Of a DNA stretch of 42,849 nucleotides, positions 1 through 42,849 are shown in pieces. Every line of letters starts with the position of its first letter. Position 1 is the stretch's first letter. This DNA comes from Leptolyngbya sp. FACHB-36. GTDB lineage: Bacteria; Cyanobacteriota; Cyanobacteriia; Leptolyngbyales; Leptolyngbyaceae. The notes beneath the pieces are model-generated. The model ran no database searches, had not been told where the DNA came from, and worked only from the letters and a program-made list of their open reading frames with translations. The translations under genes and the position numbers were made by a program. The stretch lies in assembly GCF_014695955.1 (NCBI RefSeq), contig NZ_JACJPG010000459.1, forward strand, positions 1 through 42,849. Reading direction: 5' to 3'.

Positions 1-141
1 CGGGCAGTTGTGGGCGCGGTGGTTGCTTCAGTCGTGCAAGATCCGATGGTGTATGTGTCTGGCGGCAGCGAGCATCAGGGACCTGCGGGTGGCGGACCGA
101 TCGCGGTGATTGCGCGTCAGTCAGCATTCGGTACACCCTGA
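1..141 (+). CDS. C-terminal end of an unidentified protein (partial)
   Basis: The first reading frame is open from the window edge to a TGA at 139-141 and gives the last 46 residues of a protein. The tail is rich in Val, Ala and Gly and carries the string [20 protein letters not shown] do not recognise it with confidence. The GGS...GGG..AV pattern faintly recalls the C-termini of gamma-glutamyltransferase-fold hydrolases, one of which (oxamate amidohydrolase) belongs to purine catabolism. That would suit the next three genes, but it is only a guess. The gene lies 56 bases upstream of the HIU hydrolase start on the same strand, so it probably belongs to the same transcription unit. The real start is outside the window. 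Confidence 0.55.
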
Positions 142-197
142 ACTTGCGATTGACTAAGAGAATGCGATGATGAAGTGCAACTTTCAGTTGCTCGCCC

Positions 198-257
198 ATG
201 TCCGGCAAACTCATCTCCGGCAAACCTATGTCTGGCAAACTTATGTCTGGCAAACTT
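198..257 (+). repeat. Four tandem 15-bp units at the start of uraH
   Basis: Units at 198-212, 213-227, 228-242 and 243-257 share the pattern AT(G/C)TC(C/T)GGCAAAC(T/C)(C/T). The last two are identical. The unit length is a multiple of three, so unit gain or loss keeps the frame and only changes how many MSGKL copies precede the catalytic domain. Confidence 0.95.
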
Positions 258-602
258 ACGACGCACGTTCTGGATACGGCTCAGGGTCGCCCTGCTGCCG
301 ACTTGACCATTGAACTATGGGCGATCGACCCTGCCTCCGAGCAAAAAACGCTGTTAAAAACCGTGCAAACGAATACCGACGGACGCACAGATGCGCCATT
401 GCTGACGGGTAAACTCCAAATCGGCGTTTACGAACTGGTGTTTGCAGTTGGTGATTACTTTGCTCAGTCATCCCTCAGCACACAAACCCCGCCGTTTCTC
501 GATCGGGTTCCGGTTCGCTTCGGCATCGCGGATGCAGCTACTCACTACCATGTGCCACTGCTGGCGTCGCCGTGGTCCTATAGTACATATCGGGGAAGTT
601 AG
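198..602 (+). CDS. uraH: 5-hydroxyisourate hydrolase (transthyretin-like)
   Basis: This enzyme hydrolyses 5-hydroxyisourate, the product of urate oxidase, to OHCU. Seen: the family opening KLTTHVLDT with its active-site His (residue 23 here), an Arg in TDGRTD (63), a His in THYHVP (118), and the diagnostic C-terminus YRGS. The size of about 115-134 residues is typical. The N-terminus is odd: four 15-base units encode [20 protein letters not shown], giving in-frame ATGs at 198, 228 and 243. The family normally starts where the ATG at 243 lies, so 198 gives a 15-residue extension. No strong ribosome binding site decides between them. The deaminase gene follows after 25 bases. Family assignment is secure; the start is not. 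Confidence 0.95.
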
Positions 603-627
603 TCGTTGCATTCGTCATTCATGCTCT

Positions 628-1992
628 ATGCCAACGCTGCTGGTTAAAAACATTCATACGCTAGTGACGATGGACGCCGATCGTCACGAAATCCGACACG
701 GAGCAATCTTCGTGCGAGACAACGTGATTGAGCAAGTAGGAACGACCACAGAACTGCCGCAGACCGCAGATGAAGTGTTGGACTTACGCGATCGCCACGT
801 CGTTCTGCCAGGACTTGTGAACACGCATCATCATTTCTTTCAATGCCTGACGCGAGCAGTTCCAGCGGCACAAAGCTGCGATTTATTTAACTGGCTGAAG
901 ACGCTGTATCCGATTTGGTCAAATCTCACCGCCGAAGGCGTCTACATCAGCGCCCAGCTTGCAGCCGCTGAGTTAATGCTGTCCGGCTGCACCACCGCCA
1001 GCGACCATCTCTATCTTTTCCCCAACGATTGCACGTTAGATGACGAAATTCGAGCTATTCAGGCGATCGGGCTGCGGTTCCATGCCAGTCGCGGCAGCAT
1101 GAGCGTTGGTGAAAGCCAAGGTGGACTGCCGCCAGATACGCTGGTGGAGCGAGAGCCAGACATTCTCAACGATTCGCAGCGACTAATCGAGCAGTACCAC
1201 GATGCCGATCGTTATGCGATGCTGCGAATCACGCTTGCGCCCTGTTCGCCATTCTCGGTGTCGCAAGCCCTAATGCGCGAATCGGCAACCATGGCGCGAA
1301 CGTATCCGAACGTGCGGCTACACACACATCTGGCAGAGAATAAATCAGACGTCACCTACAGCCTGGAAAAGTTTGGCATGATTCCCGGTGACTATGCGGA
1401 ATCGGTCGGCTGGCTGGGTGAAGACGTGTGGCATGCTCACTGCGTACAGCTTAGCGAGGCGTCGATCGCCAAGTTTGGCAGAACCGGAACGGGCGTAGCT
1501 CATTGCCCCTGTAGTAACATGCGGTTGGCAAGCGGGATTGCGCCCATTCGCACCATGCTGAACCACGGCGTTCCGGTCGGCTTGGGCGTCGATGGCTCTG
1601 CCTCAAACGATTCGGGGCATCTGCTTCAGGAAGCCCGCACTGCCTTGCTGTTGGCTCGCGTGCGGAACTGTGATGCGGCAGAAATGACGGCGCGGCAGGC
1701 GCTGGAATTGGGAACAATCGGCGGTGCTCGCGTACTAGGGCGCGATGACATCGGAGTTCTAGCTCCTGGCATGTCAGCAGATTTTGTTGTCGTGAATCTG
1801 GACCGTCCGCAGTTTGCCGGAGCGATCCACGATGTTGTGGCGGCGCTAATTTTCTGTCAAGTCGATCGCGTCGATTACAGCTTCATCAACGGCAAAAAAG
1901 TGGTAGATCAGGGACGCTTGACCACAGTAGAAATGGAGCGGCTGGTCGAACGTGCAAACCAGCTGGCACAAGCATTGGTAGACGGCAAATGA
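628..1992 (+). CDS. 8-oxoguanine deaminase (amidohydrolase superfamily)
   Basis: Predicted to deaminate 8-oxoguanine to urate in the cytoplasm; the close relatives are the TrzN/AtzA-like and guanine deaminase amidohydrolases. Seen over 454 residues: the metal-binding HxH in PGLVNTHHHFFQ (His67, His69), His234 in HTHLAE, His271 in WHAHCV and Asp322 in GVDGSASND, which is the single-metal set of this subgroup. The frame is open upstream to 442, but that extension overlaps uraH and is unlike the family. The ATG at 628 begins the usual strand MPTLLVKNIHTLVTMD. It overlaps uraD by four bases (ATGA), which suggests translational coupling. Urate-forming activity fits the flanking urate-catabolic genes, so 8-oxoguanine is favoured over triazine or guanine substrates, but the substrate is inferred. 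Confidence 0.88.
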   Translation: MPTLLVKNIHTLVTMDADRHEIRHGAIFVRDNVIEQVGTTTELPQTADEVLDLRDRHVVLPGLVNTHHHFFQCLTRAVPAAQSCDLFNWLKTLYPIWSNLTAEGVYISAQLAAAELMLSGCTTASDHLYLFPNDCTLDDEIRAIQAIGLRFHASRGSMSVGESQGGLPPDTLVEREPDILNDSQRLIEQYHDADRYAMLRITLAPCSPFSVSQALMRESATMARTYPNVRLHTHLAENKSDVTYSLEKFGMIPGDYAESVGWLGEDVWHAHCVQLSEASIAKFGRTGTGVAHCPCSNMRLASGIAPIRTMLNHGVPVGLGVDGSASNDSGHLLQEARTALLLARVRNCDAAEMTARQALELGTIGGARVLGRDDIGVLAPGMSADFVVVNLDRPQFAGAIHDVVAALIFCQVDRVDYSFINGKKVVDQGRLTTVEMERLVERANQLAQALVDGK

Positions 1993-2486
1993 CCTACACG
2001 ATCGCAGACTTAAACCAGCTCAGTCAGGATGCATTTACTGAGGCATTGGGTGCGGTGTTTGAGGACACACCAGCGATTGCTCGACAGGCTTGGCACGATC
2101 GTCCGTTTGCAGATGTGATGGAACTGCATCAGGCAATGGTAGCGGTGGTGGACGCAATGAGCCAAGACGAGCAACTGGCGTTGATCCGAGCGCATCCAGA
2201 CTTGGGCACACGGGCAAAAATGGCACCCGCATCCGTGCAGGAGCAAGCCGGAGCCAGATTAGATCGATTGACTCCAGAGGAATACGATCGCTTTCTATCC
2301 CTCAATCAAGCATACAAAGACAGATGCGGCTTTCCATTCATCATCGCTGTTAAAAACCACACGAAAGCCAGCATTTTAGAAGCGTTCGATCGCCGCTTGC
2401 AGAACTCCCTCGACGCCGAACGACAGCAGGCGATCGACGAAATCGCTCACATTGCCCACTTCCGCCTGTTGGATTTAGTGAGGTGA
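1989..2486 (+). CDS. uraD: 2-oxo-4-hydroxy-4-carboxy-5-ureidoimidazoline (OHCU) decarboxylase
   Basis: Decarboxylates OHCU stereospecifically to (S)-allantoin, the step after UraH. The 165-residue protein is all-helical in character and has the family hallmarks: the catalytic HPDLG (His69), the SVQEQAGA segment with Glu85, and the substrate-pocket GFPFI at 114-118. Its start codon overlaps the deaminase stop codon, so the two are co-translated. The order uraH - deaminase - uraD in one tight unit argues that all three act on one flux. No urate oxidase is visible between them. Confidence 0.96.
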   Translation: MTYTIADLNQLSQDAFTEALGAVFEDTPAIARQAWHDRPFADVMELHQAMVAVVDAMSQDEQLALIRAHPDLGTRAKMAPASVQEQAGARLDRLTPEEYDRFLSLNQAYKDRCGFPFIIAVKNHTKASILEAFDRRLQNSLDAERQQAIDEIAHIAHFRLLDLVR

Positions 2487-2506
2487 TCAACGCAGGACTT
2501 TTAACC

Positions 2507-2575
2507 AAAACCTCGGAGGTTTAAGCCACCAGGTGGGTTACGATGCCTGATGCTTGATTAAAACCTCCGAGGTTT
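2507..2575. terminator. Inverted repeat after uraD
   Basis: AAAACCTCGGAGGTTT (2507-2522) and AAACCTCCGAGGTTT (2561-2575) are reverse complements over 15 bases, with a 38-base loop that itself holds CCACCAGGTGG. Each arm is also nearly self-complementary. It sits 20 bases after uraD and before the converging protease gene, so it may end transcription from either side. There is no long T run, so a terminator role is inferred. Confidence 0.5.
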
Positions 2576-2580
2576 GCCTA

Positions 2581-2668
2581 ATACCAATTCGGAATTCGGA
2601 ATTGTAAACGCTCGATCTCGTCAACGTTTCAGTCGTTTGATCGGTAGCTGGAATTAGAGAATTGGTAT
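2581..2668 (-). mobile_element. Miniature inverted-repeat element, copy 1
   Basis: An 88-bp segment bounded by ATACCAATTC and its exact complement GAATTGGTAT. Read on the minus strand it matches the elements at 27337 and 27527 in both ends and in the internal stretch around GATCAAACG.CTGAAACGTTGA. It has no coding capacity. This pattern suits a non-autonomous (MITE-like) element; no target duplication is clear. Confidence 0.7.
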
Positions 2669-2692
2669 AAGTCCTAAATCTCACCTTTGCAA

Positions 2693-3718
2693 TTACGCGG
2701 CTTTGGTGGAAGGGACGATCGCGATCGTTCGCCGATCGGAGCCGCGCAGAACACTCAATTCTGACGGCACGCCGACGCGCTCTCCGGTCAGGTACTTGTG
2801 CAAATCGTCAATGCTGCCGATCGTCTGCCCGTTAAAGCCAATGATGACATCCCCTTCGATCAGTCCAGCGCGACGAGCCGGACTCTCCGGCTCCAGCGAT
2901 ACTACCAGCACGCCACTTTCGGCTTCCAAGTTGTGGAAGCGCACCAGTCGTCGATGCAGCGGCACCGTTTGTCCCGCCACCCCAATGTAGCCACGGGTAA
3001 TTTCGCCATTTTGGATTAGCGCGGCTGCCACAAGTTTGGCAGTGTTGATCGCGGTAGCAAAGCAAATGCCCTGAGCAGGCAGAATCACCGCTGTATTAAC
3101 GCCAATCACCTCGCCGCGAGAATTCACCAGCGGTCCACCCGAGTTACCTGGATTCAGCGCTGCGTCGGTTTGAATCACATTATCGATTAGCCGACCCGAC
3201 TTAGCCCGCAGCGATCGACCCAAGGCGCTGACCACGCCCGCTGTCACCGTGTACTGGAAGCCGTAGGGATTGCCGATCGCGATCGCCAACTGCCCCACCT
3301 TAATCGATTGCGAATCTCCCAGCTTTGCCGGAACAAGATGCGGTGCGTGAATCCGCACTACGGCAAGGTCAGTGTCGGGGTCATCGCCAATCAGTTCTGC
3401 GCCATAGTGCTGCCCATCAGGAAGCGTTACTTCAATGCGCGTCGCTCCGTGCACCACGTGGCTATTGGTCAAAATGTAGCCATCGGGCGTAATGACAAAG
3501 CCGGACCCATTGCCGCGATTCTCTTGAGGCTGACGCCGATCGCGCCGCTGCGCCGCTTGATACACTTCGATGTTGACCACAGACGGGCTGACTCGCTCGG
3601 CTGCTGACGTTACCGCATGGGAATACGCATCGAGAAGTTGGTCATCTGAAGGAGACGGAACCGACGCGAGCGATCGCTCCTCAGATTCAGAGTTAGATAC
3701 CAGTCGTACCGGAGTCAT
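2693..3718 (-). CDS. HtrA/Deg-type serine protease with one PDZ domain
   Basis: An S1C protease for protein quality control. Seen over 341 residues: a trypsin-like domain with catalytic His87 in TNSHVVHG, Asp117 in DTDLAVV and Ser193 in NPGNSGGPLV, then one PDZ domain at roughly 235-330 (GYIGVAGQTVP...; AGLIEGDVI). Unlike most cyanobacterial HtrA/HhoA/HhoB proteins, no signal peptide or membrane anchor is visible. The first 35 residues are polar (MTPVRLVSNSESEERS), so it may act in the cytoplasm, unless the true start is elsewhere. It lies 72 bases downstream of the alpha/beta hydrolase on the same strand and may be co-transcribed with it. The exact paralogue cannot be named. Confidence 0.93.
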   Translation of the reverse strand: MTPVRLVSNSESEERSLASVPSPSDDQLLDAYSHAVTSAAERVSPSVVNIEVYQAAQRRDRRQPQENRGNGSGFVITPDGYILTNSHVVHGATRIEVTLPDGQHYGAELIGDDPDTDLAVVRIHAPHLVPAKLGDSQSIKVGQLAIAIGNPYGFQYTVTAGVVSALGRSLRAKSGRLIDNVIQTDAALNPGNSGGPLVNSRGEVIGVNTAVILPAQGICFATAINTAKLVAAALIQNGEITRGYIGVAGQTVPLHRRLVRFHNLEAESGVLVVSLEPESPARRAGLIEGDVIIGFNGQTIGSIDDLHKYLTGERVGVPSELSVLRGSDRRTIAIVPSTKAA

Positions 3719-3790
3719 ATCGCTTACCCAAAAGACGTGGATCTTTTGTAGCGAATTTCCCCGATTGCTCGATGGCGAGAAATCCGTACC

Positions 3791-4678
3791 CTACACGGGA
3801 AGCTGCGACAGCCAATCCAGCATCAGCGGGTTCACCACCTCTGGTCGATCGTCGTGGGGACAGTGCCCCGTGTCAGGAATCGCCACAAACTTCAGTGGAT
3901 GAGTCTCCGCATGGTTTCGGTACAGTTTCGCTGCCGAAATTGGCGTCCACGGGTCTGCTTCACCCCACATCACCAGCAGCGGCACATTCACTTTAGGTAG
4001 CAGTTCCGCTGGAGTCGGACCGGGAGGAGCCGTCAGCACCGAAGCAAACACCTTTTGCGCGCCTTCATCACACGAAGGCGCGTACAGCATATCCACGAGT
4101 TCATCGGTGACCGCCTCGCGATTGCGGTAGACCTGACTCAGCGATCGACGAATCCGCTCCTTCTTACGAACCTGGTTAAACACCAGTGGACCGAAGCGCG
4201 GCGATCGAACAAGATTGGTGAACGTCGCCATAATCAACCGCAGCGGCGGAGCTAGCTCATCAGGGCGATGGTTCATGCCGCCCGCACAATTGAGCAGAAT
4301 GCCGCCTCGCGCCAGTTCGGGATGGTTCGCCAGCAGCATCAAACACAGCAAGCCACCGATCGAGTTGCCGACAAACACCGTTGGCTGATTGATGTGTGCG
4401 GCGCAAAAATCCTTCAGCAGTTCTTGCCACACGTCCAGCGTGTAGTCGATCGCGGGCTTATCGGAACCGCCGAAGCCCAGCAGATCGATCGCGTAGACGC
4501 GGTAGCCACCCGCTGCTAGGGCTGGAATGTTTTTGCGCCAATGCCCCAGCGAGGCTCCAAAGCCGTGAACCAGCAGCAGCGACGGACCGTCGCCCATAAC
4601 GGTGTACTGGATGTTGTAGTTCTGCCAGGTCCAGAGGTGTTTTTCTAGCGGAGTTGCTGTTGTAAGTTGCTGTACCAC
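3791..4678 (-). CDS. alpha/beta-fold hydrolase
   Basis: A 295-residue single-domain hydrolase of the type common in cyanobacteria and plastids. Seen: the oxyanion-hole HGFGASLGHW (38-47), the nucleophile elbow GNSIGG with Ser106, an acid in WGEADPWTP (Asp242) and His272 in DTGHCPHDD, so the catalytic triad is complete. There is no signal peptide. The substrate is unknown; relatives include chlorophyll-side-chain and ester hydrolases, but nothing here points to one. The start ATG at 4678 precedes a typical WQNYNIQY strand. Confidence 0.9.
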   Translation of the reverse strand: MVQQLTTATPLEKHLWTWQNYNIQYTVMGDGPSLLLVHGFGASLGHWRKNIPALAAGGYRVYAIDLLGFGGSDKPAIDYTLDVWQELLKDFCAAHINQPTVFVGNSIGGLLCLMLLANHPELARGGILLNCAGGMNHRPDELAPPLRLIMATFTNLVRSPRFGPLVFNQVRKKERIRRSLSQVYRNREAVTDELVDMLYAPSCDEGAQKVFASVLTAPPGPTPAELLPKVNVPLLVMWGEADPWTPISAAKLYRNHAETHPLKFVAIPDTGHCPHDDRPEVVNPLMLDWLSQLPV

Positions 4679-4889
4679 AATCTTTATGAAGAATCTTAAA
4701 CACTTTTATCCTAGCGGTTCTAGCAACCGAAGCGCACATTTGCTTACTCGACTTCCGAATAAAAGCATCAAAGGCTGTGTGACCAGTGATGGTTAAGGCG
4801 ATCAGTAGAACTGCTTCTTGCACTTAGTCATTATTATGCTGCAACTAACAGTAGCCTCAATCTCCACAACAACGACTTACTTTGTCAAT

Positions 4890-5711
4890 TCAATCTGCTT
4901 TAACAGAGTTGCTGGATGGCGTGAACCAAGATAAAGCAAGACCTTCAGCAACTAACTTCTCTTCGTTCAGAATTCGCTCGAATGGAACATGACCTGCTAC
5001 TTTCTCGCGTTCCCAAAATTGAGTCGCATATCGATGAGCAAACGCTTCCTTTTCTTGATCGGGCTTGCTCCAATACAAATCATTATTCTCATCGTCTTGC
5101 ACACTTTCCAAATAATCAACGTAATGTCCAACTTCGTGTGGCAGCGTTCGGTATAACTGGGTACTACGATTTGATTCTAAACTTGTGTGAACTGCATAAT
5201 ATCGACGCTCAGAAACAACTCGATGACCGTCCTGTGCAAGACGCTCTAGCTCTTGAATCTCATCAGGGGTCAAAGACTTACTCCACCGCTGAACTGTTTC
5301 AACCGGTTGTGCTTCGAGATGAATCGCGACTCCAGTATATTGATGAATTTCCGACCAGTATTGTAGTCGCCCCCAAACTGGGCTCAGAAGACGCTCTTTA
5401 CGCTTGGGCTGACGCAGCACAACTAAACTAATTGATTCCACATCTTTTGAGGGAAGTAAACTTAGAACTTGCACGATGTCATCAGGCGTACAAGCATGTA
5501 GAAAACCTGGTTGAACTGGCTCAACTAGAATCGTAATTTCGCGCTCGCCAACGCGCCGAACGATCGCAACAAAATCTTTTAGTTTTTCATAGAAGAGCGG
5601 CACACCTGCCCAAGATTCAGAAATTTGCATCCGGTTATTTTGACCATATCCTGACTTTGAGGTGCCAATATTTTTATTTCTACGTCGGGCATCCCAACCA
5701 GGTCTTCGCAT
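4890..5711 (-). CDS. Putative zinc metallopeptidase-like protein (HEVGH), unrecognised family
   Basis: A protein of 273 residues that I do not recognise as a named family. The visible clue is PHEVGHYVDYLE: His192-Glu193-x-x-His196, the zincin motif, followed about 25 residues later by QEKEAFAHRYA, whose Glu220 or Glu222 could be the third zinc ligand. The spacing resembles HEXXH...E proteins such as ImmA-like domains, but no helix-turn-helix is present. The N-terminal half (FVAIVRRVGEREITILVEP...) looks like a separate alpha/beta segment. The first 27 residues are Arg/Lys/Asn-rich and an alternative ATG lies at 5630. No signal peptide is visible. Codon use seems AT-richer than in its neighbours. 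It stands alone, with about 210 and 150 bases of non-coding DNA on its two sides. Confidence 0.7.
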   Translation of the reverse strand: MRRPGWDARRRNKNIGTSKSGYGQNNRMQISESWAGVPLFYEKLKDFVAIVRRVGEREITILVEPVQPGFLHACTPDDIVQVLSLLPSKDVESISLVVLRQPKRKERLLSPVWGRLQYWSEIHQYTGVAIHLEAQPVETVQRWSKSLTPDEIQELERLAQDGHRVVSERRYYAVHTSLESNRSTQLYRTLPHEVGHYVDYLESVQDDENNDLYWSKPDQEKEAFAHRYATQFWEREKVAGHVPFERILNEEKLVAEGLALSWFTPSSNSVKAD

Positions 5712-5862
5712 TTTGGTAAGAACTAAGTGTTACATCTGAACAAGTAATCTTTATGTGCTTGTTTCCAAGACAACTTAAGCAGTACAATAATGGACTAAAC
5801 AGAATTCCCTGAATATATTCATTTATCTTTGTCATCTACAGCAGATAGTCAAACAACTCAAA

Positions 5863-6324
5863 TTAGATGTTGTCCTGTCCGGCTTCCCGCTCTAAAAGTA
5901 GTGTTACGGGTCCATCGTTTTTGATCGTCACCTGCATCATTGCCCCAAATTTCCCAGTTTCTACCCGCAAGCCGCTGGCTCGCAGTAGCGCGACGAAGCG
6001 ATCGTACAGCGCCTCAGCCTTGGACGGTGTAGCCGCGCGATCGAACGACGGTCGCCGACCTTTGCGACCATCGCCATACAGCGTAAACTGGCTCACCACC
6101 AGCAGTTCACCGCTGATCTCCTGCACAGATCGATCGAATCGTCCATGTTCACCGTCAGGAAACAGCCGCAGATCCAGGCACTTCCGCGCCATCCACTCCA
6201 GTTCAGCATCCGTATCCGTATCGGCAATACCCACCAGCAGGTTTAGCCCCCGTCCAATCCGCCCAATCACCTGTCCGTCCACGCTGACATGAGAAGCCGT
6301 AACGCGCTGAATCACAACTCGCAT
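5863..6324 (-). CDS. dtd: D-aminoacyl-tRNA deacylase
   Basis: Removes D-amino acids wrongly attached to tRNA. The 153-residue product begins [17 protein letters not shown], exactly like the family. It has the two dimer-interface active-site motifs: SQFTLYGD in the middle and [10 protein letters not shown] near the end, with the cross-subunit Gly-Pro. The frame stays open upstream to 6603, but that part overlaps the ferredoxin-like gene and is unlike Dtd, so ATG 6324 is chosen. The upstream gene ends 10 bases before it on the same strand, so the two are probably one operon. Confidence 0.96.
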
Positions 6325-6334
6325 GACGATCGCC

Positions 6335-6616
6335 CTAGAGGTAATTGGGATGCAAACGAGGATGAAGCAGCCGATCGACGACCTCCCCATGCTGGAGATG
6401 CCGTTGAACAATCTCTGGCACATCGTCCGGCTTGACTCGGCAATACCAGATTTCATCCGGCAGCACTCGCACCGTTGGACCCATATTGCACTGTCCCTGA
6501 CAGCCGCAGTCAACAACCGTCGCGATCGCCTCCGCTTGCTGCTGAAAGGCTTGCAGCACCTCAGCAGAGCCGTTGGCAAGGCAATTCGTGTACTGACAGA
6601 CAAGAACTTGTCTCAT
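6335..6616 (-). CDS. Thioredoxin-like [2Fe-2S] ferredoxin-domain protein
   Basis: A 93-residue protein of the small (2Fe-2S) ferredoxin group with a thioredoxin fold. Cluster-ligand cysteines can be seen as CQYTNC near residue 7 and [16 protein letters not shown] in the middle; C...C.GQC..GP.V.V is the family signature. It likely carries electrons or iron-sulphur status in the cytoplasm; its partner is unknown. It lies between cobW (38 bases upstream in transcription order) and dtd (10 bases downstream), all on the minus strand. Confidence 0.88.
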
Positions 6617-6624
6617 GGATGTTG

Positions 6625-6656
6625 AATTATGAATTGCAAATTACGAATTCATAATT
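6625..6656. repeat. Inverted repeat between cobW and the ferredoxin-like gene
   Basis: AATTATGAATT (6625-6635) and AATTCATAATT (6646-6656) form an 11-bp stem with a 10-base loop. It begins at the cobW stop codon. It is AT-only in the stem and could be an attenuator or mRNA-end structure within the operon. Confidence 0.5.
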
Positions 6657-7800
6657 ATTTACCAAAGCCTCGCCCACGACTGGTAGCTGGCAGCGTAAAA
6701 CAGTTCTCCACCTGCGATCGCAGCGCTTCGTGGTCTAAGTTCTGTCCAATCAGCACCAGTTGATTCTTTGGCGTGCTGGTCCATTCGCTATCGTCCAGCG
6801 AGAAGCGCTTGCCGCTGAGGTGGAAGATGTGCCGCTTAGGACTTTCACTGAACCAGAGAATGCCTTTAGCGCGGAAAACGTTCTCCGGTAGCTGATTGTC
6901 GAGAAAGTACTGAAACTTCTTGATATCAAATGGCTTGTCGCTCTGGATTGAGACGGAGGTAAAGCCGTCATTCTCTAAGTGGTTCGAGTGGTGATGGTGG
7001 TGCTCATGGTCGCAGTGCCCGTGGTCGTGGTCGCAAGCAGAGTGGTCGTGGTGGTCGTGCGCGTGGTCATGCGCCTCATCATGCGCGTGGTCGTGATGAT
7101 CGTGCGCGTGGTCGTGAGAATGCTCAGGCTCAGCGGCGTCAAAGTATTTATCCGACTCAAACAGCCCAACGCTAAGAATCACGGGCAGCGGAACTTGACC
7201 TTTAACAGATCGCAGAATCCGTGCTCCTTGCTTAATCTCGCGAATTCGAATCTCTAGCGCATCCAGATCGCCTTCGTCCACCAAATCGGCTTTGTTCAGC
7301 AGAATAATGTCACCGTAGGCAATCTGGCTGTAAGCAGCTTCGCTGTTGAACAAGTCCAGACTAAAGTTCTCGGCGTCCACAACCGTCACGATCGAATCCA
7401 GCCGCGTCATGTCGCGCAGCTCCGTGCCCAAAAACGTCAGCGCGACGGGCAGCGGATCGGCAAGTCCGGTGGTCTCGACAATTAGGTAGTCAATGTTGTC
7501 CTGCCGCTCCATGACCTTGTAGACCGCTTCAACCAAATCGTTATTGATGGTGCAGCAGATGCAGCCGTTGCTGAGTTCCACCATGCTGTTGTCGGCGTCA
7601 GTCTTCACGATCAACTCGTTGTCGATGCCAATTTCACCGAATTCGTTGACGAGCACCGCCGTCTTCAGTCCTTGCTGGTTCGTCAGAATGTAGTTCAACA
7701 GCGTTGTCTTACCGCTGCCCAAAAAGCCCGTAATGATGGTGACAGGCAAGCCGTGTTTGGAAGCGTCCATAGCCGATTCAGAAGTCGCGGCAGATTGCAT
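6655..7800 (-). CDS. CobW/COG0523-family GTPase metallochaperone
   Basis: A 381-residue G3E-family GTPase thought to deliver metal, usually zinc, to client proteins. Seen: Walker A GFLGSGKTT (25-33), the metal-site CxCC in NGCICCT (about 79-82), the NKAD guanine motif, and a C-terminal CobW domain. Residues about 225-272 are an extreme His/Asp-rich linker (HDHAHDHHDHAHDE... ending in five consecutive His), a metal buffer typical of zinc-handling members. The DNA behind it is a run of degenerate GTGGTCGTG/CGCGTGGTC repeats at about 6985-7130. I saw no clear Zur box in the 200 bases upstream. It starts the operon with the ferredoxin-like gene and dtd, and diverges from cysS. Confidence 0.94.
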   Translation of the reverse strand: MQSAATSESAMDASKHGLPVTIITGFLGSGKTTLLNYILTNQQGLKTAVLVNEFGEIGIDNELIVKTDADNSMVELSNGCICCTINNDLVEAVYKVMERQDNIDYLIVETTGLADPLPVALTFLGTELRDMTRLDSIVTVVDAENFSLDLFNSEAAYSQIAYGDIILLNKADLVDEGDLDALEIRIREIKQGARILRSVKGQVPLPVILSVGLFESDKYFDAAEPEHSHDHAHDHHDHAHDEAHDHAHDHHDHSACDHDHGHCDHEHHHHHSNHLENDGFTSVSIQSDKPFDIKKFQYFLDNQLPENVFRAKGILWFSESPKRHIFHLSGKRFSLDDSEWTSTPKNQLVLIGQNLDHEALRSQVENCFTLPATSRGRGFGK

Positions 7801-7857
7801 AAGACAGTCCGAAATGTAAATGGGCAGAGATGTGTCTATTAATAGCTTAGCCGATCG

Positions 7858-7926
7858 CCCCCCAAGCGCCTGTCATCGCTTTCGACAAGCGAAAGTTTGC
7901 GGGGGGAAAACTGGCGCGATCGCCAG
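7858..7926. other. Stem-loop cluster between cobW and cysS
   Basis: Three nested or adjacent stems can be read: CCCCCC (7858-7863) with GGGGGG (7901-7906) enclosing CTTTCG-acaag-CGAAAG (7879-7895), then CTGGCG-cgat-CGCCAG (7911-7926), which contains a HIP1-like core. The region is the shared upstream DNA of two divergent genes. Its role is unknown; part may simply reflect the HIP1 palindrome. Confidence 0.4.
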
Positions 7927-8014
7927 CCTCTACAGCTCAACATCATAAAACTAGTTAACAATGGAGTGGTAGGCTGGGCGCTGTCCGCCATTTGTCGTTC
8001 ATTTCTCGCATCCC

Positions 8015-9466
8015 ATGAGCTTAGTCATCCACAACACCCTCACGCGCAGCAAAGAGCCATTTGAGCCGCTCACACCGGGCAAGGTGCTGATGTACTGCTG
8101 CGGCGTCACGGTATATGACTACTGCCACCTGGGTCACGCCCGATCGTACATCGTGTGGGACACCATTCGTCGCTACCTGACGTGGCGCGGCTATGACGTG
8201 CGCTACGTCCAAAACTTCACCGACATCGACGACAAAATTCTCAACCGCGCCAAAAAAGAAGGCTCCTCAATGGCAGCCGTAGCAGAGAAGTACACGCAGA
8301 CGTACTTCGAGGACATGCAGCGCCTCAACATTCTGGAAGCCGATGCCTATCCGCGTGCCACTCGCACGATCGACGGCATCCAAACGCTGATTCAGCAACT
8401 GCAGGAAAAAGGCTTTGCCTACCCGGCTGACGGCGATGTCTACTACGCCGTTCGGTGCAACTGCGGCTACGGCAAGCTTTCTGGTCGCACGCTCGACGAC
8501 ATGAAGGCAGGAGCCAGCGGGCGCGTAGACGACGGCGCTCCCAAAAAGAAAGACCCCTTTGACTTTGCCCTCTGGAAAGCGGCGCGACCCGGAGAGCCGT
8601 TTTGGGAGTCGCCGTGGGGCAATGGGCGTCCGGGCTGGCACATCGAGTGCTCCGCAATGGTGCGAGAGCACTTGGGCGAGTCGATCGACCTCCACGTGGG
8701 CGGCTCGGATCTGGTGTTTCCGCACCACGAAAACGAGATTGCTCAGTCTGAAGTCGTGACAGGTCAGCCGCTTGCTCGCTACTGGATGCACAACGGCATG
8801 GTAAACGTGGGCGGCGAGAAGATGTCCAAATCCTTGGGCAACTTCACCACGATTCGCGGACTGCTGGACTCGCCCAACGCGCCCGAACCGATGGCAGTGC
8901 GGCTGTTTGTGCTACAAGCCCACTACCGCAAGCCGATCGACTTCACCGATGACGCCATGATCGCCGCCCAAAATAGCTGGAATACGCTGAAAGAAGGGCT
9001 GCTGTTTGGCTACGAGTACGGATCGCAGCTAGGTTGGGACGATCGCACCCAAGCGGCTCCACAGTTGACTTCCTTTACAGAGCAGTTCCAAACCGCAATG
9101 GACGATGACTTCAACACGCCCGTTGCGCTTGCAGTCCTGTTCGATTTAGCCAAGCAGCTTCAGCGGGAAGGCAATCTCTTTGTGCATCAGGGCAAAACCG
9201 AAACGGAGGCAGAAACGCTGCATCAGCAGTGGCAGACGCTCGTCTCACTGGCGCAGGTGCTAGGACTGGAGGCAGCGCCAGCTGAAAACACCTCCGAGGC
9301 AGACGGACCAAGTGACGCCGAGATCGACGCTCTTGTCGAGCAGCGATCGCAGGCGAAGCAGGCGAAAAACTTCGCTGAAGCCGATCACATCCGCAGCAAA
9401 CTCCAAGCTCAAGGCATCACGCTGATCGACCAACCCGGCGGGATCACTCGCTGGCACCGCAGTTAG
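8015..9466 (+). CDS. cysS: Cysteinyl-tRNA synthetase
   Basis: Class I aminoacyl-tRNA synthetase charging tRNA-Cys. The 483 residues contain the zinc-site CCGVTVYD (28-35), the HIGH motif as HLGH (38-41), WHIECSAM and FPHHENEIAQ, which supply the other zinc ligands, and KMSKSLGN for ATP. The C-terminal DALR and tail regions are present, so it is full length. The start is the ATG at 8015. It converges on the histidine kinase gene with only 30 bases between the stop codons. Confidence 0.98.
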   Translation: MSLVIHNTLTRSKEPFEPLTPGKVLMYCCGVTVYDYCHLGHARSYIVWDTIRRYLTWRGYDVRYVQNFTDIDDKILNRAKKEGSSMAAVAEKYTQTYFEDMQRLNILEADAYPRATRTIDGIQTLIQQLQEKGFAYPADGDVYYAVRCNCGYGKLSGRTLDDMKAGASGRVDDGAPKKKDPFDFALWKAARPGEPFWESPWGNGRPGWHIECSAMVREHLGESIDLHVGGSDLVFPHHENEIAQSEVVTGQPLARYWMHNGMVNVGGEKMSKSLGNFTTIRGLLDSPNAPEPMAVRLFVLQAHYRKPIDFTDDAMIAAQNSWNTLKEGLLFGYEYGSQLGWDDRTQAAPQLTSFTEQFQTAMDDDFNTPVALAVLFDLAKQLQREGNLFVHQGKTETEAETLHQQWQTLVSLAQVLGLEAAPAENTSEADGPSDAEIDALVEQRSQAKQAKNFAEADHIRSKLQAQGITLIDQPGGITRWHRS

Positions 9467-9496
9467 CGGTTCCCTAGTGGCGATTAGCCTCTCGAT

Positions 9497-11392
9497 TTAG
9501 CGAGAAATTTGGACGGTGAACGTCGTCCAGCTTTGGCTGCTGTTGACGTCGATCGTTCCCCCGATTTGTTCCACGAGCTTCTGCACGAGGGCAAGCCCCA
9601 AACCGGTTCCTCCCTGCTTCCAGGGATCAGCATTGGGAACACGATAAAACTTCTCGAAAATTCGCGGTAGCTCGCTAGCAGGAATTTCTGCTTGATTGCG
9701 GATGGTGAAGACGATCGCAGCCACTGCTTTTGAGCCTGCCTCTGCTACCTTGGTCGCCGCTTCAACCTTAAGGCTAACGGTTCCCTTAGCAGGAGTATAT
9801 TTGCAGGCATTGTTGAGCAACTCTACTAGAACTCGCTCTAAGCTGCTGTGATTCACCATCAGATAAGGCAGGTCTGAAGACACGTCTATTTGCAGGAGTT
9901 GCTGCCGTTCTTGAGTTCGCACTTGAAACGGTTCCACAATGTGGGGTATCCATTCAGTCAGATCGATCGCTGTGACCAGAACTGACGCTTGCGACTCGGT
10001 TTCTAACCGCTGCAAGTCCAGCAGATCGCTAATCAAATCGGCTTCTCGTATACACTCTGCCTCTAGAATCTCTCGATAGCGCTGAAACTTCTCTGGCAGA
10101 GGCGCAAGTTTAAGCATTTGGAGCGCCATTCGCATGTTTGTGATCGGCGTGCGGAGTTCATGCGATACCGTGCTGAGGAAATCATCTTTCAATTGGTTCA
10201 GGCGCTCTAGCTCAATCACCAACTGTTCTTGTTCGGCTTGTCGCTGCCGTGCGGTTTCGGATTGCTGCCGTGCGATCGCCCCCGAAATTACAGCTGCGAC
10301 AGATTGTAGGAAATGAACATCATCGCGAGTAAATACTCGCTGCCGAGTTGTGTAAGCGCCCAAAACGCCAAAGGGCTGTGTTTCACCCGCAATCACAACG
10401 CTGATGACGCTGATGACGCCATGCTTTACCAGTAAGGGAGGCTTAGTGAAGCGCGTTTCGCTAGAAAGATCATTTACAACAACAGGGCTGCTGCACTGTA
10501 GAGCATACCCTGCAGGTGAATCTGCTCCGTCAATGGTCGCTTGCCCAACAGTGCCTTGCTGCCAACCAACTCCCGCACGCAGCAGCAGCGCATCGCCTTC
10601 TGGCAGTAACTCTAAAACGTTGGCGTATTCCACATCCAAGCTGTCAGCCACCCGAACGACCGCTTCATGTAGCAGCGGCAGGCTCAGCCCCGTGAGCGCC
10701 TGCTCACCCAATTCTGCAACAGCGGCTTGCTGGTGAGCACGAGATTGCAACGCAGCTTCCGCTTGCTTGCGTTTGTCTATCTCGCGCCAAATCAACACAC
10801 TGGAAGCCAAAATCAGAGCCGCGGCAATACTGCTGCTTAAAACAGTCAGCAGAGTGAGGGTTTGAGCGTGAGTTTGTTCCTGCTGCAACTGCTTCCGCAG
10901 TCGTTGGTTTTCCTCAAGCTCAACGTTTTGGCTGAGGCGGTGAATGGAATCCATGCCGGGCTGTTCTTGCTCCGTTTGCACCACGCGCCGGACTAAAGCA
11001 AACTTGGCGGGTTGGAGATCGATCGAATCGATCGAGTGCTGGAGTTCTACTAGGTGCGTCTTCTCAGAGCTCATGACGCTCATACGGTGCGGCTGAGAAT
11101 GTGCCAGCTCTACAGTCCGTTCAACGGCGCTTTGGTAGGACGACAAGTACTGCCGTGCTGTAAGTGGATAGTCGCGCTGTGCGGTCTCGGCATCCGTAAT
11201 CTGCGCAATCAGACGCTGATCTGTGGCTAACACCGGGTAAATGTTCGTCACGCGCTGATTCAGCTTCCCGAGTTGCAGAAAACTGGCGTAGGAGATGCTG
11301 CCGATACTCACCAGCAGGATGAGCACGAAGCGGAAGCCCCCAATTGTTCCTTCTAGGAGTCCACTCCGGGCGAAAAGTCCTTGCAGGTGCAT
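9497..11392 (-). CDS. Membrane sensor histidine kinase (CHASE3-GAF-HisKA-HATPase)
   Basis: A 631-residue two-component sensor. In order: a first membrane helix near 18-40, an extracytoplasmic CHASE3-like helical region (about 40-180) ending in a Gln/Glu-rich coiled coil, a second helix (LTVLSSSIAAALILASSVLIW, about 180-205), a GAF domain (about 225-375), a dimerisation domain with the phospho-accepting His in SHELRTP, and an HATPase domain with NNACKYTP, FEKFYRVP and GGTGLGLALV. All kinase boxes look intact. The ligand is unknown. The single-domain response regulator lies 152 bases upstream in the same direction and is the obvious candidate partner. Confidence 0.95.
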   Translation of the reverse strand: MHLQGLFARSGLLEGTIGGFRFVLILLVSIGSISYASFLQLGKLNQRVTNIYPVLATDQRLIAQITDAETAQRDYPLTARQYLSSYQSAVERTVELAHSQPHRMSVMSSEKTHLVELQHSIDSIDLQPAKFALVRRVVQTEQEQPGMDSIHRLSQNVELEENQRLRKQLQQEQTHAQTLTLLTVLSSSIAAALILASSVLIWREIDKRKQAEAALQSRAHQQAAVAELGEQALTGLSLPLLHEAVVRVADSLDVEYANVLELLPEGDALLLRAGVGWQQGTVGQATIDGADSPAGYALQCSSPVVVNDLSSETRFTKPPLLVKHGVISVISVVIAGETQPFGVLGAYTTRQRVFTRDDVHFLQSVAAVISGAIARQQSETARQRQAEQEQLVIELERLNQLKDDFLSTVSHELRTPITNMRMALQMLKLAPLPEKFQRYREILEAECIREADLISDLLDLQRLETESQASVLVTAIDLTEWIPHIVEPFQVRTQERQQLLQIDVSSDLPYLMVNHSSLERVLVELLNNACKYTPAKGTVSLKVEAATKVAEAGSKAVAAIVFTIRNQAEIPASELPRIFEKFYRVPNADPWKQGGTGLGLALVQKLVEQIGGTIDVNSSQSWTTFTVQISR

Positions 11393-11544
11393 GAAGGCTC
11401 CCCAATGATGATCAACGTTTCCTCAGTAGCAGCAAGCCAAAAGCCTTAGAGCGTTGAGCGTCAGCAATCCATGCTTTGAATCGGCACAATGCGCACAATG
11501 GAATAACACCATTGGCGCATGACGCGTGATCCTGGAGCAATTGG

Positions 11545-11943
11545 CTAGCGTTGGGTACTGAGATCGCGTTTGAGCCGCAAAAATGCCTTTACTCGCGCCA
11601 ACAGTTCATCTAGATTAATAGGCTTGTAGATGAAGTCATTGGCTCCCACATTTAGCCCCTCAGCAGCACTTACATGGTTGTGTGCTGTGAGCAGCAAAAT
11701 TGGAATAAAGGGGATTTGGCGGTTTTGTCGAATTCTACGAGTCACCTCGTAACCGTTCACTCCTGGCATCATGACATCAAGCAGGATTAGATCTGGTGGC
11801 GCAAGTTTCACTTTTTCGAGTGCTTGCGTCCCGCTCTCAGCTGTTTCAACGCAATATCCTTCAGCTTCTAAAATGGCTTGAACTAGAAATAAATTATCAG
11901 CTAAGTCATCAACTACTAAAATGCGGGAACCTTTGAAACACAC
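11545..11943 (-). CDS. Single-domain response regulator (CheY-like)
   Basis: A 132-residue receiver domain with no output domain. Seen: the acidic pair in LVVDDLADN, the phospho-acceptor Asp in LILLDVMMPGVNGYEV, Thr in LLLTAHN and Lys in DFIYKPINLDEL, so all conserved residues are present. It is transcribed ahead of the CHASE3-GAF kinase. Without an effector domain it must act by protein contact or in a phosphorelay. Confidence 0.95.
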   Translation of the reverse strand: MCFKGSRILVVDDLADNLFLVQAILEAEGYCVETAESGTQALEKVKLAPPDLILLDVMMPGVNGYEVTRRIRQNRQIPFIPILLLTAHNHVSAAEGLNVGANDFIYKPINLDELLARVKAFLRLKRDLSTQR

Positions 11944-12541
11944 AGCAATGTCCTACTTTTTTGCAATTTCTAAAGAAATTGGCGGAATTAGGTAACGTAA
12001 CCAGCTTAACGCTAATTTTTCTGCGAGCGCTTAATATATAACCTTGGATAGGGGTTATAGCGCTGACCATTGCTTCGCCAAATGGTACTTATAGGGTTCC
12101 CAATTCAATCAGGTATATCTACAGAACCTGCCCCCTTTTTGCAAGGAAAGGGAAACTTTGGCTCTCTCTTTATGCCAGAGAGGAGTCAAGTGTCCCTCGG
12201 CGGAGCGAGAACGCTGCTATGTAGCAGCAGTATAGATTTATAGCAGCGTTCTGAGTGGCGTACTTTTCATCGGGGCGATCGCCCTACTGCCAAGAACGCA
12301 GCTTGAAGTTACAGAAGCTGATAGCGTTGCCATGCAGCGTTCAGTTCTGGTTCACCACAGAACTTGTGATCAATCCCAAGCAGTATCGCTGACTACTCCG
12401 CGAGCCGCGACCAAGCGCGCCATCAACTTCCGTACAGCCATCCGACTAATACTCTGTTTTGACCGAAGCGACCGATAAGCCCTATCACCCCCTCAGCTCT
12501 CGCGCTACAATCGCGGCATTGACGCTTGCAGCCGTATAACT
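11944..12541. other. About 600 bases without a recognised gene
   Basis: I see no protein I can support here. A 48-codon frame at 12332-12478 (+) has no ribosome binding site and no family features. The stretch holds a clear stem-loop at 12208-12252, listed separately, and GGGCGATCGCCC-like HIP1 sequence near 12275. It could contain promoters for both divergent flanking genes or an unrecognised small RNA. Confidence 0.5.
12208..12252. repeat. 13-bp perfect inverted repeat in the 600-base gap
   Basis: AGAACGCTGCTAT (12208-12220) and ATAGCAGCGTTCT (12240-12252) are exact reverse complements with a 19-base loop that includes GTAGCAGCAG. The GC-containing stem is strong enough for an RNA hairpin. 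No T run follows, so it is not a standard terminator. Confidence 0.6.
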
Positions 12542-12760
12542 ATGTTTCTTGATGAACTGATGCCTCTTGTACGGGAATTATCCCAACAGCCGATCGCATT
12601 TTTTGGTGGGTTCTTTTCGGGCGTTTTTCGGCTGAATTTAGCCGATGATCCAGTAAAAAGCTGGTTAGACCAGCAAACAGGAGTCGTAGCGTCTCCATCC
12701 GCCACCACAGAAGTCCACAATGGCAATGGCGGAGGTCCGCAGTCGATCTCGATCGATTAG
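12542..12760 (+). CDS. Small conserved cyanobacterial protein of unknown function
   Basis: A 72-residue protein: an amphipathic start (MFLDELMPLVRELSQQP), a hydrophobic Gly/Phe-rich core (IAFFGGFFSGVFRLNL), the segment DDPVKSWLDQQTG, then a low-complexity tail. I recall similar small proteins as conserved hypotheticals in cyanobacteria but know no function. The core might insert into or associate with a membrane. The RRM gene follows 220 bases later. The start at 12542 is the only sensible one. Confidence 0.72.
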   Translation: MFLDELMPLVRELSQQPIAFFGGFFSGVFRLNLADDPVKSWLDQQTGVVASPSATTEVHNGNGGGPQSISID

Positions 12761-12898
12761 TGCCGCTTAGTATGTGACATGCGCGACTTTCTTGAGTAGG
12801 GAGAATATGGTATTACCGACCCGTAGGGTTTATTACGATCGCGGGTCGGATCAATTTATTTGTGATCGCAACCATCCGTACAGTGTAAAAAGTAAGCT

Positions 12899-12924
12899 GC
12901 CGTCGTTCTGCGACGGTGGTTTTT
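12899..12924 (+). terminator. Stem-loop with T run in the leader of the RRM gene
   Basis: GCCGTCG-TTCTG-CGACGGT followed by GGTTTTTG. It is a compact GC stem with a U tract, the form of an intrinsic terminator. It lies 57 bases before the RRM start codon, so it either ends transcription from the 12542 gene or acts as an attenuator in the RRM leader. Confidence 0.65.
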
Positions 12925-12980
12925 GCTTGCTTACTCCTACGATTTAACCCTGGCTTCTCTGTTCCAATTACCGATTTCTC

Positions 12981-13247
12981 ATGACTATTTACGTTGGAAA
13001 TTTATCCTACCAGGCAACCGTCGAAGACTTGACCGAAGTGTTCGCTGAGTACGGCACAGTAAAGCGCGTTTCCCTGCCGACCGATCGCGAAACGGGTCGA
13101 ATGCGTGGCTTCGCGTTTGTAGAGATGGCAGAAGACGCTCAGGAAGACGCGGCGATCGCAGAATTAGACGGTGCTGAGTGGATGGGTCGCCAGCTAAAAG
13201 TCAATAAGGCGAAGCCCCGCGAATCCGGCGGTGACTTTCGTCGCTAG
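12981..13247 (+). CDS. Single-RRM RNA-binding protein (cyanobacterial Rbp type)
   Basis: An 88-residue protein that is almost entirely one RNA-recognition motif: RNP2 as IYVGNLSY near the start and RNP1 as RGFAFVEM in the middle. These cyanobacterial glycine-poor or glycine-tailed Rbps bind RNA and are often cold- or stress-induced. Here the C-terminal tail is short (ESGGDFRR) and lacks a long Gly-rich segment. The leader contains a terminator-like hairpin, and a strong hairpin follows the gene, so it is probably monocistronic. Confidence 0.95.
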   Translation: MTIYVGNLSYQATVEDLTEVFAEYGTVKRVSLPTDRETGRMRGFAFVEMAEDAQEDAAIAELDGAEWMGRQLKVNKAKPRESGGDFRR

Positions 13248-13296
13248 GAACTTTTACCTCGTCTTACCGCAAAGGTGCGGCTTCTATGGCAATCTA

Positions 13297-13333
13297 AAGC
13301 TAATAGCTATTCGCTAATAGCTATTAGCTTTTA
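13297..13333 (+). terminator. Strong stem-loop after the RRM gene
   Basis: AAGCTAATAGCTATT (13297-13311), loop CGCT, AATAGCTATTAGCTT (13316-13330): a perfect 15-bp stem running into TTAC. It lies 50 bases after the RRM stop codon and ends 24 bases before ispG. A smaller stem CCGCA-AAGG-TGCGG precedes it at 13267-13280. Confidence 0.75.
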
Positions 13334-13356
13334 CTGCTGTAGAAACTTTACGGTGT

Positions 13357-14577
13357 ATGCAAACTCTGCCCAGTCCTCTTGCTTCGGCACCTTCTCCCAC
13401 GGCGGTTGATACGTCGATTCAGCGCCGCAAAACCCGTCCCGTCCCCGTTGGCAGCATTACGATCGGTGGCAGCCATCCAGTGGCAGTGCAGTCGATGATC
13501 AATGAAGACACGCTGGATATTGACGGTTCGGTTGCAGCAATCCGTCGCCTGCACGAAATTGGCTGCGAGATCGTCCGTGTTACCGTGCCCAGCATGGCGC
13601 ACGCCAAGGCAATGGAGGAGATTCGTCGCAAGCTGATTCAAACCTATCAGCCCGTGCCGCTAGTAGCAGACGTACACCACAACGGCATGAAGATTGCCTT
13701 AGAAGTTGCAAATTACGTCGATAACGTGCGGATCAATCCGGGTTTGTACGTGTTCGAGAAGCCCCGCACCGATCGCACCGAGTACGCCCAAGCCGAATTT
13801 GACGAAATCGGTGAAAAAATTCGCGAAACGCTGGAGCCGCTAGTCATCTCGTTGCGCGATCAAAACAAATCGATGCGAATTGGAGTAAATCACGGTTCTC
13901 TAGCAGAGCGGATGCTGTTCACCTATGGCGACACGCCAGAAGGCATGGTGGAGTCAGCGTTAGAGTTCATCCGAATTTGCGAATCCCTCGACTTCTACAA
14001 CATTGAAATTTCGCTCAAAGCCTCCAGAGTTCCCGTGATGATTGCGGCGAATCGCCTGATGGTGCAGCGAATGGATCAACTGGGCATGGACTACCCGCTC
14101 CACTTAGGTGTTACCGAAGCAGGCGACGGCGAGTACGGTCGCATCAAGTCTACAGCCGGAATTGGAACGCTGCTCGCAGAAGGCATCGGCGACACGATTC
14201 GCGTCTCCCTTACCGAAGCCCCTGAAAAAGAAATCCCAGTGTGCTACGGCATCCTGCAAGCCTTGGGTCTCCGCCGCACAATGGTTGAGTACGTCGCCTG
14301 TCCATCGTGCGGACGTACGCTGTTTAACCTGGAAGAAGTGCTCCACAAAGTCCGAGCAGCGACCAGTCACCTGACCGGGTTGAACATTGCGGTAATGGGC
14401 TGCATTGTTAATGGTCCGGGCGAAATGGCGGATGCAGACTACGGCTATGTGGGTAAGCAAGCAGGTTACATTTCGCTATATCGCGGTCGTGAAGAAATCA
14501 AAAAAGTTCCGGAAGCGGAGGGTGTTGCGGAGCTAATTAACTTAATCAAGGCAGACGATCGCTGGATTGATCTATAA
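13357..14577 (+). CDS. ispG: (E)-4-hydroxy-3-methylbut-2-enyl-diphosphate synthase
   Basis: The MEP-pathway [4Fe-4S] enzyme that converts MEcPP to HMBPP; cyanobacterial versions use ferredoxin from photosynthesis. The 406-residue protein has the TIM-barrel part ([44 protein letters not shown]) and the C-terminal cluster part with CPSCGRT and, about 30 residues later, CIVNGPGE, together three Cys plus the Glu that bind the cluster. It is full length; the start at 13357 gives a short Pro/Ser-rich leader normal for cyanobacteria. Confidence 0.98.
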
Positions 14578-14582
14578 GTTAG

Positions 14583-14666
14583 AACTGATGAATTGTGGAT
14601 TGCGAGTTTTGAATTAACGAGTGCAGTTGTACAACTGATTACTGACAAATTCACAATTCATAAGTT
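14583..14666. repeat. Nested inverted repeat after ispG
   Basis: ATGAATTGTG (14588-14597) and CACAATTCAT (14652-14661) pair perfectly. The imperfect match continues on both sides, and the interior holds the 14-bp palindrome CAGTTGTACAACTG (14624-14637). It starts about 10 bases after the ispG stop codon and could mark the transcript end. Confidence 0.5.
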
Positions 14667-14769
14667 TTGCTACAGCAGAACTATAAAGCCTGTTCGTAGA
14701 TCACTGATTGAACGCGATCGCTGTGCTAGATTGAGCATAATCTTTTTGCAGTCTCTCACGCTCAGAACT

Positions 14770-16065
14770 ATGGCAATTGCGAATCGTGGGCTTCTTTTAG
14801 GTGCAACGGCTGTTGCTATAACGGCTCTAACGGTAACCGGAGCCGGACTCCGTTTGTCTGAAGGGCAAGCCTTTTTTCGCGATAGCCCAAAGGAGTTAGT
14901 TGATGAGGTTTGGCAAATCATCGATCGCACCTACGTCGATGGCACCTTTAATAAAGTGGACTGGAAAGGTGTTCGCAACCAATATCTCAATCGCTCTTAC
15001 ACCAACAAAGAAGAGGCATACAAAGCCATCCGCGAAATGCTGGAGAAGCTCGGTGATCCCTACACGCGCTTCATGGACCCGCAGCAGTTCAAAAACATGC
15101 AGATTGACACCTCTGGTGAGCTGTTTGGCGTTGGGATTCAGCTAGCAGCGGATGAAAAGACCAAAAAGCTGACGGTGATCGCACCGATCGAAGATTCTCC
15201 TGCCTTCGCTGCGGGCGTCTTATCGAAGGACATCATCACCAAGATCGACGGCAAGAGCACTGAAGGGATGGATGTCAACAAAGCCGTAACCTTGATTCGT
15301 GGTCCCGCAGGCACCGAAGTCACCCTGACGATTCTGCGTGGCAGCAACGAAGCAGACTACAAGCTGAAGCGGGCGCGGATCGAAATTCATCCGGTAAAAT
15401 CGGCATTGCAGACTGGCACAACCGGTAAAATCGGCTACATTCGTCTGATTCAGTTCAGCGCCAACGCACCCGCAGAAATGCGGCAGGCGATCGAAAAGCT
15501 GGAAAAGCAGCAGGTAACTGGCTACATTCTGGATCTGCGCTCGAATCCCGGTGGATTGCTCTACACCAGCGTAGACATCGCTCGCATGTGGATCAAGGAG
15601 GGTGCGATCGTCTCAACCGTGGATCGTCAGGGTGAGCAGGACCGGGAGCGGGCAAATCAGCGATCGATGACCGACAAGCCGCTGGTAGTGCTGGTGGATG
15701 GTGGGTCGGCGAGCGCCAGCGAAATTCTGTCCGGTGCTCTACAAGACAACAAGCGTGCTGTGATCGTCGGCAGTAAAACGTTCGGTAAGGGTCTGGTTCA
15801 ATCGGTGCGTGGTCTGGGCGACGGGTCTGGGCTGGCCGTTACGATTGCCAAATACCTCACCCCAAACGGTCGCGACATTAACAAGCACGGCATTGACCCG
15901 GATGTCGAAATTAAGCTATCCGACGAGCAGCGCCGCGCCCTTAGCAGCGAGCGTGACAAAATCGGTACGCCTGCTGACCCGCAGTATGCCAAAGCATTAG
16001 AAGTTTTGACGCAGCAAATTCGGGCAGCACAACCTCAGGCACCCCAGGCGCAGAAGAAATCTTGA
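14770..16065 (+). CDS. Carboxyl-terminal processing protease (S41 family, CtpA/B/C type)
   Basis: A serine-lysine protease, exported to the lumen or periplasm in this family; CtpA members trim the photosystem II D1 precursor. The 431 residues begin MAIANRGLLLGATAVAI, with a hydrophobic signal or anchor segment (about 8-27). A PDZ domain follows at roughly 110-195 (GELFGVGIQL; SPAFAAGVLSKDII), then the protease core with nucleophile Ser315 in GGSASASEIL and Lys340 in SKTFGKGLVQ. The frame is open back to 14593, but ATG 14770 gives the proper signal sequence. Which of the three cyanobacterial paralogues it is cannot be settled from sequence inspection alone. It converges on the 16155 gene through a stem-loop. 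Confidence 0.95.
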   Translation: MAIANRGLLLGATAVAITALTVTGAGLRLSEGQAFFRDSPKELVDEVWQIIDRTYVDGTFNKVDWKGVRNQYLNRSYTNKEEAYKAIREMLEKLGDPYTRFMDPQQFKNMQIDTSGELFGVGIQLAADEKTKKLTVIAPIEDSPAFAAGVLSKDIITKIDGKSTEGMDVNKAVTLIRGPAGTEVTLTILRGSNEADYKLKRARIEIHPVKSALQTGTTGKIGYIRLIQFSANAPAEMRQAIEKLEKQQVTGYILDLRSNPGGLLYTSVDIARMWIKEGAIVSTVDRQGEQDRERANQRSMTDKPLVVLVDGGSASASEILSGALQDNKRAVIVGSKTFGKGLVQSVRGLGDGSGLAVTIAKYLTPNGRDINKHGIDPDVEIKLSDEQRRALSSERDKIGTPADPQYAKALEVLTQQIRAAQPQAPQAQKKS

Positions 16066-16077
16066 ATCGCTAGCTGT

Positions 16078-16145
16078 TTGTGATTAGTCATTCGTTCTTA
16101 GTTATCGAGCACACAGCTCTATCTAAGAGCTAAGACTGATCACAA
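16078..16145. terminator. Bidirectional stem-loop between ctp and the 16155 gene
   Basis: TTGTGATTAGTC (16078-16089) pairs with GACTGATCACAA (16134-16145) at 11 of 12 positions. Inside are TCTTAG/CTAAGA and GAGC-acaca-GCTC. It fills the gap between two convergent genes, so it may serve both transcripts. Confidence 0.65.
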
Positions 16146-16154
16146 CTCTCTTGC

Positions 16155-16472
16155 TCAAGCAGGTCTGCATTTACCAGCGCGAATTAGACCAACTCGGCGA
16201 GCGATCGCTTCTGACTGGGATGTAAAGGGACCCCACTGTTCGCGATCGCCAGCGTTTGTGGATGCTTGGCTAAGCATCACCTCACTTTCGGGCAGGATGG
16301 CACACTGACCATTCTCCTGCCTCACCACGTACCAAGAAGCGTCTGCTGTCATGAGTCTTACAAAGGGTGCGTAATTAGGAGGTCTGCCAATGAAGTTAAC
16401 CTCTAGCAGACATTCTGATAGTACACGGTTGGTTTTGGGAAAACTGCTTCTAGATTCAATGTTGATTGCCAC
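16155..16472 (-). CDS. Hypothetical protein, 105 aa
   Basis: A small soluble-looking protein that I do not recognise. There is no signal peptide, membrane helix or metal motif. The middle (FVRLMTADASWYVVRQENGQCAILPESEV) looks like a small beta-rich domain, and the C-terminal part (GPFTSQSEAIARRVGLIRAGKC) resembles the conserved ends of small cyanobacterial hypotheticals. It is divergent from pilT with a 160-base shared upstream region and converges on ctp. That it is a real gene is inferred from its isolation and good reading frame. Confidence 0.65.
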   Translation of the reverse strand: MAINIESRSSFPKTNRVLSECLLEVNFIGRPPNYAPFVRLMTADASWYVVRQENGQCAILPESEVMLSQASTNAGDREQWGPFTSQSEAIARRVGLIRAGKCRPA

Positions 16473-16633
16473 GAGCAGCGCCCGCAGGGGAACCGCCCAA
16501 CTGGCACGAATGCAACTGAATCTTTCCGGATAGTTGAACGGTTTGGCAGTCGTTATTTTCAGTGGCGCAATCGTTCCAGCCCTTCCAATCGTCCTTTTTT
16601 TGCCGCTCGGAGCTTGTGTAGAGAAGTAGCGTT

Positions 16634-18046
16634 ATGACAGAACCCCAGCGTCCGCTTAGTTCGCCGCCACCGCCGCCTCGGATTCCGCCCGTTCCACCAC
16701 CGCCTGCACCCAGAATGGCGAGCAATGGAGCGACGGTCGCGGCAACCCAGCAAATGACCGCGCCCATGTCTACAACTGCTCTACCAACGATGGTGGCGTC
16801 GTCTGCAGCAGCAATGCCAGCGGTTATGTCTGACCACACCATTCCCGTTGGGCAAACCCCCACGGTTGCAGCACCGCCTGCGGGGTCTGCGAATGGGCAC
16901 CGTTCTATTCCGCCGTCTGCACCTGCAAATGGGCACCGTCCGGCTCCGCCACCTGCCATGCCGGTAGCTCGCAAGCCAACTAATGGCTCACCAACGCTAG
17001 CAGAAATTGTGCGAACAGCCTATGATAAGGGCTTCTCGGATGTGCATGCGGGCGTAGGTGAGATTCCGCGCTTCCGCAACCGGGGAGAAATTGACACGAC
17101 GGATTGGCCCGTCACGGATCGCGACACCTTCTTTAGCTGGCTTCAGGAGATCCTCACAGATGAAGAGATCCGTCACTTCGAGGAGCATCTAGACTTTGAC
17201 GGCGCAACCCAATACGAGTTCGCCCGCGTCCGAATCAACATTTTCGACTCGCTGCACGGACCCGCGATGGTGCTGCGACTAATTCCGCTCAAGATTCTCA
17301 CGATCGAGCAGCTAAATCTGCCGCCTGTTTTCAAAGACATTTGCCATTACCACAAAGGCTTAATTCTAATTACAGGTCCAACCGGATCGGGTAAATCCAC
17401 TACGTTGGCAGCCATGATTGACTACATCAACAAGGAGATGCCAAAGAATATTATTACGATCGAGGACCCGATCGAATTCGTGCATCGCAGCCAGAAAGCA
17501 CTGATCAAGCACCGGGAAGTAGGAATGCACACCCTCAAGTTTGACAATGCCCTGAAAGCAGCGCTGCGGGAAGATCCAGATATCATTCTGGTGGGTGAAA
17601 TGCGGGACAAGGAAACAGTCAATACTGCCCTAAAAGCGGCGCAAACTGGACACTTGGTCATGGGCACGCTGCACACGAACAGCGCCGTCAAGACGATCGA
17701 GCGGATTTTACAACTTTACGAACCTGATCAGCAGGCTCCAATTCGGGTGTCGCTAGCGGAGTCGCTTGTCGCCGTAGTTGCTCAAGGCTTGTGTCGGACC
17801 ACTGATGGCAAACGTGCTGCATTCCACGACATCCTGATCAACACAGATGCGATCAGAGATTACATCCGCCGAGGAGAAATCGAGGAAATCGAGCAAATTA
17901 TTCCCCGCTGCACCTTTGATGGTATGTGCACGATGAATCAGTCACTCTACAAACTGTACGAAGCGGGACGCATCACCGAGGAAACCGCACTGGAAATGTC
18001 GCCGAAGCCAAACGAAATGGCGCAAGCGCTTAGAGGGCGGGTGTAG
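16634..18046 (+). CDS. Type IV pilus twitching ATPase (PilT family) with Pro-rich N-terminal extension
   Basis: A hexameric ATPase that retracts type IV pili, acting at the inner membrane. The 470 residues have a Pro/Ala-rich low-complexity segment (1 to about 115: PPPPPRIPPVPPPPAP and two ANGHR/NGHR repeats) not found in ordinary 350-370-residue PilTs. The usual N-domain (TLAEIVRTAYDKGFSDVH) follows, then Walker A GPTGSGKST (248-256), the Asp box, the Walker B region DPDIILVGEMRD and the His box GHLVMGTLHTNS. All catalytic motifs are intact. The long linker is reminiscent of the second, phototaxis-related PilT (PilT2) of cyanobacteria, but that assignment is tentative. GAGAAG precedes the ATG. 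The KaiB-domain gene is 75 bases downstream. Confidence 0.95.
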   Translation: MTEPQRPLSSPPPPPRIPPVPPPPAPRMASNGATVAATQQMTAPMSTTALPTMVASSAAAMPAVMSDHTIPVGQTPTVAAPPAGSANGHRSIPPSAPANGHRPAPPPAMPVARKPTNGSPTLAEIVRTAYDKGFSDVHAGVGEIPRFRNRGEIDTTDWPVTDRDTFFSWLQEILTDEEIRHFEEHLDFDGATQYEFARVRINIFDSLHGPAMVLRLIPLKILTIEQLNLPPVFKDICHYHKGLILITGPTGSGKSTTLAAMIDYINKEMPKNIITIEDPIEFVHRSQKALIKHREVGMHTLKFDNALKAALREDPDIILVGEMRDKETVNTALKAAQTGHLVMGTLHTNSAVKTIERILQLYEPDQQAPIRVSLAESLVAVVAQGLCRTTDGKRAAFHDILINTDAIRDYIRRGEIEEIEQIIPRCTFDGMCTMNQSLYKLYEAGRITEETALEMSPKPNEMAQALRGRV

Positions 18047-18121
18047 GATGTTGCTAAGTTTACCTGAGCGGGCGATCGCTCGTTCAGGAGCTGCCCCTGC
18101 ACATCCATCGGTGCCCCACTA

Positions 18122-18886
18122 TTGAAGCCCAACTCTAGCCCTCCCGTTCTATTCAAGGGAATTGCGCTATTTACGCCGGGGGGGGATTTAGTCTACTGCA
18201 TTGACCCGAACAAGCAAACTCGCTGGCACTTGCATCTGTGCGCTGCGCTGCAAGAACTACTGGGATTGCCAGAGCCGCCTCATTTTTTGGTGCCTTGCTA
18301 TACCGCAACGGTCGATCGCTGGCGTGATTCCCACACGCAGGTGATTCAAACAGCAGCCGAGGCAGCTCCTACAGTTCTCAGATATCAGCCACTCCTAAAC
18401 GTCATCTTCGAGACAGAGAATTTGATGTGGCAGCCTGCGTTGGTGCCAGAGGGGGTATGCGACGCGATCGTGCTGGCAACGTACCGTCAGCAGTTTCCAC
18501 AGCTTTGGGAAGCGCACGATCTGGTTGTGCGGTATGAACAGGCAGTGTCCTATACCCATACCGGCCTGGATGTCGTTGCCGAATCTGTAGATGCTCCCAT
18601 CACTGACCAAAGCGAAGGCTACGTTTTGAGACTATTTGTATCGGGGCACAGTTTAGCAACGGAGCGGACACTGCAAACGCTACACCAGTTTTTAGACCAA
18701 GCTCTGGGGCAGCCCTACACCTTGAAGGTAATTGATGTGCTGCAACATCCGGAGCAGGCAGAACGCGACCAGATTTCAGCCACCCCTACGCTGGTGCGTG
18801 TCCACCCGCGTCCGATGCGTCGGATTGTTGGAACGTTGCATACGCTCGATCAGTTACAGCGGCTGCTGGGACTACCAGAGAGCTAA
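18122..18886 (+). CDS. Two-domain protein with C-terminal KaiB-like domain
   Basis: The last 85 or so residues (from about 168) match KaiB in order and motifs: YVLRLFVSGHSLATERTLQ, YTLKVIDVLQHPEQAERDQI, SATPTLVRVHPRPMRRIVG. KaiB is the fold-switching circadian clock protein; the same thioredoxin-like domain senses KaiC in SasA. The first 165 residues form a separate domain (ALFTPGGDLVYCIDP, PHFLVPCYTATVDRW) without a familiar motif. The start is not settled: no ATG or GTG lies between the upstream stop at 18065 and the TTG at 18122, so TTG is used; GGAG lies rather far upstream. It sits between pilT and cofH on the same strand. A clock-related or light-signal role is inferred from the domain only. 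Confidence 0.85.
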   Translation: MKPNSSPPVLFKGIALFTPGGDLVYCIDPNKQTRWHLHLCAALQELLGLPEPPHFLVPCYTATVDRWRDSHTQVIQTAAEAAPTVLRYQPLLNVIFETENLMWQPALVPEGVCDAIVLATYRQQFPQLWEAHDLVVRYEQAVSYTHTGLDVVAESVDAPITDQSEGYVLRLFVSGHSLATERTLQTLHQFLDQALGQPYTLKVIDVLQHPEQAERDQISATPTLVRVHPRPMRRIVGTLHTLDQLQRLLGLPES

Positions 18887-18964
18887 AACTAAACCATACA
18901 CCCAAGGCTGTACTCTCCAAGGAAGCGTTACGCTTAAGAATGTATGCCTACCTAAGCTGCTGTA

Positions 18965-20116
18965 ATGCTTGACACGGTTGACGCTATCCTTAGTCGCGCC
19001 CTCAACAATCATGATCTGACCCCGGAAGAAGGCGTTGTGTTGCTGACGGCACGATCGCCCGACGCGATCGCTCAAATTCGCCGCACGGCTGATGTTCTGC
19101 GGCAGCAGCAAGTCGGTGACACCGTTACTTACGTGATCAACCGCAACATCAACTTCACGAATATTTGTGAGCAGCACTGTAGCTTCTGCGCGTTTCGTCG
19201 GGATGAGGGTGAAGACGGCGCGTACTGGCTCGATTTAGAACAAATTTTGCAGAAGGCAACAGATGCTGCCCAGCGCGGCGCTACCGAAATTTGTATGCAG
19301 GGCGGCTTAAATCCCAAAGCAAAGCGGAATGGCACCTCCCTTGCCTACTATGTGCGCATTATTGAAGCTATTCCCCAAGCCTTTCCTGATCTGCATCTGC
19401 ACGCATTTTCGCCACAAGAAGTGCAGTTCATTGCTCGAGAAGACGGACTGCGGTATGCGGATGTGATTGTGGCTCTGCGCGATGCGGGTGTCGGGTCGCT
19501 GCCAGGAACAGCAGCAGAGGTGCTGGATGACGACGTGCGGCGCGTGCTGTGCCCAGAAAAGATTGATACAGCAACCTGGCTAGAAATTCTTAGGACGGCT
19601 CATCAGCAGGGGATGCCGACCACAAGCACGATGCTTTCAGGACACATCGAAACGCCCATGCAGCAGATGCGGCATTTGCAGCACCTGCGATCGCTCCAGC
19701 AGTCGGCTTTGGAGCGGGGTGATCGAGGCATTACCGAGTTTATTCTGCTGCCCTTCGTGGGACAGGAAGCACCAAAGCCGCTGCGACGTCGGGTGGGTCG
19801 AGATCAGCCGGTGCTGACCGATGCCTTGCTGCTGACAGCCGTTGCTCGAATCTTTCTGGGACGCTGGATTCCGAATCACCAGCCTAGTTGGGTAAAGCTG
19901 GGACTGGCGGGCGCGATCGAGGCTCTGTCGTGGGGCTGTAACGACATCGGCGGCACACTGATGGAAGAGCACATCACAACAATGGCGGGCGCACAGGGTG
20001 GCACCTGTATGGAGGTGGAGACGCTGCAAGGGGCGATCGCGACATTAGGGCGTCCTTACCAGCAGCGAGATACGCTGTACCAGCCTGTTAGAAGCCCAGA
20101 AGTGCAGGCCGCATAG
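18965..20116 (+). CDS. cofH: FO synthase subunit CofH (radical SAM)
   Basis: Couples tyrosine to 5-amino-6-(D-ribitylamino)uracil in the synthesis of FO, the deazaflavin used by F420 enzymes and by cyanobacterial photolyases as an antenna. The 383-residue protein has the radical-SAM CxxxCxxC as CEQHCSFC (Cys68, 72, 75), preceded by NRNINFTNI, which marks CofH rather than CofG. It also has the SAM-binding MQGGLNP and the C-terminal [23 protein letters not shown]. The length is normal. CofG is not in this window; cyanobacteria often encode the two apart. The gene starts 78 bases after the KaiB-domain gene. Confidence 0.94.
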
Positions 20117-20428
20117 TGTTACATGGTTTTTGCAGGTGAGTAGTACAGCTTCGATTGATCCAGTTATTTCAAAAGGTTCTGAACGCTACATGGGCTTTGT
20201 GGAAAAGCTTTCTGGTACAAATTCTCAGGTAGGGACGCCGTGAAGAACGACGAGTTGAGCTTGCGGGAGCTATGTTCGCGAGATCTGTCAGGATCTTCAA
20301 GTTCCAGAGCCGTAAGCGTTCTGCCGCTTTTCCAAAGAGATCACGACATTCTTCACCTGTTGCACCTCAGGTTTGTTAGAGTGTCTAGGTCATTACTCAT
20401 ACTGTTGAGTTAGGAAAGCCCTCTTCCC
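20117..20428. other. 312-base intergenic region with possible RNA structure
   Basis: No gene is visible. CTTTGTGGAAAAGC (20195-20208) can pair with GCTTTTCCAAAG (20326-20337) apart from a two-base bulge, GTGAAGAACG (20240-20249) with CATTCTTCAC (20347-20356) at 9 of 10, and AGATC/GATCT forms a small hairpin near 20280-20295. The first two stems interleave. This could be a structured leader of the DUF3352 gene or coincidence. Confidence 0.35.
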
Positions 20429-22171
20429 ATGATTGACAAGAAAAAGAAGCCGTCTCTCCTGCTGACGCTTGGAACTGTAGTGTTGTTGGTGGGTGGTGGT
20501 GGCGTAGCCTATTGGTTGCTGACTCAGCGGGGTGGCGGACCCGGAGAGCTACCTGTGGGTGCAGAAGCCATTCCTCAGGACGCGCTGATGGCAGTGTCAG
20601 TTTCGACTGATGAAGGGCAGTGGAGAAAACTGCGAGAGTTTGGCACACAGCAGAGTCAGGCAGCGTTTGACCAAAATTTGGCGCAGTTGCGCGATCGTAT
20701 TCTCACAGCAAACGGCTTCGACTACGACAGGGACATCAAGCCCTGGGTGGGCAAAGAAGTCACCGTAGCATTTCTATCGCCGCAGACTGGGCAAGCTCCG
20801 ACCTCTCCTCAGCAGCAGGCGACGGTTGCCGTTCTGCCGATCCGAGACGCCCTACGAGCAAAGCAGATTTTAGACAAGCCGCGATCGCCCGCTGCAGGTA
20901 AGCTGACAAATCGCGTGTATAAAGGCTTTCAGATTCAAGAGACCCAGGGCGGACCCTCACAGAACTACTCCGCGACGGTGCTGGATGGCAAGCTGCTGCT
21001 GGTAACAACTGACCCAAAGGCAACCGATCGCGCGATCGATACTTACAAAGGCGGGGCTGCTCTCAGCGCGACTCCGGGCTACACTCAGGCACTGGGGAAA
21101 GTCTCGGCAGTGCAGTCTTTCGGTAAGGTCTATGTCAACCTGCCCGCTGCCGCTGCCGTAACTGCCAATTCAGGGCGATCGGCGTCGCCGCAAAGTTTGG
21201 CGCAGGTGCAGCAGCTTCAGGGCTTGGCGGCAACGATGAGTCTAGAATCTGAGGGCGTTCGATTCAAGAGTGTATCGTGGCTGAAGCCGGATAGCCAGCG
21301 CAAGTACGACGTAAAAAATACGGCACGGCGAATGCCCGATCGCCTGCCTGCCGACACGCTAGTCATGACATCCGGCGGCAATCTGAAGAAATTCTGGGAG
21401 GATTACAGCCAGGGTGCATCAACTAGCCCTGTTGCCCCCGTCAATCCTGAGGCACTGCGAAACGGTGTGAGATCTACGGTTGGTCTGGACTTAGACAAGG
21501 ACTTGCTGCCCTGGATGGAGGGTGAATTTTCGTTGGCGTTGGTGGCTGCACCGGAAGGTGGGTCGCCCAACTTACCGTTTGGGCTGCTGTTTATGGTGCA
21601 GTCGAACGATCGCCGGACTGCTGATGCAAGCCTCAAGCAGCTCGACGATGCGATGGCAAGCAGGTACAAATTTAAGGTCGAGGAATCGAAGATCGGCAAC
21701 CAGTCAGTGACAAACTGGTCGCTACCGGTCGGTGGTCCAACGATTACTCGTGGCTGGTTAGATGGCGATGTCGCGTTTCTGTCGCTGGGTGCGCCGATCG
21801 CCAGCACGATCGTGCCGAAGCCCCAAGCATCGCTCTTAGATAGTGAGCCGTTCAAGAAAACCGTGCCCACTGAGCTGCAACCGAACAACGGGCACTTTTT
21901 CTTCAATGTAGACCGCGCCATTAATACCAAGGGTCTGCCGCTGTTTCAACTGCCACCGGGAAATCGGGAGATTTTTGCGGCGATGAAATCGATCGGCGTC
22001 ACGGCAGCAATCAGTGATGAACGCAGCACGCGCTATGACGTATTTGTTGCCCTGCAAAAGAACGGCAATCCCGCGCCGCTGCCTAGCCCAACAATTCCAC
22101 CCACCACAGGCACCTCCAGTGGGTCGCCCAATCCTGCCTTGGGCATTCCTGCTCCGGTTCCGTCGCCTTAG
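20429..22171 (+). CDS. DUF3352 domain protein with N-terminal membrane anchor
   Basis: A 580-residue protein of the DUF3352 family, widespread in cyanobacteria, function unknown. Seen: a cytoplasmic Lys-rich start (MIDKKKKPS), one hydrophobic helix (LLLTLGTVVLLVGGGGVAYWLL, about 10-32), then a long extracytoplasmic part with two similar lobes (AIPQDALMAVSV.../LPADTLVMTSGG...) and the repeated phrase DIKPWVGKEVTVAFL / DLLPWMEGEFSLALV. The final 40 residues are Pro/Ser/Thr-rich. It is probably anchored in the inner or thylakoid membrane, facing out. A stem-loop follows the gene, so transcription probably ends there. Confidence 0.9.
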   Translation: MIDKKKKPSLLLTLGTVVLLVGGGGVAYWLLTQRGGGPGELPVGAEAIPQDALMAVSVSTDEGQWRKLREFGTQQSQAAFDQNLAQLRDRILTANGFDYDRDIKPWVGKEVTVAFLSPQTGQAPTSPQQQATVAVLPIRDALRAKQILDKPRSPAAGKLTNRVYKGFQIQETQGGPSQNYSATVLDGKLLLVTTDPKATDRAIDTYKGGAALSATPGYTQALGKVSAVQSFGKVYVNLPAAAAVTANSGRSASPQSLAQVQQLQGLAATMSLESEGVRFKSVSWLKPDSQRKYDVKNTARRMPDRLPADTLVMTSGGNLKKFWEDYSQGASTSPVAPVNPEALRNGVRSTVGLDLDKDLLPWMEGEFSLALVAAPEGGSPNLPFGLLFMVQSNDRRTADASLKQLDDAMASRYKFKVEESKIGNQSVTNWSLPVGGPTITRGWLDGDVAFLSLGAPIASTIVPKPQASLLDSEPFKKTVPTELQPNNGHFFFNVDRAINTKGLPLFQLPPGNREIFAAMKSIGVTAAISDERSTRYDVFVALQKNGNPAPLPSPTIPPTTGTSSGSPNPALGIPAPVPSP

Positions 22172-22211
22172 ACAAGTAAGCTGCTGAAATTGAAGGGGCT
22201 GGGATAATTCT

Positions 22212-22247
22212 AGTGATAACGATCGCTGTATTGAGATCGTTACCACT
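22212..22247 (+). terminator. Stem-loop after the DUF3352 gene
   Basis: AGTGATAACGATC (22212-22224), loop of 10, GATCGTTACCACT (22235-22247), with 12 of 13 pairs, then TTC. It is 40 bases past the DUF3352 stop codon. It overlaps a possible GTG start for the next gene at 22213, which argues against that start. Confidence 0.7.
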
Positions 22248-22278
22248 TTCATTGCGTTTCGTCATAGCCACGGACTCA

Positions 22279-22785
22279 ATGACAAGCGCTAGACGTGTGC
22301 TGGAACAATCCTGGAAGCAGGTGAAGGCAATGATTCCTACTAAATATAAGAGTAAGCTTTCACACTCGATGTCCTATCCCATTCGCGCTGGAATATTGTC
22401 AGAGTCATTAGCAGATACACCGCAGTTTGATAAACTTAGCGTTGCCTTCTATGATTCCTGTCAAGATTCGCGTAAGCTCAAGAATCCTACGAAAATTTTG
22501 AGCGTTGGTTATTCTTATCTACAAGCTAGCTTGACTAGCTCGAATCGAGCAATTGAGTACGGTTGGTTCAAGCCAGAATGGTCAATTACGGTTTATCCAG
22601 TACCTAGAATTTGCGTAGATTTGGTCAGGAATCAGTTAGTAGAAACAGGCTTGGTCAGGATGAATCAATGGTTGCATCAACATAAAACTGCTACTGGAAA
22701 AATTGGTCACTGTTGGCTGCACTGTTTCTATGATCTAGAAACCCATATGCTCAGTTTTAGCGAGGATGACAGCCTCCCAGGATGA
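22279..22785 (+). CDS. Hypothetical protein, about 168 aa
   Basis: I do not recognise this protein. The frame is open from 22213 (GTG), but that codon lies inside a terminator-like stem, so the ATG at 22279 (MTSARRVLEQSWKQ) is preferred. A further ATG lies at 22330. The sequence is soluble, without membrane helices, and ends with an aromatic, His/Cys-containing stretch (GHCWLHCFYDLETHMLSF). Base composition is visibly more AT-rich and codon use less cyanobacterium-typical than in the DUF3352 and ccsA genes beside it, and the frame contains no HIP1 octamer, which hints at transfer. It is probably a real gene but poorly supported. Confidence 0.55.
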   Translation: MTSARRVLEQSWKQVKAMIPTKYKSKLSHSMSYPIRAGILSESLADTPQFDKLSVAFYDSCQDSRKLKNPTKILSVGYSYLQASLTSSNRAIEYGWFKPEWSITVYPVPRICVDLVRNQLVETGLVRMNQWLHQHKTATGKIGHCWLHCFYDLETHMLSFSEDDSLPG

Positions 22786-23034
22786 CATAAGATTGTGTTT
22801 TAGTCCGACCAGCTCAGTAATTGCAGCACACCACTCCGTTAAGGCAGTTGAGATTAAGCGTTTAGTGGTAATTCTGAAGCGACTTGCTACTGCTTAAGTG
22901 TGCTGCCCTGCCTACTGCTGGACAATCGACGACATTCCCCAAACCGCTACCGCTTGACTGCACCAACGGAGTGAAGCGTCGTAGGATAGAACTAGAGCAT
23001 TGCGCTGCTTCGCACTGTCAGGAGAGACATAGAG

Positions 23035-24021
23035 ATGGATTTAGTTAAGCTTCAAGGGCTTCTAGATAACGCGGCGTTTGCCGTCTTGTTGGTCACAATG
23101 CTGGTGTATTGGGTAGGGGTAGCGTTTCCGCGCGTGCCTTTCCTGGCAAATTTGGGGACGACAGGCATGGCGATCGCCAATCTCTGCATCGCTGCCCTAC
23201 TAAGCGCTCGCTGGCTAGAAGCGGGCTACTTTCCGTTAAGCAATCTTTACGAGTCGCTGTTTTTCCTGACCTGGGGCATTACGGCAATCCACTTTGTTGC
23301 CGAAACCATGAGCCGCAGTCGCCTAGTGGGTGCAGCGACGGCTCCGATCGCGATGTCGATCGTGGCATTTGCTACCCTGACGCTACCTGATGATATGCAA
23401 GCTTCGGCTCCTCTGGTGCCTGCCCTAAAGTCGAATTGGCTAATGATGCACGTTAGCGTCATGATGCTGAGCTACGCGACGCTGATGGTGGGAGCGCTAC
23501 TGGCGATCGCGTTTTTGGTCGTCACCCGTGGGCAATCTGTGGAGTTGCGAGGTAGCTCCGTTGGGACAGGAGCCTATCGCGATCGCAGCTACACCCTCCA
23601 CGCAACCAGCGAGATTCCAGCCGCGTCGGCGAATGGTAACAGTGCTACGGCTGTCCTCACCGCTCCCGCAGTGACGCCGCTGCCTCTGTCTCCCCAGCGC
23701 CTCAGCCTAGCCGATACCCTCGACAACATCAGCTACCGCATCATTGGTTTGGGCTTTCCCCTGCTGACGATCGGCATCATTGCTGGAGCCGTCTGGGCAA
23801 ACGAAGCCTGGGGTTCCTACTGGAGTTGGGACCCGAAGGAAACTTGGGCACTGATTACGTGGCTTGTGTTTGCCGCGTATCTGCACGCCCGCATTACTAA
23901 AGGTTGGCAGGGTCGTCGCCCAGCGATTCTTGCGGCAACTGGGTTTGTCGTTGTTTGGGTCTGCTATCTCGGCGTGAATCTCCTAGGAAAAGGACTACAC
24001 AGCTACGGTTGGTTCCTTTAG
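23035..24021 (+). CDS. ccsA: Cytochrome c biogenesis protein CcsA (Ycf5; CcsB in some nomenclatures)
   Basis: The haem-handling membrane subunit of system II cytochrome c maturation, needed for cytochromes c6 and f. The 328 residues form about eight membrane helices. The WWD haem-binding motif is complete: [18 protein letters not shown] near residue 268. Conserved His residues flank it ([11 protein letters not shown] and [12 protein letters not shown]). A hydrophilic loop of about 60 residues (Ser/Ala/Thr-rich, about 165-225) separates helix groups. GAGAG precedes the ATG closely. Its partner Ccs1/ResB is not in the window. Confidence 0.96.
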
Positions 24022-24042
24022 TTTCAATCGTTAAAAGTCACG

Positions 24043-24351
24043 ATGTCCAATCGCTGGGCGATACCTGGAAGGGTTTGCGAACTGTGTGAGCGCGATGTTG
24101 CTGCCTTAACTGAGCATCACCTCACTCCCCGTCAGAAAACCAAGCGCAAGCATCTCGATCCGGGACCGACGATCGCCCTCTGCCCTGCTTGCCATCGTCA
24201 AATCCAGGTTCTGTTTGACCACAACCGTCTCGCTCGTGACCTCAACACCGCAGAGGCGCTCAAGCGTGATCCGCAGATGCAAAAATTCCTTGCCTGGGTG
24301 AGCAAGCAAGACCCCAACAAGCGAGTGAAGGTCGATCGGAAACTAGCCTAG
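24043..24351 (+). CDS. HNH-type zinc-binding protein
   Basis: A 102-residue protein with the pattern CELC...LTEHHLTPR...CPACHRQIQVLF: two CxxC zinc knuckles and the His-rich core of an HNH nuclease fold. The catalytic-type His of the H-N-H triad is plausible in EHHLTP, and the last H would be in ACHRQI. Free-standing proteins like this are common in cyanobacteria; their substrate is unknown and nuclease activity is unproven. It starts 21 bases after ccsA, so it is probably co-transcribed with it. It converges on the GT2-GtrA gene. Confidence 0.85.
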   Translation: MSNRWAIPGRVCELCERDVAALTEHHLTPRQKTKRKHLDPGPTIALCPACHRQIQVLFDHNRLARDLNTAEALKRDPQMQKFLAWVSKQDPNKRVKVDRKLA

Positions 24352-24383
24352 GAAAGGTTAGGTAATGGGTTCAAACCTGATAC

Positions 24384-25634
24384 CTACTTCACCTCTGTTA
24401 CGCGCCAGCTCAGCTTCAGATTGATCCAAAAATTCCAAACGGTGACAATCGCGATCGCCAATAGGTTCGCCGCGTAGCGATTGATTCCTAATACATTGAA
24501 GAACAGATTCAACAGCAGCACGTTCAGAATCAAGCCCATCAAACAGACCAGATTGAACTTCAGGAATCGCTTCAGACGAGGTGTCCAGCCTCGTTGTCTC
24601 CGAGCAACGTCGCCAAACGTCCAGAGGTCGTTCCAGAAAAAGTTGTTGACGATCGCCGTCTCTGCTGCCAAAATCTTGCTGCGCGTCAGCGCCCACCCCA
24701 ACATTGACGGATCGCTGAGCAGAAATAGCATTGCCATATCGACAACGACACCGCTCAAGCCCACAACCCCGAAGCGGAGAAATCGTCCTGCTGGAAACCG
24801 CAAGCGCTGCCGCAGTTTACTGATGCGTCCGCGCGATCGCAGCTTTAGCAAATGCAAAATGTAATCTACATACTGCTTCCAGGTGACTTTGCTTTCGCCT
24901 TCTAGACGCTCTTGGAACACATAGCCCACTTCTGCCACATGGCGAATGTCGCCGCGACCCAGCACTTCGATCAATATCTTGTAGCCCATTGGACTCAGTT
25001 CACGATCGACGATCGCCCGTCGCCGCACCAAGAAATAGCCGCTCATCGGGTCCGTGACTCGACCCACCACATTGGGCAAAATCATCAATCCCAGCAATTG
25101 AGCGCCTCGCGATAGAATCCGTCGCGTAAAGCTCCAATTGCTAACGCCACCGTCCTCTACGTGGCGGCTGGCAACGACCAGATCGGCTCCTTTGTCGATC
25201 GCCTCTAGCAGCTTCAGCAGTGTTTCCGGCGGATGCTGTAAGTCGCCATCGATCACACCGAGGATCTGCCCCCGTGCCGCCTGCCAGCCGCGAATCACCG
25301 CTGTAGACAGCCCTCGCTCATGCTCCCGTCGCATTACTCGCAATTGGGGAAATTCCGCCGTGAGATCCTGTGCGACTCTCCAGGTTTCGTCCGGGCTGTC
25401 GTCATCCACAATAATTAGTTCGTAGTCGCCAGATGTTGCATCGTCCAGCAGAGCACAGAGCGTCCGGACTAGATGCTCCACATTTTCGCTTTCGTTGTAG
25501 GTAGGAACAACCAGCGACAAGTGAACAGTCTGCTCCTGCTCTAGCACAGAGCGATGGTAGCCTCTGCCCTCAAGGTTCGAGGAGAGTGGCGATACGGCAA
25601 GGGAGCCAGCGGGTGTGGATAACAGGGTATTCAC
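24384..25634 (-). CDS. Family 2 glycosyltransferase fused to a GtrA-like membrane domain
   Basis: Likely a polyprenyl-phosphate sugar synthase of the dolichol-phosphate-mannose synthase type. The N-terminal GT2 domain (about 40-270) shows SLVVPTYNESENVEHLV, IIVDDDSPDETW and VIDGDLQHPPE, the metal- and sugar-nucleotide-binding Asp motifs. The C-terminal 130 residues carry four hydrophobic helices typical of GtrA (FLRFGVVGLSGVVVDM...). The product would be a lipid-linked sugar flipped for cell-envelope glycans. The start is TTG 25637 or the adjoining GTG 25634; no ATG is available upstream of the GT2 domain. GTG is preferred. Confidence 0.92.
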   Translation of the reverse strand: MNTLLSTPAGSLAVSPLSSNLEGRGYHRSVLEQEQTVHLSLVVPTYNESENVEHLVRTLCALLDDATSGDYELIIVDDDSPDETWRVAQDLTAEFPQLRVMRREHERGLSTAVIRGWQAARGQILGVIDGDLQHPPETLLKLLEAIDKGADLVVASRHVEDGGVSNWSFTRRILSRGAQLLGLMILPNVVGRVTDPMSGYFLVRRRAIVDRELSPMGYKILIEVLGRGDIRHVAEVGYVFQERLEGESKVTWKQYVDYILHLLKLRSRGRISKLRQRLRFPAGRFLRFGVVGLSGVVVDMAMLFLLSDPSMLGWALTRSKILAAETAIVNNFFWNDLWTFGDVARRQRGWTPRLKRFLKFNLVCLMGLILNVLLLNLFFNVLGINRYAANLLAIAIVTVWNFWINLKLSWRVTEVK

Positions 25635-25815
25635 CAATTGACCAGCGTTGGGTAGGGGTTTCTCGATAGCTAGTGTTTCTGCTTCTGAATTTCTGCGCTA
25701 CGGTCTTAAGGCTAGATTGCGCTAACCAATCATACCGACAGCGCAACCATTCGCCCATCGGGGAGATCGCGTCACTCTGTGAAGCAATTTTAACAATACT
25801 ATGCTTCGCTCAATT

Positions 25816-25846
25816 AAACGTACCTGAGTAAAAACCAGGTACGTTT
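25816..25846. terminator. 11-bp hairpin upstream of the GT2-GtrA gene
   Basis: AAACGTACCTG-AGTAAAAAC-CAGGTACGTTT is a perfect 11-bp stem with a 9-base loop. It lies in the 480-base gap between two minus-strand genes. It could be a terminator for the gene at 26116 or an operator-like palindrome. The rest of the gap shows nothing I can name. Confidence 0.55.
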
Positions 25847-26054
25847 GTCCATTCAGCCCTGTTTCCCAAACTTCTTTGCTGGTGACACCAGGCTTTTTGG
25901 AAGCCCATACCCCATCAACCTACGAATTAGACAACATTTATTTAGTACACACAAGTTACTAGCACCAGGCTGCAATAGGCAGGCAACGCCATTCTTGGTG
26001 TAGCGTGCATTCAGCTAGGCAGCATTCTGGCAAGAATCGGTAGATAGACCAGAA

Positions 26055-26093
26055 CTCTAATCGCTAACAGCTATTAACAATTAGCGACTAGAG
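26055..26093 (-). terminator. Stem-loop after the secreted repeat protein gene
   Basis: CTCTAATCGCTAA (26055-26067) and TTAGCGACTAGAG (26081-26093) pair at 12 of 13 positions with a 13-base loop. It lies 23 bases downstream of the minus-strand gene ending at 26116. Confidence 0.6.
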
Positions 26094-26115
26094 AATATTC
26101 AACCTAAGTGACACT

Positions 26116-27162
26116 CTACTGTTGCAGCAGAGTTAGCGTTTTCTCGCTGGTCTGGCTGCCCCTTGTCGCATTGAGACTGACCTCGTACCGGGTTCCTGGA
26201 ACCGCAACAGTGGGTTTGAAGTTGAAACTGAAGTTGCCTTGAGCATCGGATTGGACCTGTTGGCTCAGAATGTCGCGATCGATACCAACAATGCCTATCA
26301 CCGACGTTCTCGCCTTCACGTTCACACTAATCGTGGTGTTGGGGGCGCTGCGTCCGGTCACCTGGACATTGCCGCTAACGCGAGTGTTGTTTTGCGGAGT
26401 CAGAATTTCTAGCGGCAGTTGCGCTGTGTTAGTCGTTGTGCCGCCGCCAGCAACGAGGTCGCGGTCCAGCCGAGCCCGAATCGTTTGATCCCCGGACTGC
26501 AAGCTTGCTGTCACCGTCGCGGCTCCTTGTCCAAAATAGTCTTGACGTCGCACGACGTATTGCCCTTCGTAGGTGCCGGGAGACACTTCTCGGAGAGGCT
26601 GGTTTAGCGCCACGCCCTCGATCGAGAACGTTGCCTTAGCATTGGGAGTTCCCGTCAGCGTAAAGTTCAGCTCGGTTCCTGGCTCAATCTGCTGCACGGG
26701 TTGAACCGTGAAGCGGCTGATCGAAGGAGTTTGCGACGTGCTCGTTGTGCTCGTCGTTCCGCTAGTCGTGTTGCCCGCTACGAGTGGCTCCTGCAATCGC
26801 ACACTTGTGATTTGCCCTCCACGAGTTAGATTTGCCCGCACGACCGTATTTTGAGACACCTGATCGCGGCTGCGAAGCGTGTAGCGTCCTTCGTACACGC
26901 CGGGTGCAACTTCCCGCATCGGTACGTTATTTACCAGAGTGCCGATCGTCAGCGTCGCGTTCGCATTCGGAGTTCCCTGAAGCCGGAATACGAGTTCGCT
27001 GCCAGGAGATGCCTGCTCGATCGGCTCGACGGTGAAGCTGTCGATTTGTGGAGCTTGTTGAGCCTGCAATCCTGAGGAGTTTGTTTGAGTTATCCCTGGT
27101 AGCGCTGCAACTGAACCCAGCAACACAACTGTCAGTGTAGTTGTTAAAAATTTGCTTGTCAT
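26116..27162 (-). CDS. Secreted protein with two tandem repeats and an Ig-like C-terminal domain
   Basis: A 348-residue exported protein without a name I recognise. Seen: a signal peptide (MTSKFLTTTLTVVLLGSVAALPG), two homologous beta-rich repeats at about 40-125 and 150-240, each with the pattern I(D/S).FTV.P(I/V).Q..PG(S/T)EL.F.L.GTPNA.AT..I and REV(A/S)PG.YEG.Y, then a domain starting PLEILTPQNNTRVSGNVQVTGRSAPNTTISV that resembles Ig-like surface repeats. Ser/Thr-rich linkers join the domains. It probably sits in the periplasm or on the surface, perhaps binding polymer. The repeats are about half identical, which suggests an old internal duplication. Confidence 0.85.
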   Translation of the reverse strand: MTSKFLTTTLTVVLLGSVAALPGITQTNSSGLQAQQAPQIDSFTVEPIEQASPGSELVFRLQGTPNANATLTIGTLVNNVPMREVAPGVYEGRYTLRSRDQVSQNTVVRANLTRGGQITSVRLQEPLVAGNTTSGTTSTTSTSQTPSISRFTVQPVQQIEPGTELNFTLTGTPNAKATFSIEGVALNQPLREVSPGTYEGQYVVRRQDYFGQGAATVTASLQSGDQTIRARLDRDLVAGGGTTTNTAQLPLEILTPQNNTRVSGNVQVTGRSAPNTTISVNVKARTSVIGIVGIDRDILSQQVQSDAQGNFSFNFKPTVAVPGTRYEVSLNATRGSQTSEKTLTLLQQ

Positions 27163-27336
27163 AGTTACCTCAAACTTAAATCAATTGAACACAATCGGTC
27201 CTTCACCAGTGCAACGTAACCTCTGGTTTCCGCCGTCTATCCTGTGTTGTAAACCGGACTCTACCGATCGGTGGATCCACTGGCTGTAAAAATCTGGTTT
27301 AACGACTGGCTAAATTGATTTCGAGCAGCACGATTT

Positions 27337-27455
27337 ATACCAACTCTCTAAATTCTAGCTACAGATCAAATCACTAAAATGTAGGCGGACTCCGGCTTCT
27401 GCAGTTTCGTAGCTTGCTTCTCGCGCAGCGAGTATTCCGAATTCCGAATTGGTAT
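27337..27455 (+). mobile_element. Miniature inverted-repeat element, copy 2
   Basis: A 119-bp segment from ATACCAACTCTCTAAATTC to ATTCCGAATTCCGAATTGGTAT. The left 60 bases and right 25 match the other two copies; the middle is longer here, with an extra GC-rich stretch around 27410-27430. No coding capacity. Confidence 0.68.
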
Positions 27456-27526
27456 TACTGCACCCACCTTTCACAAAAATCTGCAATTGGGCGATCGCCT
27501 TCGCGATCGCCGCTGAAAAAGAAGTC

Positions 27527-27629
27527 ATACCAGTTCTCTAAACTTCAGCTAAAGATCAAACGGCTGAAACGTTGATGAAATCCAGCTTTTGCAATTTTGA
27601 ATTGCGAACTCTGAATTCCGAATTGGTAT
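27527..27629 (+). mobile_element. Miniature inverted-repeat element, copy 3
   Basis: A 103-bp segment from ATACCAGTTCTCTAAACTTC to CTGAATTCCGAATTGGTAT, in the same orientation as copy 2. It shares GATCAAACGGCTGAAACGTTGA with copy 1 almost base for base. Its right end abuts the remnant of an aldo/keto reductase gene, which has no 5' part. Confidence 0.7.
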
Positions 27630-27630
27630 C

Positions 27631-27831
27631 ACTCCCAGCCAGCTAGCGCTGGCATGGCTGCTGGCTTAGGGTGATGATATTGTGGCGATTCCAGGCACCA
27701 AGCGCCGTGCCTATCTTGAAGAAGCTGTTGCGGCAACGGCTAGCACGCTGACCTTCGAAGACCTCCAGCGACTTGAAGAAGGGCACCGAGAGGCGCTGCG
27801 GCAGGAGAGCGCTGTGCGAATCAACGTATGA
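27631..27831 (+). pseudogene. Aldo/keto reductase remnant (C-terminal fragment)
   Basis: This frame reads [34 protein letters not shown] and ends at a TGA at 27829-27831. It is the C-terminal end of an aldo/keto reductase: [24 protein letters not shown] is the family's cofactor-binding strand. An in-frame TAG at 27667-27669 stands where the family has Gln (CAG), a one-base change. Everything upstream of 27631 is the miniature element, and neither the gap between elements nor the DNA before 27337 shows the missing NADPH-barrel part. The gene is therefore both truncated and interrupted. The last residues (EEGHREALRQESAVRINV) are atypical. Confidence 0.85.
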
Positions 27832-27867
27832 GTACCGTGCACCGCTAAACACCCTCTGCGGCAGTGT

Positions 27868-28746
27868 TTAGATGGAGCGCAGGTCTACAAGCATCTGTCG
27901 TAAGCCCTGCCGCCAATGTGGCGGATGCGTTCCAAGCAGGTCTGTCGTTTTTTGCAGCGACAGAACCGAGAATGCTGGACGACTGGCAGGTGTAGGGTAC
28001 TCCGCAGTTGTAATGGGCACAACACGATCGACCTTAAGCGGAAACCCTAACGATCGAGCTTCCTCGAAAATCGCGACGGCAAAGTCGTACCAACTAGCAA
28101 CGCCGCTGTTGGTGTAGTGGTAGGTACCTGCCGTTTCTGCAGACAGGTGAGGCGCGACGTCGGCGATCGCCTCTGCCAAATGCCGTGACCATGTAGGGGA
28201 GCCGATCTGATCGGCAACCACGCGGATTTCCTCACGCTCCGCGCCTAACCGCAGCATTGTCTTTACAAAGTTGCCGTGTCCCCGTGCTCCATAGACCCAG
28301 GCAGTCCGAAGAATCAGGTGCAGCGGACATGCAGCCCGAATGGCTTCCTCGCCTGCCAGCTTCGATCGACCATAGGCGCCGAGTGGATTAGTCGCGTCAA
28401 TTTCTTGGTATGGAGAACTGCGGCGACCATCAAATACGTAGTCTGTAGAAATGTGAATAAGTCCGGCTCCGACTTGCTCCGCTGCGATCGCCAGCATTCC
28501 CGGAGCGGTTCCGTTCACCGCTATTGCTGCATCGGGTTCGCTCTCTGCTTTGTCTACAGCAGTGTAAGCAGCCGAGTTAATCACAAGCTGAGGATGAAGT
28601 TCTTCAATAATTTGATGAATAGAGTCGGGTTGCTCAAAATTTACCTGGTCTCGCCCGACGCAGATTACATCGCCTACAGCCGCCAGTGTGTGCTGCAACT
28701 CTTGTCCGACCTGTCCGGTTACGCCAAGCAGTAGGATTCGTTTCAT
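27868..28746 (-). CDS. rfbD: dTDP-4-dehydrorhamnose reductase
   Basis: The last step of dTDP-L-rhamnose synthesis. The 292-residue protein has the Rossmann motif LLLGVTGQVGQEL (residues 4-16), the strand PQLVINSAAYTAVDKAE, the catalytic Thr/Tyr/Lys set in HISTDYVFDG and NPLGAYGRSKLAGE, and LRTAWVYGARGHNF-like sequence. It is complete. The rfbA, B and C genes are not in this window. It lies downstream of glycosyltransferase genes on the same strand, after a 200-base gap, which suits rhamnose incorporation into a surface polysaccharide. Confidence 0.95.
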   Translation of the reverse strand: MKRILLLGVTGQVGQELQHTLAAVGDVICVGRDQVNFEQPDSIHQIIEELHPQLVINSAAYTAVDKAESEPDAAIAVNGTAPGMLAIAAEQVGAGLIHISTDYVFDGRRSSPYQEIDATNPLGAYGRSKLAGEEAIRAACPLHLILRTAWVYGARGHGNFVKTMLRLGAEREEIRVVADQIGSPTWSRHLAEAIADVAPHLSAETAGTYHYTNSGVASWYDFAVAIFEEARSLGFPLKVDRVVPITTAEYPTPASRPAFSVLSLQKTTDLLGTHPPHWRQGLRQMLVDLRSI

Positions 28747-28946
28747 TGTGAGAAGGTCGCGATAAGGTTTGAGTCTGATTTTAAGATGCCTCGTTTGCGC
28801 GCCTGTCTCACTATAGTCATGAAATTAATTGATGTTCCTGTACTCATTGTTAACGAGTTGCACCAGAAATCCACCAATCTCGCTTGAACCCATTTGTTAA
28901 TAGATTGAACCGGAAAAGCTTATCGAACAACCGTTCAAGAAAGCGA

Positions 28947-29894
28947 TTAGTCCAGCACCAGGTGAACAGGTCTTTTAGGCACATTGCACACATCGTAGCT
29001 AACAGCAGCTAAGAGCGATTGAAACCCTAGAATAATTGGTAGCGACGCTAACATAACGGTGCCGCTGGTTGCTGGAATACCTGTCTGATTACTGGTGTAC
29101 CAGTGGTAGATACCAAATAATGCACCGATCGTCATCAGAAATAGTCCAACAAGTAATTCTACTGAGCCAACGTTGAAATCTCTTAGAAAATAGCTGTAAA
29201 AAATTCGTTTAAAAAAGCGATTAACGTACTTTCCCGGAAACTCTGCAAGAACGCGATTGATTCGTAAACTACTCACTTCGTCCTCGTACTTCGCCTTCAT
29301 TGGCATATCGCAAACAACCGCACGGACGATGCTCAGGCGAAACAGCAAATCGCTCTCAAAAAAGTATCGTTTGTCGATCTTATGCAGCGGCAGCATTCTG
29401 AGAATTTTGGCGTGAACTGCTGTGTAACCATTGGTTGGGTCCATGATATCCCAATAGCCTGTACACGCTTTACTAATAAACGACAATGCCGCATTGCCAA
29501 TCAGCCGAATCAGTGGCATGGACTCTAATAGCTGGAGGTCAAAAAACCGATTCCCTTTAACGTAATCAGCTTTGCCATTCAAAATCGGAATCACAAATTT
29601 CGGCAGCAGTGATGGGTCCATTTGACCATCGCCATCGAGCTTGACGATGACTGTTGCTCCATCGTCGATCGCTTTCACGTAGCCAGAGAGTACAGCCCCG
29701 CCAACTCCCTGATTTTCTGCATGAAAAATGACCGTCAGACGAGGATCGCAGCAACATTCTTTGACGTATAGCCCAGTTCTTTCTGGACAGGCATCATCAA
29801 CAACATAAATTCGATCAACATCTTGACCAATTTGAGCGAGCAACGGCAGAATAAACGCTTTGGTTCTATAACAGGGAATGACAACAGCAATCAT
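28947..29894 (-). CDS. Family 2 glycosyltransferase with C-terminal membrane helices
   Basis: A 315-residue membrane-tethered GT2, probably making a polyprenyl-linked sugar or extending a glycan. Seen: AVVIPCYRTKAFI, IYVVDDACPERT and the DxD-like VKLDGDGQMDPSLL, followed by FFESDLLFRL. Two hydrophobic helices lie near the C-terminus (VELLVGLFLMTIGALFGIY and GTVMLASLPIILGFQSLLAAVSYD). The gene is 18 bases downstream of the multipass membrane protein, so the two are almost surely co-transcribed. Composition is slightly AT-rich. Confidence 0.92.
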   Translation of the reverse strand: MIAVVIPCYRTKAFILPLLAQIGQDVDRIYVVDDACPERTGLYVKECCCDPRLTVIFHAENQGVGGAVLSGYVKAIDDGATVIVKLDGDGQMDPSLLPKFVIPILNGKADYVKGNRFFDLQLLESMPLIRLIGNAALSFISKACTGYWDIMDPTNGYTAVHAKILRMLPLHKIDKRYFFESDLLFRLSIVRAVVCDMPMKAKYEDEVSSLRINRVLAEFPGKYVNRFFKRIFYSYFLRDFNVGSVELLVGLFLMTIGALFGIYHWYTSNQTGIPATSGTVMLASLPIILGFQSLLAAVSYDVCNVPKRPVHLVLD

Positions 29895-29912
29895 GCAACC
29901 AAACTCTTACAG

Positions 29913-31652
29913 CTAGCGAGATTTGAAGGCGTCGATCGGGACTCCAACAGCATCCTCATGTAGTAACCTAGGCTGGCGTTCTGGAATAAGATTAATGTGG
30001 GCGTAGCGGTTAAAGATTCGCTGAAACTCTGTCTCAGGCAGTTCAGGAAATATCTTTCTAAAAAAGCCTAAATGAGGAGTTGGTAACACGTGAGAAATCG
30101 ATCGATAGCCCCAACCATTTAGGATTGCTCCAGGAAACCCTTCAACCGCAAGTAGGCGATTGGACTGCTCTGCCGCTTTCGCATCCAGGGATAAAGTAAC
30201 ACTCGTTTGTGGACGATTAAAAACTAGCCATGCGGACTGCACAGGATTGAAAGAGCCAAATGCCAGAAAACCACAAAACAATGCAGCAACAAGCAGCGCA
30301 GTGTTGCGCTGCTCAACGGTGATTCGTTTGGCAAAAACAGCTAGTAGCAGTATCGGTAGAAGTATGACTAAATCCAGTTGATCCACATACGATCTCATCG
30401 CTTTGTAAAGTACCCAACTCAGCACCGTCATGCCAACAAAGATGCTGACTCTTACTAGAGTTACTTTAATGCCCAGTTTCTGTGCCAGAAAAGCAACCAG
30501 CAGCAGCAGCAGCAATCCGGCTGCAAAAAACATCCGGACGGGAGGAATTCGATTCCACAGAAGCAGTGCCCCAACCCAAGATGGCAATGGCAGCAGTATC
30601 CAAGCCCAGGTTGCAAGAATGCCACCCGTAACTATGAATACGCCTCGTTTGAAGCTGAAACCGGACTCTTGCCACTTTCCATAGTCCAGAAACACCAGCA
30701 CCGCCAGCGTGTAAAACGCACCGATCGTGCTGATTTCACAAATATTTCTTCCAATTAAAGAATCGTGGTTGTAAATCTGGGAGACTGGCAGAAACTGGGA
30801 GATCCACTGCTCAAAAACAACACTTCCCCCACTGCTAACTCGCTGACCCGGATAGACCGTGCTGGCAGTTGCCAAAAGATAGTCACGGAGATAAAAAATC
30901 ACTGTACCCACGCTGGCAATTCCAGTGATACCAAGCGCGACTAGAGTCTTCCCTTTTAGCTGATGCGGGTGAAACGCTAACAGAACAATGAATCCCACAA
31001 ATGCCAGCGAAATAAATAGGGGAGGATAAAAGACTGAAATCATCCAGCTAGTAGAAATCCAGTAAAAAAGTCCAAGCCTTAGCGGCAATGAAAAATTTTT
31101 AGTTAGAACAACAATAATCCAGGGAAAGAACGCGTACCCTGGTCCTAGAATCGTCCACCAATATTGCACGTATCCTGTAAAAAATAGAATAGCGGAGAGC
31201 AAAAGCGCGTGCAGTTTAGTGATACCGATCGTGCAAAATAACAAGTAATAGCCGATAATAAATATGGCAAAAATAATATAATGATGAAACGAAAATGCGT
31301 AGGCTGGATTGACTAGTCGATACAACCACAAATCAGGCTTAAACAGCAAGCCCCAATCCGCGATCGGCAGCGAAATGTAAATCCTTAAATCTTCGTTGTA
31401 GGGTGAGGTCTGGTTATAGCGCTGAAACTGATTATTTACAGTTGCCTGAGTTAATGGTGTTGCAACTGTCCATTCATCGCTCCGAATTGGGCGGGGTTTG
31501 CCGTGCACCAGTTCTTTTTTGACACCAAATTGTTCTAGGACGATTGCATAAGAAGACGGCGACCATGCACCTGCAATATACACAATCCCGCCAGTGAATA
31601 GAAACACAACCAGTAGCGTCGTAAACCCTAACCGCCGCATTCGACTTAGCAT
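29913..31652 (-). CDS. Multipass membrane protein, probably in polysaccharide synthesis
   Basis: A 579-residue protein with a short cytoplasmic start, one helix (TLLVVFLFTGGIVYIAGAW), an extracytoplasmic segment with GKPRPIRSDEWTVATPL, then roughly ten more membrane helices and a soluble C-terminal tail of about 110 residues. The layout (early conserved R.DEW loop, many helices, soluble tail) resembles large membrane proteins found beside glycosyltransferases, such as lipid-sugar-dependent transferases or YfhO-like proteins. I cannot assign a family. It lies between two GT2 genes on the same strand. Confidence 0.8.
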   Translation of the reverse strand: MLSRMRRLGFTTLLVVFLFTGGIVYIAGAWSPSSYAIVLEQFGVKKELVHGKPRPIRSDEWTVATPLTQATVNNQFQRYNQTSPYNEDLRIYISLPIADWGLLFKPDLWLYRLVNPAYAFSFHHYIIFAIFIIGYYLLFCTIGITKLHALLLSAILFFTGYVQYWWTILGPGYAFFPWIIVVLTKNFSLPLRLGLFYWISTSWMISVFYPPLFISLAFVGFIVLLAFHPHQLKGKTLVALGITGIASVGTVIFYLRDYLLATASTVYPGQRVSSGGSVVFEQWISQFLPVSQIYNHDSLIGRNICEISTIGAFYTLAVLVFLDYGKWQESGFSFKRGVFIVTGGILATWAWILLPLPSWVGALLLWNRIPPVRMFFAAGLLLLLLVAFLAQKLGIKVTLVRVSIFVGMTVLSWVLYKAMRSYVDQLDLVILLPILLLAVFAKRITVEQRNTALLVAALFCGFLAFGSFNPVQSAWLVFNRPQTSVTLSLDAKAAEQSNRLLAVEGFPGAILNGWGYRSISHVLPTPHLGFFRKIFPELPETEFQRIFNRYAHINLIPERQPRLLHEDAVGVPIDAFKSR

Positions 31653-31745
31653 ACTATCCTCGATCGCCCAACAATCAGCGATATAGTACGGCGTTTTGTG
31701 CCCCGTTCCTAGTAGTTGATAGCAAATGCTTTGCTCGCGGCTAAG

Positions 31746-33536
31746 TTAGAGTTCAAACAAGACATCGCGGTTTGATAGGTTGGGATTGTAGTAAGGGTCG
31801 TACTCCAACGCATCCAAATACGATCGCCACTTGTGGTTAAAATTCTGCCACTCTTTAGGCTGCAGTCCCTTCTCGCGGCTAACCGACTCATAGTGAACGA
31901 GTTGAGCAAACGGTGTTACGACATTCCGAAATCCTGCTTGATGCGCCTTCAAGCACAAATCCACGTCGTTGTAGTTTAGGGGAAATGCTTCGTCCATGCC
32001 GTTGATCTGCTGAAACACATCCTGACGCATCATCAAGCACGCCCCCGTCACTGCCAAATAGTTGCGGTTGACGATATTGGAGCAAAAATAGCCCGGATGA
32101 TCGTCCTGCATGCCGTAAAACGCATGACCCGGATTGCCGTTGAGCACCATTACACCAACGTGTTGAAGGCGGCGATCGGGAAACAGTAGCTTTGCGCCAA
32201 CCGCTCCAATCTCGCGCTGTTGAGCAAACTCCAGCATCGACTCCAACCAATCCGGCGTCACCACCTCCGTGTCGTCGTTGAGCAGCAGCAGCACCTCGCC
32301 AGATGCCTTAGCCGCGCCGTAATTAATGCGCCGGGAAAAATTAAACGGCTCTCGGCAGCGTACAAGGTGCAGCGTCGCCGGATCGGGAACGTGCTCGCAG
32401 ATCGCCTGCAACACTGCCTCTGGGATGTCGTAGCCATCGACGAGCACCAGCTCAAAATTTCGATAGCTGCTGCGCTCTTGAATGCTGCGGATGCAGTTTT
32501 CTAACAGGCAGAGAGAACCATTCGCGGTTTCGATAGTTTTTCCGGCACTGGGAATAATGATGCTGATGAGTGGCTGTCCCTGTGGCTCTCGTCGCACACG
32601 AAAAAAGCCAGCGCGATCGGTAGTCTCCACCCGTCCCGGATAGGCGCTCCGCGCCACCATCTCCTCCAGCGCTTTACGAGCCGCGAGGTACGCCCACGGT
32701 TTCGCCTGCTCTCCGGAAGTCACGGACGCCGGAATCACGCGCCAGTGGTAGAGCACCTTAGGCAAGTGGTAGATGTTCGAGGTCTGCTCGACAACGCGCA
32801 GCACCAAATCGTAATCTTGAGCGCCCTCATAGCCCACGCGAAAACCACCGATTTGACGAATCAGGCTGGCTCGGTAAACGCCCAAATGACAGGTATACAT
32901 GCAAGCGTGGAAATACTCTGGCGACCAGTCTGGTTTAAAGAACGGATCGCAGCGGTTCCCCTTCGGGTCAAGTTTGTCTTCGTCGGTATAAATAAAGTCA
33001 GCGTTGGGGCGCTGGTTGATCAGCTTGGCAACCTCGAATAGCGCCTCGATCGCCAGCTCATCGTCGTGATCTAGCAGCGCGATATAATCTCCTGTTGCCA
33101 ATTCCAATGCTGAATTGCTGGCGGCAGAAATATTGCCGTTCTCTGAACGAAAGACAATTTTGATGCGCGGATCAACCCGACTGTAGTGAGCCAGCAGTGG
33201 TTGAATGTCAGGATTTGTTGAAGCGTCGTCAGCAATGCAGAGTTCCCAGTTGGGGTAAAGCTGACGGCGGACGGATTCGATCGCCTTTTTTAGCCAAGTC
33301 GCCTCCACGTTATAGACGGGCATAATCACCGAGAACGTTGGGCGCGCTTGCCACTGCGCCATCTCAGTTTCTGCTGCCAATCGATCGAGCTTGGAACGGT
33401 GCTGAGCCACCCACTGTCGGTACGTGGTTTGGCGGCGCGATCGCTCTAGAATTCGCCAGTAGATAAATTCCAGCGTGCCTCGTGTACCCCGTTCATGCCA
33501 AATCTTCTTAAGCTTAGTAAGACGTCTGAAAATCAT
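31746..33536 (-). CDS. Two-domain family 2 glycosyltransferase
   Basis: A 596-residue cytoplasmic protein with two GT2 modules. Module one (about 65-290) has FSVIMPVYNVEATWLKKAI, ELCIADDASTNPD and ALLDHDDELA. Module two (about 325-560) has ISIIIPSAGKTIETANG, FELVLVDGYD, LLLLNDDTEVVTPDW and LNYNDVDLCLKAHQAGF. Tandem modules of this type build rhamnan or O-antigen-like chains, sometimes adding two different sugars. The N-terminal 60 residues are basic and helical. It is the first gene of the run 33536 to 28947. The nearby rfbD makes rhamnose a plausible donor, but this is inferred. Confidence 0.92.
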   Translation of the reverse strand: MIFRRLTKLKKIWHERGTRGTLEFIYWRILERSRRQTTYRQWVAQHRSKLDRLAAETEMAQWQARPTFSVIMPVYNVEATWLKKAIESVRRQLYPNWELCIADDASTNPDIQPLLAHYSRVDPRIKIVFRSENGNISAASNSALELATGDYIALLDHDDELAIEALFEVAKLINQRPNADFIYTDEDKLDPKGNRCDPFFKPDWSPEYFHACMYTCHLGVYRASLIRQIGGFRVGYEGAQDYDLVLRVVEQTSNIYHLPKVLYHWRVIPASVTSGEQAKPWAYLAARKALEEMVARSAYPGRVETTDRAGFFRVRREPQGQPLISIIIPSAGKTIETANGSLCLLENCIRSIQERSSYRNFELVLVDGYDIPEAVLQAICEHVPDPATLHLVRCREPFNFSRRINYGAAKASGEVLLLLNDDTEVVTPDWLESMLEFAQQREIGAVGAKLLFPDRRLQHVGVMVLNGNPGHAFYGMQDDHPGYFCSNIVNRNYLAVTGACLMMRQDVFQQINGMDEAFPLNYNDVDLCLKAHQAGFRNVVTPFAQLVHYESVSREKGLQPKEWQNFNHKWRSYLDALEYDPYYNPNLSNRDVLFEL

Positions 33537-33705
33537 AGAGAACGGGCAGTTTCACGAATGGAACGACGCTCTTAGCGCGACTTTAGCTGAATGAGAGGCA
33601 GCACCCAAAAAATTGCGTCAGAAAGACCGGGTCCAGACAGTCTTACCCTGACCCAATAGTCGTGTTTAGCATATCAGAAACAACTGCGTAGCGTCCGCCT
33701 GCCAT

Positions 33706-35094
33706 TTACTCAGCCGATGTTAGCTGCGACGGGATCAGAGCATCTGCCGAGGGAATATCCTCTGGCAGAATCGTTGTTAGCACCTCATCGGTGAGCGTAG
33801 AAATTACGGCTAATCGGTTCGCCTGCTGCTCAATCGTCTTTTCAAACAGATTGCGGACCAGTCGCCCATTGCCAAACGTTTCATCGCGCTGATCGTAAAG
33901 CTGATTAAACAGCTTCAGCAGGGTTTGATTCGCCGCCTCGGTGGGCGTAAAGTGGCTGTCTTTACACATTTTGTGGAAGATCGCCAACAGCTCATCCGGC
34001 GTGAAGTCCTGGAAGTAAAAATAGCGATTGAAGCGAGATTTCAGACCAGGATTCGATTCAATAAACGTTGCCATTGGTCCCGTGTAGCCTGCCACAACTA
34101 CCACCAAGCGATTGCGGTAATCTTCCATCCGCTTCAGCATCACATCGATCGCCTCTTGCCCAAAATCCTGAGCAGAGTTGCCTGACTTGAGGGCATACGC
34201 TTCATCCACAAATAGCACGCCATCCAGTGATGATTTCACTAGCTCATCCACTTTCTGCGCCGTGCCGCCAATAAACGACGCCACCATGCCTGCGCGATCG
34301 GTTTCAACCACGTGCCCTTTGCTGAGAAACCCCAACTCTTTAAGAATTCGCCCCATTAATCGCGCTACGGTGGTTTTTCCTGTACCTGGAGGACCGCCAA
34401 AGACCGAATGCAGCGAGACTGGCGTTTTTGCCAATCCGCGCTGTGCTCGAATCTGCTGCACTTTCAAGAAATTGGTTAATGTCCTAACCTCTTCTTTAAT
34501 CGTCTCCATGCCAATCAGTTGATTGAGTTCATTCAGCACAGCTTGAAGTCCATCAGGCGTTGCTGTGCTAGACGTGGGATGCACAATCGTGGCGCTTGAG
34601 TTGCTGTAGGTATGGAGCAACCGCCAAACGTCCGCTAGCGCGTCCATCTCCTGCATCGTGGTGATTCCATCCGCCTTCACCATCACTTGAGCGAACCGAT
34701 AAATCGCGTTCACGGTTTTGTCTAAAAAGCTAGTTCCGCGCTGTTCATCTAGCTGATTTAGCAGGGACGGTAAGGCAAACTCATCTTGTGGTTTATCCCT
34801 CGTTAGCTCTAGCAAAAGCCTCAAGGATTCCTTCTCGTAATCGCGTCGAGTTGCAGCAGCATCCCACAAATTGACGACAGCATTCAGCTTGTCAGAGTCC
34901 TGCTTAATTAGCGCAAAAGCCGCTAAGAATCCTAACAGTTCCCCCGACGTAATCTCCTTGCGACTGCGTCCACAAATTTGCACAATCTTCGCTAAATCGG
35001 TCAGGATATGCTGCTCATATCCGCCCATCTCCAGTAATGGGACAAGCGTTTTATACAGGAGGTTAGCTTCTTTTTTGATCTCCCTGGTGTTCAC
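33706..35094 (-). CDS. AAA+ ATPase of the CbxX/SpoVK type with a TerB-like N-terminal region
   Basis: A 462-residue ATPase. The C-terminal half (from about 195) is a CbxX/CfxQ-like AAA module: [13 protein letters not shown]-like entry, Walker [13 protein letters not shown], Walker [11 protein letters not shown] and sensor region [10 protein letters not shown], then arginine-finger SRFNRYFYF. The N-terminal half is helical and contains [17 protein letters not shown], reminiscent of TerB-type acidic repeats. The frame runs back to a TTG at 35127, but AGGAG followed six bases later by GTG at 35094 is a far better start ([13 protein letters not shown]). The family includes Rubisco activase CbbX, but without that context the target here is unknown. 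Confidence 0.9.
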
Positions 35095-35198
35095 AGCACT
35101 CTCCTGGTACTGAAAGAAGGCTAACAACGATCGACGAATCGCGATTAGCTGCGTCTGTTGGCTTAAACAGGGTCCAGTGTACCAGGCTCAGACGAATC

Positions 35199-35240
35199 TA
35201 GCCTCTGACGATCGACACAGGCGCGGATCATCAGAGGCTA
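35199..35240. repeat. 10-bp inverted repeat near tRNA-Ser
   Basis: TAGCCTCTGA (35199-35208) and TCAGAGGCTA (35231-35240) are exact complements with a 22-base loop. It lies between the AAA ATPase start and the 3' end of the tRNA. On the tRNA strand the T run precedes rather than follows the stem, so it is not a textbook terminator. Confidence 0.5.
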
Positions 35241-35265
35241 AAAACGAGAGCGTCGGTGATAGGTA

Positions 35266-35350
35266 CGGAGAGGGGGGGATTCGAACCCCCGTTGAGTTGC
35301 CCCAAACTTGATTTCGAGTCAAGCGCATTCAACCGCTCTGCCACCTCTCC
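35266..35350 (-). tRNA. tRNA-Ser(CGA)
   Basis: The minus strand folds as a class II tRNA of 85 nt: acceptor stem GGAGAGG/CCTCTCC, D-arm GCAGAGCGGTTGAATGC, anticodon stem CTTGA/TCAAG with loop CTCGAAA (anticodon CGA at 35314-35316), a long variable arm, T-arm GGGGGTTCGAATCCCCC, and discriminator G as in serine tRNAs. It reads UCG. The CCA end is not encoded. It lies between comEC and the AAA ATPase. Confidence 0.96.
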
Positions 35351-35423
35351 AGGTGGGACGAGACATGGATTTAGCGCTAGGACGAGTCCGATCGCGCAGT
35401 CCACCGCTCGGTGCTTTTCTATT

Positions 35424-37661
35424 CTACAGGGCAGTGGGTTTATTGTCGCTATCGAGTAGGGTCTTCACGCCCTCTCTTGGCGTCCATTGCAGCGCACCAT
35501 CGCGTCCGGTCCAGTACAGGCGAGTTCCCGCCGCACGCAGACGCTCGGCGGTGTCTGGGTGGATCGCGTTCCCCGACGCGATCGCCACTTGCGGACGAAG
35601 CGCAGTGATTAGGTCTGGCTGCAACTGCCGTCCAGACCACCAAAGCACCTGGGTTGTAGGCAGCTTACCTGCGTTGACCAATGCCGTCTGCTGCTGGGGA
35701 GTCAACGACCCCAACCACAGCCAGCGCTGAGCTTGTAGTTGCAGTTCAACGATCGGCGGATCAGCGTTTACCAGCTTGAGTTGAGTAGTTCCGAGCGACG
35801 CGGTTTGTGCAGGCGTCAGGTTCACGAAGCGGTCTACCTTGCGGGCACGATCAGCACTTGCGAAGCTGTTTGGAGAAACCGCGTAGGCAGTTTTGATCGG
35901 GAGCTGCTCTCGGAGCTTAATCCAGCCGTTGCGAGTCGCGGAGTTCGACGCCGTCGCGATCGCCCAGTCAATCTGGTTGACACCCTCTTTTTGCAGAAAC
36001 GGCAGCACCGTAGCACCTGTGGTCGCGTCATCTCCGCTGTTAACCAGCCCCAACCGTTGACCGTCTTGAATCACCAGGATCGGCTGGTCCTTCGCCGCCA
36101 GTACGGTGACGCGGAACAGGGCGGCTCTTGCCTGCCACGCAGGAAAAAATACTAGCCCCACTCCTAACAGCAGCGCCACCCACCAGCGCTGCTGCCACCA
36201 GCGTTGTAGCCACGTCAGCGTTAGCAGCGCATAGAGCACGATCGCCACCAGCACCGAAATTGTCCCGATCGCATAGGCGTTTCCGGGTAGCTGCCCAGAA
36301 CCGTTGACGATCGCCAAAAGCGCCTGAGCCGGAAGCTTCAGCAGCCACGCCAACGCACTCCCGGCAGGCGACCAGATTAAAGCAGCGAGGGCGCTGATCA
36401 TGCCGCCAATGCTGAGAAGGGAAATCAGCGGCGTCGCAATTACGTTGACCAGGATGCTGTAGGGAGACACGACACCAAAGGCATAAAGCTGCACGGGCAG
36501 CGTCCACAGGTACGCCGCGATCGGCACCGCAATCAGTGGCGAAAGTGCACTCGGCAACCAGTCAAGCCGCTGCGCGATCGGCGGCACAGTCACAAGCAGT
36601 CCCAGCGTTGCCAGCACGCTAAGCTGAAAGCCCAAATTCCAGATCCACAGCGGATTGACGACGAGCAGGATCACGATCGCCACCAGCAACGATCCCAGCG
36701 GCTTCACCTTGCGCCCCAGCACAAGAGCCACCAACCCGCCAAAGCCCATTAGCGCCGCCCGCAGCACCGCAGGCTGCGCCCCCGCTAGTCCGACAAACAG
36801 GGCAAGGGCGCCCGTACCCAGACAAAATTGCACCCGCTCCGACCAGCGGTAAGTCAACGCCAACACCACGCCTAGAATCAGCGACGTTTGGAAGCCCGAC
36901 GCTGCCAGCGCATGAGCCAAACCCGCTCGCACAAAAGCGTCCTTGACCTCATAGGGCATATCCACTGCGCGTCCCCCCAGCACCATTGCGCTCACCAAGG
37001 GTCCCTCAGCTCCGCTCAACCAGCGAGCCTGCGATCGCACAATCTGCTGCTGCACCGTCCACCAGCCCCAGCGCGCTGGCTGCTCCGGCACCTCGACTGC
37101 CCTTCCCCGCATGCCGGTGAAGCAGCCTTCTTGCCGCAGGTACGCCTGAAAGTCGAAGCCGCCAGGATTGGTGGCGGGCTTAGGCAAATAGAGAGAACCC
37201 GCGACGCGAACGGTTTGCCCTGGCAATAGTTTTGCAGCCTCCGATCGCGGCACCGTTACATAAACCTTGCCGCTGACAGGCTTGCTGTTGCGATTGGGGA
37301 GAACCTGCTGAACGGTTAGCCAGACCTGTGCATTTTGGCTACGCGTCAGACGAGGCAGGCTATCCACCTCGCCGCTAACGATCCACTCCTGCTTTGCTGC
37401 ATTGGGAGAAGACAGCAGCTTGCTGATATCGGTTGCGCCTGCGTAGGGCACTCTCGCCTGAAAATACAGGCTTGCTAGCAGCCCCACGACGCCTGCTGCC
37501 AGCCAGATCTGAGGATTCGGCGCGAATCTCCAGACGCGGCGAATCGTTAGCGCTAGACCAACCCCTAGCGCCAGTACCACTCCACCGCCCCAAGCAACCA
37601 CCGTAGACAGTAGCCCCGCAACATACGCCAAACACAGCACGATCGTGCTAACTGACCCCAT
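35424..37661 (-). CDS. comEC: ComEC/Rec2-family DNA uptake channel with degenerate beta-lactamase domain
   Basis: The inner-membrane channel for single-stranded DNA in natural transformation. Seen: N-terminal helices, the OB-fold-like DUF4131 region (WIVSGEVDSLPRLTRSQNAQ), the Competence domain with ASGFQTSLILGVV and about ten helices, and a C-terminal metallo-beta-lactamase-like domain. In that last domain the expected HxHxDH string is replaced by TASNSATRNG and the later histidines are absent, so a metal-dependent nuclease is unlikely. TTG 37679 extends the frame, but ATG 37661 has GAGGGG upstream and is preferred, giving 745 residues. The DUF4079 gene ends 66 bases upstream. Confidence 0.93.
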   Translation of the reverse strand: MGSVSTIVLCLAYVAGLLSTVVAWGGGVVLALGVGLALTIRRVWRFAPNPQIWLAAGVVGLLASLYFQARVPYAGATDISKLLSSPNAAKQEWIVSGEVDSLPRLTRSQNAQVWLTVQQVLPNRNSKPVSGKVYVTVPRSEAAKLLPGQTVRVAGSLYLPKPATNPGGFDFQAYLRQEGCFTGMRGRAVEVPEQPARWGWWTVQQQIVRSQARWLSGAEGPLVSAMVLGGRAVDMPYEVKDAFVRAGLAHALAASGFQTSLILGVVLALTYRWSERVQFCLGTGALALFVGLAGAQPAVLRAALMGFGGLVALVLGRKVKPLGSLLVAIVILLVVNPLWIWNLGFQLSVLATLGLLVTVPPIAQRLDWLPSALSPLIAVPIAAYLWTLPVQLYAFGVVSPYSILVNVIATPLISLLSIGGMISALAALIWSPAGSALAWLLKLPAQALLAIVNGSGQLPGNAYAIGTISVLVAIVLYALLTLTWLQRWWQQRWWVALLLGVGLVFFPAWQARAALFRVTVLAAKDQPILVIQDGQRLGLVNSGDDATTGATVLPFLQKEGVNQIDWAIATASNSATRNGWIKLREQLPIKTAYAVSPNSFASADRARKVDRFVNLTPAQTASLGTTQLKLVNADPPIVELQLQAQRWLWLGSLTPQQQTALVNAGKLPTTQVLWWSGRQLQPDLITALRPQVAIASGNAIHPDTAERLRAAGTRLYWTGRDGALQWTPREGVKTLLDSDNKPTAL

Positions 37662-37727
37662 GATGAATTCCCCTCGCAACAGCGCCCAGACCGTTAGGCG
37701 TTGCTAGAGTGCCCAGAATTCCGGCGG

Positions 37728-38246
37728 TTAGAGCGACAGCCCCAGTCGGATTCCTAGCGCTGTGTGCACGATCAGCAAGCCCAGCGCAACGGTGCCCACG
37801 TAGGCGTGCAGCAATCGCAGGGGCGCTTTGTCGCCCCAGAAACCCGCCAGGGATAGGACGCCGTTGGTGCCCAACAGCAGCAGAGCGATCGTCCCAGTCC
37901 AGAAGTGCGGGCTTTGCAGAATCGGATGATGGTGCATGACGAGGGACAAAACGCCGCCCGTGTAACCCAGCGCCAAAAACACGGACATTAACGGAGCCAG
38001 CTTGCGGTGGTCGGCACGGCTTTTCAGCATGGCGTCTTTGTCTTGCGCCAGTCGCCCGCGCCAGCCCGTCCAGCCGACGAAGCTGCCCATGACGAAAATC
38101 ACGATGCCCATCATCACCGGATGTCCCCAATGGACGATCGGGTCCGGCAGATTCAAACTGCGAAACCACTGAGCGATCGGCTCTAGCAGTTGACTCATGT
38201 TTTCGCTCAAATTAAACTCACTCAGGTTCGACATAGAGTTGCTCAC
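37728..38246 (-). CDS. DUF4079 membrane protein
   Basis: A 172-residue protein with four membrane helices and conserved His residues (HWGHPVMMGIVIF, MHHHPIL, LLHAYVGTVALGLLIVHTAL) in the manner of small cytochrome b561-like haem proteins. DUF4079 is common in cyanobacteria and plants and is of unknown function; haem binding is an inference from the His pattern. The start is ATG 38246; inner Met codons (at residues 5 and 17) are possible. It is transcribed towards comEC. Confidence 0.9.
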   Translation of the reverse strand: MSNSMSNLSEFNLSENMSQLLEPIAQWFRSLNLPDPIVHWGHPVMMGIVIFVMGSFVGWTGWRGRLAQDKDAMLKSRADHRKLAPLMSVFLALGYTGGVLSLVMHHHPILQSPHFWTGTIALLLLGTNGVLSLAGFWGDKAPLRLLHAYVGTVALGLLIVHTALGIRLGLSL

Positions 38247-38527
38247 ATCTAAGGGGTTCCAGCTATCTACTGCTATTGACGGTTGAAGTATAGAGCCGTG
38301 TCAATCTCAGACCAAAGATTTTGTATCAGCAAGATTGGTGATAAATGCTGCATTTTGTTTGCGTCCGTCATACAGAATTTAGTATTCTCACTGGAACGAG
38401 TGCAGCCCAATGGCTCTCCTAAGAGTTTATTAATGCGTTTCGCGGATCAACAAAATCAAGGTAAAACAGCACCGAAGTCATAAAAATGCTGTTGAGCCAG
38501 CCCGATGACGTCAGGGAGTGAGAAACG

Positions 38528-38989
38528 GTGCAAAAGCTGATCAAATATCTCCGAGAGCAAGCCAGCGACCAAAATTTTCTCCATCAGTTGGAGCGAGTCG
38601 AAACGATCGTATCCAAAGTGCTATCGCTGGCAATGGTCATCGTAATTCTGATATCGGTGTACCAACTGGGCGCTTCGCTAGTTCAAGAATTGATCCGTCC
38701 CTCGGCTGAAGATTTTGGAACTGTTCTGTTTACAATCTTCGGCATGTTTCTTAATGTCTTAATTGCACTAGAAATTTTGGAAAACATCACTGCCTACCTG
38801 AAAAAGCATGTGATTCAAGTGGAACTCGTCATCGTCACTTCATTGATCGCCGTTGCCCGAAAAATCATTATTCTTGATCTTGAGAAGAAAGGTCCATTCG
38901 ATCTGATGGCGCTAGCAGCCGCGATCGCAGCGCTCTCTGTTAGCTACTGGATTGTTCGCCGCGTCAATCAGCGATCTTCAGACTCCTGA
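38528..38989 (+). CDS. PsiE-family membrane protein
   Basis: A 153-residue protein of the phosphate-starvation-inducible PsiE family. Four hydrophobic helices can be seen (VLSLAMVIVILISVYQLG, VLFTIFGMFLNVLIALEIL, VELVIVTSLIAVARKIIIL, LMALAAAIAALSVSYWIV), with the family features LEILENI and VARKIIILD. The start is GTG at 38528. I looked for tandem Pho-box sequences in the 280 bases upstream and saw none, so phosphate control is not supported here. The nitrate-reductase-associated gene follows after 94 bases. Confidence 0.92.
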   Translation: MQKLIKYLREQASDQNFLHQLERVETIVSKVLSLAMVIVILISVYQLGASLVQELIRPSAEDFGTVLFTIFGMFLNVLIALEILENITAYLKKHVIQVELVIVTSLIAVARKIIILDLEKKGPFDLMALAAAIAALSVSYWIVRRVNQRSSDS

Positions 38990-39083
38990 CAAACAGTTAT
39001 TATCATGCATGATCAGACTGAGTGATTAGCCAGTTCAATCAAATTTTTAGAACAAAATAATAAAGGACTAATCGCTAATTTTT

Positions 39084-39536
39084 ATGTCCCACTATTTTCA
39101 GTTTGAATCTGACTTTGTAGACTCGCTTCGCTGTATTCCCATGCAGGTGCGGCTAAAGCTAGACACGTGTGGCGTCAAGCTAAAACTGTCGCAGTGGAAT
39201 CGGTTAGGGACCGACGATCGACAACGTCTGGTAGAGATGCCCTGCGAAACGGTGGCTGAAGCGCAGACGTATCACGATTTTCTGCATCGTCTGATTCTGG
39301 AGCATACGGCAACGCCTGCATCAGATTTGCCGATCGACCCGGATCCCGCTTGGCTGGACGCTTCGACCATTCCTGTAAGCGTGCAGGAAAAAGCTCATGA
39401 GGTTGGAGCAACGATCGACCTTGAGCAGTGGACTACGCTGACACCGCTTCAGCGCTTTGTCCTAATTAAGCTAAGCCGCTCTGGACATGAAAATGCCAAC
39501 TTTCTACCTGCTCTGAAGGAATTTAATCTTGCCTAA
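39084..39536 (+). CDS. Nitrate reductase associated protein
   Basis: A 150-residue protein matching the cyanobacterial family named for its frequent place beside nitrate assimilation genes; its biochemical role is unknown. Seen: the family opening YFQFESDFVDSLRCIPMQVRLKLD and CGVKLKLSQWNRL, and the ending LTPLQRFVLIKLSRSGHENANFLPALKEF. No nitrate genes are in this window, and I see no GTA-N8-TAC NtcA site upstream. A GGGCAAGCGG hairpin follows the gene. Confidence 0.9.
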   Translation: MSHYFQFESDFVDSLRCIPMQVRLKLDTCGVKLKLSQWNRLGTDDRQRLVEMPCETVAEAQTYHDFLHRLILEHTATPASDLPIDPDPAWLDASTIPVSVQEKAHEVGATIDLEQWTTLTPLQRFVLIKLSRSGHENANFLPALKEFNLA

Positions 39537-39557
39537 ACGCTGCACGAGCAAAACAAA

Positions 39558-39583
39558 GGGCAAGCGGGGTAGTCCGCTTGCCC
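39558..39583 (+). terminator. Terminator after the nitrate reductase associated gene
   Basis: GGGCAAGCGG-GGTAGT-CCGCTTGCCC, a perfect 10-bp GC-rich stem with a 6-base loop, 21 bases past the stop codon and followed by TCAGATTTATT. A good intrinsic terminator apart from the delayed T run. Confidence 0.85.
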
Positions 39584-39734
39584 TCAGATTTATTAAAGAC
39601 GCTGCCGCATTCCGGCTACGTTTATTAAGAAAGTTGAACTATTTTCAGCATCATGGGTAGTTTCACGGGTGGTTTCACAAGTGTTTCTACCGCAATCTAT
39701 CTCGCTGACAAGATCGCTACGAGCGTAGATCCCC

Positions 39735-39833
39735 TTAGAATAACGAGATGATTCCCACCAATCCAAAGCTGGTCAATGCCAATAGAGCAGCCATTGAGAT
39801 TGATTCACCAAGATGCTTTTTTGTGGAATTCAT
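39735..39833 (-). CDS. Candidate 32-residue single-helix membrane protein
   Basis: A short frame in a 508-base gap: a polar start (MNSTKKHLGES), then one hydrophobic helix (about residues 11-31) to the stop, the layout of small photosynthetic or respiratory membrane subunits. CAGGTAAT about 10 bases upstream could be a weak ribosome binding site. I do not recognise it as any known Psb, Pet, Psa or Ndh small subunit. Too short to prove from sequence alone. Confidence 0.4.
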   Translation of the reverse strand: MNSTKKHLGESISMAALLALTSFGLVGIISLF

Positions 39834-40044
39834 GAGTGATTACCTGTTTTTTAAGGATGTCATCTACAATACCAAGCCAGCTCATGAATAGATCAGGTTC
39901 ATTATGAAACTTAAATGAGCTTAATCTTACTTAATCTTTTACTCATTTCACGAACCCACTCTTGCTTGTAACCTCACTCTCGCTTGTAACGATCGTGGGG
40001 CTGATCGAGGAGAATCTTCAATACAGTCCTGAATTAAACAGTCC

Positions 40045-41349
40045 ATGTCATCTGATTTACTGACCTCGGTGCAAACCCTATTGCAGCAAGCAGCCTCGCT
40101 GCTGCTGTACCAGTCGGTTCTGGCAGACGAGCGGGGACAGTCGTTCTTAAATCTGCTGCGGACGATTCGCTACGCTAAAGAGAACCCGACGCAAGACGCC
40201 GAGTGTCTATATGCCTATGGGCAATGGTTTCAGGCAATGGCAGCAGGAAACCAGACGTGGCACGACTATGTAGTAACGCAGATTCTCCGAGACGAGAATG
40301 TCTTTTCGCGGCAGGTGCAAGTAGCGGATCTCGATCGCCTCTCACCTGCAATCGTGGCAGCGGCTCAGCATGATCTCCACACTCTGCAATGCATCGCCGC
40401 CTGTACAGGAGAGGATCTGAGCCAGTGGGTGCAAGCCGTGGGCACAATCACACCGGTCGTTTGGACTGCACCCGCCACAGAGCGATCGTGCTTGACAGAC
40501 ATTGATGATTGGGCAACGGGTCTGGAGGCTTTGACGGCGCACTATCGCCGGACTGGAACGGGGCTATTGGCTGAGTATCGGGCACTGCGCTGGCAGGCGG
40601 GGCAACTGGTGGGAATTGCCCATCCCGATCCGGTAATGGTGGAGAGCTTGGTGGGCTACGAGGCGCAGAAGGAGACACTGCTAAAAAATACTGAGTTTTT
40701 GCTTAACGGCTATACAGCGCTGCATGTGCTGCTGTACGGTAGTCGCGGGTCGGGTAAGTCATCGCTGGTAAAAGGCTTGCTGCATGAGTTTGTCGATCGT
40801 CCCCTGCGTTTAATTGAAGTCAGCAAATCGGAGTTGAGGGAGCTACCCACAATCGTCGATCGACTGCGCGATCTGCCGCAAAAGTTTATTTTGTTTGTGG
40901 ACGATCTGTCGTTTGAGGAAGACGAGGACGCCTATAAAGCGTTGAAGGTTGTACTGGAAGGCAATCTCACGGCTCGCCCGCAGAATGTTGTCATCTACGC
41001 CACGTCTAACCGTCGCCATTTGATCCGGGAGTTCTTTGGCGATCGTCCCCGACCCAGAGATGGCGATGAGGTTCACGCGTGGGATACGGTGCAGGAAAAG
41101 CTGTCGTTTAGCGATCGCTTCGGCTTGACGCTGACGTTTGAGCCTGCGGACCAAAAAACCTATTTGGCGATCGTGCATCATCTGGCTGCCCAAGCCGGAT
41201 TGTCGCTGGATTCCGATGAGCTAACCCAGCAGGCGCTTCAGTGGGCAACGCGGCACAACGGTCGATCGGGGCGATCGGCTCGGCAGTTTGTAGATTTTCT
41301 CAGTGCAGAATTGGCAGTAGGCAAGGAAAGTAGAAGTTCAAAATTTTGA
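40045..41349 (+). CDS. DUF815-family AAA ATPase
   Basis: A 434-residue ATP-binding protein. The N-terminal 190 residues are helical. The DUF815 ATPase part starts at about 195 (VESLVGYEAQKETLLKNTEFLL) with Walker A GSRGSGKSS (232-240), Walker B FILFVDDLSFEEDED, the sensor-like VVIYATSNRRHLI and a late FSDRFGLTLTFEP. The family resembles DnaA/DnaC-like loaders; its role is unknown. The last coding bases and stop form half of a perfect palindrome that probably terminates transcription. It converges on the outer-membrane-like gene, 16 bases away. Confidence 0.92.
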   Translation: MSSDLLTSVQTLLQQAASLLLYQSVLADERGQSFLNLLRTIRYAKENPTQDAECLYAYGQWFQAMAAGNQTWHDYVVTQILRDENVFSRQVQVADLDRLSPAIVAAAQHDLHTLQCIAACTGEDLSQWVQAVGTITPVVWTAPATERSCLTDIDDWATGLEALTAHYRRTGTGLLAEYRALRWQAGQLVGIAHPDPVMVESLVGYEAQKETLLKNTEFLLNGYTALHVLLYGSRGSGKSSLVKGLLHEFVDRPLRLIEVSKSELRELPTIVDRLRDLPQKFILFVDDLSFEEDEDAYKALKVVLEGNLTARPQNVVIYATSNRRHLIREFFGDRPRPRDGDEVHAWDTVQEKLSFSDRFGLTLTFEPADQKTYLAIVHHLAAQAGLSLDSDELTQQALQWATRHNGRSGRSARQFVDFLSAELAVGKESRSSKF

Positions 41350-41360
41350 ACTTCTACTTT
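41327..41360. terminator. Bidirectional terminator overlapping the DUF815 stop codon
   Basis: AAAGTAGAAGTTCAAAA followed immediately by its exact complement TTTTGAACTTCTACTTT: 17-bp arms, T-rich on one strand and A-rich on the other. The stop codon TGA (41347-41349) lies in the second arm. The two flanking genes converge on it. Confidence 0.85.
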
Positions 41361-41365
41361 TGAAC

Positions 41366-41959
41366 TTAAAACCGATATCCGGCTCCAAACTGAAACCGCA
41401 ATGAAGACGCGTTGCCACTGCGGTCCTGATTCAGGTTCAACTTCGTGTCGCCATAGATTACTAAATTTTTACCAGCAGATGCCTCAATGCCCGTCGTCAG
41501 CACCATGCCGCTCTGAGTTCCCAAAGGCGTTACGGTGCCTGGACGAACGATCGCGTATCCCGCTCCAGCGTAAAGATTGGTGCCGCTGCCAACCGGGAGA
41601 TCGTAGGAGAGGATGGGCAGCACAGCACTGCGTTCGGAATGGACAAAGACGGTGCCCCGTACCGAAATCGGACTATTGGGCACATCATAGCGTCCCTGAA
41701 ACTGGCTTCCTGCCGTTGACTGGCTAGACTGACTGTTAAAGGCTGCTCCGTTCATTTGTCGCAGGGCAGCATCGACAATCCAGTCTTGCGGCTCGATCGA
41801 CTTCAGCAGATTGGGCAACTCGTCTTGCAGAGCGCTGCCATCTACTGCAACGCCAACGTAGCTGCCCTCCAATCCAGACTGCGCCAAGGCGGATTGCGTC
41901 AACAGTACCGCTCCAAGCGCACCCAATCCTAGCCAGAGTCTCATAAACGTGCTGTACAT
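41366..41959 (-). CDS. Exported beta-barrel-like protein
   Basis: A 197-residue protein with a signal peptide (MRLWLGLGALGAVLLTQSALAQS) and alternating-residue beta strands, ending in SSLRFQFGAGYRF. The terminal Phe and the strand pattern (GTNLYAGAGYAIV; KNLVIYGDTKLNLNQ) suggest an outer-membrane barrel of about eight strands or a lipocalin-like barrel. I recognise no named family. The start is ATG 41959 or, with a neater signal peptide, ATG 41944. Confidence 0.8.
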   Translation of the reverse strand: MYSTFMRLWLGLGALGAVLLTQSALAQSGLEGSYVGVAVDGSALQDELPNLLKSIEPQDWIVDAALRQMNGAAFNSQSSQSTAGSQFQGRYDVPNSPISVRGTVFVHSERSAVLPILSYDLPVGSGTNLYAGAGYAIVRPGTVTPLGTQSGMVLTTGIEASAGKNLVIYGDTKLNLNQDRSGNASSLRFQFGAGYRF

Positions 41960-42168
41960 AATCTGGTCCGTTCCTGATTACGCACGTTGAGCGATCACGT
42001 CCGGAAAGGTTCATCGATCGAACTCACTGAGCGGTCCTTAATAGTCTCTTTACCTTCATTCTTAGGGATGAGCGGTACTTTGACAGAAGTATTTAATCGA
42101 GTGTCGCGATCGATCTGATTCAGACCTGCACTCGATAGCGTTTACTGTAACGTTTAGGAGACGAGACA

Positions 42169-42531
42169 ATGGGTTGGCTACAACGATTATTCGGTATGGG
42201 AAAGCCACAAGGTGCTCAAGTGAACCCAGCACCCGCACCTGCTCCAGAGCAAGCGGCAACGGGAGAAACGAGCGAAGACGCCATTTCGCCTGAGCGCATT
42301 GGCTTAAACGGCGAGTATGACCAGAGCGGACTGGCAAAGCGGGTCGCGCTGGCCTTCGACGAAGATCCGCAGCTAGACGACATAGACACGCTATACGTTG
42401 CGCAAACGGGAACAACAGTGGTTCTTAAGGGCAAAGTCCCCAGTCAGGATATTTTAAGCCGCATGGTTGAGGTTGCTAAAGGCGTCAACGGTGCCCAATC
42501 TGTCGAGACCGATCAAGTCACGATCGGCTAA
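42169..42531 (+). CDS. BON-domain protein
   Basis: A 120-residue protein: a short amphipathic start (MGWLQRLFGMG), a Pro/Ala/Glu-rich linker, then a BON domain (about 50-118: DQSGLAKRVALAFDEDPQLDD, VVLKGKVPSQDILSRMVEVAKGVNGAQSVETDQVTI), a fold often bound to membranes or phospholipids. There is no signal peptide, so it is probably cytoplasmic. TAGGAG lies 10 bases before the ATG, a good ribosome binding site. A stem-loop follows the gene. Confidence 0.92.
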   Translation: MGWLQRLFGMGKPQGAQVNPAPAPAPEQAATGETSEDAISPERIGLNGEYDQSGLAKRVALAFDEDPQLDDIDTLYVAQTGTTVVLKGKVPSQDILSRMVEVAKGVNGAQSVETDQVTIG

Positions 42532-42607
42532 TCAGCGTCGATCGTCGCTCTAAGCGAACAGCAGTTAGGATTTGTGGTTTAATCCTGTACCAATCAGACA
42601 GGTGGTT

Positions 42608-42640
42608 CTGCTCAACCCTCAACTGCGGAGGATTGAGCAG
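42608..42640 (+). terminator. Stem-loop after the BON gene
   Basis: CTGCTCAACCCTC (42608-42620), loop AACTGCG, GAGGATTGAGCAG (42628-42640), with 12 of 13 pairs. There is no T run, so termination is probable but not certain. Confidence 0.65.
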
Positions 42641-42653
42641 AGCCGAAATTCGG

Positions 42654-42684
42654 ATTCCAAATTCCGAATTCCAAATTCCGAATT
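42654..42684. repeat. Two direct 14-bp repeats resembling the miniature-element end
   Basis: ATTCCAAATTCCGA occurs twice in tandem (42654-42667, 42668-42681), followed by ATTAGTACTAG. The string resembles the right end of the miniature elements (ATTCCGAATTCCGAATTGGTATTA) with several changes. No left end is present. It may be a decayed end or simple sequence. Confidence 0.45.
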
Positions 42685-42712
42685 AGTACTAGTCCTTTTT
42701 TTGGATTGCTCA

Positions 42713-42849
42713 ATGCCGTTTGTCTACTCTCGCACAGTGCGCTTTAGCGATACTGACGCGGCTGGCGTTGTGTATTTCGCATCGGCGCTGTCGATCTGCC
42801 ACGAAGCCTACGAGGCGTCCTTGGCGGCAGTCGGAGTCGATCTGCGATC
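42713..42849 (+). CDS. Hot-dog fold acyl-CoA thioesterase, N-terminal part (DHNA-CoA type)
   Basis: The first 45 residues of a 4-hydroxybenzoyl-CoA thioesterase-like protein: [22 protein letters not shown] carries the catalytic Asp of the [10 protein letters not shown] motif, and [10 protein letters not shown] follows. In cyanobacteria this subfamily hydrolyses 1,4-dihydroxy-2-naphthoyl-CoA in phylloquinone synthesis, which makes that the likely role. The gene continues beyond the window. Confidence 0.9.

Follow-up and report, generated by a model that had tools for sequence, protein, structure and literature searches.

The window analyzed here, the whole stretch of 42,849 nucleotides from Leptolyngbya sp. 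FACHB-36, features a pilT2-kaiB-4-cofH arrangement on the forward strand. The central gene, kaiB-4 (positions 18122-18886), encodes an elongated KaiB protein of 254 amino acids in which an N-terminal domain (residues about 10-138), a variable linker (residues 139-165, positions 18536-18616) and a KaiB domain (residues 167-249, positions 18620-18868) follow each other. Among KaiB-4 relatives, the linker varies in length between 17 and 50 amino acids and shows about 10% pairwise identity. The TTG start codon suggested in a first-pass annotation of the window is plausible: no other start codon lies between the conserved block and the stop codon that precedes it, and TTG is likewise the only option in many homologues.

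The same annotation had described the last third of the protein as KaiB-like. By sequence comparison this assignment is far beyond chance: residues 170-249 match the Pfam family KaiB (PF07689; E 4.1e-26, above the family cut-off), and phmmer aligns residues 167-249 with PDB chain 8ubh (1e-22) and residues 165-245 with KaiB from T. elongatus (2e-17). An arabinose-binding Pfam match at residues 124-217 was discarded as a chance hit, as it is below the Pfam cut-off, occurs in the window protein alone out of 40 members and overlaps the KaiB domain. Judged by profile scores, the kaiB-4 product is neither KaiB1, a protein of about 100 amino acids, nor SasA, just as had been proposed. It fails the two KaiB1 equivalog models (TIGR02654, 71.7 bits vs a cut-off of 145.3; PRK09301, 72.5 vs 110) and reaches 35.1 bits with a SasA-type model that has a cut-off of 342; a Pfam histidine kinase domain is not present. 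With KaiB1 encoded in the same genome, the KaiB domain shares 45% identity over 85 residues, whereas the full protein differs from KaiB1 by its extra N-terminal domain, a replaced K58 and the missing KaiB1 C-terminal tail. SasA resembles KaiB-4 in that a KaiB-like thioredoxin-fold domain is fused to another domain, and the fold matches include a SasA-CI structure (6x61); unlike SasA, however, the protein studied here carries its KaiB part at the C-terminus and has no kinase.

The protein belongs to a family described as 'elongated KaiB' in 2017 and as 'KaiB-4' in 2023. Schmelling and colleagues (PMC5520375) noted proteins of about 250 amino acids with an N-terminal extension of about 150 residues that is conserved only in cyanobacteria, and Wayment-Steele and colleagues (PMC10808063) named the KaiB part KaiB-4, which is close to KaiB1 and favours the fold-switched state. 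The window protein has the same architecture, with a C-terminal KaiB domain and an extension conserved in cyanobacteria. Of 291 genomes belonging to the same class, about half encode full-length homologues; those at 33 named loci are 48-64% identical to the window protein. Viral contigs were searched for relatives and yielded none. The Cyanothece gene 'kaiB4' (cce_0145) was left unused because this name may denote another gene. In one locus labelled Microcystis wesenbergii FACHB-1317 (L031), KaiB-4 is very similar to that of a locus from another genome and family (L080), and the label may be wrong. To the known features of the family we add a linkage to pilT2, of which we found no report in the literature searched, as well as an invariant WHxxLC motif and persistence past the loss of pilT2, which we likewise did not find there.

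The solved structure closest to KaiB-4 is PDB chain 8ubh (KaiB-TV-4), the KaiB-4 domain from Thermosynechococcus, which is a monomer and fold-switched according to NMR (PMC10808063). It shares 55% identity with the KaiB domain in the window and 90% with the KaiB part of a full-length homologue (L077) that has the same N-terminal domain and an adjacent pilT2. Residue K58, which is linked to fold-switching in clock KaiB, is present in KaiB1 of the window's genome; the corresponding KaiB-4 residue is Q217 (positions 18770-18772). Among 96 distinct KaiB-4 homologues, none has lysine at this position and 88 have glutamine. In a model of the full-length protein with a mean pLDDT of only 57, the KaiB part shows the fold-switched order of elements, and the PDB folds that match it best are those of 8ubh and of fold-switched KaiB bound to KaiC CI. 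This low-confidence model, in line with the K58Q replacement, predicts a fold-switched, thioredoxin-like state of the KaiB domain in the window. KaiB Lpp1115 from Legionella (4kun) is a further fold match; it is fold-switched as well but differs as a stand-alone domain with about 30% identity over the matched part. The cis-prolines 63, 70 and 72 (KaiB1 numbering) are retained in all 40 KaiB-4 members compared. When the KaiC-contact residues of KaiB (PMC8059507) are considered, V47 remains V or I in 39 and I59 is retained in 40 of these members, while A15 is mostly replaced by S and L60 mostly by S or T. Replacement of G89/D91 as a sign of a locked fold has been withdrawn, since a two-residue gap shifts G89 onto G250 and the C-terminal alignment is ambiguous. 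On inspection of the sequence, a CxxC active site is absent from the KaiB domain.

The N-terminal domain (positions 18149-18535) forms a conserved block in 96 homologues. It does not match any family in Pfam, NCBIfam or PHROGs, yet it is strongly conserved. The residues W35, H36, L39 and C40 of a WHxxLC motif (positions 18224-18241), which resides on the first predicted helix (residues 35-46), are invariant in all 96 sequences. Of 145 genomes of the class, 72 contain the domain, in frames long enough to also hold KaiB; the sole copy outside such a frame is split by a frameshift (G007). The domain was found only fused to KaiB and is unique to the KaiB-4 family. It had been called uncharacterised in the first-pass annotation, which holds for its function, while both the domain and the fusion were already in the literature. 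Structure prediction of both domains had also been proposed. For the N-terminal domain alone, the model (pLDDT 71) consists of two strands, a helix, two strands and two helices, and a PDB fold search with it returned nothing at E 0.001. Weak matches to chains of AP2, COPI and MglB had TM-scores of about 0.2 or less, and we do not claim a longin/roadblock-like fold. Stathmin matches of the domain profile were low-scoring, involved long helical proteins and are ascribed to chance.

The distribution of the N-terminal domain is nested within that of the clock genes. Of the 72 genomes that have the domain, 71 contain KaiA and 71 contain KaiC, the exception being the same draft genome (G123) in both cases. 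The domain is also missing from all 17 genomes that lack a KaiA match, this draft excepted. We do not take G123 as a case of KaiB-4 without KaiC: an assembly gap is probable, and a congener with a complete genome (G277) has KaiC. In the window's own genome, a different contig carries kaiA, kaiB and kaiC as a standard operon. KaiB-4 is missing from many genomes that have the clock and is therefore not essential to it.

Immediately upstream of kaiB-4 lies a gene for a PilT-family retraction ATPase (positions 16634-18046, forward strand; TIGR01420, 460.9 bits, cut-off 319.1), and downstream follows cofH for an FO synthase subunit (positions 18965-20116, forward strand; PRK07360, 536.9 bits, cut-off 426). 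Both neighbours had been named correctly before. The proline-rich N-terminus of the ATPase fits the definition of PilT2 (PMC12288463), and the protein is 40.6% identical to the PilT encoded beside PilB on contig C176. The gene is pilT2 and distinct from the pilT beside pilB. The spacer between pilT2 and kaiB-4 comprises 75 nucleotides (positions 18047-18121), and a scan of positions 16400-19100 did not detect any terminator-like site; this spacer is consistent with co-transcription of the two genes. Of 124 scored kaiB-4 copies from 13 families, 103 have pilT2 directly upstream in the same orientation, with a median gap of 62 nucleotides to the aligned start, and inspection of loci added six families (f22, f28, f31, f34, f35 and f39), giving at least 19 families in total; these counts were taken over the genomes as sampled and include shared ancestry. 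A reading frame of 105 amino acids without a family match (positions 16155-16472, reverse strand) has counterparts ahead of pilT2 in close relatives alone (L089, L091, L102 and L103).

In four examined relatives (L010, L016, L024 and L093) the slot upstream of kaiB-4 does not contain pilT2, and in two of them (L024 and L016) decayed C-terminal pilT2 remnants are still in place within about 300 nucleotides upstream of an intact kaiB-4. PilT2 is absent altogether from five genomes with intact KaiB-4, namely those of L010, L016 and L024, which are metagenome assemblies, the complete genome G143, which contains L093, and G021. Purifying selection acts strongly on both KaiB-4 domains (mean dN/dS about 0.07), and in the domain cores the ratio is 0.077 for pairs with a pilT2-less member (13 pairs) vs 0.068 for pilT2-bearing pairs (62 pairs). 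The notion of relaxed selection after pilT2 loss was dropped, since a whole-ORF estimate from few pairs (0.13-0.18 vs 0.05-0.07) was not upheld in the domain cores. As KaiB-4 stays intact and under purifying selection where pilT2 has been lost, PilT2 cannot be its only partner and is not an obligate one. Conversely, PilT2 occurs without KaiB-4 in many genomes. In L010, a transposase-like reading frame (5801-6187) directly follows kaiB-4, and the KaiB-4 C-terminus is altered there.

On balance, we consider it somewhat probable that KaiB-4 acts in association with the clock, as an adaptor or competitor that binds to the KaiC CI ring in a permanently fold-switched state. The nesting among clock genes, the kept contact residues and the fold-switched relatives together make KaiC the most likely target. 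Fold-switched KaiB and SasA compete for one site on KaiC (PMC6378743), and this shared site makes competition the likely mode; for KaiB3, also a KaiB paralogue, competition has been proposed as well (PMC11372060). The suggestion that the protein competes for KaiC, made in the first-pass annotation, is thus the best-supported reading. Following the result obtained by others for the Thermosynechococcus member, the KaiB domain would always adopt the fold-switched, thioredoxin-like shape, and such a permanent shape would let it dock to the CI ring while bypassing the slow refolding by which KaiB is timed. Once docked, KaiB-4 would vie with KaiB and SasA for their common site, and the N-terminal domain may thereby reach the KaiC ring as a putative effector or sensor. 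As an outcome, phase or amplitude may be tuned or clock output may be carried. A permanently fold-switched KaiB alongside a normal KaiABC clock would be expected to disturb timing, pointing either at a built-in tuner or at another target. That kaiB-4 mostly follows pilT2 directly suggests joint expression with the retraction machinery of type IV pili, although PilT2 is not needed for KaiB-4 to be retained. A pure clock role leaves the strong pilT2 linkage unexplained, and the KaiB from Legionella, fold-switched too, has no part in circadian rhythms (PMC10808063).

The linkage would find an explanation if KaiB-4 were mainly a partner of PilT2, its KaiB domain, whose clock target is a RecA-fold hexamer, being re-used on the PilT2 hexamer or bridging it to KaiC, such that retraction is gated by time of day. 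Besides the position of pilT2 on the same strand with no terminator-like site in between, a report of negative phototaxis in one Synechocystis PilT2 mutant (PMC12288463) speaks for this idea. Nevertheless, we regard a main function with PilT2 as unlikely, given that KaiB-4 is intact in the five PilT2-less genomes, that selection on its domain cores is about the same there and that PilT2 is also present in many genomes lacking KaiB-4. These intact copies likewise weaken the case for a direct role in motility. A combined arrangement, in which KaiB-4 bridges the KaiC ring to the pilus retraction motor with the KaiB domain reading KaiC and the N-terminal domain acting on PilT2 or, in PilT2-less lineages, on another motor or regulator, so that retraction would be gated by time of day, appears rather improbable to us.

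KaiB-4 could also work outside the clock and respond to redox state or a ligand, combining a thioredoxin fold with a sensor domain built on the His/Cys-bearing helix and acting in stress responses. The thioredoxin-like fold of fold-switched KaiB and the invariant H36 and C40 are compatible with such a function, and a non-circadian stress role has been described for Legionella KaiB (PMC10808063). However, the KaiB domain lacks the CxxC site, and near-strict co-occurrence with kaiA and kaiC would not be expected for such a protein, to which we assign a low probability. Compared with these alternatives, we continue to prefer a KaiC-directed adaptor or competitor. About half of the sampled cyanobacterial genomes encode KaiB-4. 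Its linkage to pilT2, its persistence and its motif make the function testable, and pilT2 and kaiB-4 offer a concrete gene pair for joint study.

Finally, a light/clock/motility module made up of pilT, KaiB-4 and cofH is very improbable, since cofH lies 3' of kaiB-4 in 11 of 18 examined genomes of the window's family and in only one genome elsewhere, although the three genes are adjacent in the window and several genomes of its family. Of the conserved three-gene order that had been anticipated, the pilT part stands across many families, with the gene being pilT2, while the cofH part does not; we regard cofH as a local neighbour and do not judge it part of the system, and the link to a photolyase cofactor drawn from it carries little weight. 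The gene following cofH in the window, and in several relatives too, encodes a DUF3352 protein (positions 20429-22171, forward strand; 581 bits). Farther away, a cluster for purine/urate breakdown resides at positions 198-2486 (forward strand), with HIUase (PF00576), an amidohydrolase (PF01979) and OHCU decarboxylase (PF09349), and positions 6655-7800 (reverse strand) encode a CobW-type GTPase whose long His/Asp-rich stretch is characteristic of metal chaperones.
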